A DNA stretch of 63,004 nucleotides, taken from positions 1 through 63,004 of the forward strand of contig JANYJG010000224.1 in NCBI GenBank assembly GCA_025358515.1, given 5' to 3'. The stretch is from Chloroflexota bacterium. GTDB lineage: Bacteria; Chloroflexota; Limnocylindria; Limnocylindrales; CSP1-4. A program made the translations under genes and the position numbers. Of the stretch, positions 1-63,004 are shown piece by piece. The notes under the pieces are model-generated. The model worked only from the letters and a program-made list of their open reading frames with translations, made no database searches and was not told where the DNA came from. How positions within the stretch are numbered: the first letter of the stretch is position 1; every line of letters starts with the position of its first letter.

Positions 1-1
1 G

Positions 2-799
2 TGGTCAGAGGCAGCTGCGCCGGGCAATCAGCCGTCGTTCTGTCACTTCCTCCGCAGCGTCAGCGCCGACGGGCGGCTCGCCGAACCCGGTCGCAGCGCC
101 GTTCCCACGCACCGCTGCGCAGCCTTCGGGGACCCGCTTCCGCTGTCCTTACGACAGCAGGAACTGGTTTGTTTGCAGCGTGTTCACGTCAGCTGCCCGC
201 GCTACCTCCGGGGCACTTTGCTCGCCTCAGAGGCGCCCGCCGCGACCGCCGGCGCGCAGGCCATCAAGGAGTCGCCCAGCTTCCCCGCCATGACGGTTGC
301 AGTCGCGGCGGTCGTGGTCCTGGCGCTCCTCCTACTGGTAAGCGGCGTATTAGGGCGCTTCCCGTTCTTCGGCGAGACGGGTTCCTCTCCGACGCCGACA
401 TTCATTGCGAGCAATTCCTCGCCTACGCCGACCGCTTCCGGCCAGCTCACCCCCCAGCCCAGCGGCGCGCCATCGCCTTCGCCTTCCTCCGTGGCTCCGC
501 CAAGCGCTACTCCGACCGCGGCGCCGAGCGCCACGCCGACGGCGACGCCAACCGCCGTCCGATCGTGGCCTCCCGGTGCCACCGCGTCGCGCATGTCCCT
601 GGTGGTTCCGTGCGGCACTCAGGCCGACTGCTATATCTACACAGTCCGGTACACGGCTCGAGGTCCAGATCGCCTCGCGAATATCGCCAACTTCTTCGGG
701 GTCGATATCAAGAAGATATGGCAGCTGAATCCGTCACTGAATGGCGGTACCGCGATCCATACGGGCCAGAAGTTGCGCATCCCATCGCCGACCAAATAG
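2..799 (+). CDS. LysM-domain membrane protein with cysteine-rich N-terminus (5' partial)
   Basis: The reading frame is open from the first bases of the window, so the gene starts upstream; at least 265 residues are visible. The N-terminal part has four cysteines at codons 41, 116, 170 and 194 (spacing C-x24-C-x17-C-x7-C), ending in the motif QELVCLQRVHVSCPRYLRG. From memory, this resembles a cysteine motif that precedes LysM modules in other Chloroflexota-type proteins. A hydrophobic membrane segment follows (about 295-355), then a long Ser/Thr/Pro/Ala linker, then one LysM module (about 630-790, ending GQKLRIPSPTK) expected to bind peptidoglycan or a related glycan. The topology suggests an anchor with LysM outside the membrane. 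A TTG at 173 is a possible internal start, but it would discard three of the four cysteines. Its role is unknown beyond cell-wall binding. Confidence 0.8.
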   Translation, partial: WSEAAAPGNQPSFCHFLRSVSADGRLAEPGRSAVPTHRCAAFGDPLPLSLRQQELVCLQRVHVSCPRYLRGTLLASEAPAATAGAQAIKESPSFPAMTVAVAAVVVLALLLLVSGVLGRFPFFGETGSSPTPTFIASNSSPTPTASGQLTPQPSGAPSPSPSSVAPPSATPTAAPSATPTATPTAVRSWPPGATASRMSLVVPCGTQADCYIYTVRYTARGPDRLANIANFFGVDIKKIWQLNPSLNGGTAIHTGQKLRIPSPTK

Positions 800-1136
800 C
801 CGCCGACTCGCCCCGCCGACTCGAGTCTCCGCCGCGACCGAGGAGATGTCGGTTCAGGCTCGCCCAGACGTCCGACGGCCGAAGTTGTTTCGGCGCGGGT
901 TTGGTGGAGCTATTTCCCGACTTGCGATCGGATCGATGACCTCGTCGGGCCGCGTAGGCGGCGGACCTACCCAGTAGGAGCTATCCGCGAGCGGTCCGGT
1001 CATGGTTCGGCGGGCCCAATGGCACTGGGCTGGGAATGGTGCGTGAGGCCTCATAAGAGGCAAGGCCGTAACCCGGCCGCGGAGTCAGCACGAAGGCGCC
1101 ATCCCGACTGGTACGCGCCTGCCAATGGAGTTCACG
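800..1136. other. Intergenic region, no gene supported
   Basis: This 337-nt stretch has no convincing ORF. It holds a perfect 10-bp palindrome (GACTCGAGTC, 818-827) just after the LysM gene. Close to the hemerythrin-like gene there are two adjacent small hairpins: GCCTC-ATAA-GAGGC at 1048-1061 and GGCC-GTAACCC-GGCC at 1064-1078. They could be leader structure for the downstream gene, but I cannot match them to a known riboswitch. Confidence 0.4.
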
Positions 1137-1547
1137 ATGACGATCGGCTGGCAGTCGAGCATGGAAACGGGCGCGCCAATCGTCGATGCCGGGCACCGCG
1201 CCCTCATCGAGCGAGCCCAGACGCTGGTCGCCTCCATCAGCGCCGGTAGCGGGTTGCCGGTCGTGGAGCGGGCCCTCCGCGATTTCGGCAATTACGCGGT
1301 GCGACATTTCTCCCAGGATGAGGATTGCGCACAGCGAGGAGCGTGCCCCGCCCTGGAGTGGAACGCTGCCGCCAGAGCCGAGCTCATGGGGATAATGGCC
1401 GCGTTCCGCAAGTCGTACGAGCGAACCGGCTCCGTTCCAGCCGTCGCCGAGGACCTGGATTGCCAGCTCTCGTCCTGGGTGAGCCGTTACATCCCAGGCC
1501 CGGAGTCGGCTCTGAGACCCTGCGTCACTCGCGGTCGCCAGGGCTGA
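1137..1547 (+). CDS. Hemerythrin-like protein with degenerate di-iron site
   Basis: The 136-residue protein has the length and helix pattern of a bacteriohemerythrin: an N-terminal IGW, a DAGH segment, an RHFSQDE segment and a closing WVSRYI segment. By pattern alignment only His20 and His57 of the usual seven iron ligands remain. The Glu position is Asp61, the two His after the usual YP motif are Asn76 and Arg80, and the final His and Asp positions are Tyr118 and Glu123. Oxygen or iron binding is therefore doubtful. The ATG at 1137 is preferred because GGAG lies 6 nt upstream; the ATG at 1125 is an alternative. No operon partner is evident. Assignment to the fold is fairly good; function is unknown. 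Confidence 0.7.
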   Translation: MTIGWQSSMETGAPIVDAGHRALIERAQTLVASISAGSGLPVVERALRDFGNYAVRHFSQDEDCAQRGACPALEWNAAARAELMGIMAAFRKSYERTGSVPAVAEDLDCQLSSWVSRYIPGPESALRPCVTRGRQG

Positions 1548-1828
1548 AGAGCCTGGCAACGCTCTAAGGCCCGGAGCGGGATAAGGTCGAAGTCCCTCCA
1601 CCCGGCCTTTACGAGCGGAAGCGTTTCCGAAACGGATCGCGCCTCAGCTGATCCGCGCACTCCGAGAATGAGTACCGCCGCTGCCTCGTCCGCGCCGAGA
1701 TCGTCTCCCGGATCTTGTCGGATTGCCGCAGGTCCCAAGTCCGGGGGCGCCTCCACGGCCCTGAGTTCGCTGGCGAAGCTGTCGCCCGAAACGCCCGGAA
1801 TCGATCGCTCGATGGCCAGAATGCCCAT
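1487..1828 (-). CDS. Small hypothetical protein, divergent from the mra promoter
   Basis: This 113-residue minus-strand frame starts at an ATG with an AGGAG 7 nt upstream (complement of 1836-1840). Composition is protein-like, starting MGILAIERSIPGVSGDSF: second codon positions are near 50% GC and third positions clearly higher, unlike the arginine-rich shadow frames around it. I recognise no domain. Its 3' end overlaps the tail of the hemerythrin-like gene by 61 nt, tail to tail. It diverges from the mraZ promoter region. It may be a real small gene or a fortunate open frame. Confidence 0.42.
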   Translation of the reverse strand: MGILAIERSIPGVSGDSFASELRAVEAPPDLGPAAIRQDPGDDLGADEAAAVLILGVRGSAEARSVSETLPLVKAGWRDFDLIPLRALERCQALQPWRPRVTQGLRADSGPGM

Positions 1829-1876
1829 CCATGTTCTCCTGCGTTCGATTGCTGCGACCCACCCAAAAGCAGGGCG

Positions 1877-1904
1877 TTGACGCGTCGCCAAGTGGGTGTA
1901 TCAT
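1877..1904 (+). promoter_or_regulatory. Likely sigma70-type promoter of the mraZ/dcw cluster
   Basis: TTGACG (1877-1882) and TATCAT (1899-1904) are separated by 16 nt, a good housekeeping promoter in otherwise GC-rich DNA. The predicted start near 1911 leaves about 160 nt of leader before mraZ. One AGTGG box lies between the two elements and three lie just after the start site, so MraZ could block both binding and clearance. Confidence 0.6.
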
Positions 1905-1936
1905 CGCCGGCAGTGGTGAGAAGTGGCTTGAAGTGG
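1891..1936 (+). promoter_or_regulatory. MraZ operator: phased AGTGG boxes
   Basis: AGTGG occurs at 1891, 1912, 1922 and 1932. The last three are exactly 10 bp apart, one helical turn, and the first is 21 bp upstream of the second. MraZ proteins are known to bind direct repeats with a TGGG/GTGG core spaced about 10 bp in front of their own operon. The position next to the promoter and mraZ supports autoregulation. Confidence 0.7.
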
Positions 1937-1944
1937 GGTTTTGC

Positions 1945-2009
1945 GGAGGGCGTTCCCTCCACACGGTAAGGCCAGGTGGGGAATCTGGTCCAGCCGGGTC
2001 CGTGGACCC
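1945..2009 (+). promoter_or_regulatory. Hairpins in the mraZ leader
   Basis: Two perfect 6-bp stems lie in the predicted leader: GGAGGG-CGTT-CCCTCC (1945-1960) and GGGTCC-GT-GGACCC (1996-2009). Neither is followed by a T-run, so they are not obvious terminators. They could stabilise the mRNA or influence translation of mraZ, whose own ribosome site is weak. Confidence 0.35.
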
Positions 2010-2072
2010 ACACAGAGTCACCTCGTGGAGCGCGGCCGCAGCCGCACGTAGCAACGGACAGGCGAACGCCAG

Positions 2073-2501
2073 ATGTTCACCGGCGAATACAGACATTCGG
2101 TGGACTCGAAGGGTCGGGTGGCAATCCCGGCCCGGTTCCGCCTGCAACTCGAAGAGGGCGCAGTCGTCGTCCGCTGGGTGGACGGTTGCGCGGCGGTCTT
2201 CCCGAAGGCCGCTTTCGAGACTCTCGCCTCCAAGGTTTCCGTTCTCCCCCTGGGTGATGAGAAGGCCAGGTCCGTATCGCGGTTCCTCTCCTCCAGCGCA
2301 TTCGAGGTAGAGCGCGATGGCCAGGGCCGAATCGTTCTGCCCGGAGCGATTCGCGAATGGGCCGCCCTGACCTCCGAAGCAGTGGTGGTGGGCGCCTGGG
2401 ATCACGTCGAGATCTGGGCCCCCGATCGATGGGCCGCCATCCAGAAGGGCATGGATTCCGCCGATGCGCTGGCCAGCCAGCTCACCGGTCTGGGTCTTTA
2501 G
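2073..2501 (+). CDS. mraZ: Transcriptional regulator MraZ
   Basis: MraZ is the first gene of dcw clusters and a DNA-binding repressor of them. The 142-residue protein begins MFTGEYRHSVDSKGRVAIP and has the expected two AbrB-like half domains, each with a D-x3-R signature (DSKGR near residue 12 and DGQGR near residue 83). The phased AGTGG boxes 140-180 nt upstream are its probable operator. The stop is nine bases before the preferred rsmH start, so the two genes are translated together. Confidence 0.95.
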   Translation: MFTGEYRHSVDSKGRVAIPARFRLQLEEGAVVVRWVDGCAAVFPKAAFETLASKVSVLPLGDEKARSVSRFLSSSAFEVERDGQGRIVLPGAIREWAALTSEAVVVGAWDHVEIWAPDRWAAIQKGMDSADALASQLTGLGL

Positions 2502-2510
2502 GTGAAGCAC

Positions 2511-3521
2511 ATGAACTCCAACGACCCGCTCGACATGGCTAACGGCGGAAACGTCGCCGGCTCTCTCGAGGGGGGCGCCGAACCGGAGGCAGGGCACCTG
2601 CCGGTGATGGCCGACGAGGTTATCGATAGCCTCGCACCGCATCCCGGCAGCCTCCAGATCGACGCCACCCTCGGTGGAGCCGGCCATGCAGAGCGGATCC
2701 TGGAAGCATGCAGTCCTGATGGCCGCCTCCTCGGACTGGACGCCGATGGGGCGGCCATCGCCAGAGGCGCTCGCCGACTCGCTCGTTTTGGCGAGCGGGC
2801 GGTCCTGCGCCAGGCCAATTTCCGCGAACTTGAGGGTGTCGCCCCGGAAGCCGGCTTCGGCCTCGTGGACGGGCTCTTCCTGGACCTTGGACTCTCCAGC
2901 TTCCAGCTCGTGGACGTGAAGCGCGGCTTCGGGTTTCGGGCCGGCGGTCGTCTGGACATGCGATTCGATACCAGCCGCGGTCGTTCCGCCGCGGATCTCC
3001 TGGCAACCCTGGACGCGGTCGAACTGACGGCCTTGTTCGGACGCTACGGCGAGGAGCCCTACTCGGGGCGCATCTCACGGACGATCGTCGAAACGAGGCG
3101 CAGCACGCCGGTCGAAACGGCCGAGCAGCTGGCGGCGCTCGTTGTGCGAGCAGTACCTGGCAAGCGCGGCGGACACCGGATCCATCCCGCGACGCGCGTC
3201 TTCCAGGCCCTGCGGATCGCCGTCAATGACGAGCTCGGCGCGCTGCAGGCGGGCCTCGCGGCCTCGCTTATCCTGCTTCGGCCGGGCGGTCGGCTGGTGG
3301 TTTTGAGCTATCACTCTCTGGAGGACCGCATCGTGAAGCGCTTCATCGCCGGCGAGCAGCGCGGCTGCGTTTGCCCGCCCGATCTGCCAGTGTGCGTCTG
3401 CGGACAAAGCCCGCGGCTTCGGTCGCTCGGCAAGTCCCGAACTCCGGGCCAGGCGGAACTCACCGCCAATCCACGCTCACGCAGCGCCCGACTGCGCGCG
3501 GCAGAGAGGCTGGCCGCGTGA
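2511..3521 (+). CDS. rsmH: 16S rRNA (cytosine-1402-N4)-methyltransferase RsmH
   Basis: RsmH (MraW) uses S-adenosylmethionine to methylate N4 of C1402 in the ribosomal P site. The protein has the usual HLPVMADEVID opening, the ATLGGAGH cofactor loop, the DLGLSSFQLV motif, the HPATRVFQALRIAVNDEL block and the SYHSLEDRIVK motif. A CVCPPDLPVCVCG cysteine patch near the C-terminus is typical of the family. The ATG at 2511 is chosen because AGGTGA (2500-2505) sits 5 nt before it; a GTG at 2502 directly after the mraZ stop is the alternative. The companion C1402 enzyme, RsmI, is encoded at 52504. Confidence 0.95.
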   Translation: MNSNDPLDMANGGNVAGSLEGGAEPEAGHLPVMADEVIDSLAPHPGSLQIDATLGGAGHAERILEACSPDGRLLGLDADGAAIARGARRLARFGERAVLRQANFRELEGVAPEAGFGLVDGLFLDLGLSSFQLVDVKRGFGFRAGGRLDMRFDTSRGRSAADLLATLDAVELTALFGRYGEEPYSGRISRTIVETRRSTPVETAEQLAALVVRAVPGKRGGHRIHPATRVFQALRIAVNDELGALQAGLAASLILLRPGGRLVVLSYHSLEDRIVKRFIAGEQRGCVCPPDLPVCVCGQSPRLRSLGKSRTPGQAELTANPRSRSARLRAAERLAA

Positions 3522-3715
3522 GCAAGCGTCACCAAAGCAGCCGGCGCCATAGCTACGGCCGGCGGCAGCACGAATCGAACGAGCGGCCCGAGCGGAGCGG
3601 CCACGCCACGGACCTGATCGAGTCCGGTGTGAACGAAACGGTCGGACGCTGGACGTCGGAGTCGCTCACCAGCGGGGCCGCGCCCGCGTGGCTCCAGACT
3701 AGACGTATCGACTGA
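3518..3715 (+). CDS. Small basic hydrophilic ORF coupled between rsmH and ftsL
   Basis: This 65-residue frame starts with a GTG that overlaps the rsmH stop (GTGA) and ends with a TGA that overlaps the ATG of the ftsL-like gene (TGATG). Such double coupling is what the rest of this operon uses for real genes. The product is hydrophilic and rich in Arg, Ser and His in its first half (MSKRHQSSRRHSYGRRQHES), with no membrane segment. I recognise no family. It may be a lineage-specific small protein or a coupling cistron that carries ribosomes from rsmH to ftsL. Confidence 0.5.
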   Translation: MSKRHQSSRRHSYGRRQHESNERPERSGHATDLIESGVNETVGRWTSESLTSGAAPAWLQTRRID

Positions 3716-4110
3716 TGGCCGTTTACGAGGGCGCTCGCCCTCGATCCTCTCTGTTTCCGCGTCGGCGCCTCGAGACACCTCTGGTACGCCACCAAGCGCC
3801 GGCGCTTGCGCGTCGCCGCACCCGAATCGCTATCCGCTCCGCCAGACGGCCCCGAATCGTCGGCTTCGCCATCGGGTTGATCGTGGTGGCCTTCCTGCTG
3901 AGCTTCTTCTCCCTCGTTCAGACAGTGCGAGTCTCGGCTTCCGGCTGGGATATGGGCCAGCTGAACCAGGAGTATCAACAACTCCAGAACCAGCAAGTGC
4001 AGGTCACTTCGGACATTGGGCGGCTCGGCCGTGAGTCGGCAATCCGCCGCGAGGCCATCGCCGAGGGCCTCACCCAGCTGCCCGCCCCGGTCGTCTTGCC
4101 GGCCCGCTGA
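3715..4110 (+). CDS. ftsL: FtsL-like septum protein
   Basis: The 131-residue protein has a basic cytoplasmic N-terminus (about residues 1-46), one membrane segment (about 47-68) and a short extracytoplasmic Gln-rich coiled-coil region (about 80-107). This is the FtsL/DivIC architecture, at the position ftsL always holds between rsmH and ftsI. FtsL partners with the FtsQ family protein to activate FtsW-FtsI at the septum. FtsL sequences are poorly conserved, so the call rests on topology and position. Confidence 0.8.
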   Translation: MAVYEGARPRSSLFPRRRLETPLVRHQAPALARRRTRIAIRSARRPRIVGFAIGLIVVAFLLSFFSLVQTVRVSASGWDMGQLNQEYQQLQNQQVQVTSDIGRLGRESAIRREAIAEGLTQLPAPVVLPAR

Positions 4111-4121
4111 GCGCTACGCAC

Positions 4122-5948
4122 ATGCTGGGCCGGACGGACTCCCGAGGACGCCTCCTGTTGCTCCTGGCCGCCTTGATCGTCGTCTCGTGCGGCATGACGG
4201 CACGCCTGGCCTACTGGCAGCTCAACCAGCACCCGCAGATCAATGCCTTCGCGGCTCAGACGGCCGACGAACTGCAGCGCACGCCGGCCAAGCGAGGCAC
4301 CATTTACGACCGGACCGGCACCATTGTGCTGGCTGAGACGATCAATCGGTATCGAGTCATTGCCGCTCCGGCGGTGCTGACAGCGACCCAGCAGAAGCGC
4401 GTCGCCAGCGCTTTGGTCGACTATCTTGGAGTGACCGGCGACGCTGAGGCGGCCCTCCGCACGGCGATGTCCGGGACGACCTACTACGTCGTGCTCGCGT
4501 CCAACGTCGACGCCGGCACCGCCGCGGACATCAGCAAGGGGATCGACCTTGGCGGACTGCCCGGGATCCGCCTGGATACTACGCCCGTGCGGGTCTATCC
4601 CCAGGCCGGAGGTGCCCCCCAAACGTCGCTGGCAGCCCAGCTTCTGGGATTCGTGAACGCCGCGGGCAAGGGCCAGTACGGCATCGAACAGGCCCACGAC
4701 GCGGAGCTCGCCGGCAAGCCCGAGACTCTACAGATCGACCCCACCGTTCAAGGGCCGGCGGGCAGCAAAGTCATCGACCCCGGAACGGCCGGGGAGGATA
4801 TCCGAACCACCATCGACGTGGGCCTCCAGCTCAAGGTCGAGCAGGAGGTCTTCTCAACGTGGGTCGCCGACATGGCAAAGTCCGTTTCGGCGGTGGTTAT
4901 GGATCCCAAGACCGGCGAGCTGCTGGCGGAGGCAACCTACCCTTCGTATGACGCCAACCTTTACCAGCAGGCCGCCGATCGTCGTCCGGGACTGTTCCTG
5001 GATCCGATCATCAGCGCCGTCTACGAGCCTGGATCGGTGTTCAAGATGCTGACCGCTTCCGCCGCGCTGAAGACCAAGACCACCTCGCTGATGACCAGCA
5101 TCAACGACTTCGGCGTGTACAAGCTGCCGGGCAATCAGGAGATCGCCGACGCGGACCGCAAATCCATGGGCTGGCGGACTTTCCAGGACATCGTGGCCTA
5201 CTCCCGCAACGTCGGCGTCGCGCAGGCGGCGTTTCGGCTCGGAAAGAGCACAGCTGCGGCCTCCCAGGTTCTCTATGACACCTGGCAGCAATACGGCATC
5301 GGGCATCCGACGGGCGTGGATCTGGCCGGCGAAGTCGGCGGCATCGTCCGCGATCCCAGGGTTGACAAATGGCAACAGATCGACCTTGCCAACGCATCTT
5401 TCGGTCAGGGCGTGGCGGTCACCCCACTGCAGATTCTGCGGGCATATGCGGCCATGGCAAACGGTGGGACGTTAATCATTCCCAGTGCGGTCTTGCCTGC
5501 AGGCGGCAGCAAGCCGACGGGCAACGGCCAGCAAATCATCAACGCCAGCCTCGCCACGAGCCTGACCGGTTTGATGAAGCATGTCCTCACAACCGTCCCC
5601 ACTTACGACGTCAGGACTTACATCCCCGGCTACTTCGTGGGCGGCAAGACGGGCACGGCCCAAATCTGGGATCCGAACCTGGAGGGAGGCAGAGGCGGCT
5701 GGAAGGTTGACGTCTACAACTACAGCTTCTACGGCTGGGTAGGCCACAGCAACCCGGACCTCATGATCGGTACGGTCATCTCCGAAGGAACGCCGACGAG
5801 GGTGAAGCAGGGCGTCCTTGATATGCCCGTTCAGTCCTACGAGTTGTTCCGCCGCATCGCGACCGATGCCGTGACGACACAGCACATCGCGTCAAACCCG
5901 AATGGGCCAACTGGGCCGGGTAAGAAGAAAACGACGCCACAGGGGTGA
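4122..5948 (+). CDS. ftsI: Peptidoglycan transpeptidase FtsI (class B PBP)
   Basis: FtsI crosslinks septal peptidoglycan as partner of FtsW. The 608-residue protein has an N-terminal membrane anchor (about 10-30), a dimerisation/pedestal domain starting with KRGTIYDRTG, and the transpeptidase domain. The active-site motifs are present: SVFK at 305-308 (nucleophile Ser305), SRN at 361-363 and KTGT at 509-512. It starts 11 nt after ftsL and its TGA overlaps the murF ATG (TGATG). Confidence 0.95.
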   Translation: MLGRTDSRGRLLLLLAALIVVSCGMTARLAYWQLNQHPQINAFAAQTADELQRTPAKRGTIYDRTGTIVLAETINRYRVIAAPAVLTATQQKRVASALVDYLGVTGDAEAALRTAMSGTTYYVVLASNVDAGTAADISKGIDLGGLPGIRLDTTPVRVYPQAGGAPQTSLAAQLLGFVNAAGKGQYGIEQAHDAELAGKPETLQIDPTVQGPAGSKVIDPGTAGEDIRTTIDVGLQLKVEQEVFSTWVADMAKSVSAVVMDPKTGELLAEATYPSYDANLYQQAADRRPGLFLDPIISAVYEPGSVFKMLTASAALKTKTTSLMTSINDFGVYKLPGNQEIADADRKSMGWRTFQDIVAYSRNVGVAQAAFRLGKSTAAASQVLYDTWQQYGIGHPTGVDLAGEVGGIVRDPRVDKWQQIDLANASFGQGVAVTPLQILRAYAAMANGGTLIIPSAVLPAGGSKPTGNGQQIINASLATSLTGLMKHVLTTVPTYDVRTYIPGYFVGGKTGTAQIWDPNLEGGRGGWKVDVYNYSFYGWVGHSNPDLMIGTVISEGTPTRVKQGVLDMPVQSYELFRRIATDAVTTQHIASNPNGPTGPGKKKTTPQG

Positions 5949-7498
5949 TGGCCGAGGCCCGTACCAGGCTTCCTTGGCTGTGCGACACTGAGGGCGTGAC
6001 CGACACTCGCCCGCCGGAGCATCGGCCTGCTGCGGGGCCGAGACCCCTAACCGCCGCGGAGATAGCCGTCGTGACCGGCGGCAGACTCGTCCGCTCGACC
6101 GAGCGATCGATCGTCGGAGCCGCGGTCGATTCACGTCAGGTTCGCCCCGGATGCCTCTTCGTGGCGCTATCGGGCGAGCGCACGGACGGCCACCGCTTCC
6201 TTGGGGCGGCGGCTGCGGCCGGAGCCGCGGCGCTGCTGGTCAAAGATGTGCCCGCAGATCTGGCTCTGCTCGCCGACGGTTTGGCCGACACTGAGGGCGG
6301 CCCGGCCGTGATCCAGGTGCGCGATGTACTGCCCGCGTTTCACCTCGTTGCCGCTGCCTGGCGGGACCGTTTCTCGCCCCTGACCGTTGGTGTGACCGGC
6401 AGTATCGCCAAAACCTCCACAAAAGAGGCCATCGCCGCGGTCCTGAGTCAAGGCTTCGTGACCCTCAAGAACGAGGGCAACCAGAACAACGAAGTGGGCC
6501 TCCCTCTGACGCTGCTACGCCTCGGCCCTGAGCATGAGGCGGCGGTGCTGGAGATGGGCATGTACGTCGGCGGCGAGATCGCCGAGTTGGCCGCCATTGC
6601 CAGGCCGCACATTGGGGTCGTGACCGCGGTTCGCGAGGTCCATCTGTCGCGCATCGGGTCCATCGAGGCGGTCGCACGGGCCAAAGCGGAGTTGATCGAG
6701 GCCCTGCCGGCCGACGGTGTGGCCGTCCTCAACGCCGACGACTTTCGCGTCGTTGAGATGCGCAACCACACCCAAGCGCGGTGCCTGACCTACGGTTTCG
6801 ACGCGGCTGCGGACGTCCGTGCCGAAGACATCGTCTCGGCCGGCCTCGACGGAATGGGCTTCACATTGGTCACCCCGGCCGGCCGGATCCGAGCATCGAC
6901 GCCCGCCCTTGGCCGCCACGGAATTCACAATGGTCTGGCAGCCGCGGCCGTGGGCCTTGCCGCCGGGCTGGACCTGGAACTCATCGCCGCGGGCCTGGCG
7001 CAGGGCTGGCAGGCCGATCATCGTGACCAGGTCGTGCGCGCGGGCGGGCTGACGATCCTCGACGACTCGTACAATGCCTCACCGGCCTCGATGGTCGCCG
7101 CGTTGGAGTTGCTGGCGTCATTGCCCGGCCGCCACGTCGCGGTCCTGGGTGAGATGCTTGAGCTCGGCGAAGCGCACGAACGCGGCCATCGTGACGTAGG
7201 GGTGGCGGCGGCGCGGCTCGTCGACCGCCTTGTCGTGGTCGGGGACGGCGCTTCGGAAATGGTCACTGGGGCATCTCCGCTGGGCGTGTCGGTGGTGCAG
7301 GTTTCTGACAAGGAGGCGGCCCTGGCCGAATTGCGTCGCACCCTGCGTCCGGGTGACGCGGTTCTCGTCAAGGCGTCGCGTGGGGTCGCGCTGGAATCAC
7401 TCGTTGAATCGTTGGCAGACAGCTTTAGGGGTTTGGCCACCGGCACCGGCACGGGCGACTCGTCGCCGCTCGCACGATCGGCCAGGGAGGAGACTTGA
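5948..7498 (+). CDS. murF: UDP-MurNAc-tripeptide--D-Ala-D-Ala ligase MurF
   Basis: MurF adds the D-Ala-D-Ala dipeptide made by Ddl to the cytoplasmic precursor. The protein has the MurF-specific LDDSYNASPASM block in the C-terminal half, NEGNQNNEVGLPLTLL, EMGMYVGGEIAELA and NADD. The ATP loop reads GSIAKTSTKE (from residue 151), with Ala where Mur ligases normally have the Gly of GKT. The ATG at 5948 overlaps the ftsI stop; a GTG at 5996 is a possible shorter start, since the family core begins near residue 33. No murE precedes it, which is unusual for dcw. Confidence 0.93.
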   Translation: MAEARTRLPWLCDTEGVTDTRPPEHRPAAGPRPLTAAEIAVVTGGRLVRSTERSIVGAAVDSRQVRPGCLFVALSGERTDGHRFLGAAAAAGAAALLVKDVPADLALLADGLADTEGGPAVIQVRDVLPAFHLVAAAWRDRFSPLTVGVTGSIAKTSTKEAIAAVLSQGFVTLKNEGNQNNEVGLPLTLLRLGPEHEAAVLEMGMYVGGEIAELAAIARPHIGVVTAVREVHLSRIGSIEAVARAKAELIEALPADGVAVLNADDFRVVEMRNHTQARCLTYGFDAAADVRAEDIVSAGLDGMGFTLVTPAGRIRASTPALGRHGIHNGLAAAAVGLAAGLDLELIAAGLAQGWQADHRDQVVRAGGLTILDDSYNASPASMVAALELLASLPGRHVAVLGEMLELGEAHERGHRDVGVAAARLVDRLVVVGDGASEMVTGASPLGVSVVQVSDKEAALAELRRTLRPGDAVLVKASRGVALESLVESLADSFRGLATGTGTGDSSPLARSAREET

Positions 7499-8517
7499 AC
7501 CGCGGAGTCGAGCTAATCCAGGGGTTGCTGCTCGCCTTTGCGTGCGTTGTGATTCTGATGCCGCCCTACATCCGTTTGCTGCGCTGGTTCGGCCTTGGCA
7601 AGCAGATCCGCGAGGAAGGGCCGGACTCGCATCAGATCAAGCAGGGAACGCCGACCATGGGCGGCGTCCTGATCGTGGTCGTGGTTTTGGCTCTCGCGGT
7701 TGTCTTCAACGCCCTGGATGTCTCGACCTACTCGCCGTTGGTGGTGCTGGCCCTGGTTGGCGCCCTCGGCGCCGTCGACGACATTCTCAATGCCAAGACC
7801 GGCATCGGCATCCGAGGCCGCCACAAGCTGGTGTGGCAGACGATTGTCGCAATCGGCGTGGCGATCTACGTGCAGAACCACTTTGGTTTCAACGGCGTCC
7901 GCGTCCCGTTCATCGGCGATGTCGTGAACACGTCCACGATCTGGCTGCCCGGCATCGGCCGCAATGTGGAGATCGGGGCGATCTTGTTCATCATCGTGGC
8001 GGTGATCGCGATCGTCGGTGCCAGCAACGGCGTGAATCTGACCGATGGCCTCGATGGGCTGGCCGGCGGCACCCTCGTGTTCGCTTTCATCAGCTTCCTG
8101 ATCATCGCTCTGCTCAATGAGCCTCGCGTTCAGCCCCAGCTGGCCCTGGTGTGCGCCATCGTCATCGGCTCGATCTTGGGATTCCTGTGGTTCAACGTCC
8201 ATCCAGCCCAGGTATTCATGGGCGATTCCGGGGCGTTGTCGTTGGGCGGAATGCTGGCCGTCGTAGCCCTGATTACGGGCCAGATCCTCATCCTGCCCCT
8301 TATCGGCATCATCTTTGTCCTGGAGACCGCGTCGGACATCATCCAGGTCGTCAGCTACAAGACGCGCGGCAAACGGGTCTTCCGCATGGCGCCGCTCCAC
8401 CACCACTTCGAGTTAGGTGGTTGGGACGAGGAAAAGGTGACGATGCGCTTCTGGATCGTGGGCGCGCTTGCCGGCATGCTCGGGGTGACTCTGTTCGTCG
8501 CCTCGATCCCCAAGTAG
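7495..8517 (+). CDS. mraY: Phospho-N-acetylmuramoyl-pentapeptide transferase MraY
   Basis: MraY is the integral membrane enzyme that makes lipid I from UDP-MurNAc-pentapeptide and undecaprenyl phosphate. The 340-residue protein has about ten hydrophobic segments and the catalytic loops: GAVDD near residue 95, NLTDGLDGLAGG near 180, FMGDSGALSLGG near 240 and the MAPLHHHFE motif near 300. It starts with TTG overlapping the murF stop (TTGA), supported by a purine-rich ribosome site at 7484-7491. Confidence 0.95.
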   Translation: MNRGVELIQGLLLAFACVVILMPPYIRLLRWFGLGKQIREEGPDSHQIKQGTPTMGGVLIVVVVLALAVVFNALDVSTYSPLVVLALVGALGAVDDILNAKTGIGIRGRHKLVWQTIVAIGVAIYVQNHFGFNGVRVPFIGDVVNTSTIWLPGIGRNVEIGAILFIIVAVIAIVGASNGVNLTDGLDGLAGGTLVFAFISFLIIALLNEPRVQPQLALVCAIVIGSILGFLWFNVHPAQVFMGDSGALSLGGMLAVVALITGQILILPLIGIIFVLETASDIIQVVSYKTRGKRVFRMAPLHHHFELGGWDEEKVTMRFWIVGALAGMLGVTLFVASIPK

Positions 8518-8524
8518 GTCTGGC

Positions 8525-10069
8525 ATGGCCGGCAAAATCGTCGATCTCGAGGGGCTGACCGCCGCCGGAATCCGCGATGGTTCGTTGCGCGCGCGGTCGG
8601 TGACCGTTCTGGGCCTGGCCCGCAGTGGCCTTGCTATGGCCCGCTTCTTCGCCGCCGCGGGCGCCGTGGTGACCGTCTACGACGGCCGGCCGGCGAATGA
8701 GCTGGCGGGGGCGATCGAATCGCTGGGCGACCGATCGATTCGACTTGCGCTTGGGCCCGAAGTAGATCCGGCGTCGGCCTGGTCCGATGCCGACCTGATC
8801 GCCACGTCCCCGAGTATCAACCCCGATTTCCCCACGGCAGAGCCACGGTTGCGGGCGGCCCTGCGCGTCGTCGTCGATGCCCACCGGTTGGACCCGAGGG
8901 GCGCGCCGGCGCTCGTCAGCGAGCCCGACCTGGTCCTGCGGCTGTGCCCTTGCCCGACCATCGGGGTAACCGGCACGAAGGGCAAGACCACGGCCTCGTC
9001 GCTGATCGCGGCCCTGCTGGCAACGGATACAAGCCATCCCGTGATCCTGGGTGGCAACATCGGCCTGCCGCTCATCGAGCGAGTGACCCAACTCACGCCC
9101 GAGCACCGTGTAGTAATCGAGCTTTCCGAGCTGCAGCTGCCGACGCTGTCGCGAGGCACGACCATTGCGGTCTACACAAACGTGACCTCGGACCACCTGG
9201 ATCGACACGGATCGCTGGCGGCCTACCGAGCCGTCAAGCGGCGGCTGGCCGAGTTGGTCGATCCCAATGGCGTGCTCGTCCTCAATGGCGACGACCCGAT
9301 CGTCGCGACCTACGCCGATTCGGCCACGGTTGCGGTGGTCACGTACCGGCGCGGTGAGCCCTCGGCCGGCGGACTGGGCGTCGATGATGGCTGGATCGTG
9401 GCACGGGCGCCGCATCCTACGGACGTGCCGCAGGTCGTGCGGATCATGCCGATCGCGGAGCTGGCGATCCCCGGCGACCATAACGTCTCGAACGCCATGG
9501 CGGCGATGGCCGTCGCCGGCTTGTTCCGAATACCGCCGCACGCGATCCGCCGCGCCGCATCCGAATTCCGGGGCGTGGAACACCGCCTGGAGCAGGTCGC
9601 GCTGGTCGACGGAGTGCGCTTCATCAATGACTCGCAGGGGACGCAACCGGACGCGGTCATCGCGGCGTTGCGCTCGTTCCCACGACCGCTGGTCCTCATC
9701 GCCGGCGGTCGGGACAAGGGCGTGGATCTCTCCGGCCTGGGTCCTGTGGCGGCGGAGCGGGCCGACGCCGCGGTCCTGATCGGCGAGTCAGGGCCCGCCC
9801 TCGCGGAGCTCTTCCGCGCCAGCGGTGTGGCCCACGTAGAGCTGGCCCGGACCCTGGAAGCGGCAGTGGATCGGGCCGACGCGATCGCGCGCGAGATCCT
9901 CGCCCGCGAAACGAGCGCGGGAGGAGCCGCCAGGCCGGCCACTGTTCTCATGAGCCCCGCCGCAGCCAGCTTCGACATGTTCGTCGACTACGCTGCCCGA
10001 GGTCACGCCTTCCGGGCGGCGGCGGCCGCAATCGCCGCTGAGCACGCCTCCCAAGGAGACGCCGCATGA
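8525..10069 (+). CDS. murD: UDP-MurNAc-L-alanine--D-glutamate ligase MurD
   Basis: MurD adds D-Glu to UDP-MurNAc-L-Ala. The 514-residue protein has an N-terminal Rossmann-like domain (VTVLGLARSGLAMARFF), the ATP loop GVTGTKGKTTASS near residue 147, a central NVTSDHLDRHGS block and the C-terminal RFINDSQGTQPDAVIAAL segment. The usual ELSSFQL motif reads ELSELQL. At 514 residues it is longer than common MurD (about 450), with extra residues between the first two domains. The ATG of ftsW overlaps its stop (ATGA). Confidence 0.92.
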   Translation: MAGKIVDLEGLTAAGIRDGSLRARSVTVLGLARSGLAMARFFAAAGAVVTVYDGRPANELAGAIESLGDRSIRLALGPEVDPASAWSDADLIATSPSINPDFPTAEPRLRAALRVVVDAHRLDPRGAPALVSEPDLVLRLCPCPTIGVTGTKGKTTASSLIAALLATDTSHPVILGGNIGLPLIERVTQLTPEHRVVIELSELQLPTLSRGTTIAVYTNVTSDHLDRHGSLAAYRAVKRRLAELVDPNGVLVLNGDDPIVATYADSATVAVVTYRRGEPSAGGLGVDDGWIVARAPHPTDVPQVVRIMPIAELAIPGDHNVSNAMAAMAVAGLFRIPPHAIRRAASEFRGVEHRLEQVALVDGVRFINDSQGTQPDAVIAALRSFPRPLVLIAGGRDKGVDLSGLGPVAAERADAAVLIGESGPALAELFRASGVAHVELARTLEAAVDRADAIAREILARETSAGGAARPATVLMSPAAASFDMFVDYAARGHAFRAAAAAIAAEHASQGDAA

Positions 10070-11415
10070 CGCGCTCGCCGCTCATGCCCGATGGCGTCTA
10101 CGCGCTACAAGACAACGGATACGTCGAGCGGGAGCGCGTGAGTCGCATAAGCGATGCGTCGAAGTCAGCGCCGGTTCGGCCGGCCGGCGCGTACCTGGCC
10201 AATCCCGGCCATCTCAAGAGCGATGCCCACGATCCGGATTACATCATCATCGTGTCCGTGGTGGCCCTCGCGGCCATCGGTATCCTGATGGTCTACTCAG
10301 CGTCCGCCATCCCCTCGTACAGGCTCAGCCAAAACACGTTCCAGATGGTCGCGCCGCAGATCGCTTCAGGTCTGGCCGGGCTGGCGGCGATGCTGATCCT
10401 GATGCGCATCGACTATCGCTACCTGCGGGTCGCGAGCGTGCCTCTGGCCGTCGTCGCCTTATTCATGTTGGTCGTGGTGCTGCTGCCGCAGTTCGGTACG
10501 TCCGTCAACGGCTCCTCGCGCTGGCTCAAGCTCGGTCCGTTACCGGAGATACACCCTGCCGAGGTCGCCAAGCTGGCCCTGGTCGTTTACCTGTCGCACT
10601 GGCTGGCAACGCGCGGTCGTCGAATTCGAAGCTTCTTCCACGGTGCCATGCCACTGGCCTTCATCGTGGTGCCGTTCCTGTTGCTGGTTGTGCGTGAGCC
10701 GGACCTGGGAACGGCCAGCGTCATAGTCCTGCTGGCTTTCGCCTTGTACTTCGTGGCCGGGGCGAACCTGCTCCACATTCTCATGGCAGTCATCGCCGGT
10801 GCGGCCGGCGGTCTCGTCGCGATCCTGGCGGTGGGCACCTACCCTCTGGAACGGATCAACACCCTCTTCAATCCCTGGGAGGATCCGCTGAACCACGGCT
10901 ACCACACCCTCAAGGGCTTGGAGGCGATCAGCGCCGGCGGTCTGTTTGGGACCGGCCTTGGCAACGACAAGGTGATCGTCCCCAATGATTTCAACGACTT
11001 CATCTTCTCCGTCATCGCCCAGGAGTTCGGCCTGATTGGAGGAGCGCTAGTGATCGGGCTCTTCGTCGCCTTTGCCTACGCCGGTATCAGGACCGCAATT
11101 CGGGCTCCGGACACATTTGGTGGTCTGATGGCGGCAGGCGTGACGTCCTGGATCTGTTTCCAGGCCTTGATCAACATCGGTGTCGTCGTCGCGCTCGTGC
11201 CGGTGACGGGCATTACGCTGCCGTTCGTGTCCGCAGGCGGGACGTCGCTCGTCGTCAGTTTTGCGGCCGTCGGAATTCTCCTTTCAGTCTCCAGGGAAAC
11301 CGTTGAGCGAGGTTGGGTTAGTGCGTCTGCTGATAGCGGCCGGGGGTACGGGGGGACATATCTACCCGGCTCTCGCCGTGGCTCGATCCCTGCAGGACCG
11401 ACCGGTCGCGCCTGA
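10066..11415 (+). CDS. ftsW: Septal peptidoglycan polymerase FtsW (SEDS family)
   Basis: FtsW polymerises lipid II at the septum together with FtsI. After a 60-residue cytoplasmic tail come about ten membrane segments with SEDS family signatures: VYSASAIPSY, NGSSRWLKLGP, HPAEVAKLALVVYLSHWLA, REPDLGTASVI, GYHTLKGLEAISAGGLFGTGLG and LPFVSAGGTSLVVSF. The frame runs on 32 residues after the usual end of the family (near VSRETVERG) and overlaps the start of murG by 95 nt. This is either a real long overlap or a sign of a frameshift near 11,300. Confidence 0.93.
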   Translation: MTRSPLMPDGVYALQDNGYVERERVSRISDASKSAPVRPAGAYLANPGHLKSDAHDPDYIIIVSVVALAAIGILMVYSASAIPSYRLSQNTFQMVAPQIASGLAGLAAMLILMRIDYRYLRVASVPLAVVALFMLVVVLLPQFGTSVNGSSRWLKLGPLPEIHPAEVAKLALVVYLSHWLATRGRRIRSFFHGAMPLAFIVVPFLLLVVREPDLGTASVIVLLAFALYFVAGANLLHILMAVIAGAAGGLVAILAVGTYPLERINTLFNPWEDPLNHGYHTLKGLEAISAGGLFGTGLGNDKVIVPNDFNDFIFSVIAQEFGLIGGALVIGLFVAFAYAGIRTAIRAPDTFGGLMAAGVTSWICFQALINIGVVVALVPVTGITLPFVSAGGTSLVVSFAAVGILLSVSRETVERGWVSASADSGRGYGGTYLPGSRRGSIPAGPTGRA

Positions 11416-12472
11416 GCTGCACTGGGTCGGAGGCCACCGCGGCCTCGAGGCACAGGTCGTTCCGGCATCCGGGATCCCGCTGCGGCGCCTGGCGCTGCGC
11501 AGCCTCCGCACGGTCGATCTGAACGTGCACGCCATCCTCGATCCGATCCGCCTCGTGCTGTCCGTTCCTCAGGCAGGAGCGATGCTGCTGTGGCGCCGCC
11601 CGGCGGCCATATTCACGACCGGCGGGTTCGTGGCCATTCCGGTGCTGCTGGCTGCGGCCGTTCTGCGTGTTCCGGTGGTCATGTGGGACGGCAACGTCGT
11701 GCCTGGCCGAAGTGTTCGTTGGACGGCACGGCTGGCCCACGCTCTGGCGGTCTCTTTCGTCGCCACCTGCCAGATGCTGGGATCGCGCCGGCCGTGCTAC
11801 GTGACCGGCACGCCCATCCGCGATCCGCGGGCCGTCGACCGCTCCGCGGCTCGGGCCGCCCTGGGCGTGGGGCCGGATGAGCGGCTGCTGCTGATATTCG
11901 GTGGCTCCCAGGCGGTGCGGCGCTTCAATGAGGCCGTGACTGAAGCCCTGCCCGAGTTGGTCCGGCGAGTGCGCGTCCTGCACGTCACGGGTGATGACGG
12001 CTACGACTCGGCCGTTGCCGCCCGGGACGCGCTGCCGGACGAACTGCGGGACCGCTACCGCCCGGCGCGATTCCTTCGCGACGAGATGGCCCTGGCTCTG
12101 GCGGCGGCCGACTTGGTCGTTGGCCGGGCCGGCTCGTCCACGCTGGCCGAGGTGGCGGCATTCGGCCTGCCGATGGTCGTGGTGCCGTATCCGCACGCCG
12201 CGGGTCATCAGCGCCGCAACGCGGAGGCGATGGTCCGGGCCGGCGCGGCGCGACTGGTTGACGACGACGCCTTCGACGCACTCGCCCTCCTGGCGTCCGC
12301 CGCCATCCTCGACAACCCGGCGGAGCACGCCGCGATGGCGGCGGCCGCGCGCTCGCTAGCCCGGCCCGGTGCCGCGGACGCGGTCGCGGAGCTGGTGATG
12401 GCGGCCGCCGAGCGGCGGCCAAACCCGGACCCGCTGCGCCTCGACGCGATTTCCCGGGGTGTCGCGTCGTGA
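11321..12472 (+). CDS. murG: MurG, undecaprenyldiphospho-muramoylpentapeptide GlcNAc transferase
   Basis: MurG is the peripheral membrane glycosyltransferase that converts lipid I to lipid II. The 383-residue GT-B protein begins LLIAAGGTGGHIYPALAVA, so the start must be at or just before the GTG at 11321; a GAGG lies about 9 nt upstream. Further signatures are TGGFVAIPVLLAA, GNVVPGRSVRW, FGGSQAVRRFN and GRAGSSTLAEVAAFGLPMV followed by HQRRNAEAM. It overlaps ftsW by 95 nt in another frame and murB by 4 nt (GTGA). Confidence 0.94.
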   Translation: MRLLIAAGGTGGHIYPALAVARSLQDRPVAPELHWVGGHRGLEAQVVPASGIPLRRLALRSLRTVDLNVHAILDPIRLVLSVPQAGAMLLWRRPAAIFTTGGFVAIPVLLAAAVLRVPVVMWDGNVVPGRSVRWTARLAHALAVSFVATCQMLGSRRPCYVTGTPIRDPRAVDRSAARAALGVGPDERLLLIFGGSQAVRRFNEAVTEALPELVRRVRVLHVTGDDGYDSAVAARDALPDELRDRYRPARFLRDEMALALAAADLVVGRAGSSTLAEVAAFGLPMVVVPYPHAAGHQRRNAEAMVRAGAARLVDDDAFDALALLASAAILDNPAEHAAMAAAARSLARPGAADAVAELVMAAAERRPNPDPLRLDAISRGVAS

Positions 12473-13469
12473 CGGAGTCGCGCCCCGACCGGGACCAAGG
12501 CAGCGGCGCCACTCGCGACGCGGGCATAGCTCGCGACTGGCAGGCGATTGCCGCAGAGATGCGGCGCCAGACCGGCGTCCCGGTGCGCCTCGACGAGCCC
12601 CTGGCTCTGCACACGACGATGCGCGTCGGCGGCCCGTCCGACCTGCTGGCCGTTGCCGAATCCGTCGGCCAACTCGTGGCCCTGGTCCAATTCGCCCGAA
12701 CCGGGGCACTCCCGTACGTGGTGCTGGGGCGCGGCAGCGACTTGGTCGTCTCGGACCGCGGGTTTTGCGGCCTGACGATCCTGTGCCGGGCCGAGGGTCA
12801 CCGCTTCGAAGGCGAGCGTCTGATCGCCGAATCGGGCCTGCCCATGGCGCGAGCGGCCACGCTGGCCCAGAAGGCTGGGCTGTCCGGTCTGGAGTTCGGG
12901 CTGGCGATCCCAGGGACAGTCGGCGGGGCCGTCTGGGGCAACGCCGGGGCTCATGGCGGGGACGTGGCTTCGGTCCTGGAGTCGGTTACGATCCTGACCG
13001 TCGACGGCGTCCAAATCGCCGAGCCTGCCGAGAGGCTGGGGTTTGCATATAGGGAGAGCCGTTTCAAGGCGCCCTCGGCCGCAGCGGCAGACCTCATCCT
13101 GACCGCGACCTTCCGCCTCGCGCCGGCCGACCCGGCCGTCTTAAAGACGCGCCTGGACGAGATTCGGACTTGGCGCCGGGAGCATCAGCCAATCGAATCC
13201 CCCAGTGCGGGCAGCGTCTTCCGCAATCCACCCGGCGACTCGGCCGGCCGTCTCATTGAAGCCTGCGGCCTAAAGCGGACCAGGGTCGGCGGCGCCGTCA
13301 TCAGCGACAAGCACGCCAACTTCATCGTCAACGAGGGCTCGGCCACGGCGGCCGACGTCCGCCGACTGGCCGAGCAGGCTCGGGCGGAAGTCCGCACCCG
13401 GTTCGGGGTCGATCTGGTATACGAAGTCCAGTTCCTTGGCGACTGGACCGAATCTGAAGTGGAGGAACG

Positions 13470-13473
<4 letters not shown>
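12469..13473 (+). CDS. murB: UDP-N-acetylenolpyruvoylglucosamine reductase MurB
   Basis: MurB reduces UDP-GlcNAc-enolpyruvate to UDP-MurNAc with FAD and NADPH. The 334-residue protein has the FAD-binding LGRGSDLVVSD motif, the GLEFGLAIPGTVGGAVWGNAGAHG block, FAYRESRFK and the catalytic-Ser region SAGSVFRNP, and ends with GVDLVYEVQFLG. It is in the 4-base overlap chain murG-murB-ddl. murC, which normally lies beside murB, is absent. Confidence 0.95.
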
Positions 13474-14621
<1,148 letters not shown>

Positions 14622-14630
14622 GGCTGTCGA

Positions 14631-15776
14631 ATGAAGCGCCGCCAGCCAGTCCGCCGCTTGATACCGCAGATCCGCGCGGTTCAGGTTCGTCGCCCTCGTG
14701 TGCGGCGGACGGCGCCTCGCCTGCGGTCCGTGCAGCTGGCGGCTGCCATCGCTCTGGCGATCTTCGGCCTGGGCATCGTCAGTGTGGCGGCTACGCCTAT
14801 CTTCGACGCTCACATGATCGAGATTCGCGGCGCCACGTTCACCAGTGATGCCGCCATCCGCAAGATCGTGGGCATAGATGGCTCGCCGAACATCTTCCGA
14901 TTCCGCTCCGACCACGCGGCACAGGAACTGGTCCGACTGCCGGCCGTAGCCTCCGCCCACGTGGAGGTCAGGCTGCCGGGCACGATCGTGGTGGAGCTGC
15001 GAGAGCGGCTGCCCAAGATCGAATGGGTCATCGGCGACACGCGCTACGTGGCCGATGAGAACGGCTATCTATTCGGTGAGATCGATTCTGCGGGCAATCC
15101 CGTGCCATCGGACACAGGGCCGCTGCCAACGCTCGATCCCAATGCCATCCCCACGGACACGCCGTCGGACACGGCCACGCCGGCGCCGCGCACCAGTCTG
15201 GCCAAGACGCCCAGACCAACGGCCACGCCCAGACCAACTGCCAGCCCCAGGAAGGGGGCGAAGTCCTCGCCATCGGCATCCCAGGGAGGTTCCGTGGAGC
15301 CCACACAGACGCCCACGCCGTTGCCTCCCGTCGCCGCGTCGCTCATTCCATCGCTCCTGCCCGCCCCGACCGACGATCCCGCCGCAACCGCCGGTCCCGG
15401 GCACCTAACTCTGCCAGTGGTCTTCGATCGGCGCGCCTCCGACGCGGGCCTCGGCCTGGGATCGACGGTAGACCCGCTCGCCCTGGACGTCGGCTACCGC
15501 CTGGCCAACCTCACCCCCGCGGACGTCGGTAGCGCGGCCGTCGGACTGGCCGTCGTACTCGACGATCAGCACGGCTTCACCGTTGCTCCAGTTCCGATGC
15601 GCTGGGTCGCCCAATTCGGCTTCTATACACCTACGCTGCGCAAGGTCACAGTCATACCGGGGCAGGTTCGAGACCTGAGGTCCCTGCTGGCGAAACAAGG
15701 TGAGAACGGCTGCGCCTGGGTCTCGCTCGTCGCCGACATCAGTGAGGATCGCGTCATCATCTGTTTGCCGCGATGA
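14631..15776 (+). CDS. ftsQ: FtsQ/DivIB division protein with disordered insertion
   Basis: FtsQ bridges the FtsL complex and the early divisome. The 381-residue protein has a very basic N-terminus, one membrane segment (about 36-55), a POTRA domain (about 59-127, RGATFTSDAAIRKIVG to LRERLPKIEW) and a C-terminal beta domain. The beta domain is interrupted: after ADENGYLFGEID (to about residue 152) comes roughly 100 residues of Thr/Pro/Ser/Ala-rich sequence (about 157-256), and the fold resumes at LTLPVVFDRR. The usual length is about 250-290, so the insertion explains the excess. The identity call is firm; the insertion is the odd part. Confidence 0.9.
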   Translation: MKRRQPVRRLIPQIRAVQVRRPRVRRTAPRLRSVQLAAAIALAIFGLGIVSVAATPIFDAHMIEIRGATFTSDAAIRKIVGIDGSPNIFRFRSDHAAQELVRLPAVASAHVEVRLPGTIVVELRERLPKIEWVIGDTRYVADENGYLFGEIDSAGNPVPSDTGPLPTLDPNAIPTDTPSDTATPAPRTSLAKTPRPTATPRPTASPRKGAKSSPSASQGGSVEPTQTPTPLPPVAASLIPSLLPAPTDDPAATAGPGHLTLPVVFDRRASDAGLGLGSTVDPLALDVGYRLANLTPADVGSAAVGLAVVLDDQHGFTVAPVPMRWVAQFGFYTPTLRKVTVIPGQVRDLRSLLAKQGENGCAWVSLVADISEDRVIICLPR

Positions 15777-15903
15777 CCGGACAGGCTGCCGCCATACTTC
15801 CAGATGCGACCGGAGAGCCGGTCGACATGGCGGGTTGCCGCTTGTCCCTTGCGTCGAGTAGCCTACTCGCACCTGCTGCGCGTGCCTCGGAGGGAGCGTC
15901 TCG

Positions 15904-16227
15904 GTGTTCTTGCCCCTGGCTGGACTCCTCGTCGGCGTCCTGCTCGGTCTCGCTCTCGGCGTCAAGGTTGACGTTGAGGTGGCTCGCTATTCGGCCGTCG
16001 CCATCCTGGCGGCGCTGGATTCCGTGCTTGGTGCAGTGCGTGCGGAATTGGACGGGGGTTACGACAACCGGGTCTTCATCAGCGGTTTCGTCACCAATAC
16101 CGTGGTCGCCGTCTTGCTGGTCTTCATCGGCGATCGGCTCGGGTTGGACCTGTACCTGGTGGCATTGATTACATTCGGACTACGTATCTTCCAGAACGTG
16201 GCGATCATCCGCCGGCACTTTATCTAG
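15904..16227 (+). CDS. sbp: Small basic membrane protein Sbp (DUF1290)
   Basis: The 107-residue protein has three hydrophobic segments and the DUF1290 pattern: GVLLGLALG, YSAVAILAALDSVLGAVRAELDGGYDNRVFISGF, then a C-terminal FQNVAIIRRHF. The family sits between ftsQ and ftsA or ftsZ in many Gram-positive and Chloroflexota dcw clusters; its molecular job is not well established. The GTG start is preceded by GGAGGGAG (15889-15896) with 7-nt spacing. A 127-nt gap separates it from ftsQ. Confidence 0.9.
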   Translation: MFLPLAGLLVGVLLGLALGVKVDVEVARYSAVAILAALDSVLGAVRAELDGGYDNRVFISGFVTNTVVAVLLVFIGDRLGLDLYLVALITFGLRIFQNVAIIRRHFI

Positions 16228-16249
16228 ACGGCGACTCAGGGAGAAGCGA

Positions 16250-17482
16250 GTGGAACGCGAAGCAGTGCTAGTCGGCATCGATGTCGGTACGAGCAAGGTC
16301 TGCGTGCTTATCGGCGAAGTTGGCCGGGATGGCAGCCTGACCATTGTCGGCAAGGGCTCTGTGCCCGCCAGCGGCCTGAAGAAGGCCGTCGTCGTCAACA
16401 TCGACCAGACCGTTCGCTCTATTTCGGGCGCCGTCGACCACTCTGAGCGACTGTCCGGCTGGGCGATCGACCGCGCCTTCGTCGGCGTTGGTGGCCAACA
16501 TGTCGAGAGCCAGAACTCGCGCGGCGCCGTCGCCGTCAGCGGCCACCAGCGCGAAGTTACGCGCGAGGACATCAACCGGGCCATGGAAGTCGCTCGGGCC
16601 GTCTCTATCCCGTCGAACCGAGAGGTCCTGCACGTTCTGCCGCGTGGGTTCATCGTCGACGGGCAGGAGGGCGTGAAGGATCCGCTCGGCATGAGCGCCG
16701 TCCGCCTGGAGATCGAGACGCACATCGTCACGGCCTCCGCCACGGCCGTTCGAAACCTCGCCAAATGCGTCCAGGCCGCCAACGTCAAGATCGACGAGTT
16801 GGTGGCGAGTTCCCTCGCCTCGGCCGAGGCGGTGCTGTCCGAAACAGAACGTGATCTGGGCGTGGCCGTGGCCGACATCGGCGCCGGCACCATAGACCTG
16901 GCTCTGTTTCTGGACGGTTCGCCGTTCAAGACATCGGTCCTGCCGGTCGGTGGCAACAACGTCACCAACGACGTGGCCATCGGCCTCAAGACAAGCCTGC
17001 AGGTCGCGGAGGACCTCAAGATCCAGCACGGCAGCTGCGACCTATCGACGGTTGCGGGCGACGAGCAAATCAGCGTGGCGATGCTGGGCGAGGCGGCCGG
17101 TCGAACGGTCAGCCGGCTGGAAGTCTGCCGGATCATCGAAGCCCGAATGCGCGAGACGTTCGAGATGCTGCGAGCCGAGATTCGATCGGCTGGGGACGGC
17201 ATCCTCCCGGCTGGGCTGGTGCTGACCGGGGGAGCAAGCCAGCTGGCGGGCGCCGCCGCTCTCGGTCGCGAGATCTTGGACATGCCGGTCCGCGTGGCCG
17301 GCCCCACGGGCATCGTCGGCCTGACCGACAACATCATGAACCCGGCCTATAGCACCGCCATCGGGTTGCTCTTCTGGGGAGCCAAGGGCCTCGAGTCCGG
17401 GGAGGCGTCGCACTTCGAGTCGGCCCCGGCACACGGGCTGCCAGCGCGTGTCAGGGACGCGCTCCGGAACCTCTTCCCGTAG
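16250..17482 (+). CDS. ftsA: Cell division protein FtsA
   Basis: FtsA is the actin-like protein that tethers FtsZ to the membrane. The 410-residue protein has the phosphate-1 motif GIDVGTSKVCVLIGE, the inserted 1C subdomain (about 85-165, with HVLPRGFIVDGQEGVKDPLGM), the phosphate-2 motif VADIGAGTIDLALF, the adenosine motif LTGGASQLAGA and a C-terminal amphipathic helix (ARVRDALRNLFP) for membrane binding. A purine-rich site (16238-16245) precedes the GTG start. Confidence 0.95.
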   Translation: MEREAVLVGIDVGTSKVCVLIGEVGRDGSLTIVGKGSVPASGLKKAVVVNIDQTVRSISGAVDHSERLSGWAIDRAFVGVGGQHVESQNSRGAVAVSGHQREVTREDINRAMEVARAVSIPSNREVLHVLPRGFIVDGQEGVKDPLGMSAVRLEIETHIVTASATAVRNLAKCVQAANVKIDELVASSLASAEAVLSETERDLGVAVADIGAGTIDLALFLDGSPFKTSVLPVGGNNVTNDVAIGLKTSLQVAEDLKIQHGSCDLSTVAGDEQISVAMLGEAAGRTVSRLEVCRIIEARMRETFEMLRAEIRSAGDGILPAGLVLTGGASQLAGAAALGREILDMPVRVAGPTGIVGLTDNIMNPAYSTAIGLLFWGAKGLESGEASHFESAPAHGLPARVRDALRNLFP

Positions 17483-17516
17483 AGCGAGTTCTGGCGCGAT
17501 GCATAGAGGCGCGTCC

Positions 17517-17918
17517 ATGAAGAACCTGATGCTGACAGTCCAAACAAAGCGCCGCGGGCTGTACGACCTGACGGGCGCGTGCGAAGAGTTTGTGGCGGGC
17601 GAGGGTGACGGGTTGCTGGTGGTCTTCGTCCCACATGCAACCGCCGGCATCGTCGTCGTGGAGTTGGGCGCCGGGTCCGATGTTGACTTGATGGCAGCCC
17701 TGGATCGACTGCTTCCCCGCGACGATCGGTGGGTCCACCGCCACGGGTCGCCCGGACATGGGGCAGACCACCTGGTCTCGGTTATCGCCCCGCCGTCCCT
17801 CAGCGTGCCGGTCGTGGCCGGCAGGATGACCCTGGGGACCTGGCAATCCATCGCTCTGCTGGACCCGAACCAGGACAACCCGGCGCGGTCCGTGGTGCTG
17901 AGTTTTCTGGCCGGCTGA
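17517..17918 (+). CDS. YjbQ/UPF0047 family protein
   Basis: The 133-residue protein matches the UPF0047 (YjbQ) family: VFVPHATAGIVVVELGAGSDV in the middle, GHGADHLVSVIAPPSLSVPVVAGRMTLGTWQSIALLD at the end. Family members form small barrel trimers, and a weak thiamin-phosphate-synthase-like activity has been reported for some. The usual NE dipeptide after the HTT motif is VE here. It is inserted between ftsA and ftsZ, 34 nt after ftsA. The ATG at 17517 is chosen over the ATG at 17499 because it aligns with the family start. Confidence 0.82.
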   Translation: MKNLMLTVQTKRRGLYDLTGACEEFVAGEGDGLLVVFVPHATAGIVVVELGAGSDVDLMAALDRLLPRDDRWVHRHGSPGHGADHLVSVIAPPSLSVPVVAGRMTLGTWQSIALLDPNQDNPARSVVLSFLAG

Positions 17919-17977
17919 GCCGCAAATCACCCCGTTGGCCGTGCCCAGCTGCTAAATCCATTATTCGGCCATTTTAT

Positions 17978-17991
17978 CGAACGCTTGTTCG
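17978..17991. promoter_or_regulatory. Candidate LexA (SOS) operator upstream of ftsZ
   Basis: CGAACGCTTGTTCG is a perfect dyad of the form CGAAC-N4-GTTCG, the operator type bound by LexA/DinR in Gram-positive bacteria. It lies in an unusually AT-rich part of the yjbQ-ftsZ gap, about 175 nt before ftsZ. SOS control of division is common, but usually through separate inhibitors. No lexA gene is in the window to confirm it. Confidence 0.5.
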
Positions 17992-18023
17992 CAGACGCTT
18001 CGCGGGGCGCCCTGTTTCGACCT

Positions 18024-18062
18024 GCGGTTTCCCCAACCGCAATCCTGCGTTCGGGGTATACT
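18024..18062 (+). promoter_or_regulatory. Possible ftsZ promoter region
   Basis: A consensus-like -10 TATACT occurs at 18057-18062, about 100 nt before ftsZ. The -35 region is poor. A perfect hairpin sequence GCGGTT-TCCCC-AACCGC (18024-18040) lies where the -35 would fall, which might be a binding site or the end of the upstream transcript. The start would be near 18069. Confidence 0.4.
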
Positions 18063-18164
18063 GGCGCCCATCCGAGCCGACCGTCACCTCGCTCAGCCTC
18101 TACCCAAATCGGGCGGCCGGACCGAACGACCTACATCTGCCGGAGAACCACCGGAGGAAGTGGA

Positions 18165-19445
18165 ATGCCGCTACGGTCCGATTCCGAGAACTTCGCCCTA
18201 ATCAGAGTCATTGGTGTCGGCGGGGGTGGCAGCAATGCCGTCAACCGCATGATCCGGGCCGAGATGATGGGCGTGGAGTTCATTGCCTGCAACACTGACG
18301 CGCAGGCGCTGCTTCAGTCTGATGCCCCCCATAAGATCCGCATCGGCGACAAGATCACGCGTGGTCTTGGCGCAGGCGGAGATGCCTCAATCGGCCAGAG
18401 AGCTGCCGAAGAGGATTCTGAAAAGATCACCGAAGCGTTGCGCGATTCGGACATGGTGTTCATCACAGCCGGACTCGGTGGTGGCACTGGCTCCGGGGCA
18501 GCTCCGATCGTTGCCGAGATCGCCAAGGATTTGGGCGCGCTGACAATCGGCGTCGTGACCAAGCCATTCGCCTTCGAGGGCACGCGCCGCAAGATGGTCG
18601 CGGAGCGCGCCGCCGAGGAGCTGCGGGCCAAGGTGGACACCCTCATTACCATCCCCAACGACAGGCTGCGGGACGTGGTCCAGAAGAACACTTCCTTGGT
18701 CGAGTCGTTCCGTTTCGTTGACGACATTCTGCGCCAGGGAGTTCAGGGCATCTCGGACATCATTACGGTGCCCGGCCTCATCAACCTGGACTTTGCCGAC
18801 GTGCGAGCCATCATGAGAGACGCCGGTTCCGCTCTTATGGGCATCGGCCGCGCCGGCGGCGAAAACCGAGCCATCGATGCAACGCGCCAGGCGATTGCCA
18901 GCCCGCTGCTCGAAATCAACATCAACGGCGCCCAGGGCATTCTGTTCAACATTGCCGGTTCGTCCAACCTGAGCCTCTTCGAGGTCACGGAAGCCGCGGA
19001 AGAGATCCGCTCGGTAGCAGACCCGGAAGCTAACATCATCTTCGGCACCAGCTTCGACGACCGCCTGGGCGACGAGGTGATGATCACCGTCATCGCCACG
19101 GGATTCGACTCCAGCCGGAAGCGAGACACGGTCTGGCGCGAGGCCGGCCAGTCCGTGCCGGTTGCCGTCCACGCCGGGCGCTTCGACTCTGCGGATTTCC
19201 TTGAGGAACTGGAGCGTCAGCGCGCTCAATCCATCGATGGCGCCGTGCCGCATTCTCGTGGCGGGTCGTACGGGATCAACTTATCGGCTGATCGGACGCC
19301 GGTCGGAGTTCCGGTTACGTCGGCGTCTGCACCCGCGCGGCCGCGTCCGCAGATGGATTCCCAGGCTGCCCGCCGCACCTACGACGACGCGGATCTGGAG
19401 ATCCCGAGCTTCCTCCGTCGCCCGCCGCAGGAGGAGAAGGGCTAG
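18165..19445 (+). CDS. ftsZ: Cell division GTPase FtsZ
   Basis: FtsZ is the tubulin-like GTPase that forms the Z ring. The 426-residue protein has [15 protein letters not shown], the tubulin signature [25 protein letters not shown], the T7-loop region DFADVRAIM and the C-terminal polymerisation domain. After a variable linker it ends with the conserved tail [14 protein letters not shown] (here [13 protein letters not shown]), the FtsA-binding peptide. The ATG at 18165 has GGAGG 7 nt upstream; the frame stays open further 5' but without similarity. Confidence 0.97.
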
Positions 19446-19455
19446 GGCTTTCGCC

Positions 19456-20265
19456 TTGGCTACCGTCTCCGCTCTTCCGAGTCCATCGGTCGTCGCCGCA
19501 TTCGCTGCGGCACGTCGCCGCGTCCTTGACTCGATCGCCGATGCCTGCGCGCGCGCGGGACGCGACCCGAGCGAGGTGACGATGGTTGCCGTCTCCAAGA
19601 CCGTCCCGGCGGACCGGCTGGTTGCTGCGGTGGCGGCCGGGCTCACGATCCTGGGCGAGAACCGCGTCCAGGAAGGCGAGGCCAAGGGGCCTCTTGTGCC
19701 GGGGGCGCGATGGCACCTGATCGGGCCGCTTCAATCGAACAAGGCCCGACGGGCGATCGAAATATTCGAGACGATTCAATCGGTCGACTCGGTCGACCTG
19801 GCGCGCCGGCTTGATCGCTTGACCGGCGAGGCGCGTATCGCGAGTTCCGTGGATTTGGTCGGACGGGCCGGTGGCGGGCCACTCACCATTTACTTGCAGG
19901 TCAATGTCGATCTGGATGAGGCCAAGGCGGGTTTCCTGCCGGCTGCGCTGGAGGCGGCCTTGCCGGAGCTGGCCGAGCTCACGAACCTGCGGCTACTAGG
20001 CCTCATGACAGTGGGGCGGTCAATGGGCGGTCCAGAGGCCGCGCGGCCCACTTTCATTCGGCTGCGCAACCTGTCCGAGCGGCTGCGGGATGCGGTGCCG
20101 GCCCTGGGCCTCGGGCTTTCCATGGGTATGTCGGGGGATTTTGCGGTGGCCGTGGAGGAAGGCGCGACGGTCGTGCGGGTTGGTCGCGCCATCTTTGGGG
20201 AACGGCCCGGCGGGGAACGGCCCGGCCCCGGCCAGGGCGGCGATGCCACCGGAATGGTTCGGTAG
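19456..20265 (+). CDS. yggS: YggS/PLPBP family pyridoxal-phosphate homeostasis protein
   Basis: The protein has the single-domain alanine-racemase-like barrel: VSKTVPADRLVAAVAAG (Lys binds PLP), GENRVQEGEAK, WHLIGPLQSNK, LMTVG and SMGMSGDFAVAVEEGATVVRVGRAIFG. It maintains free PLP levels and commonly follows ftsZ in Gram-positive and related bacteria. The TTG at 19456, 10 nt after the ftsZ stop with AGGG nearby, fits the family start. The C-terminus ends with a duplicated ERPGG stretch encoded by a 15-bp tandem repeat. Confidence 0.9.
   Translation: MATVSALPSPSVVAAFAAARRRVLDSIADACARAGRDPSEVTMVAVSKTVPADRLVAAVAAGLTILGENRVQEGEAKGPLVPGARWHLIGPLQSNKARRAIEIFETIQSVDSVDLARRLDRLTGEARIASSVDLVGRAGGGPLTIYLQVNVDLDEAKAGFLPAALEAALPELAELTNLRLLGLMTVGRSMGGPEAARPTFIRLRNLSERLRDAVPALGLGLSMGMSGDFAVAVEEGATVVRVGRAIFGERPGGERPGPGQGGDATGMVR
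20197..20226 (+). repeat. 15-bp tandem duplication in the 3' end of yggS
   Basis: GGGGAACGGCCCGGC is present twice head to tail (20197-20211 and 20212-20226). It keeps the frame and lengthens the C-terminal tail of the protein. Confidence 0.9.
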
Positions 20266-20338
20266 GCGGGATTGCGGCGCCGGATAGTGGCGCTACCACC
20301 CGCCATCGTCATAATCGAGACACCTCACTGAGGTCCGC

Positions 20339-20653
20339 ATGAATTCCAGTCGCCGCCCCCCGGATCCTTCACGCCGCTCCGACATCCGCTTCGCCGTGCG
20401 GTTGATGCCCCGTGGCGGGGACGATCGCATCGACGGGGTCTCGGACGACGGTGTCCTGCAAGCCCGGGTTACCGCGCCCGCTGTCGCCGGGGCGGCCAAC
20501 GCGGCCATGATCAGGCTCCTCGCCGACGAGTTGGACGTCTCGCGCAGCTCCGTTCGCTTGGTCGCTGGGGCCACGGGTCGCCATAAGCTGGTGGTGGTCG
20601 AGGGTGTCATACCGGACGAAGTGGTCGGGCGCTGGCCGGGCCTCAGGCTGTAG
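20339..20653 (+). CDS. DUF167/YggU family protein
   Basis: The 104-residue protein has the DUF167 pattern: RLMPRGGDDRIDGV, LQARVTAPAVAGAANAAMIRLLADEL and VRLVAGATGRHKLVVVEG. The biochemical role of the family is not known. It lies 73 nt after yggS, a neighbourhood often seen downstream of ftsZ. The ATG has GAGG a few bases upstream. Confidence 0.85.
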   Translation: MNSSRRPPDPSRRSDIRFAVRLMPRGGDDRIDGVSDDGVLQARVTAPAVAGAANAAMIRLLADELDVSRSSVRLVAGATGRHKLVVVEGVIPDEVVGRWPGLRL

Positions 20654-20787
20654 CGGGGCAGGGGAGCGGCGGCCGACTCGCCCCATGGGTGCGCCAGGAT
20701 CGCCGCACCGTAGCCTGCTCGCGGCGGCCCCGCCCGCCCTCTGTCGCCCGCCCGTATAATCTCCCTCCGACGCCAGGGTGTCGTCTG

Positions 20788-20864
20788 GGGCGATTAGCTC
20801 AGTTGGTTAGAGCGCGCGGTTCACATCCGCGAGGTCACTGGTTCGAGTCCAGTATCGCCCACCA
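20788..20864 (+). tRNA. tRNA-Val (anticodon CAC)
   Basis: The 77-nt cloverleaf folds completely: acceptor GGGCGAT/ATCGCCC, D stem GCTC/GAGC, anticodon stem CGCGG/CCGCG with loop TTCACAT (anticodon CAC), T stem ACTGG/CCAGT with loop TTCGAGT. A is the discriminator and CCA is encoded (20862-20864). It reads GUG valine codons, which are frequent in this genome. It faces the convergent ung gene. Confidence 0.95.
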
Positions 20865-20888
20865 TTCCTCTCCATCGCCTCGAGCGGT

Positions 20889-21578
20889 TTAGGTGTCGAG
20901 AGGGCCCGCCGCAATCGCAAGATCCCAGTCGATGGGGGGCAGGCCGCGCTTCGCCAGCTCGGCGTTGGCTCGGCGGAACGGGCCGCTGCCGATGAAACCT
21001 CGCGCGGACAGCGGCGATGGATGGGCAGACTTAACCACGATGTGCCGGGTGCGGTCGATCTTCTGGCCGGCGGCCTTTGCCGGTTCGCCCCACAGCAGGA
21101 AGACGACCGGATCCGGGCGGGCTGCCAGAAGGGCCACGATGGCGGCGGTGAACGTCTTCCACTGCTTTCGATGACTGTTGGGCTTGCCCTCTTGCACCGT
21201 CAGGGCCGTATTGAGGAGCAGGACGCCGTGGCGCGCCCAGGGCTCCAAGGTGGCGTCCGGTGGAACCGCGTGGCCCAGGTCCGTCTCGAGTTCCTTGAAA
21301 ATGTTGACGAGCGACGGCGGACGTGGCGCACCGGCCCGAACGGAGAATGCCAGCCCCTGCGCCTGGCCGACCCGGTAGTACGGATCCTGGCCGAGAATCA
21401 CGGCCTTGACCTCCCGCACCGGCGTCAGCTCCAGAGCGGCAAAGATCTCATCATCCGGCGGGAAGACTTCGTGCTGGGCGCGCTCCACGAACACGAATTC
21501 GTCGAGCTTCTTGAGGTCGGCGTCCGTAATGCGATCGCCCAGGGCGGATCGCCAGTCGTTGGGGAGCGATTGAATCAT
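20889..21578 (-). CDS. ung: Uracil-DNA glycosylase (family 1)
   Basis: Ung removes uracil from DNA as the first step of base excision repair. The 229-residue protein has the catalytic water-activating motif GQDPYY (Asp65; most family 1 enzymes have GQDPYH), the GLAFSV segment, LLLNTALTV and the minor-groove loop HPSPLSARGF. The ATG at 21578 gives the normal family length; the frame extends upstream without similarity. It is 74 nt downstream of the F420 reductase-like gene on the same strand. Confidence 0.95.
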   Translation of the reverse strand: MIQSLPNDWRSALGDRITDADLKKLDEFVFVERAQHEVFPPDDEIFAALELTPVREVKAVILGQDPYYRVGQAQGLAFSVRAGAPRPPSLVNIFKELETDLGHAVPPDATLEPWARHGVLLLNTALTVQEGKPNSHRKQWKTFTAAIVALLAARPDPVVFLLWGEPAKAAGQKIDRTRHIVVKSAHPSPLSARGFIGSGPFRRANAELAKRGLPPIDWDLAIAAGPLDT

Positions 21579-21652
21579 GGGGCGAGTGTACGCGAGCCGG
21601 CGGCCGACGCTCGATTTACTGCAGGCAGGCTGAACCAGAACCTGGCTGCGGT

Positions 21653-22309
21653 TCAGTCCTGCCCAGCCACGGCCGATGACGGCGCGCCGATCAGGGAGAA
21701 GGCCGTTCGCCAATCGCCCTTGGCGCTCATCTGGAGCTGGATGTTCAGGAAGGCCATCGCCTCCAACTCGCGCGCCCGAGCGAGGGGGCCGACGTAGATC
21801 GGACGGAAACCGAGCGAGCCCAACAATGCGCCGATCTCGGTCCTGGCCTCTTCGTCGTCCGTGGCGAATAGGGCGTCGATCTCCACGCCGTGGGCCTTGG
21901 GATCGGCCTGGAGGGCGGCGAACACCGTGTTCAGAGCCTTAACGACTCGCGCGCCGGGCATCCACGCGGCGAAGTTCTCCGCGCCGGACGGGCCGCCCTC
22001 TGTCGCCAGGCCGCTGTAGTCGGTCTTAAGGGGGTTAGTCGCATCGATGACGACCTTGCCGCCAACGACAGGCGCGATTTCAGTCGCAACCTCGCGCGCC
22101 GCGGAGACATACGGAACGGCGATCACAATGACTTCGGCGCTTTCAGCTGCTTGCCGCACTCCGGCGGCGGAGGTGCCGCCAACGCCCTCGGCTGCATGGC
22201 GGGCGCTGTCAACGCTGTTTGCCGCGTATATGACGGAGTGGCCGGCCCGAACAAACGACGAGCCAATAGCCTTGCCGACGTTTCCCGTTCCGATGATCGC
22301 AATCTTCAT
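21653..22309 (-). CDS. NADPH-dependent F420 reductase-like Rossmann protein
   Basis: The 218-residue protein starts MKIAIIGTGNVGKAIGSSF, a dinucleotide-binding GxGxxG fold. It continues with IAVPYVSAAREVA, VVIDATNPLKTDYSG and RVVKALNTVFA, the pattern of F420:NADP oxidoreductase-like (NpdG/FNO) proteins. True members exchange hydride between F420 and NADP; many bacterial homologues are uncharacterised. If authentic it implies F420 in this organism. A DUF2520 protein with a related fold lies at 31482. Confidence 0.8.
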   Translation of the reverse strand: MKIAIIGTGNVGKAIGSSFVRAGHSVIYAANSVDSARHAAEGVGGTSAAGVRQAAESAEVIVIAVPYVSAAREVATEIAPVVGGKVVIDATNPLKTDYSGLATEGGPSGAENFAAWMPGARVVKALNTVFAALQADPKAHGVEIDALFATDDEEARTEIGALLGSLGFRPIYVGPLARARELEAMAFLNIQLQMSAKGDWRTAFSLIGAPSSAVAGQD

Positions 22310-22485
22310 GACCGTGAGCCTCCACCAGGTTGGCGTCGTGGCAGATCAGCCGCGTCCGAGGCCTTCTCGGAAACCCATGGTAGCCCGCCACAAAACGTTG
22401 CGCCGTCAACCGTCGCGGGGGCGGCGCGAGGCGGGCGTCGGGCGAGGGGCTCCGTTAACGGGCGTCTGTCATCCTGGGGCTGGCA

Positions 22486-22505
22486 GGCGGCAAGACTGAG
22501 CCGCC
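22486..22505 (+). promoter_or_regulatory. Hairpin just before mgsA
   Basis: GGCGGC-AAGACTGA-GCCGCC forms a perfect 6-bp stem ending 20 nt before the mgsA start. It has no T-run and could be a leader structure or operator. The rest of the 216-nt divergent gap shows no other clear element. Confidence 0.3.
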
Positions 22506-22525
22506 ACCCCCAAAGGATTTGCCGA

Positions 22526-22984
22526 ATGCTGAATCTGGATTTGGCGCCTCGAAAGCGCATCGGGCTCGTCGCCCACGACAACAAGAAGCAGGATCTTATC
22601 GAGTGGGCGCGGTACAACCGCGGCATGCTCGAAGAGCACGACCTGGTCGCCACGGGGACCACGGGCCTGATGCTGAAAAGGGAGCTAGACCTTCCGGTTA
22701 CGTTGCTCCAGTCGGGCCCGCTGGGTGGCGACCTCCAGGTCGGAGCGATGATCGCCGACGGTAGCATCGACTTCCTGGTCTTCTTTTGGGACCCGCTCGA
22801 GCCCCAGCCGCACGACACGGATGTCAAGTCGTTGCTGAGGATCGCGGTGGTCTGGAACATCCCGGTGGCCTGCGACCGGGCCTCGGCGGACTTCATGATT
22901 TCGTCGCCCCTCATGACGGGCTCTTATGAACGCCGTGTGCCCGACTACACGGCTCACAACGAACGCGACGTCCCAAGCGACTGA
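22526..22984 (+). CDS. mgsA: Methylglyoxal synthase
   Basis: MgsA converts dihydroxyacetone phosphate to methylglyoxal, releasing phosphate. The 152-residue protein has RIGLVAHDNKKQDLIEWA, ATGTTGLML, the phosphate and catalytic segment SGPLGGDLQVGAMIADG, FFWDPLEPQPHDTDVKSLLRIAVVWNIPVAC and ISSPLM, essentially full family conservation. AAGGA lies 8 nt before the ATG at 22526. The 3' end is followed by the 21-bp repeat that precedes iorA. Confidence 0.95.
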   Translation: MLNLDLAPRKRIGLVAHDNKKQDLIEWARYNRGMLEEHDLVATGTTGLMLKRELDLPVTLLQSGPLGGDLQVGAMIADGSIDFLVFFWDPLEPQPHDTDVKSLLRIAVVWNIPVACDRASADFMISSPLMTGSYERRVPDYTAHNERDVPSD

Positions 22985-22993
22985 CGGCTCGCA

Positions 22994-23041
22994 TCGGCCG
23001 CCCGGCGCGGTCCCTCGGCCGCCCGGCGCGGTCCCTCGGCC
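22994..23041 (+). repeat. 21-bp tandem repeat upstream of iorA
   Basis: A 21-bp GC-rich unit (beginning TCGGCCGCCCGG) occurs at 22994-23014 and 23015-23035, followed by a partial third copy (23036-23041). It abuts the candidate -10 of iorA, so it may be operator sequence or slippage product. Confidence 0.9.
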
Positions 23042-23044
23042 GGG

Positions 23045-23050
23045 TATGAT
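23045..23050 (+). promoter_or_regulatory. Candidate -10 element for the ior operon
   Basis: TATGAT at 23045-23050 lies about 55 nt before the iorA start in GC-rich DNA, directly after the 21-bp repeats. No good -35 is visible, so an activator or alternative sigma factor may be needed, or the match may be chance. Confidence 0.35.
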
Positions 23051-23105
23051 CCTGGCCGAGGGGTGGTCTGCCGTCCCGAGCAGTCCGAACGTGAGGATGA
23101 CGCGC

Positions 23106-24776
23106 ATGGAACGGCAGCTACTTTCCGGTGATGAGGCGGTGGCTCTTGCGGCACTCCACAGCGGCGTCGCCCTTGGCACGGGCTACCCCGGAACCCCGTC
23201 CACGGAAATCCTGGAGAACTTCTCCGAGTTGGGCGGCCGGGCCCAGTGGGCGCCGAACGAGAAGGTCGCCCTGGAGGTAGGCCTCGGAGCAGCCTTCGCC
23301 AATGCCCGAACCCTCGTGACCATGAAGCACGTGGGCCTCAACGTCGCGGCCGACCCGCTCTTCACCGCCGCCTACACGGGCGTCAGCGGCGCCCTGATCG
23401 TGGTCACGGCCGACGATCCGGGCATGTCCTCCTCGCAAAACGAACAGGACAACCGCCGCTACGCCATCGCCGCCGGGCTGCCGATGTTGGAGCCTTCCGA
23501 CTCGCAGGAGGCCTACGACTTCTTCTTGACGGCGATCGAAATGTCCGAGCGGTGGCATCTGCCGGTTCTGTTCCGCATGACCACGCGCGTCTGCCACTCC
23601 AAGTCGGTGGTGGTGCCCGAGTCCGACGGCCGTGCCGCGGCCGGCGCCGCTGCCTCCTTCCCCGTCCCACATTTCGAGCACGACATGGCGGGTCGAGTGA
23701 TGATCCCCGCCCACGCCCGCCCGGCCCATCGCAGATTGCGCGCCAAGCTGGCCGAGATCGCGGGCTGGGCCGAAAGCCCCGAAGCTGCTCAGTTGAACCG
23801 GGTCGTCCCCGGCGATCCGGAGCTCGGCATCGTGGCCAGTGGCATCTCCTTTATGCATGCCCTGGAAGCGGCGCCGAACGCGAGCTTCCTGCGGATCGGC
23901 CTCGTCAACCCGCTGCCGCTGAACCTCGCCCGGGCCTTCGCCGCGAGCGTCGCCCGTACCGTGGTAATCGAGGAAGGGGATCCGGTTATCGCCGACGCAC
24001 TACGCGCCGCCGGCATCTCGGTGGAGTCGAAGGCGGAGATGTACCGCTTCGGCGAGTTGGACGTACGGCGTGTCCGCCGCATCCTCGCCCGCGACGAGAG
24101 CCCGGAGCCGGCCCCGGCCCGCGGCAAGCCGCCGGAACTGTGCCCGGCTTGCCCGTACCACACCGTCTACGCCACCCTCAAGAAGCACGATTGCATCGTC
24201 GCCGGCGACATCGGCTGCTACACCCTGGGCGTTCTGCCGCCGTACCAGGCCATGGACACGTGCGTAGCCATGGGCGCATCAATCGGCGTGGGTTTGGGTC
24301 TGCGCCACGTCTTGCCGCCGGCTGAGGCTCGCCGGGTGGTCTCGATTATCGGCGACTCCACGTTCGTCCACTCCGGCATCTCCGGCCTCGTAGAAATGTC
24401 ATACAACCCGCCGGCAACGGGCCACGTGGTCATCGTCCTGGACAACGGCACGACGGCCATGACTGGCCAGCAGGAGCATCCGGGCACTGGTCGCACTCTG
24501 GACCACGGTCCAACCGGCAAGTTATCCATCGAAGATGTGGCGAGCGCCGTGGGAATCGGCAGCGTGACGGTGATCGACCCGTATGCCGATCCGGACGGCT
24601 TCGAGCGGCTGCTGGTCGAACGCCTGGCTGCATCAGAGCTTTCGGTCATCGTGGCTCGCCGGCCGTGCATCCTGGCGGCGGCCGACATTAGAAAGTGGGA
24701 GCGGCAGGCGGCCGAGTTCCGCGCCGCCGCGGCGGAACAAGCCCTCTTCGACGCCCCGGCAGAGGAGCAGGCATGA
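23106..24776 (+). CDS. iorA: Indolepyruvate ferredoxin oxidoreductase alpha subunit, lacking the ferredoxin domain
   Basis: IorA, with IorB, oxidatively decarboxylates aryl pyruvates to aryl-acetyl-CoA using thiamin diphosphate. The 556-residue protein has the N-terminal pyrimidine-binding domain (GTGYPGTPSTEILENF, NEKVALEVGLGAAFA), the ELCPACPYHTVY segment and the diphosphate-binding block GDIGCYTLGVLPPYQAMDT to DNGTTAMTGQQEHPGTG. It stops soon after VARRPCIL with an Ala/Glu-rich tail. The C-terminal domain with two CxxCxxCxxxCP clusters found in classical IorA is missing. The ATG at 23106 fits the family start; ATG 23097 is an alternative. ATGA overlap with iorB. Confidence 0.9.
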   Translation: MERQLLSGDEAVALAALHSGVALGTGYPGTPSTEILENFSELGGRAQWAPNEKVALEVGLGAAFANARTLVTMKHVGLNVAADPLFTAAYTGVSGALIVVTADDPGMSSSQNEQDNRRYAIAAGLPMLEPSDSQEAYDFFLTAIEMSERWHLPVLFRMTTRVCHSKSVVVPESDGRAAAGAAASFPVPHFEHDMAGRVMIPAHARPAHRRLRAKLAEIAGWAESPEAAQLNRVVPGDPELGIVASGISFMHALEAAPNASFLRIGLVNPLPLNLARAFAASVARTVVIEEGDPVIADALRAAGISVESKAEMYRFGELDVRRVRRILARDESPEPAPARGKPPELCPACPYHTVYATLKKHDCIVAGDIGCYTLGVLPPYQAMDTCVAMGASIGVGLGLRHVLPPAEARRVVSIIGDSTFVHSGISGLVEMSYNPPATGHVVIVLDNGTTAMTGQQEHPGTGRTLDHGPTGKLSIEDVASAVGIGSVTVIDPYADPDGFERLLVERLAASELSVIVARRPCILAAADIRKWERQAAEFRAAAAEQALFDAPAEEQA

Positions 24777-25300
24777 GCGCGCTGCCGGCCGGGAAAGTAA
24801 CCAACGTGGTGCTGGCCGGCCTGGGTGGTCAGGGTGTGATAAAGGCCTCGGACATCCTGGCGGACGCGGCCTTGCGTGCGGGCCTTGACGTCAAGAAGGC
24901 CGAGGTCCACGGCATGAGCCAGCGCGGCGGTTCCGTCACCTCCGACGTTCGTTTCGGCGAGCGCGTCCTCTCGCCTATGGTGCCGCACGGCGAGGCGGAT
25001 TTCCTGGTGGTCCTAGCCCCCTCGGAGGTCGAGGTGAACCGCGACCTGCTTCGGCCGGGAGGCGTGCTGATCGCTCCGGATCTTGTCCCAGAAGGCGAGC
25101 TTGCCAACCAGCGCAGTCTTAACGTTGCCCTGCTGGGCGCCCTGTGCACCTACCTGGACCTTCCGCAAGACGCTTTCCTTGCCGCGATGAAGGCGGCGTT
25201 TCCGGAGAAGCTGCATGCCGTGAACGAGCAGGCCTTCGAATTGGGCCGGACGCTGGCCGCGGGCGCGGAGCCGACACGGCGCCTGAGGAGTCCGCAATGA
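24773..25300 (+). CDS. iorB: Indolepyruvate oxidoreductase beta subunit
   Basis: The 175-residue protein is the gamma-type domain partner of IorA. It has [46 protein letters not shown] and a C-terminal [17 protein letters not shown] segment. It overlaps iorA and the downstream CoA ligase gene by ATGA on both sides, so the three are co-translated. Confidence 0.92.
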
Positions 25301-26619
25301 GTACTTGGAATGATCCCTCGGGCGGGTTCCACCCGGTCAGTGCGCCGGACTACCTACCGCGTCCTCAGCTGGCGACCATCCAGCTGCAGCGACTCCAGTC
25401 CGTGGTTTCCCGTGCCTATGACAAGGTGGCGTTGTTCCGCTCCCGATTGGAGGAGCGCGGATTGACGCCGGCGTCCATCGCCACCCTCGCGCACATAGCC
25501 GAGTTGCCGTTCACGATAAAGGCAGACCTGCGTGACACGTACCCGTTCGGTCTTTTCGCCAGTCCGATGGAGGAGATTGTTCGCCTCCACGCCTCCTCGG
25601 GCACCACCGGCAAGCCGATCGTGGTGGCCTACACCCAGGCCGACCTGGACGTTTGGAGCGAGGTCATGGTCCGGGCCTTCGTGGCTTGCGGGCTGCATCG
25701 CGGGGACGTCATTCAGAACGCCTACGGCTACGGCCTCTTCACCGGAGGGCTTGGCGCGCACTACGGCGCGGAGGCTCTGGGTGCCACGGTCATCCCGATC
25801 AGCGGCGGCAACACCGAACGCCAGCTCATGGTGATGGCTGACTTCGGTGTCACGGCGTTGTGTTGCACCCCGAGCTACTTCCTGCATCTCCTGGAATCCG
25901 CCAAGGAGATGAAGACCGACTTCTCCAAGCTGCGTGTCGGCGTCTTCGGCGCAGAACCATGGAGCGAGGCGATGCGCGATCGTATCCAGGACGAGAGCGG
26001 TATTCGAGCCCACGACATCTACGGCCTGTCGGAAATAATCGGGCCCGGAGTGGGTATCGAGTGCCGCGAGCAGCGAGGGCTGCACATCTTCGAGGACCAT
26101 TTCTATCCGGAAATCATCGACCCGGAGACGGGCGCGGTCCTGCCGGAGGGCGCCGAGGGCGAATTGGTACTGACGACGTTGTCAAAGCAGGCGATGCCGA
26201 TGATCAGATACCGCACCCGCGACATCACAGCGTTGGTCTCGGAGCCGTGCGGCTGCGGCCGGACGCTGCGCCGCATCCGCCGCATCGGCCGTCGGTCGGA
26301 CGACATGTTCATCATCCGGGGCGTGAACGTCTTCCCGTCTCAGGTGGAGACGGCGCTGCTGCGCGTGGAAGGCACGCTGCCGCACTATCAGATCGTGCTG
26401 ACGCGGGACAAGGGCCTCGATCAGATGGAGGTCAAGGTCGAAGTCACGCCCGAGGTCTTCTCCGACGAAATCCGCAAGCTCGAAGCGCTGCAGAAACAAC
26501 TCGAGGCCTCGATCGAGAACATCCTGGGTCTGCGCGTCAAGGTGACCCTGGTTCAGCCACGCTCCATCGCCCGATCCGAGGGCAAGGCCAAGCGTGTTAC
26601 GGACCTGCGCACAGACTGA
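25297..26619 (+). CDS. paaK: Phenylacetate-CoA ligase-like adenylate-forming enzyme
   Basis: The 440-residue ANL-family enzyme activates an aryl-acetate to its CoA ester with ATP. It has the PaaK signatures [18 protein letters not shown], the phosphate loop [42 protein letters not shown] and the C-terminal [19 protein letters not shown]. Next to iorAB it probably acts on, or in reverse yields ATP from, aryl-acetyl-CoA. This pairing with an ACT protein is recurrent in IOR clusters of bacteria and archaea. Confidence 0.9.
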
Positions 26620-26693
26620 GCGAATCCCCACAAGCTCGGCGCTGCGGCGCCCCCAACATGGCGCGGCCCGCACGCCGCCACGGGAGACCGAAA

Positions 26694-27128
26694 ATGAAGC
26701 TCCAGCAGCTCTCGCTCTTCCTGGAGAACCGCCCCGGGCAGCTCCGCGCCCCCTGCGACGCCTTGGCCGCGGCCGGGATCGATCTCCTGACGATGTCGCT
26801 GGCCGACACCGCCCAGTTCGGCATCCTGCGCTTCATCGTCCGCGACCCCGAGGCCGCCAAGAAGGTCCTCGAGGAGATCGGCATGGTCGCCAAGGTCACG
26901 GAAGTCGTGCCGGTCGAGGTCGAGAATCGGCCCGGCGGCCTGGCTGCCGTTCTCGCCGCGATCGAGGATGCGGGATTGGGCGTCGAGTACATGTACGACT
27001 TCGGGGCGGCCTCCGGCGGCGGCAAGGCGGCGATCATCTTCCGCTTCGACGATCCGGATGCCGCCTTGATGGCTCTTGAGGCCGCGGGCGTGCGCGTCCT
27101 GGACAGCGAGGAACTGCTCGGAAAGTAG
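26694..27128 (+). CDS. Tandem ACT-domain protein
   Basis: The 144-residue protein carries two ACT modules: QLSLFLENRPGQLRAPCDALA to FIVRDPEAA, and VEVENRPGGLAAVLAAIEDAGLG to AAIIFRFDDPDAAL. ACT modules bind amino acids or related ligands. Its place after paaK suggests it senses aromatic amino acids or their pyruvates. GGGAGA lies 6 nt before the ATG. Confidence 0.85.
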   Translation: MKLQQLSLFLENRPGQLRAPCDALAAAGIDLLTMSLADTAQFGILRFIVRDPEAAKKVLEEIGMVAKVTEVVPVEVENRPGGLAAVLAAIEDAGLGVEYMYDFGAASGGGKAAIIFRFDDPDAALMALEAAGVRVLDSEELLGK

Positions 27129-27177
27129 TCGGGGCAAGTCCCGGCTGCGCGCCCCTTGGGTCGAGTCGCGAGCCGAC

Positions 27178-28470
27178 CTACTCGAAGGGCTCGTCCGGGC
27201 CGCGGAAGACATCCGGGCCGTCGTAGGCTTCCGGCCCGTCGTAACCCGAATCGCCATCGTCCGAGGACCCGACGAGCGGTCGATCGACTCCCGGTGTCGA
27301 TGCCCGCACGGCCGGAACTGGCGCCGGCCCGGCCGCCATCCCAGCCGTCCCGTAGGCCGGTGGTGGCACAGGCGGCTTGTCGAAGGACAGGCACAAATCG
27401 CGCCCCACGACCAGGTCCGGGCCGTAGGGGATGGCCACGATGAATCGCATCGCGCCGCGGTACCAGCCGTGCGGCAGGTCCATGTCGGCAATAGGGCGGC
27501 TTATGCACGGCAGGTCGTACTGAAGCTGGGTTACGCCTAGCGGCAGGGGTGAGATCTGTCGCGTCTGGGCCCACAGGATCCACTCGCGGGCGTCGCCATG
27601 AAACGAGCGGCCCCGAACGTAGACCTCAAGACGCACGCCGTTGCCGGAAATCGGAACACCGCCGTTGCGGATCGACAGCTCAACGTGGGCCGGCGCGGCC
27701 AGATCGAGCGGCGTTGGGCGAACAACGAAGCCGACCGCCAGGGATGCGCTCGAGGAGGTCGACTCCTGAGCCCGGCTGAACTCGGACTCCTCGATGACGC
27801 CGGCGTTCAGCCGCGCAGTCGGTTGAGCCACGATCACCGGCTGCACGAACACAGCGTCGAAGCGCAGCCGGCGCGCAACCGTGAATTCCAGGAGCCACTC
27901 GCAGGACAGGAAATCGGGGTCGCCTCCGCTGCAGGGCGCGTTGCCGTCCAGGGCAAAGACCAGGTCCCACGTTTCGGTCTTCCCGGCCTCGAACGAAAGC
28001 GGCCCGTCAAGGTGGGCCGGCAGTTCGGCCAAGACAGAGACACGGCGTGTTCGCTGGGAGGGTGCTTGCCCCATGTCGTTGACGTTCCGTTCCTCCCACC
28101 ATGTCTCAGTGGCCCGCAATACGGCCCGGAGCGACGTGGCGATGAACGTCTCATCGGGCTGGAAGGTCACGCGTATCTCGTGCCGGGTCTGCGGAGCGGC
28201 GATTAGCTGGTGCGGGTCGACCACTTCCCAGACGCCACCGGAGGCCGTGCGAGCCGTTCCGGGAAAGGGCAGGATCGCGGCGTGGCGCGGCGCTGGACGT
28301 TCCCTGAGCAAGGCATATCCGCCGCCGGCGGCGAGAGCGCCCACGGCCAGCACCGGCAGCAGCACCGGCACGCCCGAGACGAACGAGAGCAGCGTCAGCC
28401 CGAGCAGGACAATGGCAACGCCGAGCAGGATCTTCTGGCCTGTCTGGCTGATCTGGAATCGCGAGTTCAT
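27178..28470 (-). CDS. Membrane protein of unknown function
   Basis: The 430-residue protein has two hydrophobic segments near the N-terminus (about 14-33 and 35-54), then a large, probably beta-rich domain (about 80-370), and a C-terminal tail (about 372-430) that is Pro/Ala-rich then acidic with repeated YDGP/RGP units. The beta region shows two similar stretches with predicted strands (VTFQPDETFIATSLRAV and HVELSIRNGGVPISGNGVRLEV), which recall arrestin-like sandwiches, but this is only an impression. It lies 60 nt downstream of acnA on the same strand and may be co-transcribed. Function unknown. Confidence 0.7.
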   Translation of the reverse strand: MNSRFQISQTGQKILLGVAIVLLGLTLLSFVSGVPVLLPVLAVGALAAGGGYALLRERPAPRHAAILPFPGTARTASGGVWEVVDPHQLIAAPQTRHEIRVTFQPDETFIATSLRAVLRATETWWEERNVNDMGQAPSQRTRRVSVLAELPAHLDGPLSFEAGKTETWDLVFALDGNAPCSGGDPDFLSCEWLLEFTVARRLRFDAVFVQPVIVAQPTARLNAGVIEESEFSRAQESTSSSASLAVGFVVRPTPLDLAAPAHVELSIRNGGVPISGNGVRLEVYVRGRSFHGDAREWILWAQTRQISPLPLGVTQLQYDLPCISRPIADMDLPHGWYRGAMRFIVAIPYGPDLVVGRDLCLSFDKPPVPPPAYGTAGMAAGPAPVPAVRASTPGVDRPLVGSSDDGDSGYDGPEAYDGPDVFRGPDEPFE

Positions 28471-28530
28471 CTACCCTCCGGTCGTGGGCGGTCAATGCTC
28501 ATTCTGTACGGCGCAGCGCATCGGTGCGGC

Positions 28531-31227
28531 CTATTTCTGCGCGGACTCCCGTGCAATTCGGCGCAGCACGGCCGGCAGGATCCCGCCCTGGCGGTAGTAC
28601 TCAACTTCGATCGGGCCATCCAGCCGAACGATGGCCTCGAAAATGCGCTCGACGCCGTCATCCGCTCGAGCGGCCACGCTTACCTTCTGACGGGGCGCAA
28701 AGCCAGCCGCCGGGAAGGCGACGAAGTATGCTTCCCGGCCGGTCAGGCCGAGTGCGGCGGCATTCTGGCCGGGCAGGAACTGTAGCGGCAGGATTCCCAT
28801 GCCGACCAGGTTGGAGCGGTGAATTCTCTCGAAGCTCTCGACGATGACGGCCCGAACGCCCAGCAGACGCGGCCCCTTGGCAGCCCAGTCGCGCGACGAA
28901 CCCGATCCGTATTCCTTGCCGGCGAGGATCACGACTGGAACGCCATCCGCCTCGTAGCGCATGGCGGCGTCGAAGATGGTCATCGCCTCGCCGGACGGTA
29001 GATGCACCGTGAACGGGCCCTCCTTATCGGCCAGCGCGTTGCGGAGTCTGATGTTGGCGAAGGTGCCGCGCATCATCACTTCGTGGTGACCGCGGCGCGC
29101 ACCGTAAGAGTTGAATTCCGTGGGCGGAACGCCTTGGGCCTGGAGCCACTGGCCGGCGGGCGACCAGGCCGCGATGGACCCGGCGGGGGAAATGTGGTCC
29201 GTGGTCACCGAGTCGCCCAGCATCGCCAGGACTCGGGCCCCGGAGATCTCCGCGATCGGCGCCGGCTCGGGGCTGAGATCGACGAAGAAGGGTGGTTTGG
29301 CCACATACGTGGACGCCTCGTCCCAGTGGTAGCGGTCGCCGGTCGCGGCATCCAGAGAGCGCCAACGCGAGTCACCTTCGAACACGGAGGCATATGCCGC
29401 TTTGAATAGATCTCCACTCACCGCGGATCCCACGGTCCGGCGGACCTCGTCGCCCGACGGCCAGATGTCCGCCAGGAACACCGGGGCGCCTTCGCTGCCG
29501 ACGCCCAGCGGATCGGTGGTCATGTCGATGTCCACCCGGCCGGCCAGGGCGAAGGCCACGACGAGAGGCGGCGACGCCAGGTAGCTGGCCCGGACCAGGG
29601 GGTGGATGCGGCCCTCGAAGTTGCGATTGCCCGAGAGGACGGCCGCCACGACCAGGTCGTTCTCCGCGATGGCTTGGGCCAACGGAGCGTCGAGCGGGCC
29701 GCTATTGCCGATGCAGGTCGTACAGCCGTAACCGGCCAGGGCGAAGCCCAGGCTCGCCAGAGGGTCCAGCAGGTTGGCCGCGCGAAGATATTCGGTGACC
29801 GCCTTCGACCCGGGGGCGAGGCTCGTCTTGACGGTCGGGCCGACGGTCAGCCCGCGAGCAACGGCGTTGCGGGCCAGTAGTCCTGCGGCAACCATGACCG
29901 TGGGGTTGGAGGTGTTGGTGCAACTCGTGATCGCGGCGATCGCGACCGATCCATTGCCCACCTCGGCGAAGGTGACCGGTTTGGCGAGCGTGCCCCCGGC
30001 TTCCACGCGTATGGTCGGCTGTTCCTGCGGATAAGCGGCATGGAAGTTGGAGCTCATGTCCCGCAACGCCACGCGGTCCTGCGGCCGGCGCGGGCCGGCC
30101 AGAGACGGCTCCACCGTCCCGAGGTCAAGGTCCAGCAGGGCGTCGAACTCGAGTGTCTGGCCGGGCACGCGCCACAGGCCCTGCTCCTTGGCGTAGCGCT
30201 CCACGAGCGCCACGTGATCGGCCGCTCGGCCGGTCAGTCGCAGGTATGCCAGGGTCTCGTCGTCGATCGGGAAGAGTGTCGCGGTGGGCCCGAATTCGGG
30301 CGACATGTTGGAGATCGTGGCCCGGTCGGCTAGGGCCAGGCCCGCCAGACCGTCCCCGGTGAACTCGATGAACGCCCCGACCACGCCGTAGGCGCGCAGC
30401 ATCTGCGTCACAACTAGGACCAGGTCAGTGGCCGTGGAACCCTCCGGCAGCTCGCCGCTGAGGCGCACGCCGACGACGCGGGGCATGGGCAGGTAGAGCG
30501 GTTGGCCCAGCAGCACGGCTTCGGCTTCGATGCCGCCCACGCCGTAGCCCAAGACGCCAAGCCCGTTGATCATCGTGGTGTGGGAATCCGTACCGACCAG
30601 GGTGTCCGGAAAGGCGACGTTACGGCCACTGGCCTCATCGCGGCGCTGCGCTACGACCGTCGCCAGATACTCGAGGTTCACCTGATGGACGATGCCCGTG
30701 CCGGGCGGAACGACGCGGAGGTCGCCGAACGCGGTTTGGGCCCAGCGCAGCAGCTTGTATCGCTCGCCGTTCCGTTCGTACTCGCGCTCCACGTTAAAGG
30801 CGAAGGCGCCGGGTGTGCCGTAGTGATCGACCTGTACCGAATGGTCGATGACCAAGTCCGCCGGCACGAGGGGGTTGACTCGGGCTGGGTCGCCGCCCAG
30901 CCCCGCCAGGGCATCGCGCATGGCCGCCAGGTCGACCACCGCCGGCACGCCGGTGAAGTCCTGGAGGATGACGCGCGCCGGCATGAACGGAATCTCGATC
31001 TCAGAAGCGGCAGCGACTCCGGGTCGCCAAGCGGCCAGGGCCGCGACGTCCCACTCGCGAACGATGCCACCCCCGGCGTGACGCAGCACGTTCTCGAGAA
31101 GAATCTTGACCGTCACCGGCAAACTGCCAAGGTCCAGGCTCGTCGTGGGAATCGCCGAAAGACGGTAGTAATCCGGCAAACCGGAGCCGAGAGGAGCCCG
31201 GGCGCCGAATGGATCGCAGCTGGTCAC
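28531..31227 (-). CDS. acnA: Aconitate hydratase (AcnA/IRP type)
   Basis: Aconitase interconverts citrate and isocitrate with a [4Fe-4S] cluster in the TCA cycle. The 898-residue protein has the AcnA order: VILQDFTGVPAVVDLAAMR, TDSHTTMINGLGVLGYGVGG, the cluster Cys in SCTNTSNPTVM and the pair in YGCTTCIGNSGPL, GNRNFEGRIHP, and the swivel domain with AGKEYGSGSSRDWAAKGP. The GTG at 31227 is preferred: AAGGAG lies 7 nt upstream and the family start VTSxDxFGAR follows. An ATG at 31275 would add 16 residues without similarity. Confidence 0.95.
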   Translation of the reverse strand: MTSCDPFGARAPLGSGLPDYYRLSAIPTTSLDLGSLPVTVKILLENVLRHAGGGIVREWDVAALAAWRPGVAAASEIEIPFMPARVILQDFTGVPAVVDLAAMRDALAGLGGDPARVNPLVPADLVIDHSVQVDHYGTPGAFAFNVEREYERNGERYKLLRWAQTAFGDLRVVPPGTGIVHQVNLEYLATVVAQRRDEASGRNVAFPDTLVGTDSHTTMINGLGVLGYGVGGIEAEAVLLGQPLYLPMPRVVGVRLSGELPEGSTATDLVLVVTQMLRAYGVVGAFIEFTGDGLAGLALADRATISNMSPEFGPTATLFPIDDETLAYLRLTGRAADHVALVERYAKEQGLWRVPGQTLEFDALLDLDLGTVEPSLAGPRRPQDRVALRDMSSNFHAAYPQEQPTIRVEAGGTLAKPVTFAEVGNGSVAIAAITSCTNTSNPTVMVAAGLLARNAVARGLTVGPTVKTSLAPGSKAVTEYLRAANLLDPLASLGFALAGYGCTTCIGNSGPLDAPLAQAIAENDLVVAAVLSGNRNFEGRIHPLVRASYLASPPLVVAFALAGRVDIDMTTDPLGVGSEGAPVFLADIWPSGDEVRRTVGSAVSGDLFKAAYASVFEGDSRWRSLDAATGDRYHWDEASTYVAKPPFFVDLSPEPAPIAEISGARVLAMLGDSVTTDHISPAGSIAAWSPAGQWLQAQGVPPTEFNSYGARRGHHEVMMRGTFANIRLRNALADKEGPFTVHLPSGEAMTIFDAAMRYEADGVPVVILAGKEYGSGSSRDWAAKGPRLLGVRAVIVESFERIHRSNLVGMGILPLQFLPGQNAAALGLTGREAYFVAFPAAGFAPRQKVSVAARADDGVERIFEAIVRLDGPIEVEYYRQGGILPAVLRRIARESAQK

Positions 31228-31481
31228 GACAGCTCCTTCGAAGTCCACTGCACAATGGCCGAACCGGGCATCCACCCAACCGGCGACCTGCGTCAGCGGC
31301 CTGACTGCTGGCTCGCTCGCGGGTCCGAAAGGACACGATTAGCGGCGCGGCGGTATCGCCAGACCCCGGCGGGGGTGCGCCTCTGCCGCCGGGGACACGC
31401 TACACTCGGGCCGGCGGTCACCGGCGTTGTGCAGGTCCGCCCCTAGGATAGCGCGACATTGAAGGTGGGGAGGAGAGTCGC

Positions 31482-32516
31482 GTGAAGGTCTGGCCTGACG
31501 ATGCAACGCGCGGGTCACGACGGCCCGGGAGTGACGCCGCGCCGCTGGCCGCCGGCCCGATGGGCAACGGAAACACGGGCCGGCCTCGCCACGGTGACGA
31601 TATCCAGGCCATCATCGATGCCCACCCCCAAAATCGCGCCTTGGGTGGAGCGCCCAGCGTCGGCATCGTGGGTGCCGGGCCGGTGGGCCTGGCACTGGGC
31701 CTGGCGATAAGCCGCGCCGGCTGGCCCGTGACCGCGGTAGCGTCCCGCGACGAGGGTCGGCGGGAGAAGTTCCGTGCCTCGATCCCCGGCGTCCGCGCCT
31801 TCATCGACCCGATCTCCGTCGTCGACGAGGTCGAACTCACGATCCTGACCATCCCGGACGACGCGATATCCGATGTGGTCGCGTCGCTGCGGCTCTACAG
31901 CGGTCAGCTGTTGGTCCACACCAGCGGCTTGCTCGGCGCAGAGGTGTTGGAGCCCGCAAGGGCGGCCGGGAGCCAGATTGGTGCGTTCCACCCCCTTGTC
32001 TCGTTCACGTTGGACACGGAACTTGCGGTCGCGGCGATCTCCGGGGCGACGATCGCCATCGAGGGCGATGACCGGGCTATTGAGCTGCTGGCTGATCTGG
32101 CGGAGGCGATCGGCGGCATACCCGTCCGTTTGCCCCCCGGCACCAAGCCTGCGTATCACGCCGCGGCGGTGCTGGCTTCGGGCGGGTTGGTTGCGCTTCT
32201 GGACGCCATCGTCGCCCTTGGCGCCGTCGCCGGCATGAACGAGGCAGGCGCACTGGCCGTCTATGGGCGTCTGATCGAGCAGACGATGGCCAACGCTCGC
32301 GCCTTGGGCGTGAGAGCGGCGCTGACCGGGCCGATCAGCCGCGGCGACTCGGACACGCTCAAAGCTCATGTCGCGGCTCTGCAGCGCTTCGCCCCCGACG
32401 TGGTGGAGTTGTACCTGGCCGTAGCCCGGCGCGAACTGAGACTGGTCGACGAGCGGGGCGTGCTGTCACCGATCCAACTCGAACGCGTGCTGGCCGCGCT
32501 TGCAAAGCCTGCCTGA
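31482..32516 (+). CDS. Rossmann-like DUF2520 protein
   Basis: The 344-residue protein has a Rossmann domain (PSVGIVGAGPVGLALGLAIS, about residue 58 on) and a helical DUF2520 domain (GTKPAYHAAAVLASGGLVALLDA, GPISRGDSDTLKAHVAAL). Homologues resemble ketopantoate reductase and F420:NADP oxidoreductase, and often lie near pantothenate genes; the substrate is unknown. AGGAG (31471-31475) is 6 nt before the GTG at 31482, so the 55-residue polar N-terminal extension is probably translated. It diverges from acnA across a 254-nt gap in which TACACT at 31401 could be a -10. Confidence 0.82.
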   Translation: MKVWPDDATRGSRRPGSDAAPLAAGPMGNGNTGRPRHGDDIQAIIDAHPQNRALGGAPSVGIVGAGPVGLALGLAISRAGWPVTAVASRDEGRREKFRASIPGVRAFIDPISVVDEVELTILTIPDDAISDVVASLRLYSGQLLVHTSGLLGAEVLEPARAAGSQIGAFHPLVSFTLDTELAVAAISGATIAIEGDDRAIELLADLAEAIGGIPVRLPPGTKPAYHAAAVLASGGLVALLDAIVALGAVAGMNEAGALAVYGRLIEQTMANARALGVRAALTGPISRGDSDTLKAHVAALQRFAPDVVELYLAVARRELRLVDERGVLSPIQLERVLAALAKPA

Positions 32517-32527
32517 CCGGGTACGAT
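32500..32527 (+). promoter_or_regulatory. Candidate promoter for the nudix-gcv genes
   Basis: TTGCAA (32500-32505) and TACGAT (32522-32527) are 16 nt apart. The predicted start falls on or next to the ATG at 32534, so a transcript from here could be leaderless for the small ORF, or have a leader of about 245 nt before the Nudix gene. Confidence 0.4.
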
Positions 32528-32533
32528 TGGGAC

Positions 32534-32848
32534 ATGCAGCACAGCATCGCGGCGAAGTACGCGGCTTGGCCCGCTGCCCGCTTCGTCCGGCCTGTCGGCC
32601 GCGAGCGGGAGCGTCGTCTTGGGCTGCATTCCGGCCTGGGCTTCCAAAGGGCCACGACCCGCACCACGATCCTGCGCCCTTCCCACGCCGGCCTGCCGGT
32701 CACGGGCTGGCGTCCGGTAACCACATCCCGCACCAGTGCGCCCCGCAGCGGCGTCGTCCGTCCGGCCGTCACGATTCGATGGGCCGGTCTCGGTCGCCCG
32801 CAAGCGGATCCCCGCTCAAGCCTCGCCCCGGCGCCGTGGCGCGGCTGA
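32534..32848 (+). CDS. Doubtful leaderless ORF before the Nudix gene
   Basis: A 104-residue frame begins at an ATG placed 6 nt after the candidate -10 TACGAT, the geometry of leaderless transcripts. Third codon positions are about 80% GC, but second positions are also high (about 70%) and the product is Arg-rich, which argues against it. It overlaps the start region of the Nudix gene. I recognise no domain. Confidence 0.22.
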   Translation: MQHSIAAKYAAWPAARFVRPVGRERERRLGLHSGLGFQRATTRTTILRPSHAGLPVTGWRPVTTSRTSAPRSGVVRPAVTIRWAGLGRPQADPRSSLAPAPWRG

Positions 32849-33291
32849 CGCCCGCCACCGCGACATCCGCCGGCGGCATCGTCATCCGGTTCGTGGACTC
32901 GGTGCCCCAGTTCGTTGTGGGCCGCCGCCGGCGCGAGCGGGACATCCACACTTGGACTCTGCCCAAGGGGACGCCGGAGATAGGCGAGACTCTTGAGGAG
33001 ACCGCCCTCCGTGAGGTCCGCGAGGAAACTGGCCTGAAGGTCAAGATCACCTCGTCGCTGGACGCCATCCGCTACACGTTCGTTCAGCGCGGAACCCGAA
33101 TCAACAAGACTGTTCACTACTTCCTGATGGAGCCGGCCGGCGGCGACTTGCAGGATCACGACCATGAGTTTGAAGAGGTACGCTGGATCTCGTTCGATGA
33201 GGCGCCCGATCTGCTCTCATTCGAGTCCGAGCGCTCGCTCGTTGCCCTGGCGGCAAGCCGTCTGCCAGAGCTTCGAAGCACGCCCACCTGA
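32779..33291 (+). CDS. Nudix hydrolase
   Basis: The protein carries a full Nudix box, G-x5-E-x7-REVREETGL, inside TPEIGETLEETALREVREETG. The Nudix fold starts at SAGGIVIRF. It should hydrolyse a nucleoside diphosphate linked to another moiety; the substrate cannot be predicted. The start is uncertain: the ATG at 32779 gives 170 residues, the GTG at 32836 gives 151. It ends 24 nt before gcvT and is probably in the same operon. Confidence 0.85.
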   Translation: MGRSRSPASGSPLKPRPGAVARLTPATATSAGGIVIRFVDSVPQFVVGRRRRERDIHTWTLPKGTPEIGETLEETALREVREETGLKVKITSSLDAIRYTFVQRGTRINKTVHYFLMEPAGGDLQDHDHEFEEVRWISFDEAPDLLSFESERSLVALAASRLPELRSTPT

Positions 33292-33315
33292 TCGCCCGAC
33301 CGGAGGTGGCCCGAT

Positions 33316-34428
33316 ATGGCTCAGGCTAACGCGGCGCCGCTGGCAACCCCGCTCGCCGATCGTCATCTGGCCCTCGGCGCCAAGATGGTCGAGTTCGGCG
33401 GCTGGCTCATGCCGCTCCAGTATTCCGGCATCCTCGATGAACATCGGGCTGTTCGCTCGCGGGCCGGCATCTTCGATCTGTCGCACATGGGCGAGCTGTT
33501 CGTGGACGGGAAGGACGCTGCCGCCGCCCTCGCCTACGCCCTCACGACCGACCCGGGCTCCCTCGCCGTGGGCCGGGCCCATTACTCGATGATCTGCTTC
33601 CCCGAGGGCGGCATCCTGGACGATTTGATCGTGTATCGCCTTGCGGCGGAGCGGTTCATGGTCGTCGCCAACGCAGCCAACGCCGGCGCGGTCAGCGACG
33701 CCCTGGCGGAACGGATTTCCGGCTTCTCGGTGGTCCTCGACGATGGGTCTCTGGCGACGGCGTTGGTGGCAATCCAGGGTCCGCTCGCTGCCGGCGTCCT
33801 CGCCCCGTTGACGGACATCGCCGTGGACGAGTTGCGCTACTACTCTGCGATGGAGGGCACGGTTGCGGGCGTCCCAGCCCTTATCGGTCGGACCGGCTAT
33901 ACCGGCGAGGATGGATTCGAGATATTCGTGGAAGTGGCCGCAGCGACGCGGATCTGGGATGCCCTGATGGTCGCGGGCACTCCAAAGGGGGTCGTGCCGG
34001 TTGGCCTCGGTGCCCGCGACACGCTGCGCCTGGAGGCGGGCATGCCGCTGTACGGCAACGAGTTGGGGCGCGACACCACTCCCTATGAAGCCGGTCTGGG
34101 TCGGGTCGTGAAGCTGGCTAAGGAAGGCGATTTCGTAGGCCGTGAGGCGCTGAACCGAGCCCACGAAATCGGGCCGCGCCGCAAGCTCGTGGGGTTGATC
34201 ATTCGAGGCCGGGGAATCGCCCGGCACGGCTATGAGGTCTTCGTGGATGACCGTCGCAGCGGCACCGTAACCAGCGGCACGCAGTCCCCGACGCTTAATC
34301 AGCCGATTGCGATGGCTTACGTGGCACCCTCCGACGCGGAGCCCGGTACGATAGTCAGCGTCGGCATTCGCGACCAGCGCGTGCCGGCGGAAGTGGTGCC
34401 GCTGCCGTTCTATCGTCGAGCGACGTAA
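33316..34428 (+). CDS. gcvT: Glycine cleavage system T protein (aminomethyltransferase)
   Basis: GcvT transfers the methylene group from aminomethyl-lipoyl-H protein to tetrahydrofolate, releasing ammonia. The 370-residue protein has MVEFGGWLMPLQYSGILDEH, FDLSHMGELFVDG, the folate-site motif GRTGYTGEDGFEIFV, LGARDTLRLEAGMPLYGNEL and the C-terminal FVGREAL and SPTLNQPIAMAYV segments. GGAGGTGG precedes the ATG. It heads gcvT-gcvH-gcvPA-gcvPB. Confidence 0.96.
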   Translation: MAQANAAPLATPLADRHLALGAKMVEFGGWLMPLQYSGILDEHRAVRSRAGIFDLSHMGELFVDGKDAAAALAYALTTDPGSLAVGRAHYSMICFPEGGILDDLIVYRLAAERFMVVANAANAGAVSDALAERISGFSVVLDDGSLATALVAIQGPLAAGVLAPLTDIAVDELRYYSAMEGTVAGVPALIGRTGYTGEDGFEIFVEVAAATRIWDALMVAGTPKGVVPVGLGARDTLRLEAGMPLYGNELGRDTTPYEAGLGRVVKLAKEGDFVGREALNRAHEIGPRRKLVGLIIRGRGIARHGYEVFVDDRRSGTVTSGTQSPTLNQPIAMAYVAPSDAEPGTIVSVGIRDQRVPAEVVPLPFYRRAT

Positions 34429-34453
34429 AGCGGCTTGATCACGGGAGGAGTTG

Positions 34454-34840
34454 ATGGCGATGGTTCCCCAGGAGTTGCGCTACACCAAAGAGCACGAGTG
34501 GCTTCGTGTCGAGGGCGGAGTAGCCACCATTGGCATCACCGGCTTTGCCACCGAACAGCTCGGCGACATCGTGTTCCTGGAGCTCCCGGAGACGGGTCGG
34601 GTCCTGTCGCAGTCGAGCGCGGTGGGCGTCATCGAGTCGGTCAAGGCGGTGAGCGACCTGTTCGCGCCGATCGGGGGCGATGTCGTGGAGACGAACGGCG
34701 CTCTGGCCGATCGCCCCGAGCTTGTCAACAGCGACCCGTACGGCGAGGGCTGGATGATCCGCGTCCGTGTGACCGACGCGAGCCAACTGGACGGCTTGCT
34801 GACCGCGGCCGAATACGACGAGCTGACCAAGGACGCCTGA
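34454..34840 (+). CDS. gcvH: Glycine cleavage system H protein
   Basis: GcvH carries the lipoyl arm shuttling between P, T and L proteins. The 128-residue protein has RYTKEHEWLRVEGG, TGFATEQLGDIVFLELPE and the lipoylation motif ESVKAVSD with Lys64, then NSDPYGEGWMI. GGAGGAG (34444-34450) precedes three candidate starts; ATG 34454 is chosen, with TTG 34451 and ATG 34460 as alternatives. No lipoate ligase or L protein gene is in the window. Confidence 0.96.
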   Translation: MAMVPQELRYTKEHEWLRVEGGVATIGITGFATEQLGDIVFLELPETGRVLSQSSAVGVIESVKAVSDLFAPIGGDVVETNGALADRPELVNSDPYGEGWMIRVRVTDASQLDGLLTAAEYDELTKDA

Positions 34841-34869
34841 GGTTGAGCGGGCGGTACTCGGCTCAGTCG

Positions 34870-34901
34870 AACGTGGAGCGAAGCTAACGTGGAGCGAAGC
34901 T
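34870..34901 (+). repeat. 16-bp tandem duplication carrying the gcvPA ribosome site
   Basis: AACGTGGAGCGAAGCT is present twice in direct contact (34870-34885, 34886-34901), ending one base before the gcvPA ATG. Each copy contains the GGAG that could pair with 16S rRNA, so the ribosome-binding site is duplicated. Confidence 0.9.
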
Positions 34902-34902
34902 G

Positions 34903-36378
34903 ATGGCGTACGGCCCCCACACTGCCAGGGACCGCGCCCAGATGCTCGCCGCAATCGGTGTCGCCAGCGTCGACGAACTCTTCGCCGACATTCCGCCGGC
35001 ACTCCGGGCCAGTGGCCTGAACCTGCCGCCGCCCGAGTCGGAATCGGAGTTGACCCACCGCCTGAGCAAGCTCGCCAAACGCAATCGCGTGGACCTGGTG
35101 AGTTTCCTGGGAGCCGGGGCTTACCGGCATTTCGTGCCGGCCGTGGTGGATCAGCTGCTGCTGCGGGGCGAGTTCTACACCGCCTACACGCCCTACCAGC
35201 CCGAAATCAGCCAGGGCACGCTGCAGACGATCTATGAGTACCAGTCGCTCCTGGCCGAGCTGACCGGCATGGACGTCGTTTCCGCGTCGCATTACGACGG
35301 CGCAACCGCGACAGCCGAAGCGGCGCTCATGGCCTGCCGGGCCACTCGGCGTGAGCGTGTCCTGGTAAGCAGCGGCGTTCATCCCCACTACCGCAAGACC
35401 TTGTGCACGTACTTCGTCGGGGCCTCGCTCATAGCCGACGAAATCCCGCTTGTCGCCGATGGGCCCCTGGCCGGGAGCACCGATCTTGCGGCCCTGGAGC
35501 GCCTGCTGGCCGACACCGCTCATCCGATTGGGGGCGTCGTGATCGCCAACCCCAGCTTCCTGGGACTACTCGAACCGATGGCGGAGGCCGGCCGCCTGGC
35601 CCACGCCGCGGGTGCGCTGTTCGTCGCGGTCGTGGAGCCGGTATCGCTGGCCGTTCTCGCGCCACCGAGCGCATACGGCGCGGACATCGCGGCCGGCGAC
35701 GGTCAGCCGTTGGGGATCCCGCTCTCGTACGGCGGGCCGTACCTGGGCATCCTGGCCTGTCGCGATGCCCTGGTGCGCCAAATTCCCGGCCGGTTGGTGG
35801 GCCTGACCAATGACGTGGACGGCAAGCGGGCGTTCGTTATGACTCTGCGGGCCCGCGAGCAGGACATCCGCCGTGAGAAGGCCGCGAGCAACATCTGCAC
35901 GAACCAGGCCCTGTGCGCTCTCGCCGCGGCGATCTACCTGGCAGCCATCGGGCCCCACGGCCTGCGGGACGTGGCCGCCATGGGAGCGGCTCGAGCAGCG
36001 GAACTGGAGCGTGCCCTCGCCGAGGCCGGAGCCCCACGCTTACATCCAGGCCCGTACCTCAACGAGTTCGCGGTCCACGTCCCCAACGCCCCGGAGATCC
36101 ATCGCCGACTCCTGGGGCGCGGGGTTCTGGCGGGCCTGGTTTTGCGGGAAGTGTTGCCGAACGACCCGGACCTGACCGACGCGCTGCTGGTCTGCGCCAC
36201 CGAAGTGACAACTCCCGACGAGATCGCGGCCTTCGCTGCTGTTTTGCGCGATGAGATCGAGCGCGGCCGCCAACTCAGCCTGCCGGGCCTGGTGGCGCCG
36301 CCCGACGAGGTCCCGGGCGCCGGCCCGGAGGGTCGCCCGGGCGCCGGTTCGGTCGCCGGTTCGGAGGCTCGCCAATGA
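34903..36378 (+). CDS. gcvPA: Glycine dehydrogenase (decarboxylating) subunit 1
   Basis: This is the N-terminal half of the two-gene P protein, which decarboxylates glycine with PLP. The 491-residue protein has RNRVDLVSFLGAGAYRHFVPAVV, the YTPYQPEISQGTLQTIYEYQSLLAELTGMDV block and GQPLGIPLSYGGPYLGILA. The last 30 residues are a Gly/Pro/Ala-rich tail with a short 12-bp repeat (36342-36364). ATGA overlap with gcvPB keeps the subunits stoichiometric. Confidence 0.95.
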   Translation: MAYGPHTARDRAQMLAAIGVASVDELFADIPPALRASGLNLPPPESESELTHRLSKLAKRNRVDLVSFLGAGAYRHFVPAVVDQLLLRGEFYTAYTPYQPEISQGTLQTIYEYQSLLAELTGMDVVSASHYDGATATAEAALMACRATRRERVLVSSGVHPHYRKTLCTYFVGASLIADEIPLVADGPLAGSTDLAALERLLADTAHPIGGVVIANPSFLGLLEPMAEAGRLAHAAGALFVAVVEPVSLAVLAPPSAYGADIAAGDGQPLGIPLSYGGPYLGILACRDALVRQIPGRLVGLTNDVDGKRAFVMTLRAREQDIRREKAASNICTNQALCALAAAIYLAAIGPHGLRDVAAMGAARAAELERALAEAGAPRLHPGPYLNEFAVHVPNAPEIHRRLLGRGVLAGLVLREVLPNDPDLTDALLVCATEVTTPDEIAAFAAVLRDEIERGRQLSLPGLVAPPDEVPGAGPEGRPGAGSVAGSEARQ

Positions 36379-37874
36379 CCGCCGCCGGAGATCGCCTCCG
36401 TCCCACGCTGTTCGAGCGGTCGCGGCCGGGTCGGGGCGGCGACAAGGTTCCGCATCCGCCCAAGGATGCCCTGGCTCGAATCCCGGCCGACCAGCTCCGC
36501 GCCGAAGGACCCAACCTGCCCGAATTGGACGAGCCGGAGTTGACCCGCCACTACGTCAACCTCTCGCAGCTCAACTACGCCGTGGACACGGGCTTCTATC
36601 CGCTGGGCTCGTGCACCATGAAGTTCAACCCCAAGGTGAACGAGTGGGCAGCTCGCCTCAACGGCTTCGCTGCTCTACATCCGCTGGCCCCCGATGAACT
36701 GGCTCAAGGCACGCTGCAGTTGCTCTGGGAGCTGGAGCAGGCGCTCGCGGAGATTGGCGGCATGCAGGCCGTCACCCTGCAGCCCGCGGCCGGAGCTCAA
36801 GGCGAGTTGACCGGCATCCTCATGATCCGGGCCTACCACCGCAGCCGGGGCGACCTGGCTCGCCAGGACGTCCTGGTGCCGGACTCATCCCACGGCACCA
36901 ATCCCGCGACGGCGTCGATGGCCGGGTTCCGAACCGTCACCATTCCATCCGCCCCAGACGGCGGCGTGGACCTGGCCGCCTTCCGGGCCGCGCTCGGGCC
37001 CACGACGGCGGCGGTGATGATCACTAACCCGTCCACACTGGGCCTATTCGAGTCACGCATCGGCGAGCTGCTTGAGGCCGTTCACGCCGCCGGCGCGCTG
37101 GCCTATATGGACGGGGCCAACCTCAACGCCATCATGGGTCGCTTCAAGCCTGGCGCGGCGGGTTTCGATGTTATGCACATCAACGTCCACAAGACCTTCT
37201 CCACGCCGCACGGCGGCGGCGGCCCGGGGGCCGGGCCAGTGGGAGTAGGGGAGAAGCTGCTGCCGTTCCTGCCCGAGCCGCGGGTGCTGCGCCAGCCGGA
37301 CGGTCGGTTCCGACTGGAGCGACCCGGCGAGCGAACGGACAGCATCGGTCGCGTCCGCGCCTTCGTTGGCAACACCGGAGTCCTCGTGCGTGCGTACGCG
37401 TACATTTCAACGCACGGCGGCACAGGCCTGTGCCAGGTTTCGGACGATGCGGTCCTGGCGGCCAACTACCTGAAGGCCCGCCTGGCCGGCGTCTTGGACA
37501 TTCCGTTCCAACGGCCCTGCATGCATGAGTTTGTCGCTTCGGCCGCCGGCCTAAAGGCCGAGACCGGCATCCGAACGCTCGATGTGGCTAAGCGGCTGAT
37601 CGATTACGGCTTCCACCCGCCGACGATCTACTTCCCGCTCAACGTGCAAGAAGCGCTCCTCATCGAGCCGACGGAGACCGAGTCGGTCGAAACTTTGGAC
37701 GCCTTTGCGGACGCGCTGCGGGCAATCGTGGCGGAGGCCCATGCGGATCCGGAGACTCTGCATTCGGCCCCCCACAACTCGCCTGTGCGCCGCTTGGACG
37801 AGACTGCAGCCGCCCGCCAGCCCAATTTGAGGTGGCGCGGGATGACGGGCGACCAGTCGCCTTGTCCAGACTGA
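36375..37874 (+). CDS. gcvPB: Glycine dehydrogenase (decarboxylating) subunit 2
   Basis: This is the PLP-binding half of the P protein. The 499-residue protein has NYAVDTGFYPLGSCTMKFNPKVNE, the DSSHGTNPATASMAGF segment and the PLP-lysine motif NVHKTFSTPHGGGGPGAGPVG (Lys273). The two-subunit form is usual in Gram-positive, Chloroflexota and archaeal lineages. The Pro/Ala tail after PHNSPVRRLDE is the normal end of the family. Confidence 0.95.
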   Translation: MTAAGDRLRPTLFERSRPGRGGDKVPHPPKDALARIPADQLRAEGPNLPELDEPELTRHYVNLSQLNYAVDTGFYPLGSCTMKFNPKVNEWAARLNGFAALHPLAPDELAQGTLQLLWELEQALAEIGGMQAVTLQPAAGAQGELTGILMIRAYHRSRGDLARQDVLVPDSSHGTNPATASMAGFRTVTIPSAPDGGVDLAAFRAALGPTTAAVMITNPSTLGLFESRIGELLEAVHAAGALAYMDGANLNAIMGRFKPGAAGFDVMHINVHKTFSTPHGGGGPGAGPVGVGEKLLPFLPEPRVLRQPDGRFRLERPGERTDSIGRVRAFVGNTGVLVRAYAYISTHGGTGLCQVSDDAVLAANYLKARLAGVLDIPFQRPCMHEFVASAAGLKAETGIRTLDVAKRLIDYGFHPPTIYFPLNVQEALLIEPTETESVETLDAFADALRAIVAEAHADPETLHSAPHNSPVRRLDETAAARQPNLRWRGMTGDQSPCPD

Positions 37875-38401
37875 CCACTCAGCCGCCCACATGGCCCAAT
37901 TAAGGTCAGCCACGATATTATGCAAGGTGTATGGTACGCAAAAGGGCACTGGAGTAGCGACTACGAAAGCTCTCGCCACTGGTGCAGAAACGACCTCGTG
38001 GACCAGGCCGCTTACGGCCCAGATCCAGGATCGTCGCTCGTCCTTGCCAGGGTCGGTCGGTTCTGGCGGCACTCCGTACATGTGCCTGCTCAGTGCTGGC
38101 ATCCGAGCCGTCCTTCGAGGTGGCTTGTGCCTCGGGAGGAAGGCGGCTGTCGACCTACTGGCTCCTTTTCGCCACCATGAAGTTCGAGGAGGTGCCGGTA
38201 GGACTACACACTGTTGAGATTGGGTGGCGAACGTCGGCGGTCGATTGACACCCCGGAAACGCCCCCCATAGTAAGGGCGGGTATCGCCGTCCAAGCACCA
38301 GGAGAAGGGCCCACTTCTTGCCGCTCTGTCATGAGGCGGTGGTGCGACGGCTTATTCGGGGATTACCTGGGCACTTGCAGCAGTGAGTTGGAGGCGGACG
38401 G
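37875..38401. other. Intergenic region before the first peptide transporter
   Basis: This 527-nt stretch has short open frames in several phases but none with a ribosome site, codon bias or recognisable sequence. It is less GC-rich than its surroundings. The one clear element is the TTGACA promoter at 38245-38272. An AT-rich TATTAT at 37916 could be a further -10 but lacks a -35. It may hold decayed sequence. Confidence 0.5.
38245..38272 (+). promoter_or_regulatory. Promoter of the first peptide ABC transporter operon
   Basis: A perfect -35 TTGACA (38245-38250) is followed after 16 nt by CATAGT (38267-38272). Transcription would start near 38279, leaving about 120 nt of leader before the binding-protein gene. 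Confidence 0.6.
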
Positions 38402-40072
38402 ATGTACAAACGTTTGTTGATCGTTCTTTCGGTGGCTACGCTCGTGGCCAGCGCTTGCTCGCCTAGTTCCACTGGCAAAAAGATCGTCCTTGCCGAATGG
38501 CAGTATCCGGACACGGTCAATCCATACTATGCCCAGGGAGAAACCGACATCGAAGTCGCGGGCAGCATGTTCCTCAACTTGGTAGACGTGACACCGGACC
38601 TGCGCACCGTTCCGACTCTGGTCACCGAAGTGCCAACGCTGGCCAACGGTGACGTGAAGATGAACGGTGCTGGCATGGATGTGACTTGGAAGCTCAAGTC
38701 GGGCATGCAGTGGTCCGATGGCAACCCCATAAACTGCGATGACATTAAGGGCACCTGGCAGTGGGTCATGAGCCCAGATAACACCGGACTTGCGGGCGGT
38801 ACGACGGGCTGGGAGGATATCTCCGGCATCGACGGCGGTACGGACACTACTTGCGTAATGCACTTCAGCAAGGTGTACGAGGGATACCAGTACCTCGTCG
38901 CTCCCCTGCTTCCTGCCAAGTACCTCCAGAGCGTCCCGACCAAGGACGCCCCGAAGAAGCTGTATCCGTTGGGCGATCTCAAGTCCGGCGTGTACGACGG
39001 TCCCTACATCCCGACCGAAGCTCAGGCCGACGCGCAGATCACGACGGTCGCGAATCCCAAGTGGTCCACCATCAGCGGCCATGCTCCGAACGTGGATCAG
39101 GTTATCTGGAAGTACTACGCCGACGCGGCGACGATGCTCCAGGGCTTCAAGGCCGGCGAATACGACGTCGCCCAGGACCTCAATGACTCGGACATCCCGC
39201 TTCTCGCTGGCATCGATCAGAACCAGCAGGTCATTCACGATTCACTAACCTACGAACTGCACGCCTTCAACAACAAGGCTTTGCAGACCAAGTTCGGCAG
39301 CGACTACACCACGATCATCAAAGCCATCAAGCTCGCTGTTGATCGCCAGGCCATTGCGGCCGGCCCACTAGGTGGCAACGTGTCGGTTAGCAACAACTTC
39401 ATCTCACCGCTTACCTGGTACTACAAGAACGAGGGTGGTTCCGTTGCTGCCAATCCGGCAGCCGCGACCTCACTCCTTACTGGTGCCGGTTGGGCCATGG
39501 GGTCCGACGGCTATCTGGCCAAGAGTGGTAAGACTCTGGAGCTCACCTACTGCACCACTACCCGCCAGGTCCGCCAGGACACCCTGAAGCTCGTTGCCTC
39601 ACAATTGAAGGCCATTGGAATCAAGGCCAGCATCAATCCTGTTCCGTCCGGCGACCTCTTCGGCGGATGGAACGACGTCAAGGCCGACACCAAGTGCAAC
39701 CTCCAGCACGGCAACTACGACGTGGCTGAATTCGCCTACGTGTCGCCGCTCGACCCCCTTGGTAGCTACAACGTCTACACCACTCAGGGCATTCCGGATA
39801 ACGCCCCGCATAACGGCCAGAACATCAGCAGGATCAGCCTGCCGGCGATCGACGCCGCATTCAATGCCGTCAAGGCGTCCGTGGATCCGACCGTGGTGAA
39901 GACGAACATGGCGACGATCCAAGACATCTACACTTCCGACCAGAACACCTACGAGCTGCCGCTCTACCAGCGCAAGGATGTGTGGCTCGTCAAGCCGAGG
40001 ATCCATAATTTCACCGGGAACCCGACGACCTCTGCCGGTGAATGGAACATCGGCGACTGGACGGCCGACTGA
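38402..40072 (+). CDS. Peptide ABC transporter substrate-binding lipoprotein (cassette 1)
   Basis: The 556-residue protein begins with a lipoprotein signal (LVASAC, lipidated Cys19) and belongs to the extracellular solute-binding family 5 (OppA/DppA): QYPDTVNPYYAQGETD, WKLKSGMQWSDGNPINCDDIKGTW, YNVYTTQGIPDN. It should deliver oligopeptides, or another family 5 ligand, to the permease encoded downstream. GC content looks near 53% in sampled stretches, lower than neighbours. GGAGG precedes the ATG. Two hairpins follow the gene. Confidence 0.9.
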   Translation: MYKRLLIVLSVATLVASACSPSSTGKKIVLAEWQYPDTVNPYYAQGETDIEVAGSMFLNLVDVTPDLRTVPTLVTEVPTLANGDVKMNGAGMDVTWKLKSGMQWSDGNPINCDDIKGTWQWVMSPDNTGLAGGTTGWEDISGIDGGTDTTCVMHFSKVYEGYQYLVAPLLPAKYLQSVPTKDAPKKLYPLGDLKSGVYDGPYIPTEAQADAQITTVANPKWSTISGHAPNVDQVIWKYYADAATMLQGFKAGEYDVAQDLNDSDIPLLAGIDQNQQVIHDSLTYELHAFNNKALQTKFGSDYTTIIKAIKLAVDRQAIAAGPLGGNVSVSNNFISPLTWYYKNEGGSVAANPAAATSLLTGAGWAMGSDGYLAKSGKTLELTYCTTTRQVRQDTLKLVASQLKAIGIKASINPVPSGDLFGGWNDVKADTKCNLQHGNYDVAEFAYVSPLDPLGSYNVYTTQGIPDNAPHNGQNISRISLPAIDAAFNAVKASVDPTVVKTNMATIQDIYTSDQNTYELPLYQRKDVWLVKPRIHNFTGNPTTSAGEWNIGDWTAD

Positions 40073-40084
40073 CGTAGCACTCAG

Positions 40085-40145
40085 CCGGTAACCAAAATTC
40101 CGGTTCTGAGAGGGCGGCGAGTCCACACGGGTTCGTCGCCCTCTC
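40085..40145 (+). promoter_or_regulatory. Intercistronic hairpin after binding-protein gene 1
   Basis: A 13-bp stem (40108-40120 with 40133-40145, one G-T pair, 12-nt loop) follows the stop of the binding-protein gene by 35 nt. A smaller inverted repeat with CCGG arms lies just upstream. There is no T-run, so it more likely protects the 5' part of the mRNA or gives partial termination, favouring binding protein over permease. Confidence 0.6.
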
Positions 40146-40164
40146 GTACACACGAGCGAGTCGA

Positions 40165-41229
40165 ATGATCAAGTACGTCGTCCGGCGGTTCATCCAGGCG
40201 ATCCCGGTTCTGTTCCTGATCACCGTCATCACCTTCTTGCTGATGCATGTCCAGGGCAACCCGGCTGATCGATTCGCCCAGAACACTCACATCACTGCTG
40301 AACAGATTGCCGCTTTTAAGCACCGCTGGGGATTGGACGATCCACTTCTCCTCCAGTACTGCAAGTGGCTCGGCGTTTGTGGCGATAAGCCATTCCTGCT
40401 GAACGCTCTGCCGGCGGCCCTGGGCGGCGGCGACAATGGAATCCTGCACGGCGACCTTGGCTATTCCATATACGACGGCCGGCTGGTAACCAGCATTCTC
40501 GCTGAGCGGATGTTGCCTACCTTGATCCTGACCTCAACCGCATACGTGATCTGGGTCACGATCGCCTTGCTGGCTGGCGTGTACGCCGCGGTCAAGCGTT
40601 ACAGCCTGTTCGACTCGGCCTTGACGATCTTCAACTACGTTGGCTATTCGCTGCCCACTTTCTGGCTTGGCCTCATGCTCATTACGTTCTTCTCCATACC
40701 ACCACTGCAATGGTTCCCAACCGGCGGCATGAACGACGTTTACATAGTTCCCGCTTTCGGAACGGCTAGCTATTGGGCCTTCTTTGGCCAGAATCCACTG
40801 TTTTCGCTTCTTGATATGGGCCGGCACCTGGTGCTACCGGTCTTGACCCTCGTGACAGTGAGCATCGCCGGCGATTCAAGGTTCGTTCGATCCAGCATGC
40901 TCGACTCACTCAATCAGGACTACGTCAAGACGGCGCGGGCGAAAGGGGTACCAGAGCGTCGGGTCATTCTCCGACACGCGCTCCGTAACGCACTGCTGCC
41001 CGTCATCACGAACATCGGCCTCGAAATTCCCTTCTTGTTCACCGGCGCAATTGTGACCGAAACCATCTTTGCCTGGCCTGGTATGGGTCGCCAGTTTATT
41101 GAGTCAGTGGGTCATGTTGATTATCCGGTGTTGATGGGCATCCTCCTCATTGCCTCGTTTGCCATCGTCATGGCCAACCTGCTGGCCGACATCATGTACG
41201 CGGTGGTGGATCCCCGCGTTAAGTATTAG
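40165..41229 (+). CDS. Peptide ABC transporter permease, DppB type (cassette 1)
   Basis: The 354-residue protein has six hydrophobic segments. It has the family opening VVRRFIQAIPVLFLITVITFLL and the EAA-type loop YVKTARAKGVPERRVILRHALRNALLPV that contacts the ATPases. It lies 92 nt after the binding protein, across the hairpin, and 8 nt before the second permease. It shares the lower GC of the binding-protein gene. Confidence 0.92.
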   Translation: MIKYVVRRFIQAIPVLFLITVITFLLMHVQGNPADRFAQNTHITAEQIAAFKHRWGLDDPLLLQYCKWLGVCGDKPFLLNALPAALGGGDNGILHGDLGYSIYDGRLVTSILAERMLPTLILTSTAYVIWVTIALLAGVYAAVKRYSLFDSALTIFNYVGYSLPTFWLGLMLITFFSIPPLQWFPTGGMNDVYIVPAFGTASYWAFFGQNPLFSLLDMGRHLVLPVLTLVTVSIAGDSRFVRSSMLDSLNQDYVKTARAKGVPERRVILRHALRNALLPVITNIGLEIPFLFTGAIVTETIFAWPGMGRQFIESVGHVDYPVLMGILLIASFAIVMANLLADIMYAVVDPRVKY

Positions 41230-41237
41230 GACGAGAC

Positions 41238-42197
41238 GTGGATCGTATTCCTTCCATTGGCGTGACGGATCCCCGTGCGCCCGCAGACTTCGAAGTTGCC
41301 CTCGTTTCCCTTAATCAGTGGCAGCTCGCGTGGCGACGTTTCCGCCGCCACAAACTGGCGATGTTCGGCGCCGGCATGTTCTTCTTCATGATAGCGGTGG
41401 CCGTCTTCGGTCCGCTGCTTGCTCCTTACGATGCGGCCAACATCCCGTACCCGCTGAAGTTTTGCGTAGGTACGACCATTTCCGCAAACCTGGGATGCCC
41501 CCCCTTGAACGACGGCCACATCCTGGGGACCGTCGGCGGTACTCAGGAGGATTTGCTCACATTGGTCGTGAACGGCGCGAGATTGTCGCTCGCCATCGGC
41601 ATCGGAGCTGCGTTGTTTGCGTCTGTGCTCGGGGCAATTGTGGGCGGCGTGGCTGGATACTTCGGTGGCTGGGTCGACACGATTCTGATGCGCATCGTCG
41701 ATGTCCTGTTGAGCCTGCCGCTGCTATTCGTGATCATCGTCTTTGCGAAGGTGTTCGGGTACGGAGACTGGCGCGTGATCTTGATCGTATTTGCGCTGTT
41801 GGGATGGCCGTCCATAGCGAGGCTTGTTCGGAGTCTATTCCTCACGCTTCGGACCGAAGTGTTCGTCGATGCCGCCAGGGCTGTGGGTGTGGGCGACATG
41901 CGCATCATCTTCAGACACATTCTGCCGAACGCGATGAGCCCGATAATCGTCGTAACGACTCTTTCCATCGCTGGCTTCATCGTCACGGAGGCCTTCGTCA
42001 GCTATCTGGGGTTTGGAGTGAACTCCGCATACAGTCCAACGTGGGGCAATATTCTGAGCAACGCGCAAAATGACATTATCGTCGGCAACTGGTGGTGGCC
42101 TTTGTTCCCCGGTTTGGCAATCGTCGTGACCGTTCTGGGAATCAACTTCATGGGCGACGGCTTGCGTGACGCCCTCGATCCCAGGAGCCGCGAGTGA
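41238..42197 (+). CDS. Peptide ABC transporter permease, DppC type (cassette 1)
   Basis: The 319-residue protein has the N-terminal OppC-like segment (AWRRFRRHKLAMFGAGMF), an extracytoplasmic loop, and the EAA loop FVDAARAVGVGDMRIIFRHILPNAMSPI, ending LRDALDPRSRE as typical. It forms the heterodimeric channel with the preceding permease. Its TGA overlaps the next ATPase start (GTGA). Confidence 0.92.
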   Translation: MDRIPSIGVTDPRAPADFEVALVSLNQWQLAWRRFRRHKLAMFGAGMFFFMIAVAVFGPLLAPYDAANIPYPLKFCVGTTISANLGCPPLNDGHILGTVGGTQEDLLTLVVNGARLSLAIGIGAALFASVLGAIVGGVAGYFGGWVDTILMRIVDVLLSLPLLFVIIVFAKVFGYGDWRVILIVFALLGWPSIARLVRSLFLTLRTEVFVDAARAVGVGDMRIIFRHILPNAMSPIIVVTTLSIAGFIVTEAFVSYLGFGVNSAYSPTWGNILSNAQNDIIVGNWWWPLFPGLAIVVTVLGINFMGDGLRDALDPRSRE

Positions 42198-43279
42198 AGG
42201 CCCAGGTGCAGCCCCTCAGTGAGGTCCCGGCATCGGCTACGGCGGATCAGCCGTTGCTGGACGTGCGAGGGTTGAAGACCTATTTCCACGTTATGGACGG
42301 TACGGTGAAGGCCGTGGACGGCGTCGACTTCTCAATCCCTCGTGGAGGCACGATGGGTCTGGTTGGTGAGTCCGGATGCGGTAAGAGTGTGACCGCCCAT
42401 TCGATCATGCGTCTCATAGACATCCCGCCAGGTGACATCGCCGCCGGGGAAGTCTTGTTCGACGGCCGAGATCTTCTCAAGCTATCGGACAGCCAGATGC
42501 GGCACGTTCGCGGCGCCGAGATCGCCATGGTTTTCCAGGAACCGATGACGAGCCTGAACCCGGTCTTCACCATCGGCGATCAGATCAGCGAAGCAGTTCT
42601 GCTCCACAACCGCGTCAGCAAGAAGGAAGCGGCCATCCGGGCCATCGAATCCCTTAAGCTGGTGGGTGTGTCCGCACCTGAGCGGCGCGTCAAGCAGTAT
42701 CCGCATGAACTCTCCGGGGGCATGCGCCAACGAGCCATGATCGCCATGGCCCTGTCGTGCAATCCGAAGCTTCTGATCGCGGACGAGCCCACGACCGCCC
42801 TTGACGTGACGATTCAGGCGCAGATCCTGGAACTCATCAAGGAGATCCAGGCTCGGACTGGAACCGCTCTGTTGTTGATCACTCACGATCTCGCGGTCGT
42901 GGCGGAAACGGTCCAGACGATCGCGGTCATGTACGCCGGTCGTATCGTTGAAACCGGCACGGTGGAGCAGGTTTTGCTCAATCCGCAGCACCCGTACACC
43001 CAGGGCCTGCTCAGCTCGATCCCGGGTGTGAAGAAGCGCGGACAGGCCTTGTCGGTCATCCAGGGCGTCGTGCCGAACCCATTCAGGATGCCGCCCGGCT
43101 GCAAGTTCCAGCCGCGGTGCCCGTTTGCGTGGGATCTGTGCGCGCAGAGGGAGCCGGATCTCCTGCCCGGACAGGGAGGCGTTCAAGCGCGCTGCTTCCT
43201 GCACGCGCCCGAGGGCAGCCAACGCCAGGTCGCCTACCAGAATGCCGTCGAGGAGACCGTTCGTCAGGTGATCAGCTGA
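42194..43279 (+). CDS. Peptide ABC transporter ATPase, DppD type (cassette 1)
   Basis: The 361-residue ATPase has Walker [10 protein letters not shown]-loop [14 protein letters not shown], signature LSGGMRQRAMIAMAL, Walker [17 protein letters not shown] and the switch His in LLITHDLAVVAE. The C-terminal oligopeptide-transporter extension has three spaced cysteines (CKFQPRCPFAWDLC), which in some homologues bind an Fe-S cluster. GTGA overlap upstream, TGATG overlap downstream. Confidence 0.94.
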   Translation: MKAQVQPLSEVPASATADQPLLDVRGLKTYFHVMDGTVKAVDGVDFSIPRGGTMGLVGESGCGKSVTAHSIMRLIDIPPGDIAAGEVLFDGRDLLKLSDSQMRHVRGAEIAMVFQEPMTSLNPVFTIGDQISEAVLLHNRVSKKEAAIRAIESLKLVGVSAPERRVKQYPHELSGGMRQRAMIAMALSCNPKLLIADEPTTALDVTIQAQILELIKEIQARTGTALLLITHDLAVVAETVQTIAVMYAGRIVETGTVEQVLLNPQHPYTQGLLSSIPGVKKRGQALSVIQGVVPNPFRMPPGCKFQPRCPFAWDLCAQREPDLLPGQGGVQARCFLHAPEGSQRQVAYQNAVEETVRQVIS

Positions 43280-44424
43280 TGGAGCCCGTGGCCAACGTGA
43301 TTACTCCTACGAACCCGACCGGGTCGGCCCTGACATTCGGCGGCGAGCCGTCAGGCGAGGTTCTGGTCGATATCAAGAACGTCAAGAAGTACTTCCCGAT
43401 TATGGGCGGCCTTCTGCGTCGCCACGTCGGCACCGTTTACGCTGTCGATGACGTCAGCCTGCAGATCATGCGGGGCGAGACGTTTGGCCTCGTTGGCGAA
43501 TCCGGCTGCGGCAAGACCACGCTGGGTCGGACGATCCTGCGACTGGAGTCGCCTACGGCCGGCGCGGTGTCGATGTCCGGCACAGATGTCTTCTCGCTCC
43601 GTGGCAAGGATCTAAAGCGGATGCGACGCCGGATGCAGATCATCTTCCAAGACCCGTACGGATCCCTAAACCCACGCATGCCAATCAGCGACATCATCGG
43701 CGAGGGTCTGCTGGCCCAGGCCGACCGCGAGAACAGGTGGGGCGCCCGATCGGTAAGAGATCAGCGGGTGGGGGATTACTTGGAGGCTGTTGGGCTCAGA
43801 CGCGATTACTCCCGGCGCTATCCGCACGAATTTTCGGGCGGCCAGCGGCAGCGCATCGGCATAGCTCGGGCTCTGGCGCTGGACCCAGAGTTCATCGTCT
43901 GCGATGAGCCCGTCTCCGCGCTGGATGTCTCCATCCAGTCCCAGATCCTCAACCTGCTCGAGGATCTGCGACGCGAGTTCCATCTCACGTACCTGTTTAT
44001 CGCCCACAACCTATCCGTGGTGCAGTACTTCAGCCACCGCGTGGGCGTGATGTACCTGGGCAAGATCGTAGAGGTTGCGGACGTCGAAACGATCTACGCC
44101 AGCGCGCGTCATCCCTATACGGTGGCGCTGCTGTCGGCCGTTCCGGATCCGGACCCGCGAGTGCGCAAGAAGCGCCTGATCCTCAAGGGCGACGTACCGA
44201 GCCCGGCCAACCCGCCGACCGGCTGCCGGTTCCACACGCGCTGCTGGTTGCGCGAGAAGTTGGGCAACCCGGCCGATTGCGTGGCCTCGGACCCGCCGCT
44301 CAAGGACTTCGGCGGCGGCCAGTTCGTGGCGTGTCACTATGCCGACAAGGTCAGCACGGAGACGGTCCTCGAGGTGGCAGCCAGCCAGTCCGTGCTCGAG
44401 GCGATCGAGGGCGATGCCGAGTAG
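43279..44424 (+). CDS. Peptide ABC transporter ATPase, DppF type (cassette 1)
   Basis: The 381-residue ATPase has the N-terminal KYFPIMGGLLRRHVGTVYAVDDVS typical of DppF, Walker A GESGCGKTTLGRT, signature [15 protein letters not shown], Walker [17 protein letters not shown] and the extension CRFHTRCWLREKLGNPADC. It ends the first cassette; 155 nt separate it from the second binding protein. No clear terminator is seen there, so read-through is possible. Confidence 0.94.
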   Translation: MEPVANVITPTNPTGSALTFGGEPSGEVLVDIKNVKKYFPIMGGLLRRHVGTVYAVDDVSLQIMRGETFGLVGESGCGKTTLGRTILRLESPTAGAVSMSGTDVFSLRGKDLKRMRRRMQIIFQDPYGSLNPRMPISDIIGEGLLAQADRENRWGARSVRDQRVGDYLEAVGLRRDYSRRYPHEFSGGQRQRIGIARALALDPEFIVCDEPVSALDVSIQSQILNLLEDLRREFHLTYLFIAHNLSVVQYFSHRVGVMYLGKIVEVADVETIYASARHPYTVALLSAVPDPDPRVRKKRLILKGDVPSPANPPTGCRFHTRCWLREKLGNPADCVASDPPLKDFGGGQFVACHYADKVSTETVLEVAASQSVLEAIEGDAE

Positions 44425-44579
44425 CAAGCGTCCCAAGTCGGTCGATCCCACATGGGCGAATTGTCTGGGATGATAGCCGCGACGGAAGTCGTAGCATTGA
44501 GGTCAGGACGGTGGAGCCCAGAGGCGCCCAAGGGTGCCGTCCCACCGGCCTGGCGAACAAATTCGGCAAGGGAGTGGAA

Positions 44580-46298
44580 ATGAAGAGATTGGCATCTTTG
44601 CTGGCCATTGCCGCCCTCGTGGCGACGGCCTGCACGAGCAGCAGCAGTTCGGGAACAACGGCGCCAGGTGCGAGCGTCACGGCAGCCCCTCCGGGCGCCT
44701 CGGCATCCGCAGCCACCTCGGCCGCGCCGGTCAACGGCGGCACACTCGTGGCTGCCCTTGACGGCGACATGGACAAGGCGGATCCGTCGCTCGTCAGCGA
44801 TGGCAACTCGCTCTACGTGGCCGCCCAAGTGGTTCAGGGCCTCGTGGGCCTCAAGCCCGGCACCATCAGCGAGATGGTTCCGGTCCTGGCGTCGGCCCTG
44901 CCGACGGTCAGCGCCGATGGCAAGACCTACACCTTCAAGCTTCGGACCGGCATAAAGTTCCATGATGGCTCGCCGTTTAATGCCGCCGCCGTCAAGTTCA
45001 ACTACGATCGCTGGAAGAACTTCCCGGCCGGCGAGCTTCGGGACGCGGATTACTACTTCGGAGCCGTTTTCGGTGGCTTCGGTGCGGACTCGAACCTCGT
45101 TTCGGTGGACGCTCCAGACGACACCACCGTCGTATTCACCTTCAAAACCCCCTTGTCCAACTTCCTGATCAGCCAGACCCTGCAGGTCTTCGGCATCCAG
45201 AGCCCGACGGCCCTGGCCAAGGACAAGGCCGATACGACTCCACTCAAGGACAACAGGTACGCCCAGGGTGTGGGCGAGAGCATGGTCGGAACCGGACCCT
45301 TCAAGTTCAAGGAATGGGTCATCGGCGATCACGTCACCCTGGTCAAGAACCCGGACTATTGGGATGCCGCCAACGCGGCGCATCTGGACACGCTTGTTTT
45401 CAAGGCCAACCTGAAGGACTCCACGGCCAAGCTGCAGGCCCTGCAGTCCGGTGCGGTCGACTTCGCCGAGACGATTGCTCCGGCAGACGTCAAGACCGCC
45501 AAGGATTCGAACCTGAGCGTCATCGATCGCGGCCAGTCCTGCAACCTGGGTTACCTCGGCCTCAACCAGACCGTTGGCGGCACGCCGACGATCTACGCCG
45601 ACAAGAATGTGCGCCTCGCGGTCGCTCAGGCGCTCAACAAGCCCCAGTACATCACCTCCCTTTATGCAGGCCAGGGCATCGTGCCTCAGAGTTGGATGCC
45701 GCCGGCCACCACCGGCTTCAAGGCCGAGACCATCCCCGGCTACGATGTTCAGAAGGCCAAGGCCGCCTTGGCCGCCTCCGGACTCAGCGGTGACAAGCTT
45801 AAGATCGACCTCTACTACCCCTCGAACGTCGTTCGTCCCTACATGCCCGATCCCGCTACCGAGGCCCAGGCCATCGCCGCGGACCTTACCGCGATCGGCT
45901 TCACGGTCAGCCTCAAGACCGAGGGTTGGAAAGAGGGATACGTAACGCACGCGACCACGGGCAAGTTCTCGATGTTCCTCTTCGGCTGGACCTGCGACTG
46001 GGCCGGTGCGGACAACTTCCTCTACACCGCCTTCTTCGGGTACCAGGACGGCAAGCCAAACGCCCAGTTCGGCTGGAAGAACGATGCGGCCAACGCGGCC
46101 ATGCTGGCGGCGCTTCAGGCGCCTTCGGTTGACGCCGCCAACCAGTCGTGGGGCCAGGTCCAGGACCTCCTCGCGGCCGATCTGCCGACCGTTCCGATAG
46201 TGGATTCGACCCCTCCTGGTGCTTACACCTCCAAGGTTCACGGGTTTGTGGGGGCAGGCAACGCCATCGAGTACTTCAACACGGTCTGGATCCAGTAG
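44580..46298 (+). CDS. Peptide ABC transporter substrate-binding lipoprotein (cassette 2)
   Basis: The 572-residue protein has a lipoprotein signal (LVATAC, Cys18), a Ser/Thr/Ala/Pro linker, and the family 5 core (FKLRTGIKFHDGSPFNAAAVKFNYDRW, GTGPFKFKEWVIGDHVTLVKNPDYWD). It is a different subtype from the binding protein of cassette 1, so the ligands probably differ. AAGGGAG is 5 nt before the ATG at 44580. A 634-residue frame on the opposite strand is a codon-bias artefact. Confidence 0.92.
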   Translation: MKRLASLLAIAALVATACTSSSSSGTTAPGASVTAAPPGASASAATSAAPVNGGTLVAALDGDMDKADPSLVSDGNSLYVAAQVVQGLVGLKPGTISEMVPVLASALPTVSADGKTYTFKLRTGIKFHDGSPFNAAAVKFNYDRWKNFPAGELRDADYYFGAVFGGFGADSNLVSVDAPDDTTVVFTFKTPLSNFLISQTLQVFGIQSPTALAKDKADTTPLKDNRYAQGVGESMVGTGPFKFKEWVIGDHVTLVKNPDYWDAANAAHLDTLVFKANLKDSTAKLQALQSGAVDFAETIAPADVKTAKDSNLSVIDRGQSCNLGYLGLNQTVGGTPTIYADKNVRLAVAQALNKPQYITSLYAGQGIVPQSWMPPATTGFKAETIPGYDVQKAKAALAASGLSGDKLKIDLYYPSNVVRPYMPDPATEAQAIAADLTAIGFTVSLKTEGWKEGYVTHATTGKFSMFLFGWTCDWAGADNFLYTAFFGYQDGKPNAQFGWKNDAANAAMLAALQAPSVDAANQSWGQVQDLLAADLPTVPIVDSTPPGAYTSKVHGFVGAGNAIEYFNTVWIQ

Positions 46299-46304
46299 CC
46301 GATA

Positions 46305-46423
46305 CCGAGCGTTTCGCTCGGAACGGCAAGCAGCTCGGCCTCGCTAGCCAGTGAGGTCCGCCGAGGCCGCCGGCTGTAACATCAGACCAACAACACCCCC
46401 CGGGGTCGCAAGACTCCGGGGGG
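46305..46423 (+). promoter_or_regulatory. Two intercistronic hairpins after binding-protein gene 2
   Basis: The first is a 7-bp stem with TTT loop (46305-46321). The second is a 12-bp stem closed by a GCAA tetraloop (46396-46407 with 46412-46423, one G-T pair). Neither has a T-run. They occupy the gap between binding protein and permease, as in cassette 1, suggesting a shared means of raising binding-protein output. Confidence 0.65.
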
Positions 46424-46453
46424 CATCTACAACCGGAGGACTCTTCTCCCCTC

Positions 46454-47458
46454 GTGCTCAGATTCATCGTTCGACGAGTCCTCGGGGCGATCCCGGTACT
46501 GTTCGGCCTGTCGATCCTGCTGTTCTTGTTTCTGCGGCTCTTGCCAGGCGGCGGGCCGGCCGAAGCCATCCTGGGGCAGCACGCCACGCCCGAGTTGATC
46601 GCGCAGCTCAACCACACCCAGGGCTTCGACCAGCCGTTGTACGTGCAGTACCTGACTTACCTGGGCAGGCTCCTCCACGGTGACCTGGGTTCTAGCGTCA
46701 TCGACGGCCGCAATGTCGTCGACTCTTTCCTGGTCCGCTTTCCCGCCACCGTCGAACTGACTGCCGGGGCGCTGATCTTCGCGGTCGGCCTGGGCATCCC
46801 CCTCGGTCGCCTTGCCGCCCGCCATCCCAACAGCTGGATTGACGGTCTAGTAACGGTCATATCGCTATTCGGAATCTCGATCCCGATTTTTGTGCTGGGC
46901 TACACCTTGACCTTCGTCTTCGGGGTTCAGCTGCATTTGCTGCCGACCGTGGGTCAGATAGACGATCGCCTCAACGTACCGCCCGTCACCCATTTCGCGG
47001 TAATCGATGCGATCGTCGCCGGCCACGGGGCCGTGGTGGACGCCCTGTCGCACCTGATCCTGCCATCGATCGCCCTCGGCTCGATACCCCTGGCCGTCGT
47101 TACGAGGATCACCCGGGCGGCTGTCATCGATGTCAGCAACGAGGATTACGTTCGTACGGCGCGAGCGAAAGGGCTGACGGAATCGCGGGTGGACAGTCGT
47201 CACATCATGCGCAACGCCTGGCTGCCGGTGGTCACGGTGATAGGCCTGCAGGTCGGGAGCCTGCTCGCCGGCGCCGTCCTGACCGAGACCGTCTTCGGCT
47301 GGAATGGCGTCGGGTCGTGGGTCGTCAGTTCCATCCAGAGCCACGACTACGTCGTGGTCCAATCGCTGATTCTCATATTCGCGGCCATCTTCCTAACCGT
47401 GAATCTGCTGGTCGACATCGGCTACGCCTTCCTCAACCCCCGGATCAGGTACAGCTGA
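46454..47458 (+). CDS. Peptide ABC transporter permease, DppB type (cassette 2)
   Basis: The 334-residue protein begins MLRFIVRRVLGAIPVLFGLSILLF and has the EAA loop YVRTARAKGLTESRVDSRHIMRNAWLPVV and the ETVFGWNGVGSWV segment. It starts with GTG; GGAGGA is 13 nt upstream, a rather long spacing. It is 156 nt after the binding protein and directly followed by the partner permease. Confidence 0.92.
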   Translation: MLRFIVRRVLGAIPVLFGLSILLFLFLRLLPGGGPAEAILGQHATPELIAQLNHTQGFDQPLYVQYLTYLGRLLHGDLGSSVIDGRNVVDSFLVRFPATVELTAGALIFAVGLGIPLGRLAARHPNSWIDGLVTVISLFGISIPIFVLGYTLTFVFGVQLHLLPTVGQIDDRLNVPPVTHFAVIDAIVAGHGAVVDALSHLILPSIALGSIPLAVVTRITRAAVIDVSNEDYVRTARAKGLTESRVDSRHIMRNAWLPVVTVIGLQVGSLLAGAVLTETVFGWNGVGSWVVSSIQSHDYVVVQSLILIFAAIFLTVNLLVDIGYAFLNPRIRYS

Positions 47459-47459
47459 G

Positions 47460-48353
47460 ATGACCAGTCAGCCCACGACGGTCGTCGTGGTCTCCCGCTC
47501 TCGCGCAAGCGGTGGCCTATGGCACGACGCCTTCCGCCGCCTTATGCGAAACAAGCCCGCCCTCTTTGGTTTGGTTTGCATCGCAATCTTCGTGGCGGGC
47601 GCCGTCCTGGCGCCTTGGATCACTCAATACGGGCCAACAACGGGGTCGCTGGCCGATGGCAGGCAGGGTCCCAGCCTGGCCCACATCATGGGCACGGACC
47701 TGCTCGGCCGCGACCAATTCACGAGGATCCTCTACGGCGCCCAGATCAGCCTGACCGTCGGGGTAATTTCGGTGTTCTTCGGCCTTGTTGGGGGGACGAT
47801 TGTGGGCGCCGTCGCCGGCGCCGCTGGCGGCAGGGTGGACGCGGTTCTGATGAGGATCATCGACGTCCTGCTCGCCGTCCCTGGCATTCTTCTGGCCATC
47901 GGCATCGTCGCCTGGCTGGGTCACGGCGAGGTCCAGATCATGCTCGCGATCGGCATTTCGTACTCGCCGATCTTTGCCCGGCTGCTACGCGGCAGCTTGC
48001 TGGCCCTGCGCGAGTCCGATTACGTCATCGCGGCCCGATCGATGGGCGCGTCGCCCCTGCGGGTCCTGGTGCGGCACATGCTGCCGAACGCCCTTACGCC
48101 GCTCATCGTGCAGGCCACCCTGGCAGCTGCAACCGCCATCATCGATGTCGCCGGGCTCGGCTTCCTCGGCCTTGGCCCGGGCGATCCTCGCGTGGCCGAG
48201 TGGGGCGAAATGCTGACGGACTCGGCCCGCTTCCTGCAATCGGCCCCATACCTGGTCTTCTTTCCCGGTGCCGCCATCGTGATCAGCGCCATCGGCTTCA
48301 ACCTACTGGGCGATGGGCTGCGCGAGGCCCTCGACCCGCGTCTGAAGCGGTAG
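47460..48353 (+). CDS. Peptide ABC transporter permease, DppC type (cassette 2)
   Basis: The 297-residue protein has the GTDLLGRDQFTRILYGAQISLTVG segment characteristic of DppC/OppC and the EAA loop YVIAARSMGASPLRVLVRHMLPNALTPL, ending LREALDPRLKR. The ATG is one base after the stop of the preceding gene. Confidence 0.93.
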   Translation: MTSQPTTVVVVSRSRASGGLWHDAFRRLMRNKPALFGLVCIAIFVAGAVLAPWITQYGPTTGSLADGRQGPSLAHIMGTDLLGRDQFTRILYGAQISLTVGVISVFFGLVGGTIVGAVAGAAGGRVDAVLMRIIDVLLAVPGILLAIGIVAWLGHGEVQIMLAIGISYSPIFARLLRGSLLALRESDYVIAARSMGASPLRVLVRHMLPNALTPLIVQATLAAATAIIDVAGLGFLGLGPGDPRVAEWGEMLTDSARFLQSAPYLVFFPGAAIVISAIGFNLLGDGLREALDPRLKR

Positions 48354-48357
48354 CCCC

Positions 48358-49443
48358 ATGAACCTACTTTCGGTCCGGGACCTGCTGGTCCGCTTTCGAA
48401 CCCACGACGGCGCCGTATTTGCGGTCAACGGGGTCTCATTCGACCTCGACGAGGGCGAGACGCTCGGCCTGGTCGGCGAGTCCGGATGCGGCAAGAGCGT
48501 GACCAACCTCGCCGTCATGCGGCTGCTGCCGTCTCCGGCCGGTCGGATCGAGGGCGGTGAAGTGGTCTTCGAAGGTCAGGATCTGCTCAGCCTGGACGAG
48601 TCCGAGATGCGCGGACTGCGCGGCAAAGAGCTCGCGATGATTTTCCAGGACCCCATGACCAGCCTCAACCCGGTCCTCACGGTTGAAGAGCAGATGGTCG
48701 AGACGATCAGGGCCCACCGTCGCGTCTCCAAGAAGGAGGCGAAGGTCAGGGCCATCGAGTTGCTTGCGATGGTCGGCATTCCGCAGCCCGAAAAGCGATT
48801 GAACAACTTCCCGCACCAGTTCAGCGGCGGGATGCGACAACGCGTGATGATCGCCATGGCGCTGGCTCTGGAACCCAAGCTCCTGATCGCCGACGAGCCC
48901 ACAACAGCGCTGGACGTGACTATCCAGGCCCAGGTCTTGGAACTGCTGGCGCGCCTGGCGGCCGAACACGGCACAGCGGTGATCCTGATAACCCACGACC
49001 TTGGCGTCGTGGCCGGGATGACCAGACGCATCAACGTCATGTACGCGGGTTTCGTGGTGGAAAGTGCCACGACCGGCGATCTCTTTGCTCGGCCCCGCCA
49101 CCCCTACACCGTGGGTCTGCTCCACTCCATGCCGCGACTGGACGACGAGCAAGGCCAGCCACTCATTCCGATCGAAGGCACGCCGCCGGACCTGCGCTTC
49201 GCGCCGGTAGGCTGTCCGTTCGCCCCGCGCTGCGCCTGGAGAGTCGACCGCTGCTGGTCGGAAATGCCGACCCTTGACCCGCTGGATCCTCTGCAGCCAG
49301 GCAAGGAGATCGTGACCACGGGTCCTGGGGCGACTCACCGGGTAGCCTGCTGGAACCAGCCCACGTCGGACGAGGTGGCGGCGGCTCATCCGCTCCGGCC
49401 CGGCTTCGTGCCGGCCCCACCGCCCGCCGAGGCCATCCGATGA
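48358..49443 (+). CDS. Peptide ABC transporter ATPase, DppD type (cassette 2)
   Basis: The 361-residue ATPase has Walker [26 protein letters not shown], signature [15 protein letters not shown], Walker [17 protein letters not shown] and switch [11 protein letters not shown]. The extension carries [14 protein letters not shown]. It pairs with the following DppF-type ATPase through an ATGA overlap. Confidence 0.94.
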
Positions 49444-50615
49444 GCGACGCGCTGCTGCAGGTCTCCGACCTACAGATGTTCTTCCCGATCTATCAAGGGA
49501 TCCTCATCAATCGGCACGTCGGCGACGTACGCGCCGTGGACGGTGTCTCACTGTCCATCAACAGGGGCGAAACGGTCGGTCTGGTGGGCGAGTCGGGGTG
49601 CGGCAAGAGCACCGTCGGACGCACGATTCTGCGCCTCTACAACCCCACCGGCGGCAGGATCGTTTTCGAGGGCGACGACATCACCCAGGTCAAGGGCGCG
49701 GCGTTGCGGGCCGTCAGGCGCCGGATGCAGATGATCTTCCAGGATCCCTATGCCAGCCTGAACCCACGCATGACTGCGGCCGGGATCGTGGCCGAGCCGC
49801 TCGAGATCCACGGCGTGGGAGTCGGCAAGGAGCGCCGCGAACGGGTGCGTGAGCTGCTCGCAACCGTCGGACTCGATCCCGATTATGGAGATCGCTTTCC
49901 GCACGAGTTCAGCGGTGGACAGCGTCAGCGCATCGGCGTGGCCCGGGCCCTCGCCCTTCACCCAGACCTGATCGTCGCGGACGAGCCGATTAGCGCCCTG
50001 GACGTCTCAATCCAAGCTCAGATCATCAACCTGCTGGAGCGGCTCCAGGACGAGTTTGGGCTCACGTACCTCTTCATCGCCCACGATCTTTCGGTCGTCC
50101 GCCACATCAGCGACCGGATTGCGGTGATGTACCTGGGCCGAATCGTGGAAATGGCCGGGACGCGGGAGCTGTACAAGCGGCCCATGCACCCATATACGGT
50201 CGCGCTGCTCTCCGCCGTGCCGATCCCGGACCCCCAGATAGAGAGTCGGCGTCGTCGGATCATCCTGACCGGTGACGTTCCGAGCCCGTCGAATCCTCCG
50301 GCCGGTTGCCACTTCCACCCGCGCTGCTGGTTGCGGGCGCGACTCGGCAACCCGGAGAGGTGCATCGCCGAGGCTCCGGCGCTGAGGACGATGGATAACG
50401 GCCACGAGGTTTCGTGCCACTTCGCCGAAGAGGTGGACGGTTCCGCGGAGCAGCAGCTGCAGGTCACGGGCCCCGGGGCAGCGAAGAATGCCACGGGTTC
50501 TGCGTCGCCCCCCGATGCGCCGCCCCCGCCGGTTGCGCCGCCCGCGCCGGTTGCGCCGCCCGCGCCGCCTAGCGTCCCGGCAGGTCCGGTTCCGCGGCCC
50601 CGCGACCGCGGCTAG
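49440..50615 (+). CDS. Peptide ABC transporter ATPase, DppF type, with Pro/Ala tail (cassette 2)
   Basis: The 391-residue ATPase has Walker [14 protein letters not shown], signature [15 protein letters not shown], Walker [17 protein letters not shown] and the extension [19 protein letters not shown]. After the family end (VSCHFAEEV) it has about 50 extra residues rich in Pro and Ala, encoded partly by an 18-bp tandem repeat (50528-50563). The tail is unlikely to matter for ATP hydrolysis. It ends cassette 2, 9 nt before the next gene. Confidence 0.94.
50528..50563 (+). repeat. 18-bp tandem duplication in the tail of the DppF-type ATPase gene
   Basis: GCCGGTTGCGCCGCCCGC is present twice in direct contact, in frame, giving a repeated Pro/Val/Ala hexapeptide in the C-terminal tail. 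Confidence 0.9.
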
Positions 50616-50624
50616 ACTCAGCGT

Positions 50625-51530
50625 GTGAAGCCGCTTCGAATCGCTCTCGCTCAGCTGGCGCCGCAACTCGGGCTGCTCGACGAGAACCTGGCCCGGCATC
50701 GGGTAATGCTCGCCGAAGCGCGGGCCGGGGGCGCCGGCCTCGTGGTGTTCCCCGAACTCGGCCTGACCGGCTACCAACTGCAGGACCTGGCCGCGGAAGT
50801 GGCCATGCGCGCCGACGATCCCCGGCTGCTGGGCCTGGCCGCGCAGACCGTCGGCTTATCGGCAGTGGTCTCGTTCGTGGAAGAGGCAGAGGATCACCGG
50901 CTCTTCATCTCGGCCGCGCTGCTGGAAGACGGCGAGGTGCGTTTCATTCACCGCAAGCTCTTCTTGCCTACATACGGGCTGTTCGACGAGCGCCGCTTCT
51001 TCGCCGCAGGGGATCGGCTCCGGGCGGTGCAATCGCGACTTGGGGTGCGCCTCGGGATCGGCGTGTGCGAGGATTTCTGGCATCTTTCGGTTGCGGAGAC
51101 GCTGGCCATGGACGGCGCGCAGGTGCTGATCAACGTGTCCTCATCGCCGGGGCGCGATCTGGCGGCAATCAATGAAGTCGGCCTCGGGACGGCCGTTTCG
51201 TGGCGGACGCTGATGCGGACCTACGCCCAGCTGACCACGAGTTTCGTCGTGTTCTGCAACCGTGTCGGTATGGACGAGACCATCACCTTCTGGGGTGGCT
51301 CGGAAGTGATCGGGCCGAGCGGTGAGACGGTCTTCCGCGCGCCGCTTTTCGACGAGGGTCTCTTCTTCGCCGACATCGAATTGGGCGACGTTCGGCGCGA
51401 GCGGATAGGGCTGCCGCTGCTGCGCGACGAACGGCCCGAGCTGCACCTGCGCGAATTGCGTCGCATCCTTGCCGAGCGCGTCGGGATGGATCTCGACGAG
51501 GCCAGCGAGCCGCGCGAGGACGGCCGATGA
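50625..51530 (+). CDS. Nitrilase-family amidase, glutaminase partner of NAD synthetase
   Basis: The 301-residue carbon-nitrogen hydrolase has the complete catalytic triad: Glu44 (FPELGLTGY), Lys111 (HRKLFLPTYG) and Cys148 (GVCEDFWH). The motifs match the amidase domain of glutamine-dependent NAD synthetase. It is followed by the synthetase gene with an ATGA overlap, so the two probably form one complex: this subunit frees ammonia from glutamine. In most bacteria the two domains are fused. GTG start, no strong ribosome site. Confidence 0.9.
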   Translation: MKPLRIALAQLAPQLGLLDENLARHRVMLAEARAGGAGLVVFPELGLTGYQLQDLAAEVAMRADDPRLLGLAAQTVGLSAVVSFVEEAEDHRLFISAALLEDGEVRFIHRKLFLPTYGLFDERRFFAAGDRLRAVQSRLGVRLGIGVCEDFWHLSVAETLAMDGAQVLINVSSSPGRDLAAINEVGLGTAVSWRTLMRTYAQLTTSFVVFCNRVGMDETITFWGGSEVIGPSGETVFRAPLFDEGLFFADIELGDVRRERIGLPLLRDERPELHLRELRRILAERVGMDLDEASEPREDGR

Positions 51531-52507
51531 GCGCGGAACCCCAACCCCACCCAGCCCCGGCCGGCGCCGCTCCCGCGGCCGGCGCCGCTCCCGCGGCCGG
51601 TTTCGCCGAGCCGCTGTTCGATTTGCCGTCCGAGCTGGCAATCGACACCGACGTTGCCCGCCGAGTCATCGTCGGTTTCATCCGCCACCAGCTCAGCCAG
51701 GCCGGCTTCTCTAAAGCGCTGCTAGGACTTTCGGGCGGTATCGATTCTGCCCTTGTGGCATTTCTCGCGGCCGAAGCCATAGGCCCGGACAACCTCTTGT
51801 GCGTCCTGATGCCATACCGAACCTCGTCGCCCGAATCGGTCGAGCATGCCCGACTCGTCGTTGACAAACTCGGCTGCGCCAGTGACCTGGTTGACATCAG
51901 CGCCATGGTGGACGGCTACTTCGGACGTGACGGCTCCATCGGTGCCACCGGATCGATCGGTGCGGGCGGGGCAGCGGCGGGTGAGGCGGCTCCGCTTCGG
52001 CGCGGCAATCTCATGGCCCGCCAGCGGATGTGCGTTCTGTATGACCGATCGGTTGTATGGGGCGGACTGGTCGCGGGGACCGGCAACAAGACCGAATCGC
52101 TAATCGGCTACACGACCCTGTTCGGTGACTCGGCCTGCGCCTTCAACCCCATCGGCGACCTGTATAAGAGCCAGGTCCGGCAGGTCGCGGCGGCGGTCGG
52201 GGTGCCCGAGGAGATCATCCGCAAGGCCCCGTCGGCGGACCTGTGGCCGGGCCAGACGGACGAGGCGGAGGCCGGCTTCAGCTACCCGGAGCTTGACCGG
52301 CTGCTCTTCTGGATGATCGACAAGCGCCGCACGGATGAGGAGCTGGTGGCGATGGGCTTCACGGCCGAGGCAGTTTCGCGAGTCCAGCGGCTGGTGGCGA
52401 TTTCCGAATTCAAGCGCCAGGTTCCCCCGGTCGCGAAGCTCGGCCCGCGAACCACCGGCGTCGACTACCTGTACCCGAGGCGCCGTCCCGGCTCGGCCCG
52501 CCGATGA
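51527..52507 (+). CDS. nadE: NAD synthetase (synthetase subunit)
   Basis: NadE adenylates and amidates nicotinate adenine dinucleotide to NAD. The 326-residue protein has the pyrophosphatase loop LSGGIDSALV (69-78), LMPYRTSSPESVEHA, ARQRMCVLYD, GTGNKTESLIGYTTLFGDSACAFNPIGDLYKSQVR and KAPSADLWPGQTDE. The first 26 residues are an Ala/Pro/Gly leader encoded by an 18-bp tandem repeat (51559-51600). It is stand-alone, with the amidase upstream. Confidence 0.95.
   Translation: MSAEPQPHPAPAGAAPAAGAAPAAGFAEPLFDLPSELAIDTDVARRVIVGFIRHQLSQAGFSKALLGLSGGIDSALVAFLAAEAIGPDNLLCVLMPYRTSSPESVEHARLVVDKLGCASDLVDISAMVDGYFGRDGSIGATGSIGAGGAAAGEAAPLRRGNLMARQRMCVLYDRSVVWGGLVAGTGNKTESLIGYTTLFGDSACAFNPIGDLYKSQVRQVAAAVGVPEEIIRKAPSADLWPGQTDEAEAGFSYPELDRLLFWMIDKRRTDEELVAMGFTAEAVSRVQRLVAISEFKRQVPPVAKLGPRTTGVDYLYPRRRPGSARR
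51559..51600 (+). repeat. 18-bp tandem duplication at the 5' end of nadE
   Basis: GGCCGGCGCCGCTCCCGC occurs at 51559-51576 and 51577-51594 with a partial third copy to 51600, encoding a repeated Ala/Gly/Pro hexapeptide in a probably disordered N-terminus. Confidence 0.9.
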
Positions 52508-53427
52508 GCGAGTCACCAAAGGCCCCACCGCCGTCGTCCGCCATCCCTCCGGCCGCCATCCCTCCGGTCCCTGCTGGCCCCGGGCAGCTGTTCATCGTGG
52601 CCACGCCGATCGGCAACCTCGGCGATGTCACCTACCGGGCCATCGAAGTTCTGCGGGCGGTTCCGCTGGTCGCCGCCGAAGACACGCGACTGACGAGACG
52701 ACTGTTCGCTCGTTACGAGATCACCACTCACCTGGTGAGCTACCACGCCCAGAGTGGGCCGGCACGGGAGCAGGAATTGCTCGCGCATTTGCGATCGGGG
52801 CGGGATCTGGCTCTGGTCACCGATGCGGGCACGCCGTTGGTGAGCGATCCCGGCGCGGAGCTGGCCGGGGCGTGGGCGGCGGAGGGCGGCGCCGTGGTCC
52901 CGATCCCGGGAGCCTCCGCCGTTCTGGCGGCGCTCGTGGCGAGCGGCTTACCGGCGGCCCGCTGGACGTTCGAGGGATTCCTGCCGCGGAGCGGCAAGGA
53001 GCGTCGCGAGCGCCTATCCCGCGTGGCGGCGGACGAGCGGGCCAGCGTCATCTACGAAGCCCCGTCCCGAGTTCCGGCGACGCTCGCCGATCTGGCGGCT
53101 GCCGCCGGCGGGGATCGTCGGGCGGCTGTATGCCGCGAGCTGACCAAGCTGCACGAGGAAGTAATCCGCGGGCCGCTGGCGGACCTAGCCTCACGGGCTT
53201 CGGCCGGCGGCATCACTCTCCGCGGCGAGTTCGCGATCGTCATCGAAGCCTTGACAGACGCTGCCGCGGCCGCTCGCCCGCCTGCTCCGGAACCGACAAC
53301 CATCGACCAGGCCCGCGCTGAAGTCACCCGCCTTATAGCGGCCGGCGCCCGACATTCCGAGGCAGTCCGCCAGGTCGCCGCCTCGACCGGCCTGAACCGC
53401 AGGGAGTTGTATCGCCCGACCGAGTGA
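52504..53427 (+). CDS. rsmI: 16S rRNA (cytidine-1402-2'-O)-methyltransferase RsmI
   Basis: RsmI methylates the ribose of C1402, the same nucleotide modified by RsmH. The 307-residue protein has LFIVATPIGNLGDVTYRAIEVL, AAEDTRLTRRLFARYEI, LVTDAGTPLVSDPGAEL, PIPGASAVLAALVASGLP and FEGFLPRSGKERRERL. Its first 27 residues are a Pro/Ala/Ser leader including a 15-bp tandem repeat (52538-52567). ATGA overlap with nadE. Confidence 0.95.
   Translation: MSESPKAPPPSSAIPPAAIPPVPAGPGQLFIVATPIGNLGDVTYRAIEVLRAVPLVAAEDTRLTRRLFARYEITTHLVSYHAQSGPAREQELLAHLRSGRDLALVTDAGTPLVSDPGAELAGAWAAEGGAVVPIPGASAVLAALVASGLPAARWTFEGFLPRSGKERRERLSRVAADERASVIYEAPSRVPATLADLAAAAGGDRRAAVCRELTKLHEEVIRGPLADLASRASAGGITLRGEFAIVIEALTDAAAAARPPAPEPTTIDQARAEVTRLIAAGARHSEAVRQVAASTGLNRRELYRPTE
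52538..52567 (+). repeat. 15-bp tandem duplication at the 5' end of rsmI
   Basis: CCGCCATCCCTCCGG is present twice in direct contact (52538-52552, 52553-52567), in frame, within the non-conserved leader of the protein. Confidence 0.9.
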
Positions 53428-53545
53428 GCGCATCGCGACCAGTCGCCCATCCCAGCGCCGGAACCTGCGGGCCAACGAGCATACCGACGGCCGGCTGATC
53501 GAGCCGCAATGAGACCGGGTCGAACGGAGCGGATAGGGGAGAATC

Positions 53546-53580
53546 GGGGCGCGACGCTGTGGGGGATCGCGCCGCGCCCC
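53546..53580. terminator. Hairpin between convergent rsmI and ssb
   Basis: GGGGCGCG (53546-53553) and CGCGCCCC (53573-53580) form an 8-bp stem, just before the 3' end of the convergent ssb gene. There is no T-run on either side. It may act as a weak two-way transcript end. Confidence 0.4.
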
Positions 53581-53590
53581 GGGATGACTT

Positions 53591-54073
53591 CTACGCCAGG
53601 ACGAGCACCTGCTCGTCTTCGGCCATTTCCTCGTCGTCGTCCGACGAGGTGCTCGCCTCCTGCGAGGCCTGCGGTTCGATCGAGTCACCTGCGGTCTCTT
53701 CCGCTCCGACTCCGGCTGCGGTGGCCTGCCCGGCCAGCGATTCGGCCTCGTAGTCGCGCTTGCGGCGGCCCGACAGCATCTCGACCGAGGTGGCCACCAC
53801 CTCCGTTTTCCAGTGGCGCGTGCCGCGGTCATCATCCCACTGGCGGGTTTGGAGCCGGCCCTCCACTGCTACCTGTTGGCCCTTGCCGAGGTATTGGCCG
53901 CAGACCTGAGCCAGGCGGTCCCAGACGACCACGTTGTGATATTCGGCGCGCTCCTTGCCGTTTCCGCGGAACTCGTTCGTGGCAACCACGAACTGCGCCA
54001 TCGCGGTACCGCTGGCGAGCGACCGAAGCTCCGGATCGCGAGTGAGGCGTCCGGTCAGTAGGACCTTGTTCAC
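53591..54073 (-). CDS. ssb: Single-stranded DNA-binding protein
   Basis: SSB protects single-stranded DNA in replication and repair. The 160-residue protein has the OB fold NKVLLTGRLTRDPELRSLASGTAMAQFVVATNEF to EYHNVVVWDRLAQVCGQYLGKGQQVAVEGRLQTRQW, and a C-terminal acidic tail. The tail ends EDEQVLVLA instead of the usual DDxPF tip that recruits partner proteins. The GTG at 54073 fits the family start; the frame remains open upstream. Confidence 0.93.
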   Translation of the reverse strand: MNKVLLTGRLTRDPELRSLASGTAMAQFVVATNEFRGNGKERAEYHNVVVWDRLAQVCGQYLGKGQQVAVEGRLQTRQWDDDRGTRHWKTEVVATSVEMLSGRRKRDYEAESLAGQATAAGVGAEETAGDSIEPQASQEASTSSDDDEEMAEDEQVLVLA

Positions 54074-54305
54074 GGTCCCTATCTCCTCTTCCGGCGCCAA
54101 CTTTCGGCGGCGCCCTGCGTTGCGGCGGGTGAAGCAGAACGTAGCGACCGTGGCTCTATCGCCGCTTATCTCGGGCTTCACCGGGGCCCAGGCATTCGGC
54201 CGAAACCGGAGCCTCGGGACGGCCCGACCACATCGCCGGCGCTATGCTGTTCACGGTTGCCGGCGGAGGGAGTGTGCCGCGGTCGCGGTCCATACAGGAG
54301 TTGAC

Positions 54306-55388
54306 ATGGTTGCGACGTGGGAGGGCATGTCACGGGTCGGACGCGGCGCATTGATATGCGCGCTTGCAACGGTAGTGGCCGCTTGTTCGAATGCGGGGCC
54401 CACCGCAAGCCCATCGAGTGTGGGGGCGACCGGCTTGCCGGCGAGCGGCTCGATTGCAGCGACAGCCACGCCACGTACGCCGCCCACCGCCACGGCTTCA
54501 GCGGCGCCTACGACGACGCCAACGGCCACACCAACGGCAGCAGGACCCGGCACCGTAGTCGCCTGGGGCGACGATAGCGGCGGCCAGGCGCACGTCCCCG
54601 CCGCCCTCAACGACGCGATTGCGGTGGCCGCGGGCGACAATTTCAGTGTGGCGCTCAAATCGGACGGAACCGTTGTGGCCTGGGGAGCCAACGACGCGGG
54701 CCAGACCAGGATCCCTGCCGGTCTGTCGGGCGTGGTGGCCATCGCCGCCGGTTCGAACCATGCGCTGGCGCTCAAGTCGGACGGGAGCGTTGTCGCCTGG
54801 GGTGCCAACGACGCGGGTCAGGCCAGGCCGCCGGACGGTCTTTCGAATGTCGTCGAGATCTCGGCCGCCGGCGACCACAGCCTGGCTCGAGCGAAGGCCG
54901 GGAACGTTATCGCCTGGGGCGGCAACGCCAACGGCGAGAGCGACGTGCCGCCCGGCCTGAGCAACGTCTCCCATGTATCCGCCGGATACACTTTCAGCCT
55001 CGCCCTCAAGTCCGACGGCCGCGTCGTTGCCTGGGGCGACAAGTTCCCGACGGACGTGCCCACCGGCGTCACGGACGTGCCATCCGGATTAACAGGGGTG
55101 ACGTCGATCTCGGCGGGTCATGCTCACAATCTTGCTCTCAAGTCGGACGGAACGGTCGTTGCTTGGGGCACGAACGACTCCGGCCAGACCTCGTTGCCGT
55201 CACTTTCCGGAGTAACCGCGATCGCCGCGGGTGGCAACTTCAGCCTGGCTCTCGAGTCGAATGGAACAGTGGTCGCATGGGGCGCCAACGAGTCGGGCCA
55301 GACCTCACTACCTGCCGCCCTGGTCGGCGTAACGGCCATCGCCGCCGGGGCCGGTCACGCCCTGGCGATCGTCCGGCCGACTCCCTAG
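54306..55388 (+). CDS. Lipoprotein with seven RCC1-like repeats
   Basis: The 360-residue protein has a lipoprotein signal (VVAAC, Cys27), a Thr/Pro/Ala linker (about 28-80) and seven repeats of about 40 residues, each starting VVAWGxNxxGQ and containing a VxAIAAGxxHxLALKSDG-like segment. Seven RCC1/BLIP-II-type blades should close into one beta-propeller outside the membrane. The ligand is unknown; such propellers usually mediate protein binding. AGGAG (54296-54300) is 5 nt before the ATG at 54306. deoC follows 13 nt later. Confidence 0.88.
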   Translation: MVATWEGMSRVGRGALICALATVVAACSNAGPTASPSSVGATGLPASGSIAATATPRTPPTATASAAPTTTPTATPTAAGPGTVVAWGDDSGGQAHVPAALNDAIAVAAGDNFSVALKSDGTVVAWGANDAGQTRIPAGLSGVVAIAAGSNHALALKSDGSVVAWGANDAGQARPPDGLSNVVEISAAGDHSLARAKAGNVIAWGGNANGESDVPPGLSNVSHVSAGYTFSLALKSDGRVVAWGDKFPTDVPTGVTDVPSGLTGVTSISAGHAHNLALKSDGTVVAWGTNDSGQTSLPSLSGVTAIAAGGNFSLALESNGTVVAWGANESGQTSLPAALVGVTAIAAGAGHALAIVRPTP

Positions 55389-55401
55389 AGGTATCGTCAC
55401 G

Positions 55402-56208
55402 ATGGCCACCAGCGTAGTCAAAGCCAGACTCGCCAATCGCGGGCCGCTGGATCTCTCGACACTCGATGAAGCGGCCTTGATGGGCTGCATCGATCATTCC
55501 CTGCTTCGCCCCGAGTTGACCCGAGCGGAGATCGAGGCGGGCGTGGACCTGGCTCTGGAGTGGCAGACCGCGACAGTGTGCTGCCGGCCCTCGGATCTCT
55601 CGGCGGTGGTCTCGAGGTTGCGCCGAAGCGCAGTGGGGGCAACGACGGTGGTTGGCTTCCCGCACGGCGCACACGTCGCCACCATCAAAGAGCGGGAGGC
55701 GCTGATAGCCGTGGATCAGGGAGCCGTGGAGTTGGATCTTGTCCTGAACATCGGTGCCCTTCGATCGGGCGATCTGGGCTTCGTGCGAGACGAACTTGCC
55801 GAGATCATCTACGTCGTTGCCCCGGTTCCGGTCAAGGTGATCCTCGAAACCGCCTATCTGACCCCGGAGCAGGTCGAGGCCGGCTGCAAGCTGGCTCTTG
55901 AGGCGCGGGCGGCATTTGTGAAGAACGGCACGGGCTACTCGCCGCGTGGCGCGGATCTGGACGAGATCGCGTTGATGCGACGCGTCGTCGGGGATCGCGT
56001 TGGAGTTAAGGCCGCCGGTGGCGTGCGAACGCTGGATCGGATGCTGGCCATGCTCGTGGCCGGCGCCAACAGGATTGGGGCGACGGCGACGGCTGGCATC
56101 GGCACCGAGTGGCGGGCGCGTGGACAGGAGGCGGTGGCGGCCGCGCTTGCGGCGAGCCCACCTTCGGGGGCCGCTGCAGGTGGCGCGCCCGCGAAGGCGG
56201 AAGAGTAG
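55402..56208 (+). CDS. deoC: Deoxyribose-phosphate aldolase
   Basis: DeoC splits 2-deoxyribose 5-phosphate to acetaldehyde and glyceraldehyde 3-phosphate. The 268-residue class I aldolase has CIDHSLLRPELT, the catalytic Asp112 (ELDLVLNIG), the Schiff-base Lys174 (AAFVKNGTGYSPRGA; the common motif is KTSTG) and Lys203 (VKAAGGVRT). The ATG is 13 nt after the RCC1-like gene. The C-terminus has an Ala/Gly/Pro tail. Confidence 0.93.
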   Translation: MATSVVKARLANRGPLDLSTLDEAALMGCIDHSLLRPELTRAEIEAGVDLALEWQTATVCCRPSDLSAVVSRLRRSAVGATTVVGFPHGAHVATIKEREALIAVDQGAVELDLVLNIGALRSGDLGFVRDELAEIIYVVAPVPVKVILETAYLTPEQVEAGCKLALEARAAFVKNGTGYSPRGADLDEIALMRRVVGDRVGVKAAGGVRTLDRMLAMLVAGANRIGATATAGIGTEWRARGQEAVAAALAASPPSGAAAGGAPAKAEE

Positions 56209-56250
56209 CTTCGCAGCGCGAGCTGGACGTGATTGGGGGCCATGCGCTCC

Positions 56251-56259
56251 TGGTATACT
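56251..56259 (+). promoter_or_regulatory. Extended -10 promoter before the purine operon
   Basis: TGGTATACT is an extended -10 (TGn plus TATACT). A TTGGGG at 56233 lies 15 nt upstream as a weak -35. Transcription should start near 56266, about 240 nt before purA, and would cover the structured leader and terminator. Confidence 0.6.
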
Positions 56260-56261
56260 TC

Positions 56262-56447
56262 CGGCTGCCCGGGCTCCAGAGGGTCCCGAGCGTCAGACCT
56301 TCATCGCCAAGGAGTGCATATTGCCCCAGGGAGGCGTGTCGTTCGCCCCGTGAGACGAACCCCCACCTTCGCTCCGCTAGGAGTCGCCGAAGCTCCAACG
56401 GAGGGGCAGTCTACCCAGGTCCCCGGCCAGTCGGCCGAGGACTTTTT
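56262..56447 (+). ncRNA. Structured leader or small RNA before purA
   Basis: Between the promoter at 56251 and the terminator ending at 56447 lie about 180 nt that fold back on themselves. The ends can pair (CCGGCTG and CCGGG near 56261-56273 with CCCGG and CAGTCGG near 56422-56434), which partly excludes the terminator. An inner 8-bp helix joins 56319-56326 with 56404-56411. A short frame, TTG at 56321 with AAGGAG 6 nt upstream, would encode MPQGGVSFAP and stop at 56353; its start is inside that inner helix. The region could be an attenuator or riboswitch for the pur genes, or a stand-alone RNA of 6S type. I cannot match a known family. Confidence 0.42.
56419..56447 (+). terminator. Intrinsic terminator upstream of purA
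   Basis: GTCC-CC-GGCC-AGTC-GGCC-GA-GGAC forms a two-part stem (56419-56442) followed by TTTTT (56443-56447) and AGTTT. It sits 58 nt before the purA start and after the promoter, so read-through or a second promoter is needed for purA expression. Confidence 0.7.
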
Positions 56448-56505
56448 AGTTTCCCGAGCATGCCGCGGTGACGGATGCCGGAACGACCGCCCAGGGGAGG
56501 ACTAG

Positions 56506-57855
56506 ATGCCCACCACCGTGATCGTCGGCCTTCAGTGGGGCGACGAAGGCAAGGGCAAGACCACGGACTTCCTCGCCGAGGACGTCACTGCGGTCGTTCG
56601 CTATCAGGGCGGCGACAATGCCGGCCACACGATCATGCTTGGCGAGGAGGTCTTCAAGCTCCACCTGGTGCCGTCGGGCGTGCTGTATCCGCATATCACG
56701 CCGATCATCGGCAACGGTGTCGTCGTAAACCCGGCCACGCTGATCGCCGAGCTGGACATGCTTGCCTCCCGCGGCCTAGAGGTCGATCGGGTGCGTGTTA
56801 GCAAGCACGCCCACGTGATCATGCCGTACCACATCGCTTTGGACGGGGCAATGGAAGCTCGCCTGGCGAGCGCGGCCGTGGGCACCACTCGCCGTGGCAT
56901 CGGGCCCGCATACGCAGACCGGGCCTGGCGCATCGGCATCCGCATGGAAGACCTGCTGGACGGCCCGGCGTTGCGCGGCAAGCTGGCTCGCATCCTGCCC
57001 GAGAAGAACGCGACCCTTCAGCGCCAGCACCGGGTCGAAGGCTTCGACCTGGACGAACTGGTGACCCTGGCGGCGGAATGGAGCCGGCGTCTGGAACACC
57101 ATCTGGCCGATACGACCCAGCTGGTCCAGGAACGCCTGGCTCGCGGCGAGCACCTCCTGTTCGAGGGCGCGCAAGGAACCCTGCTGGACCTGGACCATGG
57201 CAGCTATCCCTTCGTCACGTCCTCCAACCCGATCGCGGGCGGCGCGTGCACCGGCGGCGGCATCGGACCGCTCCAGGTGGACGAGGTCCTGGGCGTCATG
57301 AAGGCCTATGCCACACGCGTTGGGGCGGGCCCGTTCCCAACGGAACTCACCGAGGAAATCGGCGAGGGCATCATCGATCGAGGCCGCGAATTCGGGACCA
57401 CGACGGGTCGGCGTCGCCGGGTCGGCTGGTTCGACGCCGTGCCGTTGCGGTACGCCGTGGCGGTCAACAGCGTCAGCTCCATCATGCTCAACAAGATCGA
57501 CATCCTGTCCGGATTGGACGAGGTCCTGATCTGCACGGCCTATGAGGTCGATGGGCACAGAGTCGATTGGTGGCCGTCCGACGCGGACGTCCTGGCGCGA
57601 GCCAAGCCCGTATACGAACGTTTCCCGGGCTGGACGGAGCCGCTGCAGGATTGCCGTTCGATGTCCGATCTGCCCGATAACGCCCGCAAGTACGTGGATG
57701 CGGTGGAGCGCCTATCCGGCGCGACGATCGCCCTGGTTTCGGTGGGGCCTGAGCGTCATCAGACCATCGATCGAAAGCCGCGACCACTGCGCCCGCGGCC
57801 GGCGTCGGGGTTGGGGGCGTGGTCGGGGCCGGCGTTGGGGTCGGCCGGGCGATGA
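56506..57855 (+). CDS. purA: Adenylosuccinate synthetase
   Basis: PurA condenses IMP and aspartate with GTP, the first step to AMP. The 449-residue protein has GLQWGDEGKGKTTDF with catalytic Asp13, GGDNAGHT with His41, VGTTRRGIGPAYADR, FEGAQGTLLDLDHGSYPFVTSSNP and NKIDILSGLDEV. The family end (SVGPERHQTI) is followed by about 25 Pro/Gly/Arg-rich residues. GGGGAGG precedes the ATG. First gene of the pur operon, just after the terminator. Confidence 0.96.
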   Translation: MPTTVIVGLQWGDEGKGKTTDFLAEDVTAVVRYQGGDNAGHTIMLGEEVFKLHLVPSGVLYPHITPIIGNGVVVNPATLIAELDMLASRGLEVDRVRVSKHAHVIMPYHIALDGAMEARLASAAVGTTRRGIGPAYADRAWRIGIRMEDLLDGPALRGKLARILPEKNATLQRQHRVEGFDLDELVTLAAEWSRRLEHHLADTTQLVQERLARGEHLLFEGAQGTLLDLDHGSYPFVTSSNPIAGGACTGGGIGPLQVDEVLGVMKAYATRVGAGPFPTELTEEIGEGIIDRGREFGTTTGRRRRVGWFDAVPLRYAVAVNSVSSIMLNKIDILSGLDEVLICTAYEVDGHRVDWWPSDADVLARAKPVYERFPGWTEPLQDCRSMSDLPDNARKYVDAVERLSGATIALVSVGPERHQTIDRKPRPLRPRPASGLGAWSGPALGSAGR

Positions 57856-59300
57856 CCATGCAGGCGACGCCGAATTTGCAGACCTCCGGCGGAGGCCCGG
57901 CCCGCCTGCTCGTCCTGGGCGGCGGAGGCCGCGAACATGCCCTGGTTTGGAGCCTCACCCGTGAAGCGAGCGTCGAGGTAGTGCTGGTGGCACCGGGCAG
58001 CGACGCCATCGGCGACGAGCCCAAGGTCAGCTGCATGCCAGGCGTCTCGGCCATGGATCCGGCGGCTGTCCTAGCTCTGGCCACTACCGAAAACGTGGAC
58101 CTCGTGATCGTCGGTCCGGAAGCGCCGCTGGCGGCCGGTGTCGTCGATCCGCTCATAGACGCCGGAGTTCCCGTCTTCGGGCCGACGCGAGCCGCGGCGC
58201 GTATCGAGTCGAGCAAGGCCTACTGCCGGTCGGTCGCAGAAGCTGCCGGGGTCCGAGTCGCAAGGGGGATGGCGTTTTCCGTTGAATCGCTCGCCCTGGA
58301 TTTTGCCCGGGAGCTGTCGGCAGCTCGGGGTTCACGCGGCGTTGTCGTCAAGGCCGACGGTCTGATGGCCGGCAAAGGCGTAACCGTATGCGCTGACTTC
58401 GCCACGGCCGAGGACGCGATCCGGGGCCTATACGCCAAATCTGGCCCGCCCCGGGGCGGGCCGTCGATGCCCTTCGTGGTGGTCGAGGAGCGGCTGGTCG
58501 GAGCGGAGGCGAGTCTCATCGCCCTGTGCGATGACCACAGCGCCCTGGCGTTGCCACCGGCACGGGACCATAAGCGCCTCCGGGATGGCGACGCAGGACC
58601 AAACACGGGCGGCATGGGTGCCTACAGTCCGATCCCGGATCTGCCCGAGAGCCTGTGCGCCACGCTGATCGACATGATCCATTTGCCGGTCTTGGCCGAG
58701 CTCTCCCTTCGCGGCCACCCCTTCAGAGGCGCCCTGTACGCCGGCCTGATGCTGACTCCCGAGGGGCCGGTTCTGCTGGAGTTCAATGCCCGCTTTGGCG
58801 ATCCGGAGATTCAGGCGCTCCTGCCGCGTCTGGCGGTGCCGCTCAGCCCCCTCCTGCTTGGAGCCGCCCAGGGCGATCTCGCTGCAGCGGCCGCGGAACT
58901 TGGCGTGCAGGGCCGGATGCTCCCCACCACCGGGGACGCGGCGGTAGCGATTGTTCTAGCCGCGGCCAACTACCCCGAAACCCCGCGCAGAGGTGACGTT
59001 ATATCCGGACTGGACGAGGCGGCCCGCGCCGGCGGAACGATCTTTCACGCGGGAACGGTCCGCGGGTCGGACGGCGCTTATCGCACCGACGGCGGCCGCG
59101 TCCTATCTGTTGTGGGGTTGGGATCCACCATTGCCACGGCCCGAGCCTGCGCCGAGTCGGCCGCGGACTGCATAACCTGGGATGGCATGCAGCGCCGCCA
59201 CGACATTGCGGCCAGCGTCCCCGCCGCGGCCTCGGCCGGCGACTGGGATCGATTGGCCCAGGGTCCCGGCGGTCCCCAGATGTCCGGAGGCGCCTCGTGA
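57852..59300 (+). CDS. purD: Phosphoribosylamine--glycine ligase
   Basis: PurD makes GAR, the second step of purine synthesis. The 482-residue ATP-grasp protein has RLLVLGGGGREHALVWSL, VIVGPEAPLAAGVVDPL, SKAYCRSVAEAAGV, VVKADGLMAGKGVTVC, GPNTGGMGAYSPIPDL and LLEFNARFGDPEIQALLPRL. The ATG at 57852 overlaps the purA stop (ATGA); the upstream in-frame extension is Gly/Val-rich and not conserved. The last 35 residues are extra. Confidence 0.95.
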   Translation: MTMQATPNLQTSGGGPARLLVLGGGGREHALVWSLTREASVEVVLVAPGSDAIGDEPKVSCMPGVSAMDPAAVLALATTENVDLVIVGPEAPLAAGVVDPLIDAGVPVFGPTRAAARIESSKAYCRSVAEAAGVRVARGMAFSVESLALDFARELSAARGSRGVVVKADGLMAGKGVTVCADFATAEDAIRGLYAKSGPPRGGPSMPFVVVEERLVGAEASLIALCDDHSALALPPARDHKRLRDGDAGPNTGGMGAYSPIPDLPESLCATLIDMIHLPVLAELSLRGHPFRGALYAGLMLTPEGPVLLEFNARFGDPEIQALLPRLAVPLSPLLLGAAQGDLAAAAAELGVQGRMLPTTGDAAVAIVLAAANYPETPRRGDVISGLDEAARAGGTIFHAGTVRGSDGAYRTDGGRVLSVVGLGSTIATARACAESAADCITWDGMQRRHDIAASVPAAASAGDWDRLAQGPGGPQMSGGAS

Positions 59301-60637
59301 TTCCGCGGTACACGCTCCCCGAAATGGGCGCGCTCTGGACCGACCAGGCCCGCTTCGAGCTCATGTTGCGTGTCGAGATAGCCGTGTCGCGGGCGGAAGC
59401 TTCGCGCGGCATGGTTCCGGCCGAGGCTCTGCGGGCGATAGAGAGCCGGGCCCGCATCGACGTCGAGCGCATCGCAGAGATCGAGAAGACCACCGACCAC
59501 GACGTCATCGCCTTCGTAAGCCAGGTCGCGGAAACGGTCGGCGAGGAAGGCCGCTACCTGCACCTGGGGCTGACCAGCAGCGACGTCATCGACACCGCGC
59601 TGGGGCTCCAACTCCAGGCCGCCGGAGTGCGCCTCGTGGCCGACTGCGACGCGCTGATCGAAGTTCTGGTGGCACGCGCCCGGGCCGAAGCCGGGACGGT
59701 GATGATGGGCCGGACTCACTCCGTGCACGCCGAACCGACTACGCTCGGCATGAAGATCGCCGGCTGGGCCTTCGAGATCGCCCGCGACCGAGTCAGACTC
59801 GCCGCCGCGGTGGACGACTCGGCCACCGGCAAGATCTCCGGTCCCGTGGGCACGTACAGCCACCTCGAGCCGGATCTCGAGGAAGAGGTTTTGGCCGACC
59901 TCGGCCTGCACCGGGACCCGATCTCCACCCAGATCGTTCAGCGCGATCGCCACGCGGCGCTGCTGGCCGCCATTGCGATCACGGGCGGCAGCCTGGAGCG
60001 GATCGCCACGGAGATTCGCAACCTCCAGCACACCGAGATCGGCGAGTTGATGGAGCCCTTCCGCGCCGGCCAGAAGGGAAGCTCCGCCATGCCCCACAAG
60101 CGCAACCCGATCCTGTCTGAGCGCATTGCGGGCATGGCCCGTCTGTTGCGCGGCTACTCGATGGCGGCCATGGAGAACCAGCCGCTCTGGCACGAGCGCG
60201 ACATCAGCCACTCCAGTGCCGAGCGGGTTCTGCTGCCCGACGCCACGATCCTGCTCGACTACATGCTGGTCAAGACGCGCGGTCTGATCGAGCATCTGGT
60301 CGTTCGGCCGGATCGGATGCGCGAGAACATCGAGCGCGGTCTGGGCCTGCATTGCAGCAGCCGAGTCCTGCTGGCCCTGGTCGAGGAGGCCGGTCTATCG
60401 CGCGAGGAGGCGTACGCTGTCGTCCAGCGCAACGCGCTGCGCGCCGCCGACGAACGCCGCCAGCTGCGTGACCTGCTCAACGCCGACCCCGACGTCGCCG
60501 CTCACCTCTCGGACGAAGCCCTTGCCGCCTGTTTCGACGAGAGCCACTTCCTGCGTAACGTGACTACCGCACTCGCCCGATTAGACCAGCTGGTACCAGC
60601 TGGAATGGAGGCCGCCAATGACAGCTCAGGCCACTAA
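59297..60637 (+). CDS. purB: Adenylosuccinate lyase
   Basis: PurB cleaves SAICAR and adenylosuccinate, releasing fumarate. The 446-residue protein has TTDHDVIAFV, HLGLTSSDVIDTALGLQL, the catalytic-His region GRTHSVHAEPTTLG, the fumarase-type signature GSSAMPHKRNP and WHERDISHSSAERVLLPD. The GTG start overlaps purD (GTGA). Its last 20 bases overlap purC in another frame. Confidence 0.96.
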   Translation: MIPRYTLPEMGALWTDQARFELMLRVEIAVSRAEASRGMVPAEALRAIESRARIDVERIAEIEKTTDHDVIAFVSQVAETVGEEGRYLHLGLTSSDVIDTALGLQLQAAGVRLVADCDALIEVLVARARAEAGTVMMGRTHSVHAEPTTLGMKIAGWAFEIARDRVRLAAAVDDSATGKISGPVGTYSHLEPDLEEEVLADLGLHRDPISTQIVQRDRHAALLAAIAITGGSLERIATEIRNLQHTEIGELMEPFRAGQKGSSAMPHKRNPILSERIAGMARLLRGYSMAAMENQPLWHERDISHSSAERVLLPDATILLDYMLVKTRGLIEHLVVRPDRMRENIERGLGLHCSSRVLLALVEEAGLSREEAYAVVQRNALRAADERRQLRDLLNADPDVAAHLSDEALAACFDESHFLRNVTTALARLDQLVPAGMEAANDSSGH

Positions 60638-61577
60638 CCCCGGCGATCCTCGAACTGCCGGCCACACCCTCGCCGGCGCGGGCGGCTTCGTCCGATCCGG
60701 TAAGGTTCGCGACCTCTTCGAGGTAGGGGACCGGCTGCTGCTGGTCGCAAGTGATCGCCTGTCCGCCTTTGACGTCGTCCTGCCCACGCCGATCCCGGAC
60801 AAAGGACGCGTTCTGACCGGCATCTCGCGCTTCTGGTTCGATCGAACGTCGGACATCCTCCCGAACCACCTGCTCGGCACCAGCCCCGATGACCTGCCGG
60901 CCGGCTTCACAGACGATGCGGGCAAGAGCGAGTTGCGCGGCCGGATGATGCTGTGCCGCCGAGCCAGGGTGCTGCCGGTCGAGGTCATCGTTCGCGGCTA
61001 TGTCGCCGGCTCTGGCTGGAAGGACTACCGCCGGACCGGCGCAATCTGCGGCACCAAGCTGCCCGACGGGTTGCGGGAAAGCGATCGCCTGCCGGAGCCA
61101 ATCTTCACGCCGTCGACCAAGGCAGAGGTTGGGCATGACGAGAACATCGGCTTCGATGCCATGGTGGACCTGGTCGGCGCGGACCTGTCCGAGCGAGTTC
61201 GCGACCTGGCCCTGGCCCTGTATCGCCGCGGCGCCGAGATCGCCCAGCGAGCCGGCATACTGCTGGCCGACACCAAGTTCGAGCTTGGCACGGCCCTGGA
61301 CACGGGCGAGTTGATGTTGATCGACGAGATTCTCACGCCCGATTCCAGCCGTTTCTGGGACGCCGCTGTTTATGAGCCGGGACGGGCCCAGGCGAGCTTC
61401 GACAAGCAATTCGTCCGCGACTGGCTCGAAGCCGGATCGTGGGACAAGACCTACCCGGGTCCGGAACTGCCGGCCGAAATCGTGGCCGGCACCCGCGCGC
61501 GCTATGCGGCGGCGTTCGAACGCATCACCGGGGCCAGTTTCGAGCGCTATCTGAAGGAGGACGTGGTTGCCCCATGA
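60618..61577 (+). CDS. purC: SAICAR synthetase
   Basis: PurC joins CAIR and aspartate. The 319-residue protein has GKVRDLFEVGDRLLLVASDRLSAFDVVLP, PVEVIVRGYVAGSGWKDY, FTPSTKAEVGHDENIGF, LADTKFELG and LIDEILTPDSSRFW. It is the longer, PurC type found in yeast and several bacteria. The ATG at 60618 lies inside the purB end with GGAGG-like purines nearby; ATGA overlap with purS. Confidence 0.95.
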   Translation: MTAQATNPGDPRTAGHTLAGAGGFVRSGKVRDLFEVGDRLLLVASDRLSAFDVVLPTPIPDKGRVLTGISRFWFDRTSDILPNHLLGTSPDDLPAGFTDDAGKSELRGRMMLCRRARVLPVEVIVRGYVAGSGWKDYRRTGAICGTKLPDGLRESDRLPEPIFTPSTKAEVGHDENIGFDAMVDLVGADLSERVRDLALALYRRGAEIAQRAGILLADTKFELGTALDTGELMLIDEILTPDSSRFWDAAVYEPGRAQASFDKQFVRDWLEAGSWDKTYPGPELPAEIVAGTRARYAAAFERITGASFERYLKEDVVAP

Positions 61578-61864
61578 GTGAGTTCCGATTCGCCGTCAAT
61601 GTGCTGCCCAAAGCCGGCATCCTGGACCCCCAGGGTCGAGCCGTGGAGCAAAGCCTGCCCCACCTCAACGTCACCACGGTCTCGCGGGTGCGAGTCGGCC
61701 GGCGGGTCGAGTTGACCGTCAGCGCGGACACACAGGACGCGGCCCTGGCCGTGGTCGGCGGGCTCGCCAGGGAGTTGCTCAGCAACCCGCTCATCGAGGC
61801 CTACAGCATCGAGTTGCTGGAGGGAATCTCCTCCGCCGTTTCGGCCACGGCAACGCAGCCGTGA
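61574..61864 (+). CDS. purS: FGAM synthase subunit PurS
   Basis: PurS is the small structural subunit of the three-part FGAM synthase PurS-PurQ-PurL. The 96-residue protein has the family pattern FAVNVLPKAGILDPQGRAVEQSLPHL, VSRVRVGRRVELTVS and ELLSNPLIEAYSIELLEG. It overlaps purC (ATGA) and purQ (GTGA). Confidence 0.92.
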   Translation: MSEFRFAVNVLPKAGILDPQGRAVEQSLPHLNVTTVSRVRVGRRVELTVSADTQDAALAVVGGLARELLSNPLIEAYSIELLEGISSAVSATATQP

Positions 61865-62601
61865 GGGTGGGAGTCGTCGTCTTCCCGGGCTCGAATTCGG
61901 ACGTGGATGCGCTCAACGCGCTGGCTGTGGCCGGAGTCGAGCCGGTGTCGCTGTGGCACGAGTCGCCGGACCTGCAGGGCGTTTCCGCGGTGATCCTGCC
62001 GGGCGGCTTCGCGTATGGCGATTACCTGCGGGCGGGCGTCATAGCTCGCTTCTCGCCGGTCATGCGGGGCGTCTCCGCGTTCGCGGCTCAGGGCGGACAC
62101 GTTCTGGGCATCTGCAATGGCTTCCAGGTCCTGGCCGAGGCCGGCCTGGTTCCGGGCGCGCTGCTGCGCAATCGCTCGCTCCGGTTCGCCAGCAAAATCG
62201 TGGCCATCAAGCCGCAGCGTCTGGACTCACCCTTCACCCGAGCCGCCAGCGGCCAGCCGTTGCACATTCCAATCGCCCACGGTGAGGGCTGCTACTACGC
62301 CGATGAGGCGACGCTGGACGAGCTCGAGCGCACCGGCCAGGTGCTGTTCCGCTACGTCCACGAAGACGGCTCGCCGGCCCTGGATCCCGACGATCCGGCC
62401 AACCCGAACGGCTCGCTGCGCGGCATCGCCGGTGTCTGCAACACCGCCGGGAACGTGGCCGGGCTGATGCCGCATCCGGAGCGGATGTCCGAATCGATCC
62501 TGGGTACCGACGATGGGATGCAGCTGATCCGCTCGCTCGTTCTGAGCGCCGCGGAACGAGACGCGGCTTACGGGCCCGCAAGCGTTGGAGGGACCCGATG
62601 A
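61861..62601 (+). CDS. purQ: FGAM synthase glutaminase subunit PurQ
   Basis: PurQ supplies ammonia from glutamine to PurL. The 246-residue class I amidotransferase has [31 protein letters not shown], the nucleophile Cys in [19 protein letters not shown], and the His-Glu pair in [11 protein letters not shown]. The GTG overlaps the purS stop and the TGA overlaps the purL ATG. Confidence 0.95.
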
Positions 62602-63004
62602 ACGAGGAGCCTTTGCACCGCCAACTGGGCGTTACCGACGAGGAGCTGGAAGCGATCCGCGGCAAGCTCGGACGCGACCCCAACCACACCGAGCTGGCCA
62701 TGTTCAGCGTGATGTGGAGCGAGCACTGCTCGTACAAGAGCTCCAAACCGCTCCTCAAGACGCTGCCGATCCGCGGCAACGGCATGTTGGCCGGCCCGGG
62801 CGACAACGCCGGGGTGGTCCGCATCGGTGATGGGCTGGCCGTCGCGTTCAAGATTGAGAGCCACAACCACCCGTCCGCGGTGGAGCCGTACCAGGGCGCC
62901 GCGACGGGCGTAGGCGGCATCCTCCGCGACATCTTCACTATGGGCGCCCGACCGATCGCGGTCCTCGACGCGCTGCGCTTCGGCGATCCGACCGACCCGC
63001 ACAC
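62598..63004 (+). CDS. purL: FGAM synthase large subunit PurL (3' partial)
   Basis: The frame starts with the ATG overlapping the purQ stop (ATGA) and is open to the window end, giving 135 residues. They match the N-terminus of small-type Pur[60 protein letters not shown] and [17 protein letters not shown]. PurL uses ATP and ammonia to convert FGAR to FGAM. The rest lies outside the window. Confidence 0.95.

Follow-up and report, generated by a model that had tools for sequence, protein, structure and literature searches.

The best-described counterpart of the leader analyzed here is the PyrR site of the pyr attenuator of Bacillus. In a review, the target of PyrR, an anti-antiterminator, is given as ARUCCAGAGAGGYU and contains a C.G.GA loop of the form CNGNGAG; PyrR bound to UMP or UTP causes pyr transcription to terminate, and with GTP bound the protein is unable to bind RNA (PMC7430163). 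The same review connects the binding of GMP by Bacillus-type PyrR to a suggested cross-regulation of pyr by purines (PMC7430163), and a survey of RNA-motif regulons assigns the PyrR motif to the control of pyrimidine metabolism (PMC3766115). In the literature that we searched, which covers only a minority of subscription journals, no paper placing PyrR at a purine operon was found. For Mycobacterium smegmatis, Fields and Switzer reportedly described in 2007 a PyrR-dependent translational repression of pyr that acts through a leader hairpin near the Shine-Dalgarno sequence.

We analyzed a window of 63,004 nucleotides from a Chloroflexota bacterium, in which the region 56251-56505 separates deoC (55402-56208; TIGR00126) from a run of purine genes on the forward strand. 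This run directly follows the leader and covers positions 56506-62601. Its first gene, purA, encodes adenylosuccinate synthase (56506-57855; 585 bits with NF002223 against a cut-off of 402, and above the cut-off of TIGR00184), and purD (57852-59300), purB (59297-60637), purC (60618-61577), purS (61571-61864) and purQ (61861-62601) each score above the cut-off of the matching NCBIfam model. Sequence comparisons suggest that the leader of purADBCSQ is probably a transcription attenuator whose sensor would be the protein PyrR, recruited to the purine operon. An attenuator had already been proposed in a sequence-only reading of this DNA, and this proposal stands in kind, given the conserved leader, its regulatory hairpin, its terminator and its tie to purA, but not in the competition between paired RNA ends and terminator through which it was thought to work.

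The 5′ end of the leader carries an extended -10 element on the forward strand (TGGTATACT, 56251-56259, with TATACT at 56254-56259), from which transcription would start at about 56266; no -35 element was matched upstream of it. TATACT is found 90-101 nt 5′ of the hairpin loop in 19/20 of the same-genus leaders that we scanned. In the same-genus leader outside this count (L017) the contig ends at the TATACT site, and GTATACT is visible in the alignment. Toward purA, the arms GGTCCCCGGCC and GGCCGAGGACT followed by TTTTT form an intrinsic terminator (about 56418-56447), and promoter and terminator together enclose an RNA of about 180 nt. The terminator search returned one terminator in the window's leader relative to 0.3 expected in shuffled sequences. 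A strict unbulged stem with a T-run was detected in 39/88 leaders of the host family (relative to 1-10/88 across 10 shuffles). Within the RNA, a Shine-Dalgarno-like AAGGAG (56309-56314) precedes a short frame, TTG..TGA (56321-56353), whose stop lies inside the hairpin loop. The sequence-only reading had pointed out the extended -10, the terminator and this internal frame, and our analysis bears it out on all of these elements. A further frame, GTG..TAG (56350-56505), overlaps the stop of the short frame and abuts the ATG of purA. This frame is open across much of the genus, but in four leaders of other genera it does not share the reading frame of purA and its sequence is dissimilar, and it was rejected as a second leader frame.

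The informative part of the leader is a hairpin that the sequence-only reading did not include: a PyrR-type hairpin (56339-56363), GTTCG-CCCCGTGAGA-CGAAC (56341-56360), whose stem pairs 56341-56345 with 56356-56360 and whose loop is CCGTGAG (56348-56354). We aligned 61 distinct purA fragments, which were selected by their loop and not by their stem; identical fragments were merged, L017 was left out because a wrong site had been picked in it, and 16 loci that had no recognisable loop or that duplicated another locus were removed by hand. Only four columns are invariant in this alignment. They correspond to the loop letters C.G.GA within the frame CNGNGAG (mostly CCGUGAG), and the departures from CCGUGAG mostly affect the N positions (CGGUGAG, CAGUGAG, CCGCGAG) or the last G. 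The stem is paired in 77.8% of the cells, relative to 69.0% in shuffles, and 44 cells changed on both sides, relative to 26.9; neither value was reached by any of the 500 shuffles. The covariation of the stem was likewise above all 500 shuffles (0.341 relative to 0.208 ± 0.020) and the best slid control reached 0.197. Two of the five measures showed no clear excess among these 61 hairpins: the number of pairs changed on both sides (5 relative to 4.8 in shuffles) and the number of pair types (17 relative to 14.0; reached by 25/500 shuffles). The earlier reading had named an absence of covariation among relatives as evidence against a regulatory RNA; the stem of the hairpin does covary.

A descriptor combining the loop and the stem was found in 64/88 purA leaders and in 20/26 genera (shuffle mean of 6.2/88; 4/88 on the reverse strand). 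Among these 64 matches, two are located off the aligned hairpin (L057 and L109), two are identical (L096 and L097) and two overlap (L083 and L104). When restricted to the form CNGUGAG, the descriptor was present in 63/88 purA leaders and in 0/314 purA coding windows, and the unrestricted form was present in 20/314 of these coding windows. Six of the 26 genera have no descriptor match in their purA leader, which speaks against the involvement of PyrR. Several of these genera keep the linker and the terminator, and part of the leader may therefore serve something else.

RNAalifold predictions based on 23 leaders contain an outer stem P2 (56330-56334 with 56366-56370), which is nearly invariant and hence shows little covariation, and a variable hairpin P3 (GGAGT/GCTCC, 56380-56396) with changes on both sides. 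The family alignment also presents a conserved linker, GGAGGGGCAGTCTACCCAGG (56400-56419), which possibly forms a small hairpin P4. Small internal loops such as GA/A, candidates for the purine-rich internal bulge that PyrR sites carry below the upper stem, are predicted in some leaders but not uniformly. As a whole, the folding of the window's leader is unexceptional (z = -1.33; 21/200 shuffles fold at least equally well). The long-range pairing between the RNA ends described in the sequence-only reading is present in the window sequence itself, but it reaches at least 7 bp in only 11/20 same-genus leaders, several of them at shifted positions, and its 3′ side hardly varies, so that there are no compensating changes. 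Since this pairing is not conserved, its supposed competition with the terminator is left unsupported as the mechanism of attenuation. Searches for an antiterminator overlapping the hairpin and the terminator gave no signal clearly above shuffles, an antiterminator formed by the 3′ strand of the hairpin gave no signal, and the folds of the nascent RNA yielded no common partner for the terminator arm.

We further analyzed the conservation of the leader in a sample of 107 genomes of the host family. DNA similarity detected it in all 20 other genomes of the same genus and in 4/16 of the family genomes searched from other genera. A covariance model of the purA leader (R1) matched a leader in 89/107 family genomes, and for 74/78 of the family matches that we checked, purA follows on the same strand at a distance of 6-348 nt. 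The four exceptions correspond to a contig end (L064), an 11-nt overlap of the alignment (L103) and two weak second matches (L116 and L121). The comparison of purA upstream regions in relatives, which had been put forward as a check, comes out in favor of a conserved leader. Outside of the family, R1 matched weakly in 4/70 other genomes of the class, none with purA in the flanking DNA examined. We took the weak matches away from purA as chance, both those in the other class genomes (L112, L115, L117 and L118) and those within the family (L116 and L121), and genome G075 contained two further weak matches. The loop-plus-stem descriptor was also found in five of 110 additional purA loci (2/6 family members and 3/104 others), and the three matches outside the family look like chance. 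In nine regions upstream of purA, taken from the remaining families of the class, inspection revealed no recognisable leader. Within the family, several leaders keep the linker and the terminator but miss the CNGNGAG loop (L081, L100, L101 and L102 in genus g24; L090, L091, L110 and L113 in genus g28). In several genera, SAM riboswitches (RF00162, 67-72 bits) are located near purA on the opposite strand (L025:893-1008, L065:1854-1969, L067:75-190, L070:30-145 and L076:1861-1976).

The same hairpin was found upstream of two other genes of the family, pyrR and carA. The genome of the window encodes PyrR (249 bits relative to a cut-off of 138, with three of five PyrR models above cut-off), and the closest solved chain to this protein is 1ufr, annotated as "pyr mRNA-binding attenuation protein". 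Upstream of its own pyrR gene, this genome presents the sequence CCGGC-ACCGUGAG-GCCGG-GAAGGAGG. The 18 distinct pyrR hairpins resemble GACCGGYNCNGNGAGGCCGG: the N letters vary and C.G.GA is invariant. We sampled 31 pyrR loci from 87 genomes and 30 carA loci from the 85 genomes with carA, namely the best-scoring ones plus the window's own pyrR. The descriptor was found in 24/31 pyrR leaders (0-5 in shuffles) and in 30/30 carA leaders, with at least two copies in tandem in 28 (shuffle mean of 1.6) and one copy in the other two. These carA leaders (L316, L320 and L323, in addition to the 30 carA loci L336-L365) represent an unannotated part of the PyrR regulon of this family, and four pyrR leaders (L156, L164, L178 and L180) apparently contain two such hairpins in a row. 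In the pyrR leaders and in two carA leaders (L316 and L323), AAGGAG comes immediately after the hairpin and points to translational control at these genes, as the terminator located after the hairpin at purA points to attenuation there. Because pyrR and carA leaders also carry the central hairpin, PyrR, and not the RNA itself, is the likely sensor. PyrR was found in 87/107 family genomes. It was not detected in the other 20, including 6 of the 34 best, which argues against this view; perhaps these absences reflect incomplete assemblies.

Reciprocal models connected the two sets of hairpins in part. A model built from pyrR hairpins only (R2) was run on both strands of 69 purA loci (151 kb), and the five best of its 94 matches were purA leader hairpins. 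Conversely, a model built from purA hairpins only (R3) was run on 31 pyrR loci (104 kb), and the ten best of its 42 matches were pyrR leader hairpins. Against a role of PyrR at purA, R2 recovered the leader hairpin in just 27/69 purA loci and missed that of the window, and R3 recovered the pyrR hairpin in 16/31 loci and missed that of the window's own genome. Over 12 genomes, R3 identified sites before carA in seven, with CarA confirmed for three, along with many other matches without an evident gene link.

The earlier statement that the leader contains no known purine, ZTP or guanine riboswitch core agrees with our Rfam searches: no family matched the leader of the window at the gathering score, the only four matches at E-values up to 10 resembled chance and were all on the minus strand, and 15 purA or pyrR loci gave no match at any leader. 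The Rfam model of the PyrR site (RF00515) did not exceed its cut-off in any of the 107 family genomes and none of the 34 matches listed was at purA, which again counts against PyrR. Below threshold, this model matched directly before pyrR in 15 genomes (E-values of 0.3-7) and before carA in seven (best score of 48.6 bits; cut-off of 54). These weak matches tie the hairpins of pyrR and carA independently to the known PyrR motif. The Rfam model appears to miss most of the sites of this family. Two other loci with weak RF00515 matches, L124 and L125 (31.6 and 27.9 bits), carry a carbamate kinase gene as read by eye.

Several other explanations of the leader were considered. It is unlikely, but deserves consideration, that the leader is a new purine-sensing riboswitch. 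In this case, a purine nucleotide or intermediate would bind an aptamer made up of the loop and the linker (GGGGCAGUCUAYCCAGG), and the expression platform would be the terminator. Such a riboswitch would account for the presence of the terminator, for the strict tie to purA and for the conservation of the linker beyond the hairpin, including in several genera whose leaders miss the canonical loop. A pseudoknot between the loop and the GGG strand of the linker would also agree with it: pairing of at least 5 bp is found in 39/64 leaders, relative to a shuffle mean of 30.4 and a maximum of 37. However, pairing of at least 6 bp is not in excess (8/64 relative to 9.2 in shuffles) and we judged this pseudoknot unconvincing. 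Moreover, RNAs that are otherwise dissimilar present the loop again upstream of pyrR and carA, with its N letters free, which fits a protein site, and none of the known riboswitches matches. A stand-alone small RNA, 6S or another, standing before purA by chance was the main alternative raised in the sequence-only reading. A promoter and a terminator of its own around about 180 nt would suit such an RNA, but there is no Rfam match, the family matches stand before purA and the same hairpin is present in pyrR and carA leaders; we consider this explanation very improbable and have set it aside.

Attenuation by a leader peptide, with a ribosome on the short UUG frame governing the terminator, was favored at first (the peptide would be MPQEGVQFAP) because the Shine-Dalgarno and the TTG are kept in the genus. 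This frame ends with CCG-UGA in the loop, and a peptide ending in Pro-stop is reminiscent of TnaC. In 47/69 leaders with a CCGUGA loop, the Shine-Dalgarno and the start codon precede a frame whose end falls at the loop, which makes the frame common but not universal, whereas a peptide-based attenuator of the trp or tna type would have its translatable frame wherever the leader is kept. The explanation was demoted as other genera were found without the start: the frame is absent from the examined leaders of six genera that retain the loop (g3, g11, g12, g13, g25 and g29). In addition, the first two positions of codon 7 are variable within the genus and the covariation of the stem extends over the stop codon. 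We regard peptide-based attenuation as quite improbable, and the short frame may add a translational input. Similarly doubtful is the possibility that PyrR binds the purA leader without attenuating purA, and chiefly affects the stability of the RNA or serves as a decoy. The failure to find an antiterminator would fit this possibility; the conserved terminator between the hairpin and purA and the constant position at purA argue against it.

The reading that we retain is attenuation of purADBCSQ by PyrR. Transcription would start from the extended -10 element, the hairpin with its CNGNGAG loop would fold in the emerging transcript, PyrR loaded with a nucleotide would presumably bind this hairpin, and the formation of the terminator, or its failure to form, would decide whether purADBCSQ is transcribed. 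If the sign were the same as in Bacillus, plentiful GTP and purines would raise purine synthesis. We therefore lean slightly toward an inverted sign, with PyrR binding favoring read-through, on the basis of a physiological argument and not of evidence. One tentative scheme, which we hold to be possible but less than probable, is that PyrR was recruited to the purine operon in this one family with an inverted sign: UMP-bound PyrR on the purA hairpin would favor read-through and GTP would release it, such that a single protein would balance both pools by repressing pyr and car and activating pur through the same hairpin. More generally, one protein may link the supply of pyrimidines and purines in the host family. 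A PyrR hairpin on a purine operon, if true, would be the reverse of the suggested cross-regulation of pyr by purines, and it would bring the old question of the balance between purines and pyrimidines within reach of experiments that need a single protein, three leaders and a small set of nucleotides.

Relative to known systems, the purA leader is closest to the PyrR site of the Bacillus pyr attenuator (RF00515). Both present the CNGNGAG hairpin loop, and several purA leaders read GGUCCCGUGAGGCC where the Bacillus consensus reads ARUCCAGAGAGGYU. The upper stem of the purA leaders is likewise base-paired and covarying, a terminator lies downstream and the genome encodes PyrR. In contrast to Bacillus, the copy in the window stands before purA and not before a pyrimidine gene, it presents a C-A mismatch where the Bacillus consensus has a closing U-G pair, no antiterminator was found and the purA hairpins fall below or outside the RF00515 model. 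The pyr repression reported for M. smegmatis resembles the arrangement at pyrR and at two carA loci of the host family, where AAGGAG comes right after the hairpin, and differs from the purA leader, where a terminator follows the hairpin. Finally, the purine-linked riboswitches (guanine/adenine, ZTP and PRPP) differ from this leader in that no Rfam model matches it, and share with it the position of a leader RNA before purine genes.
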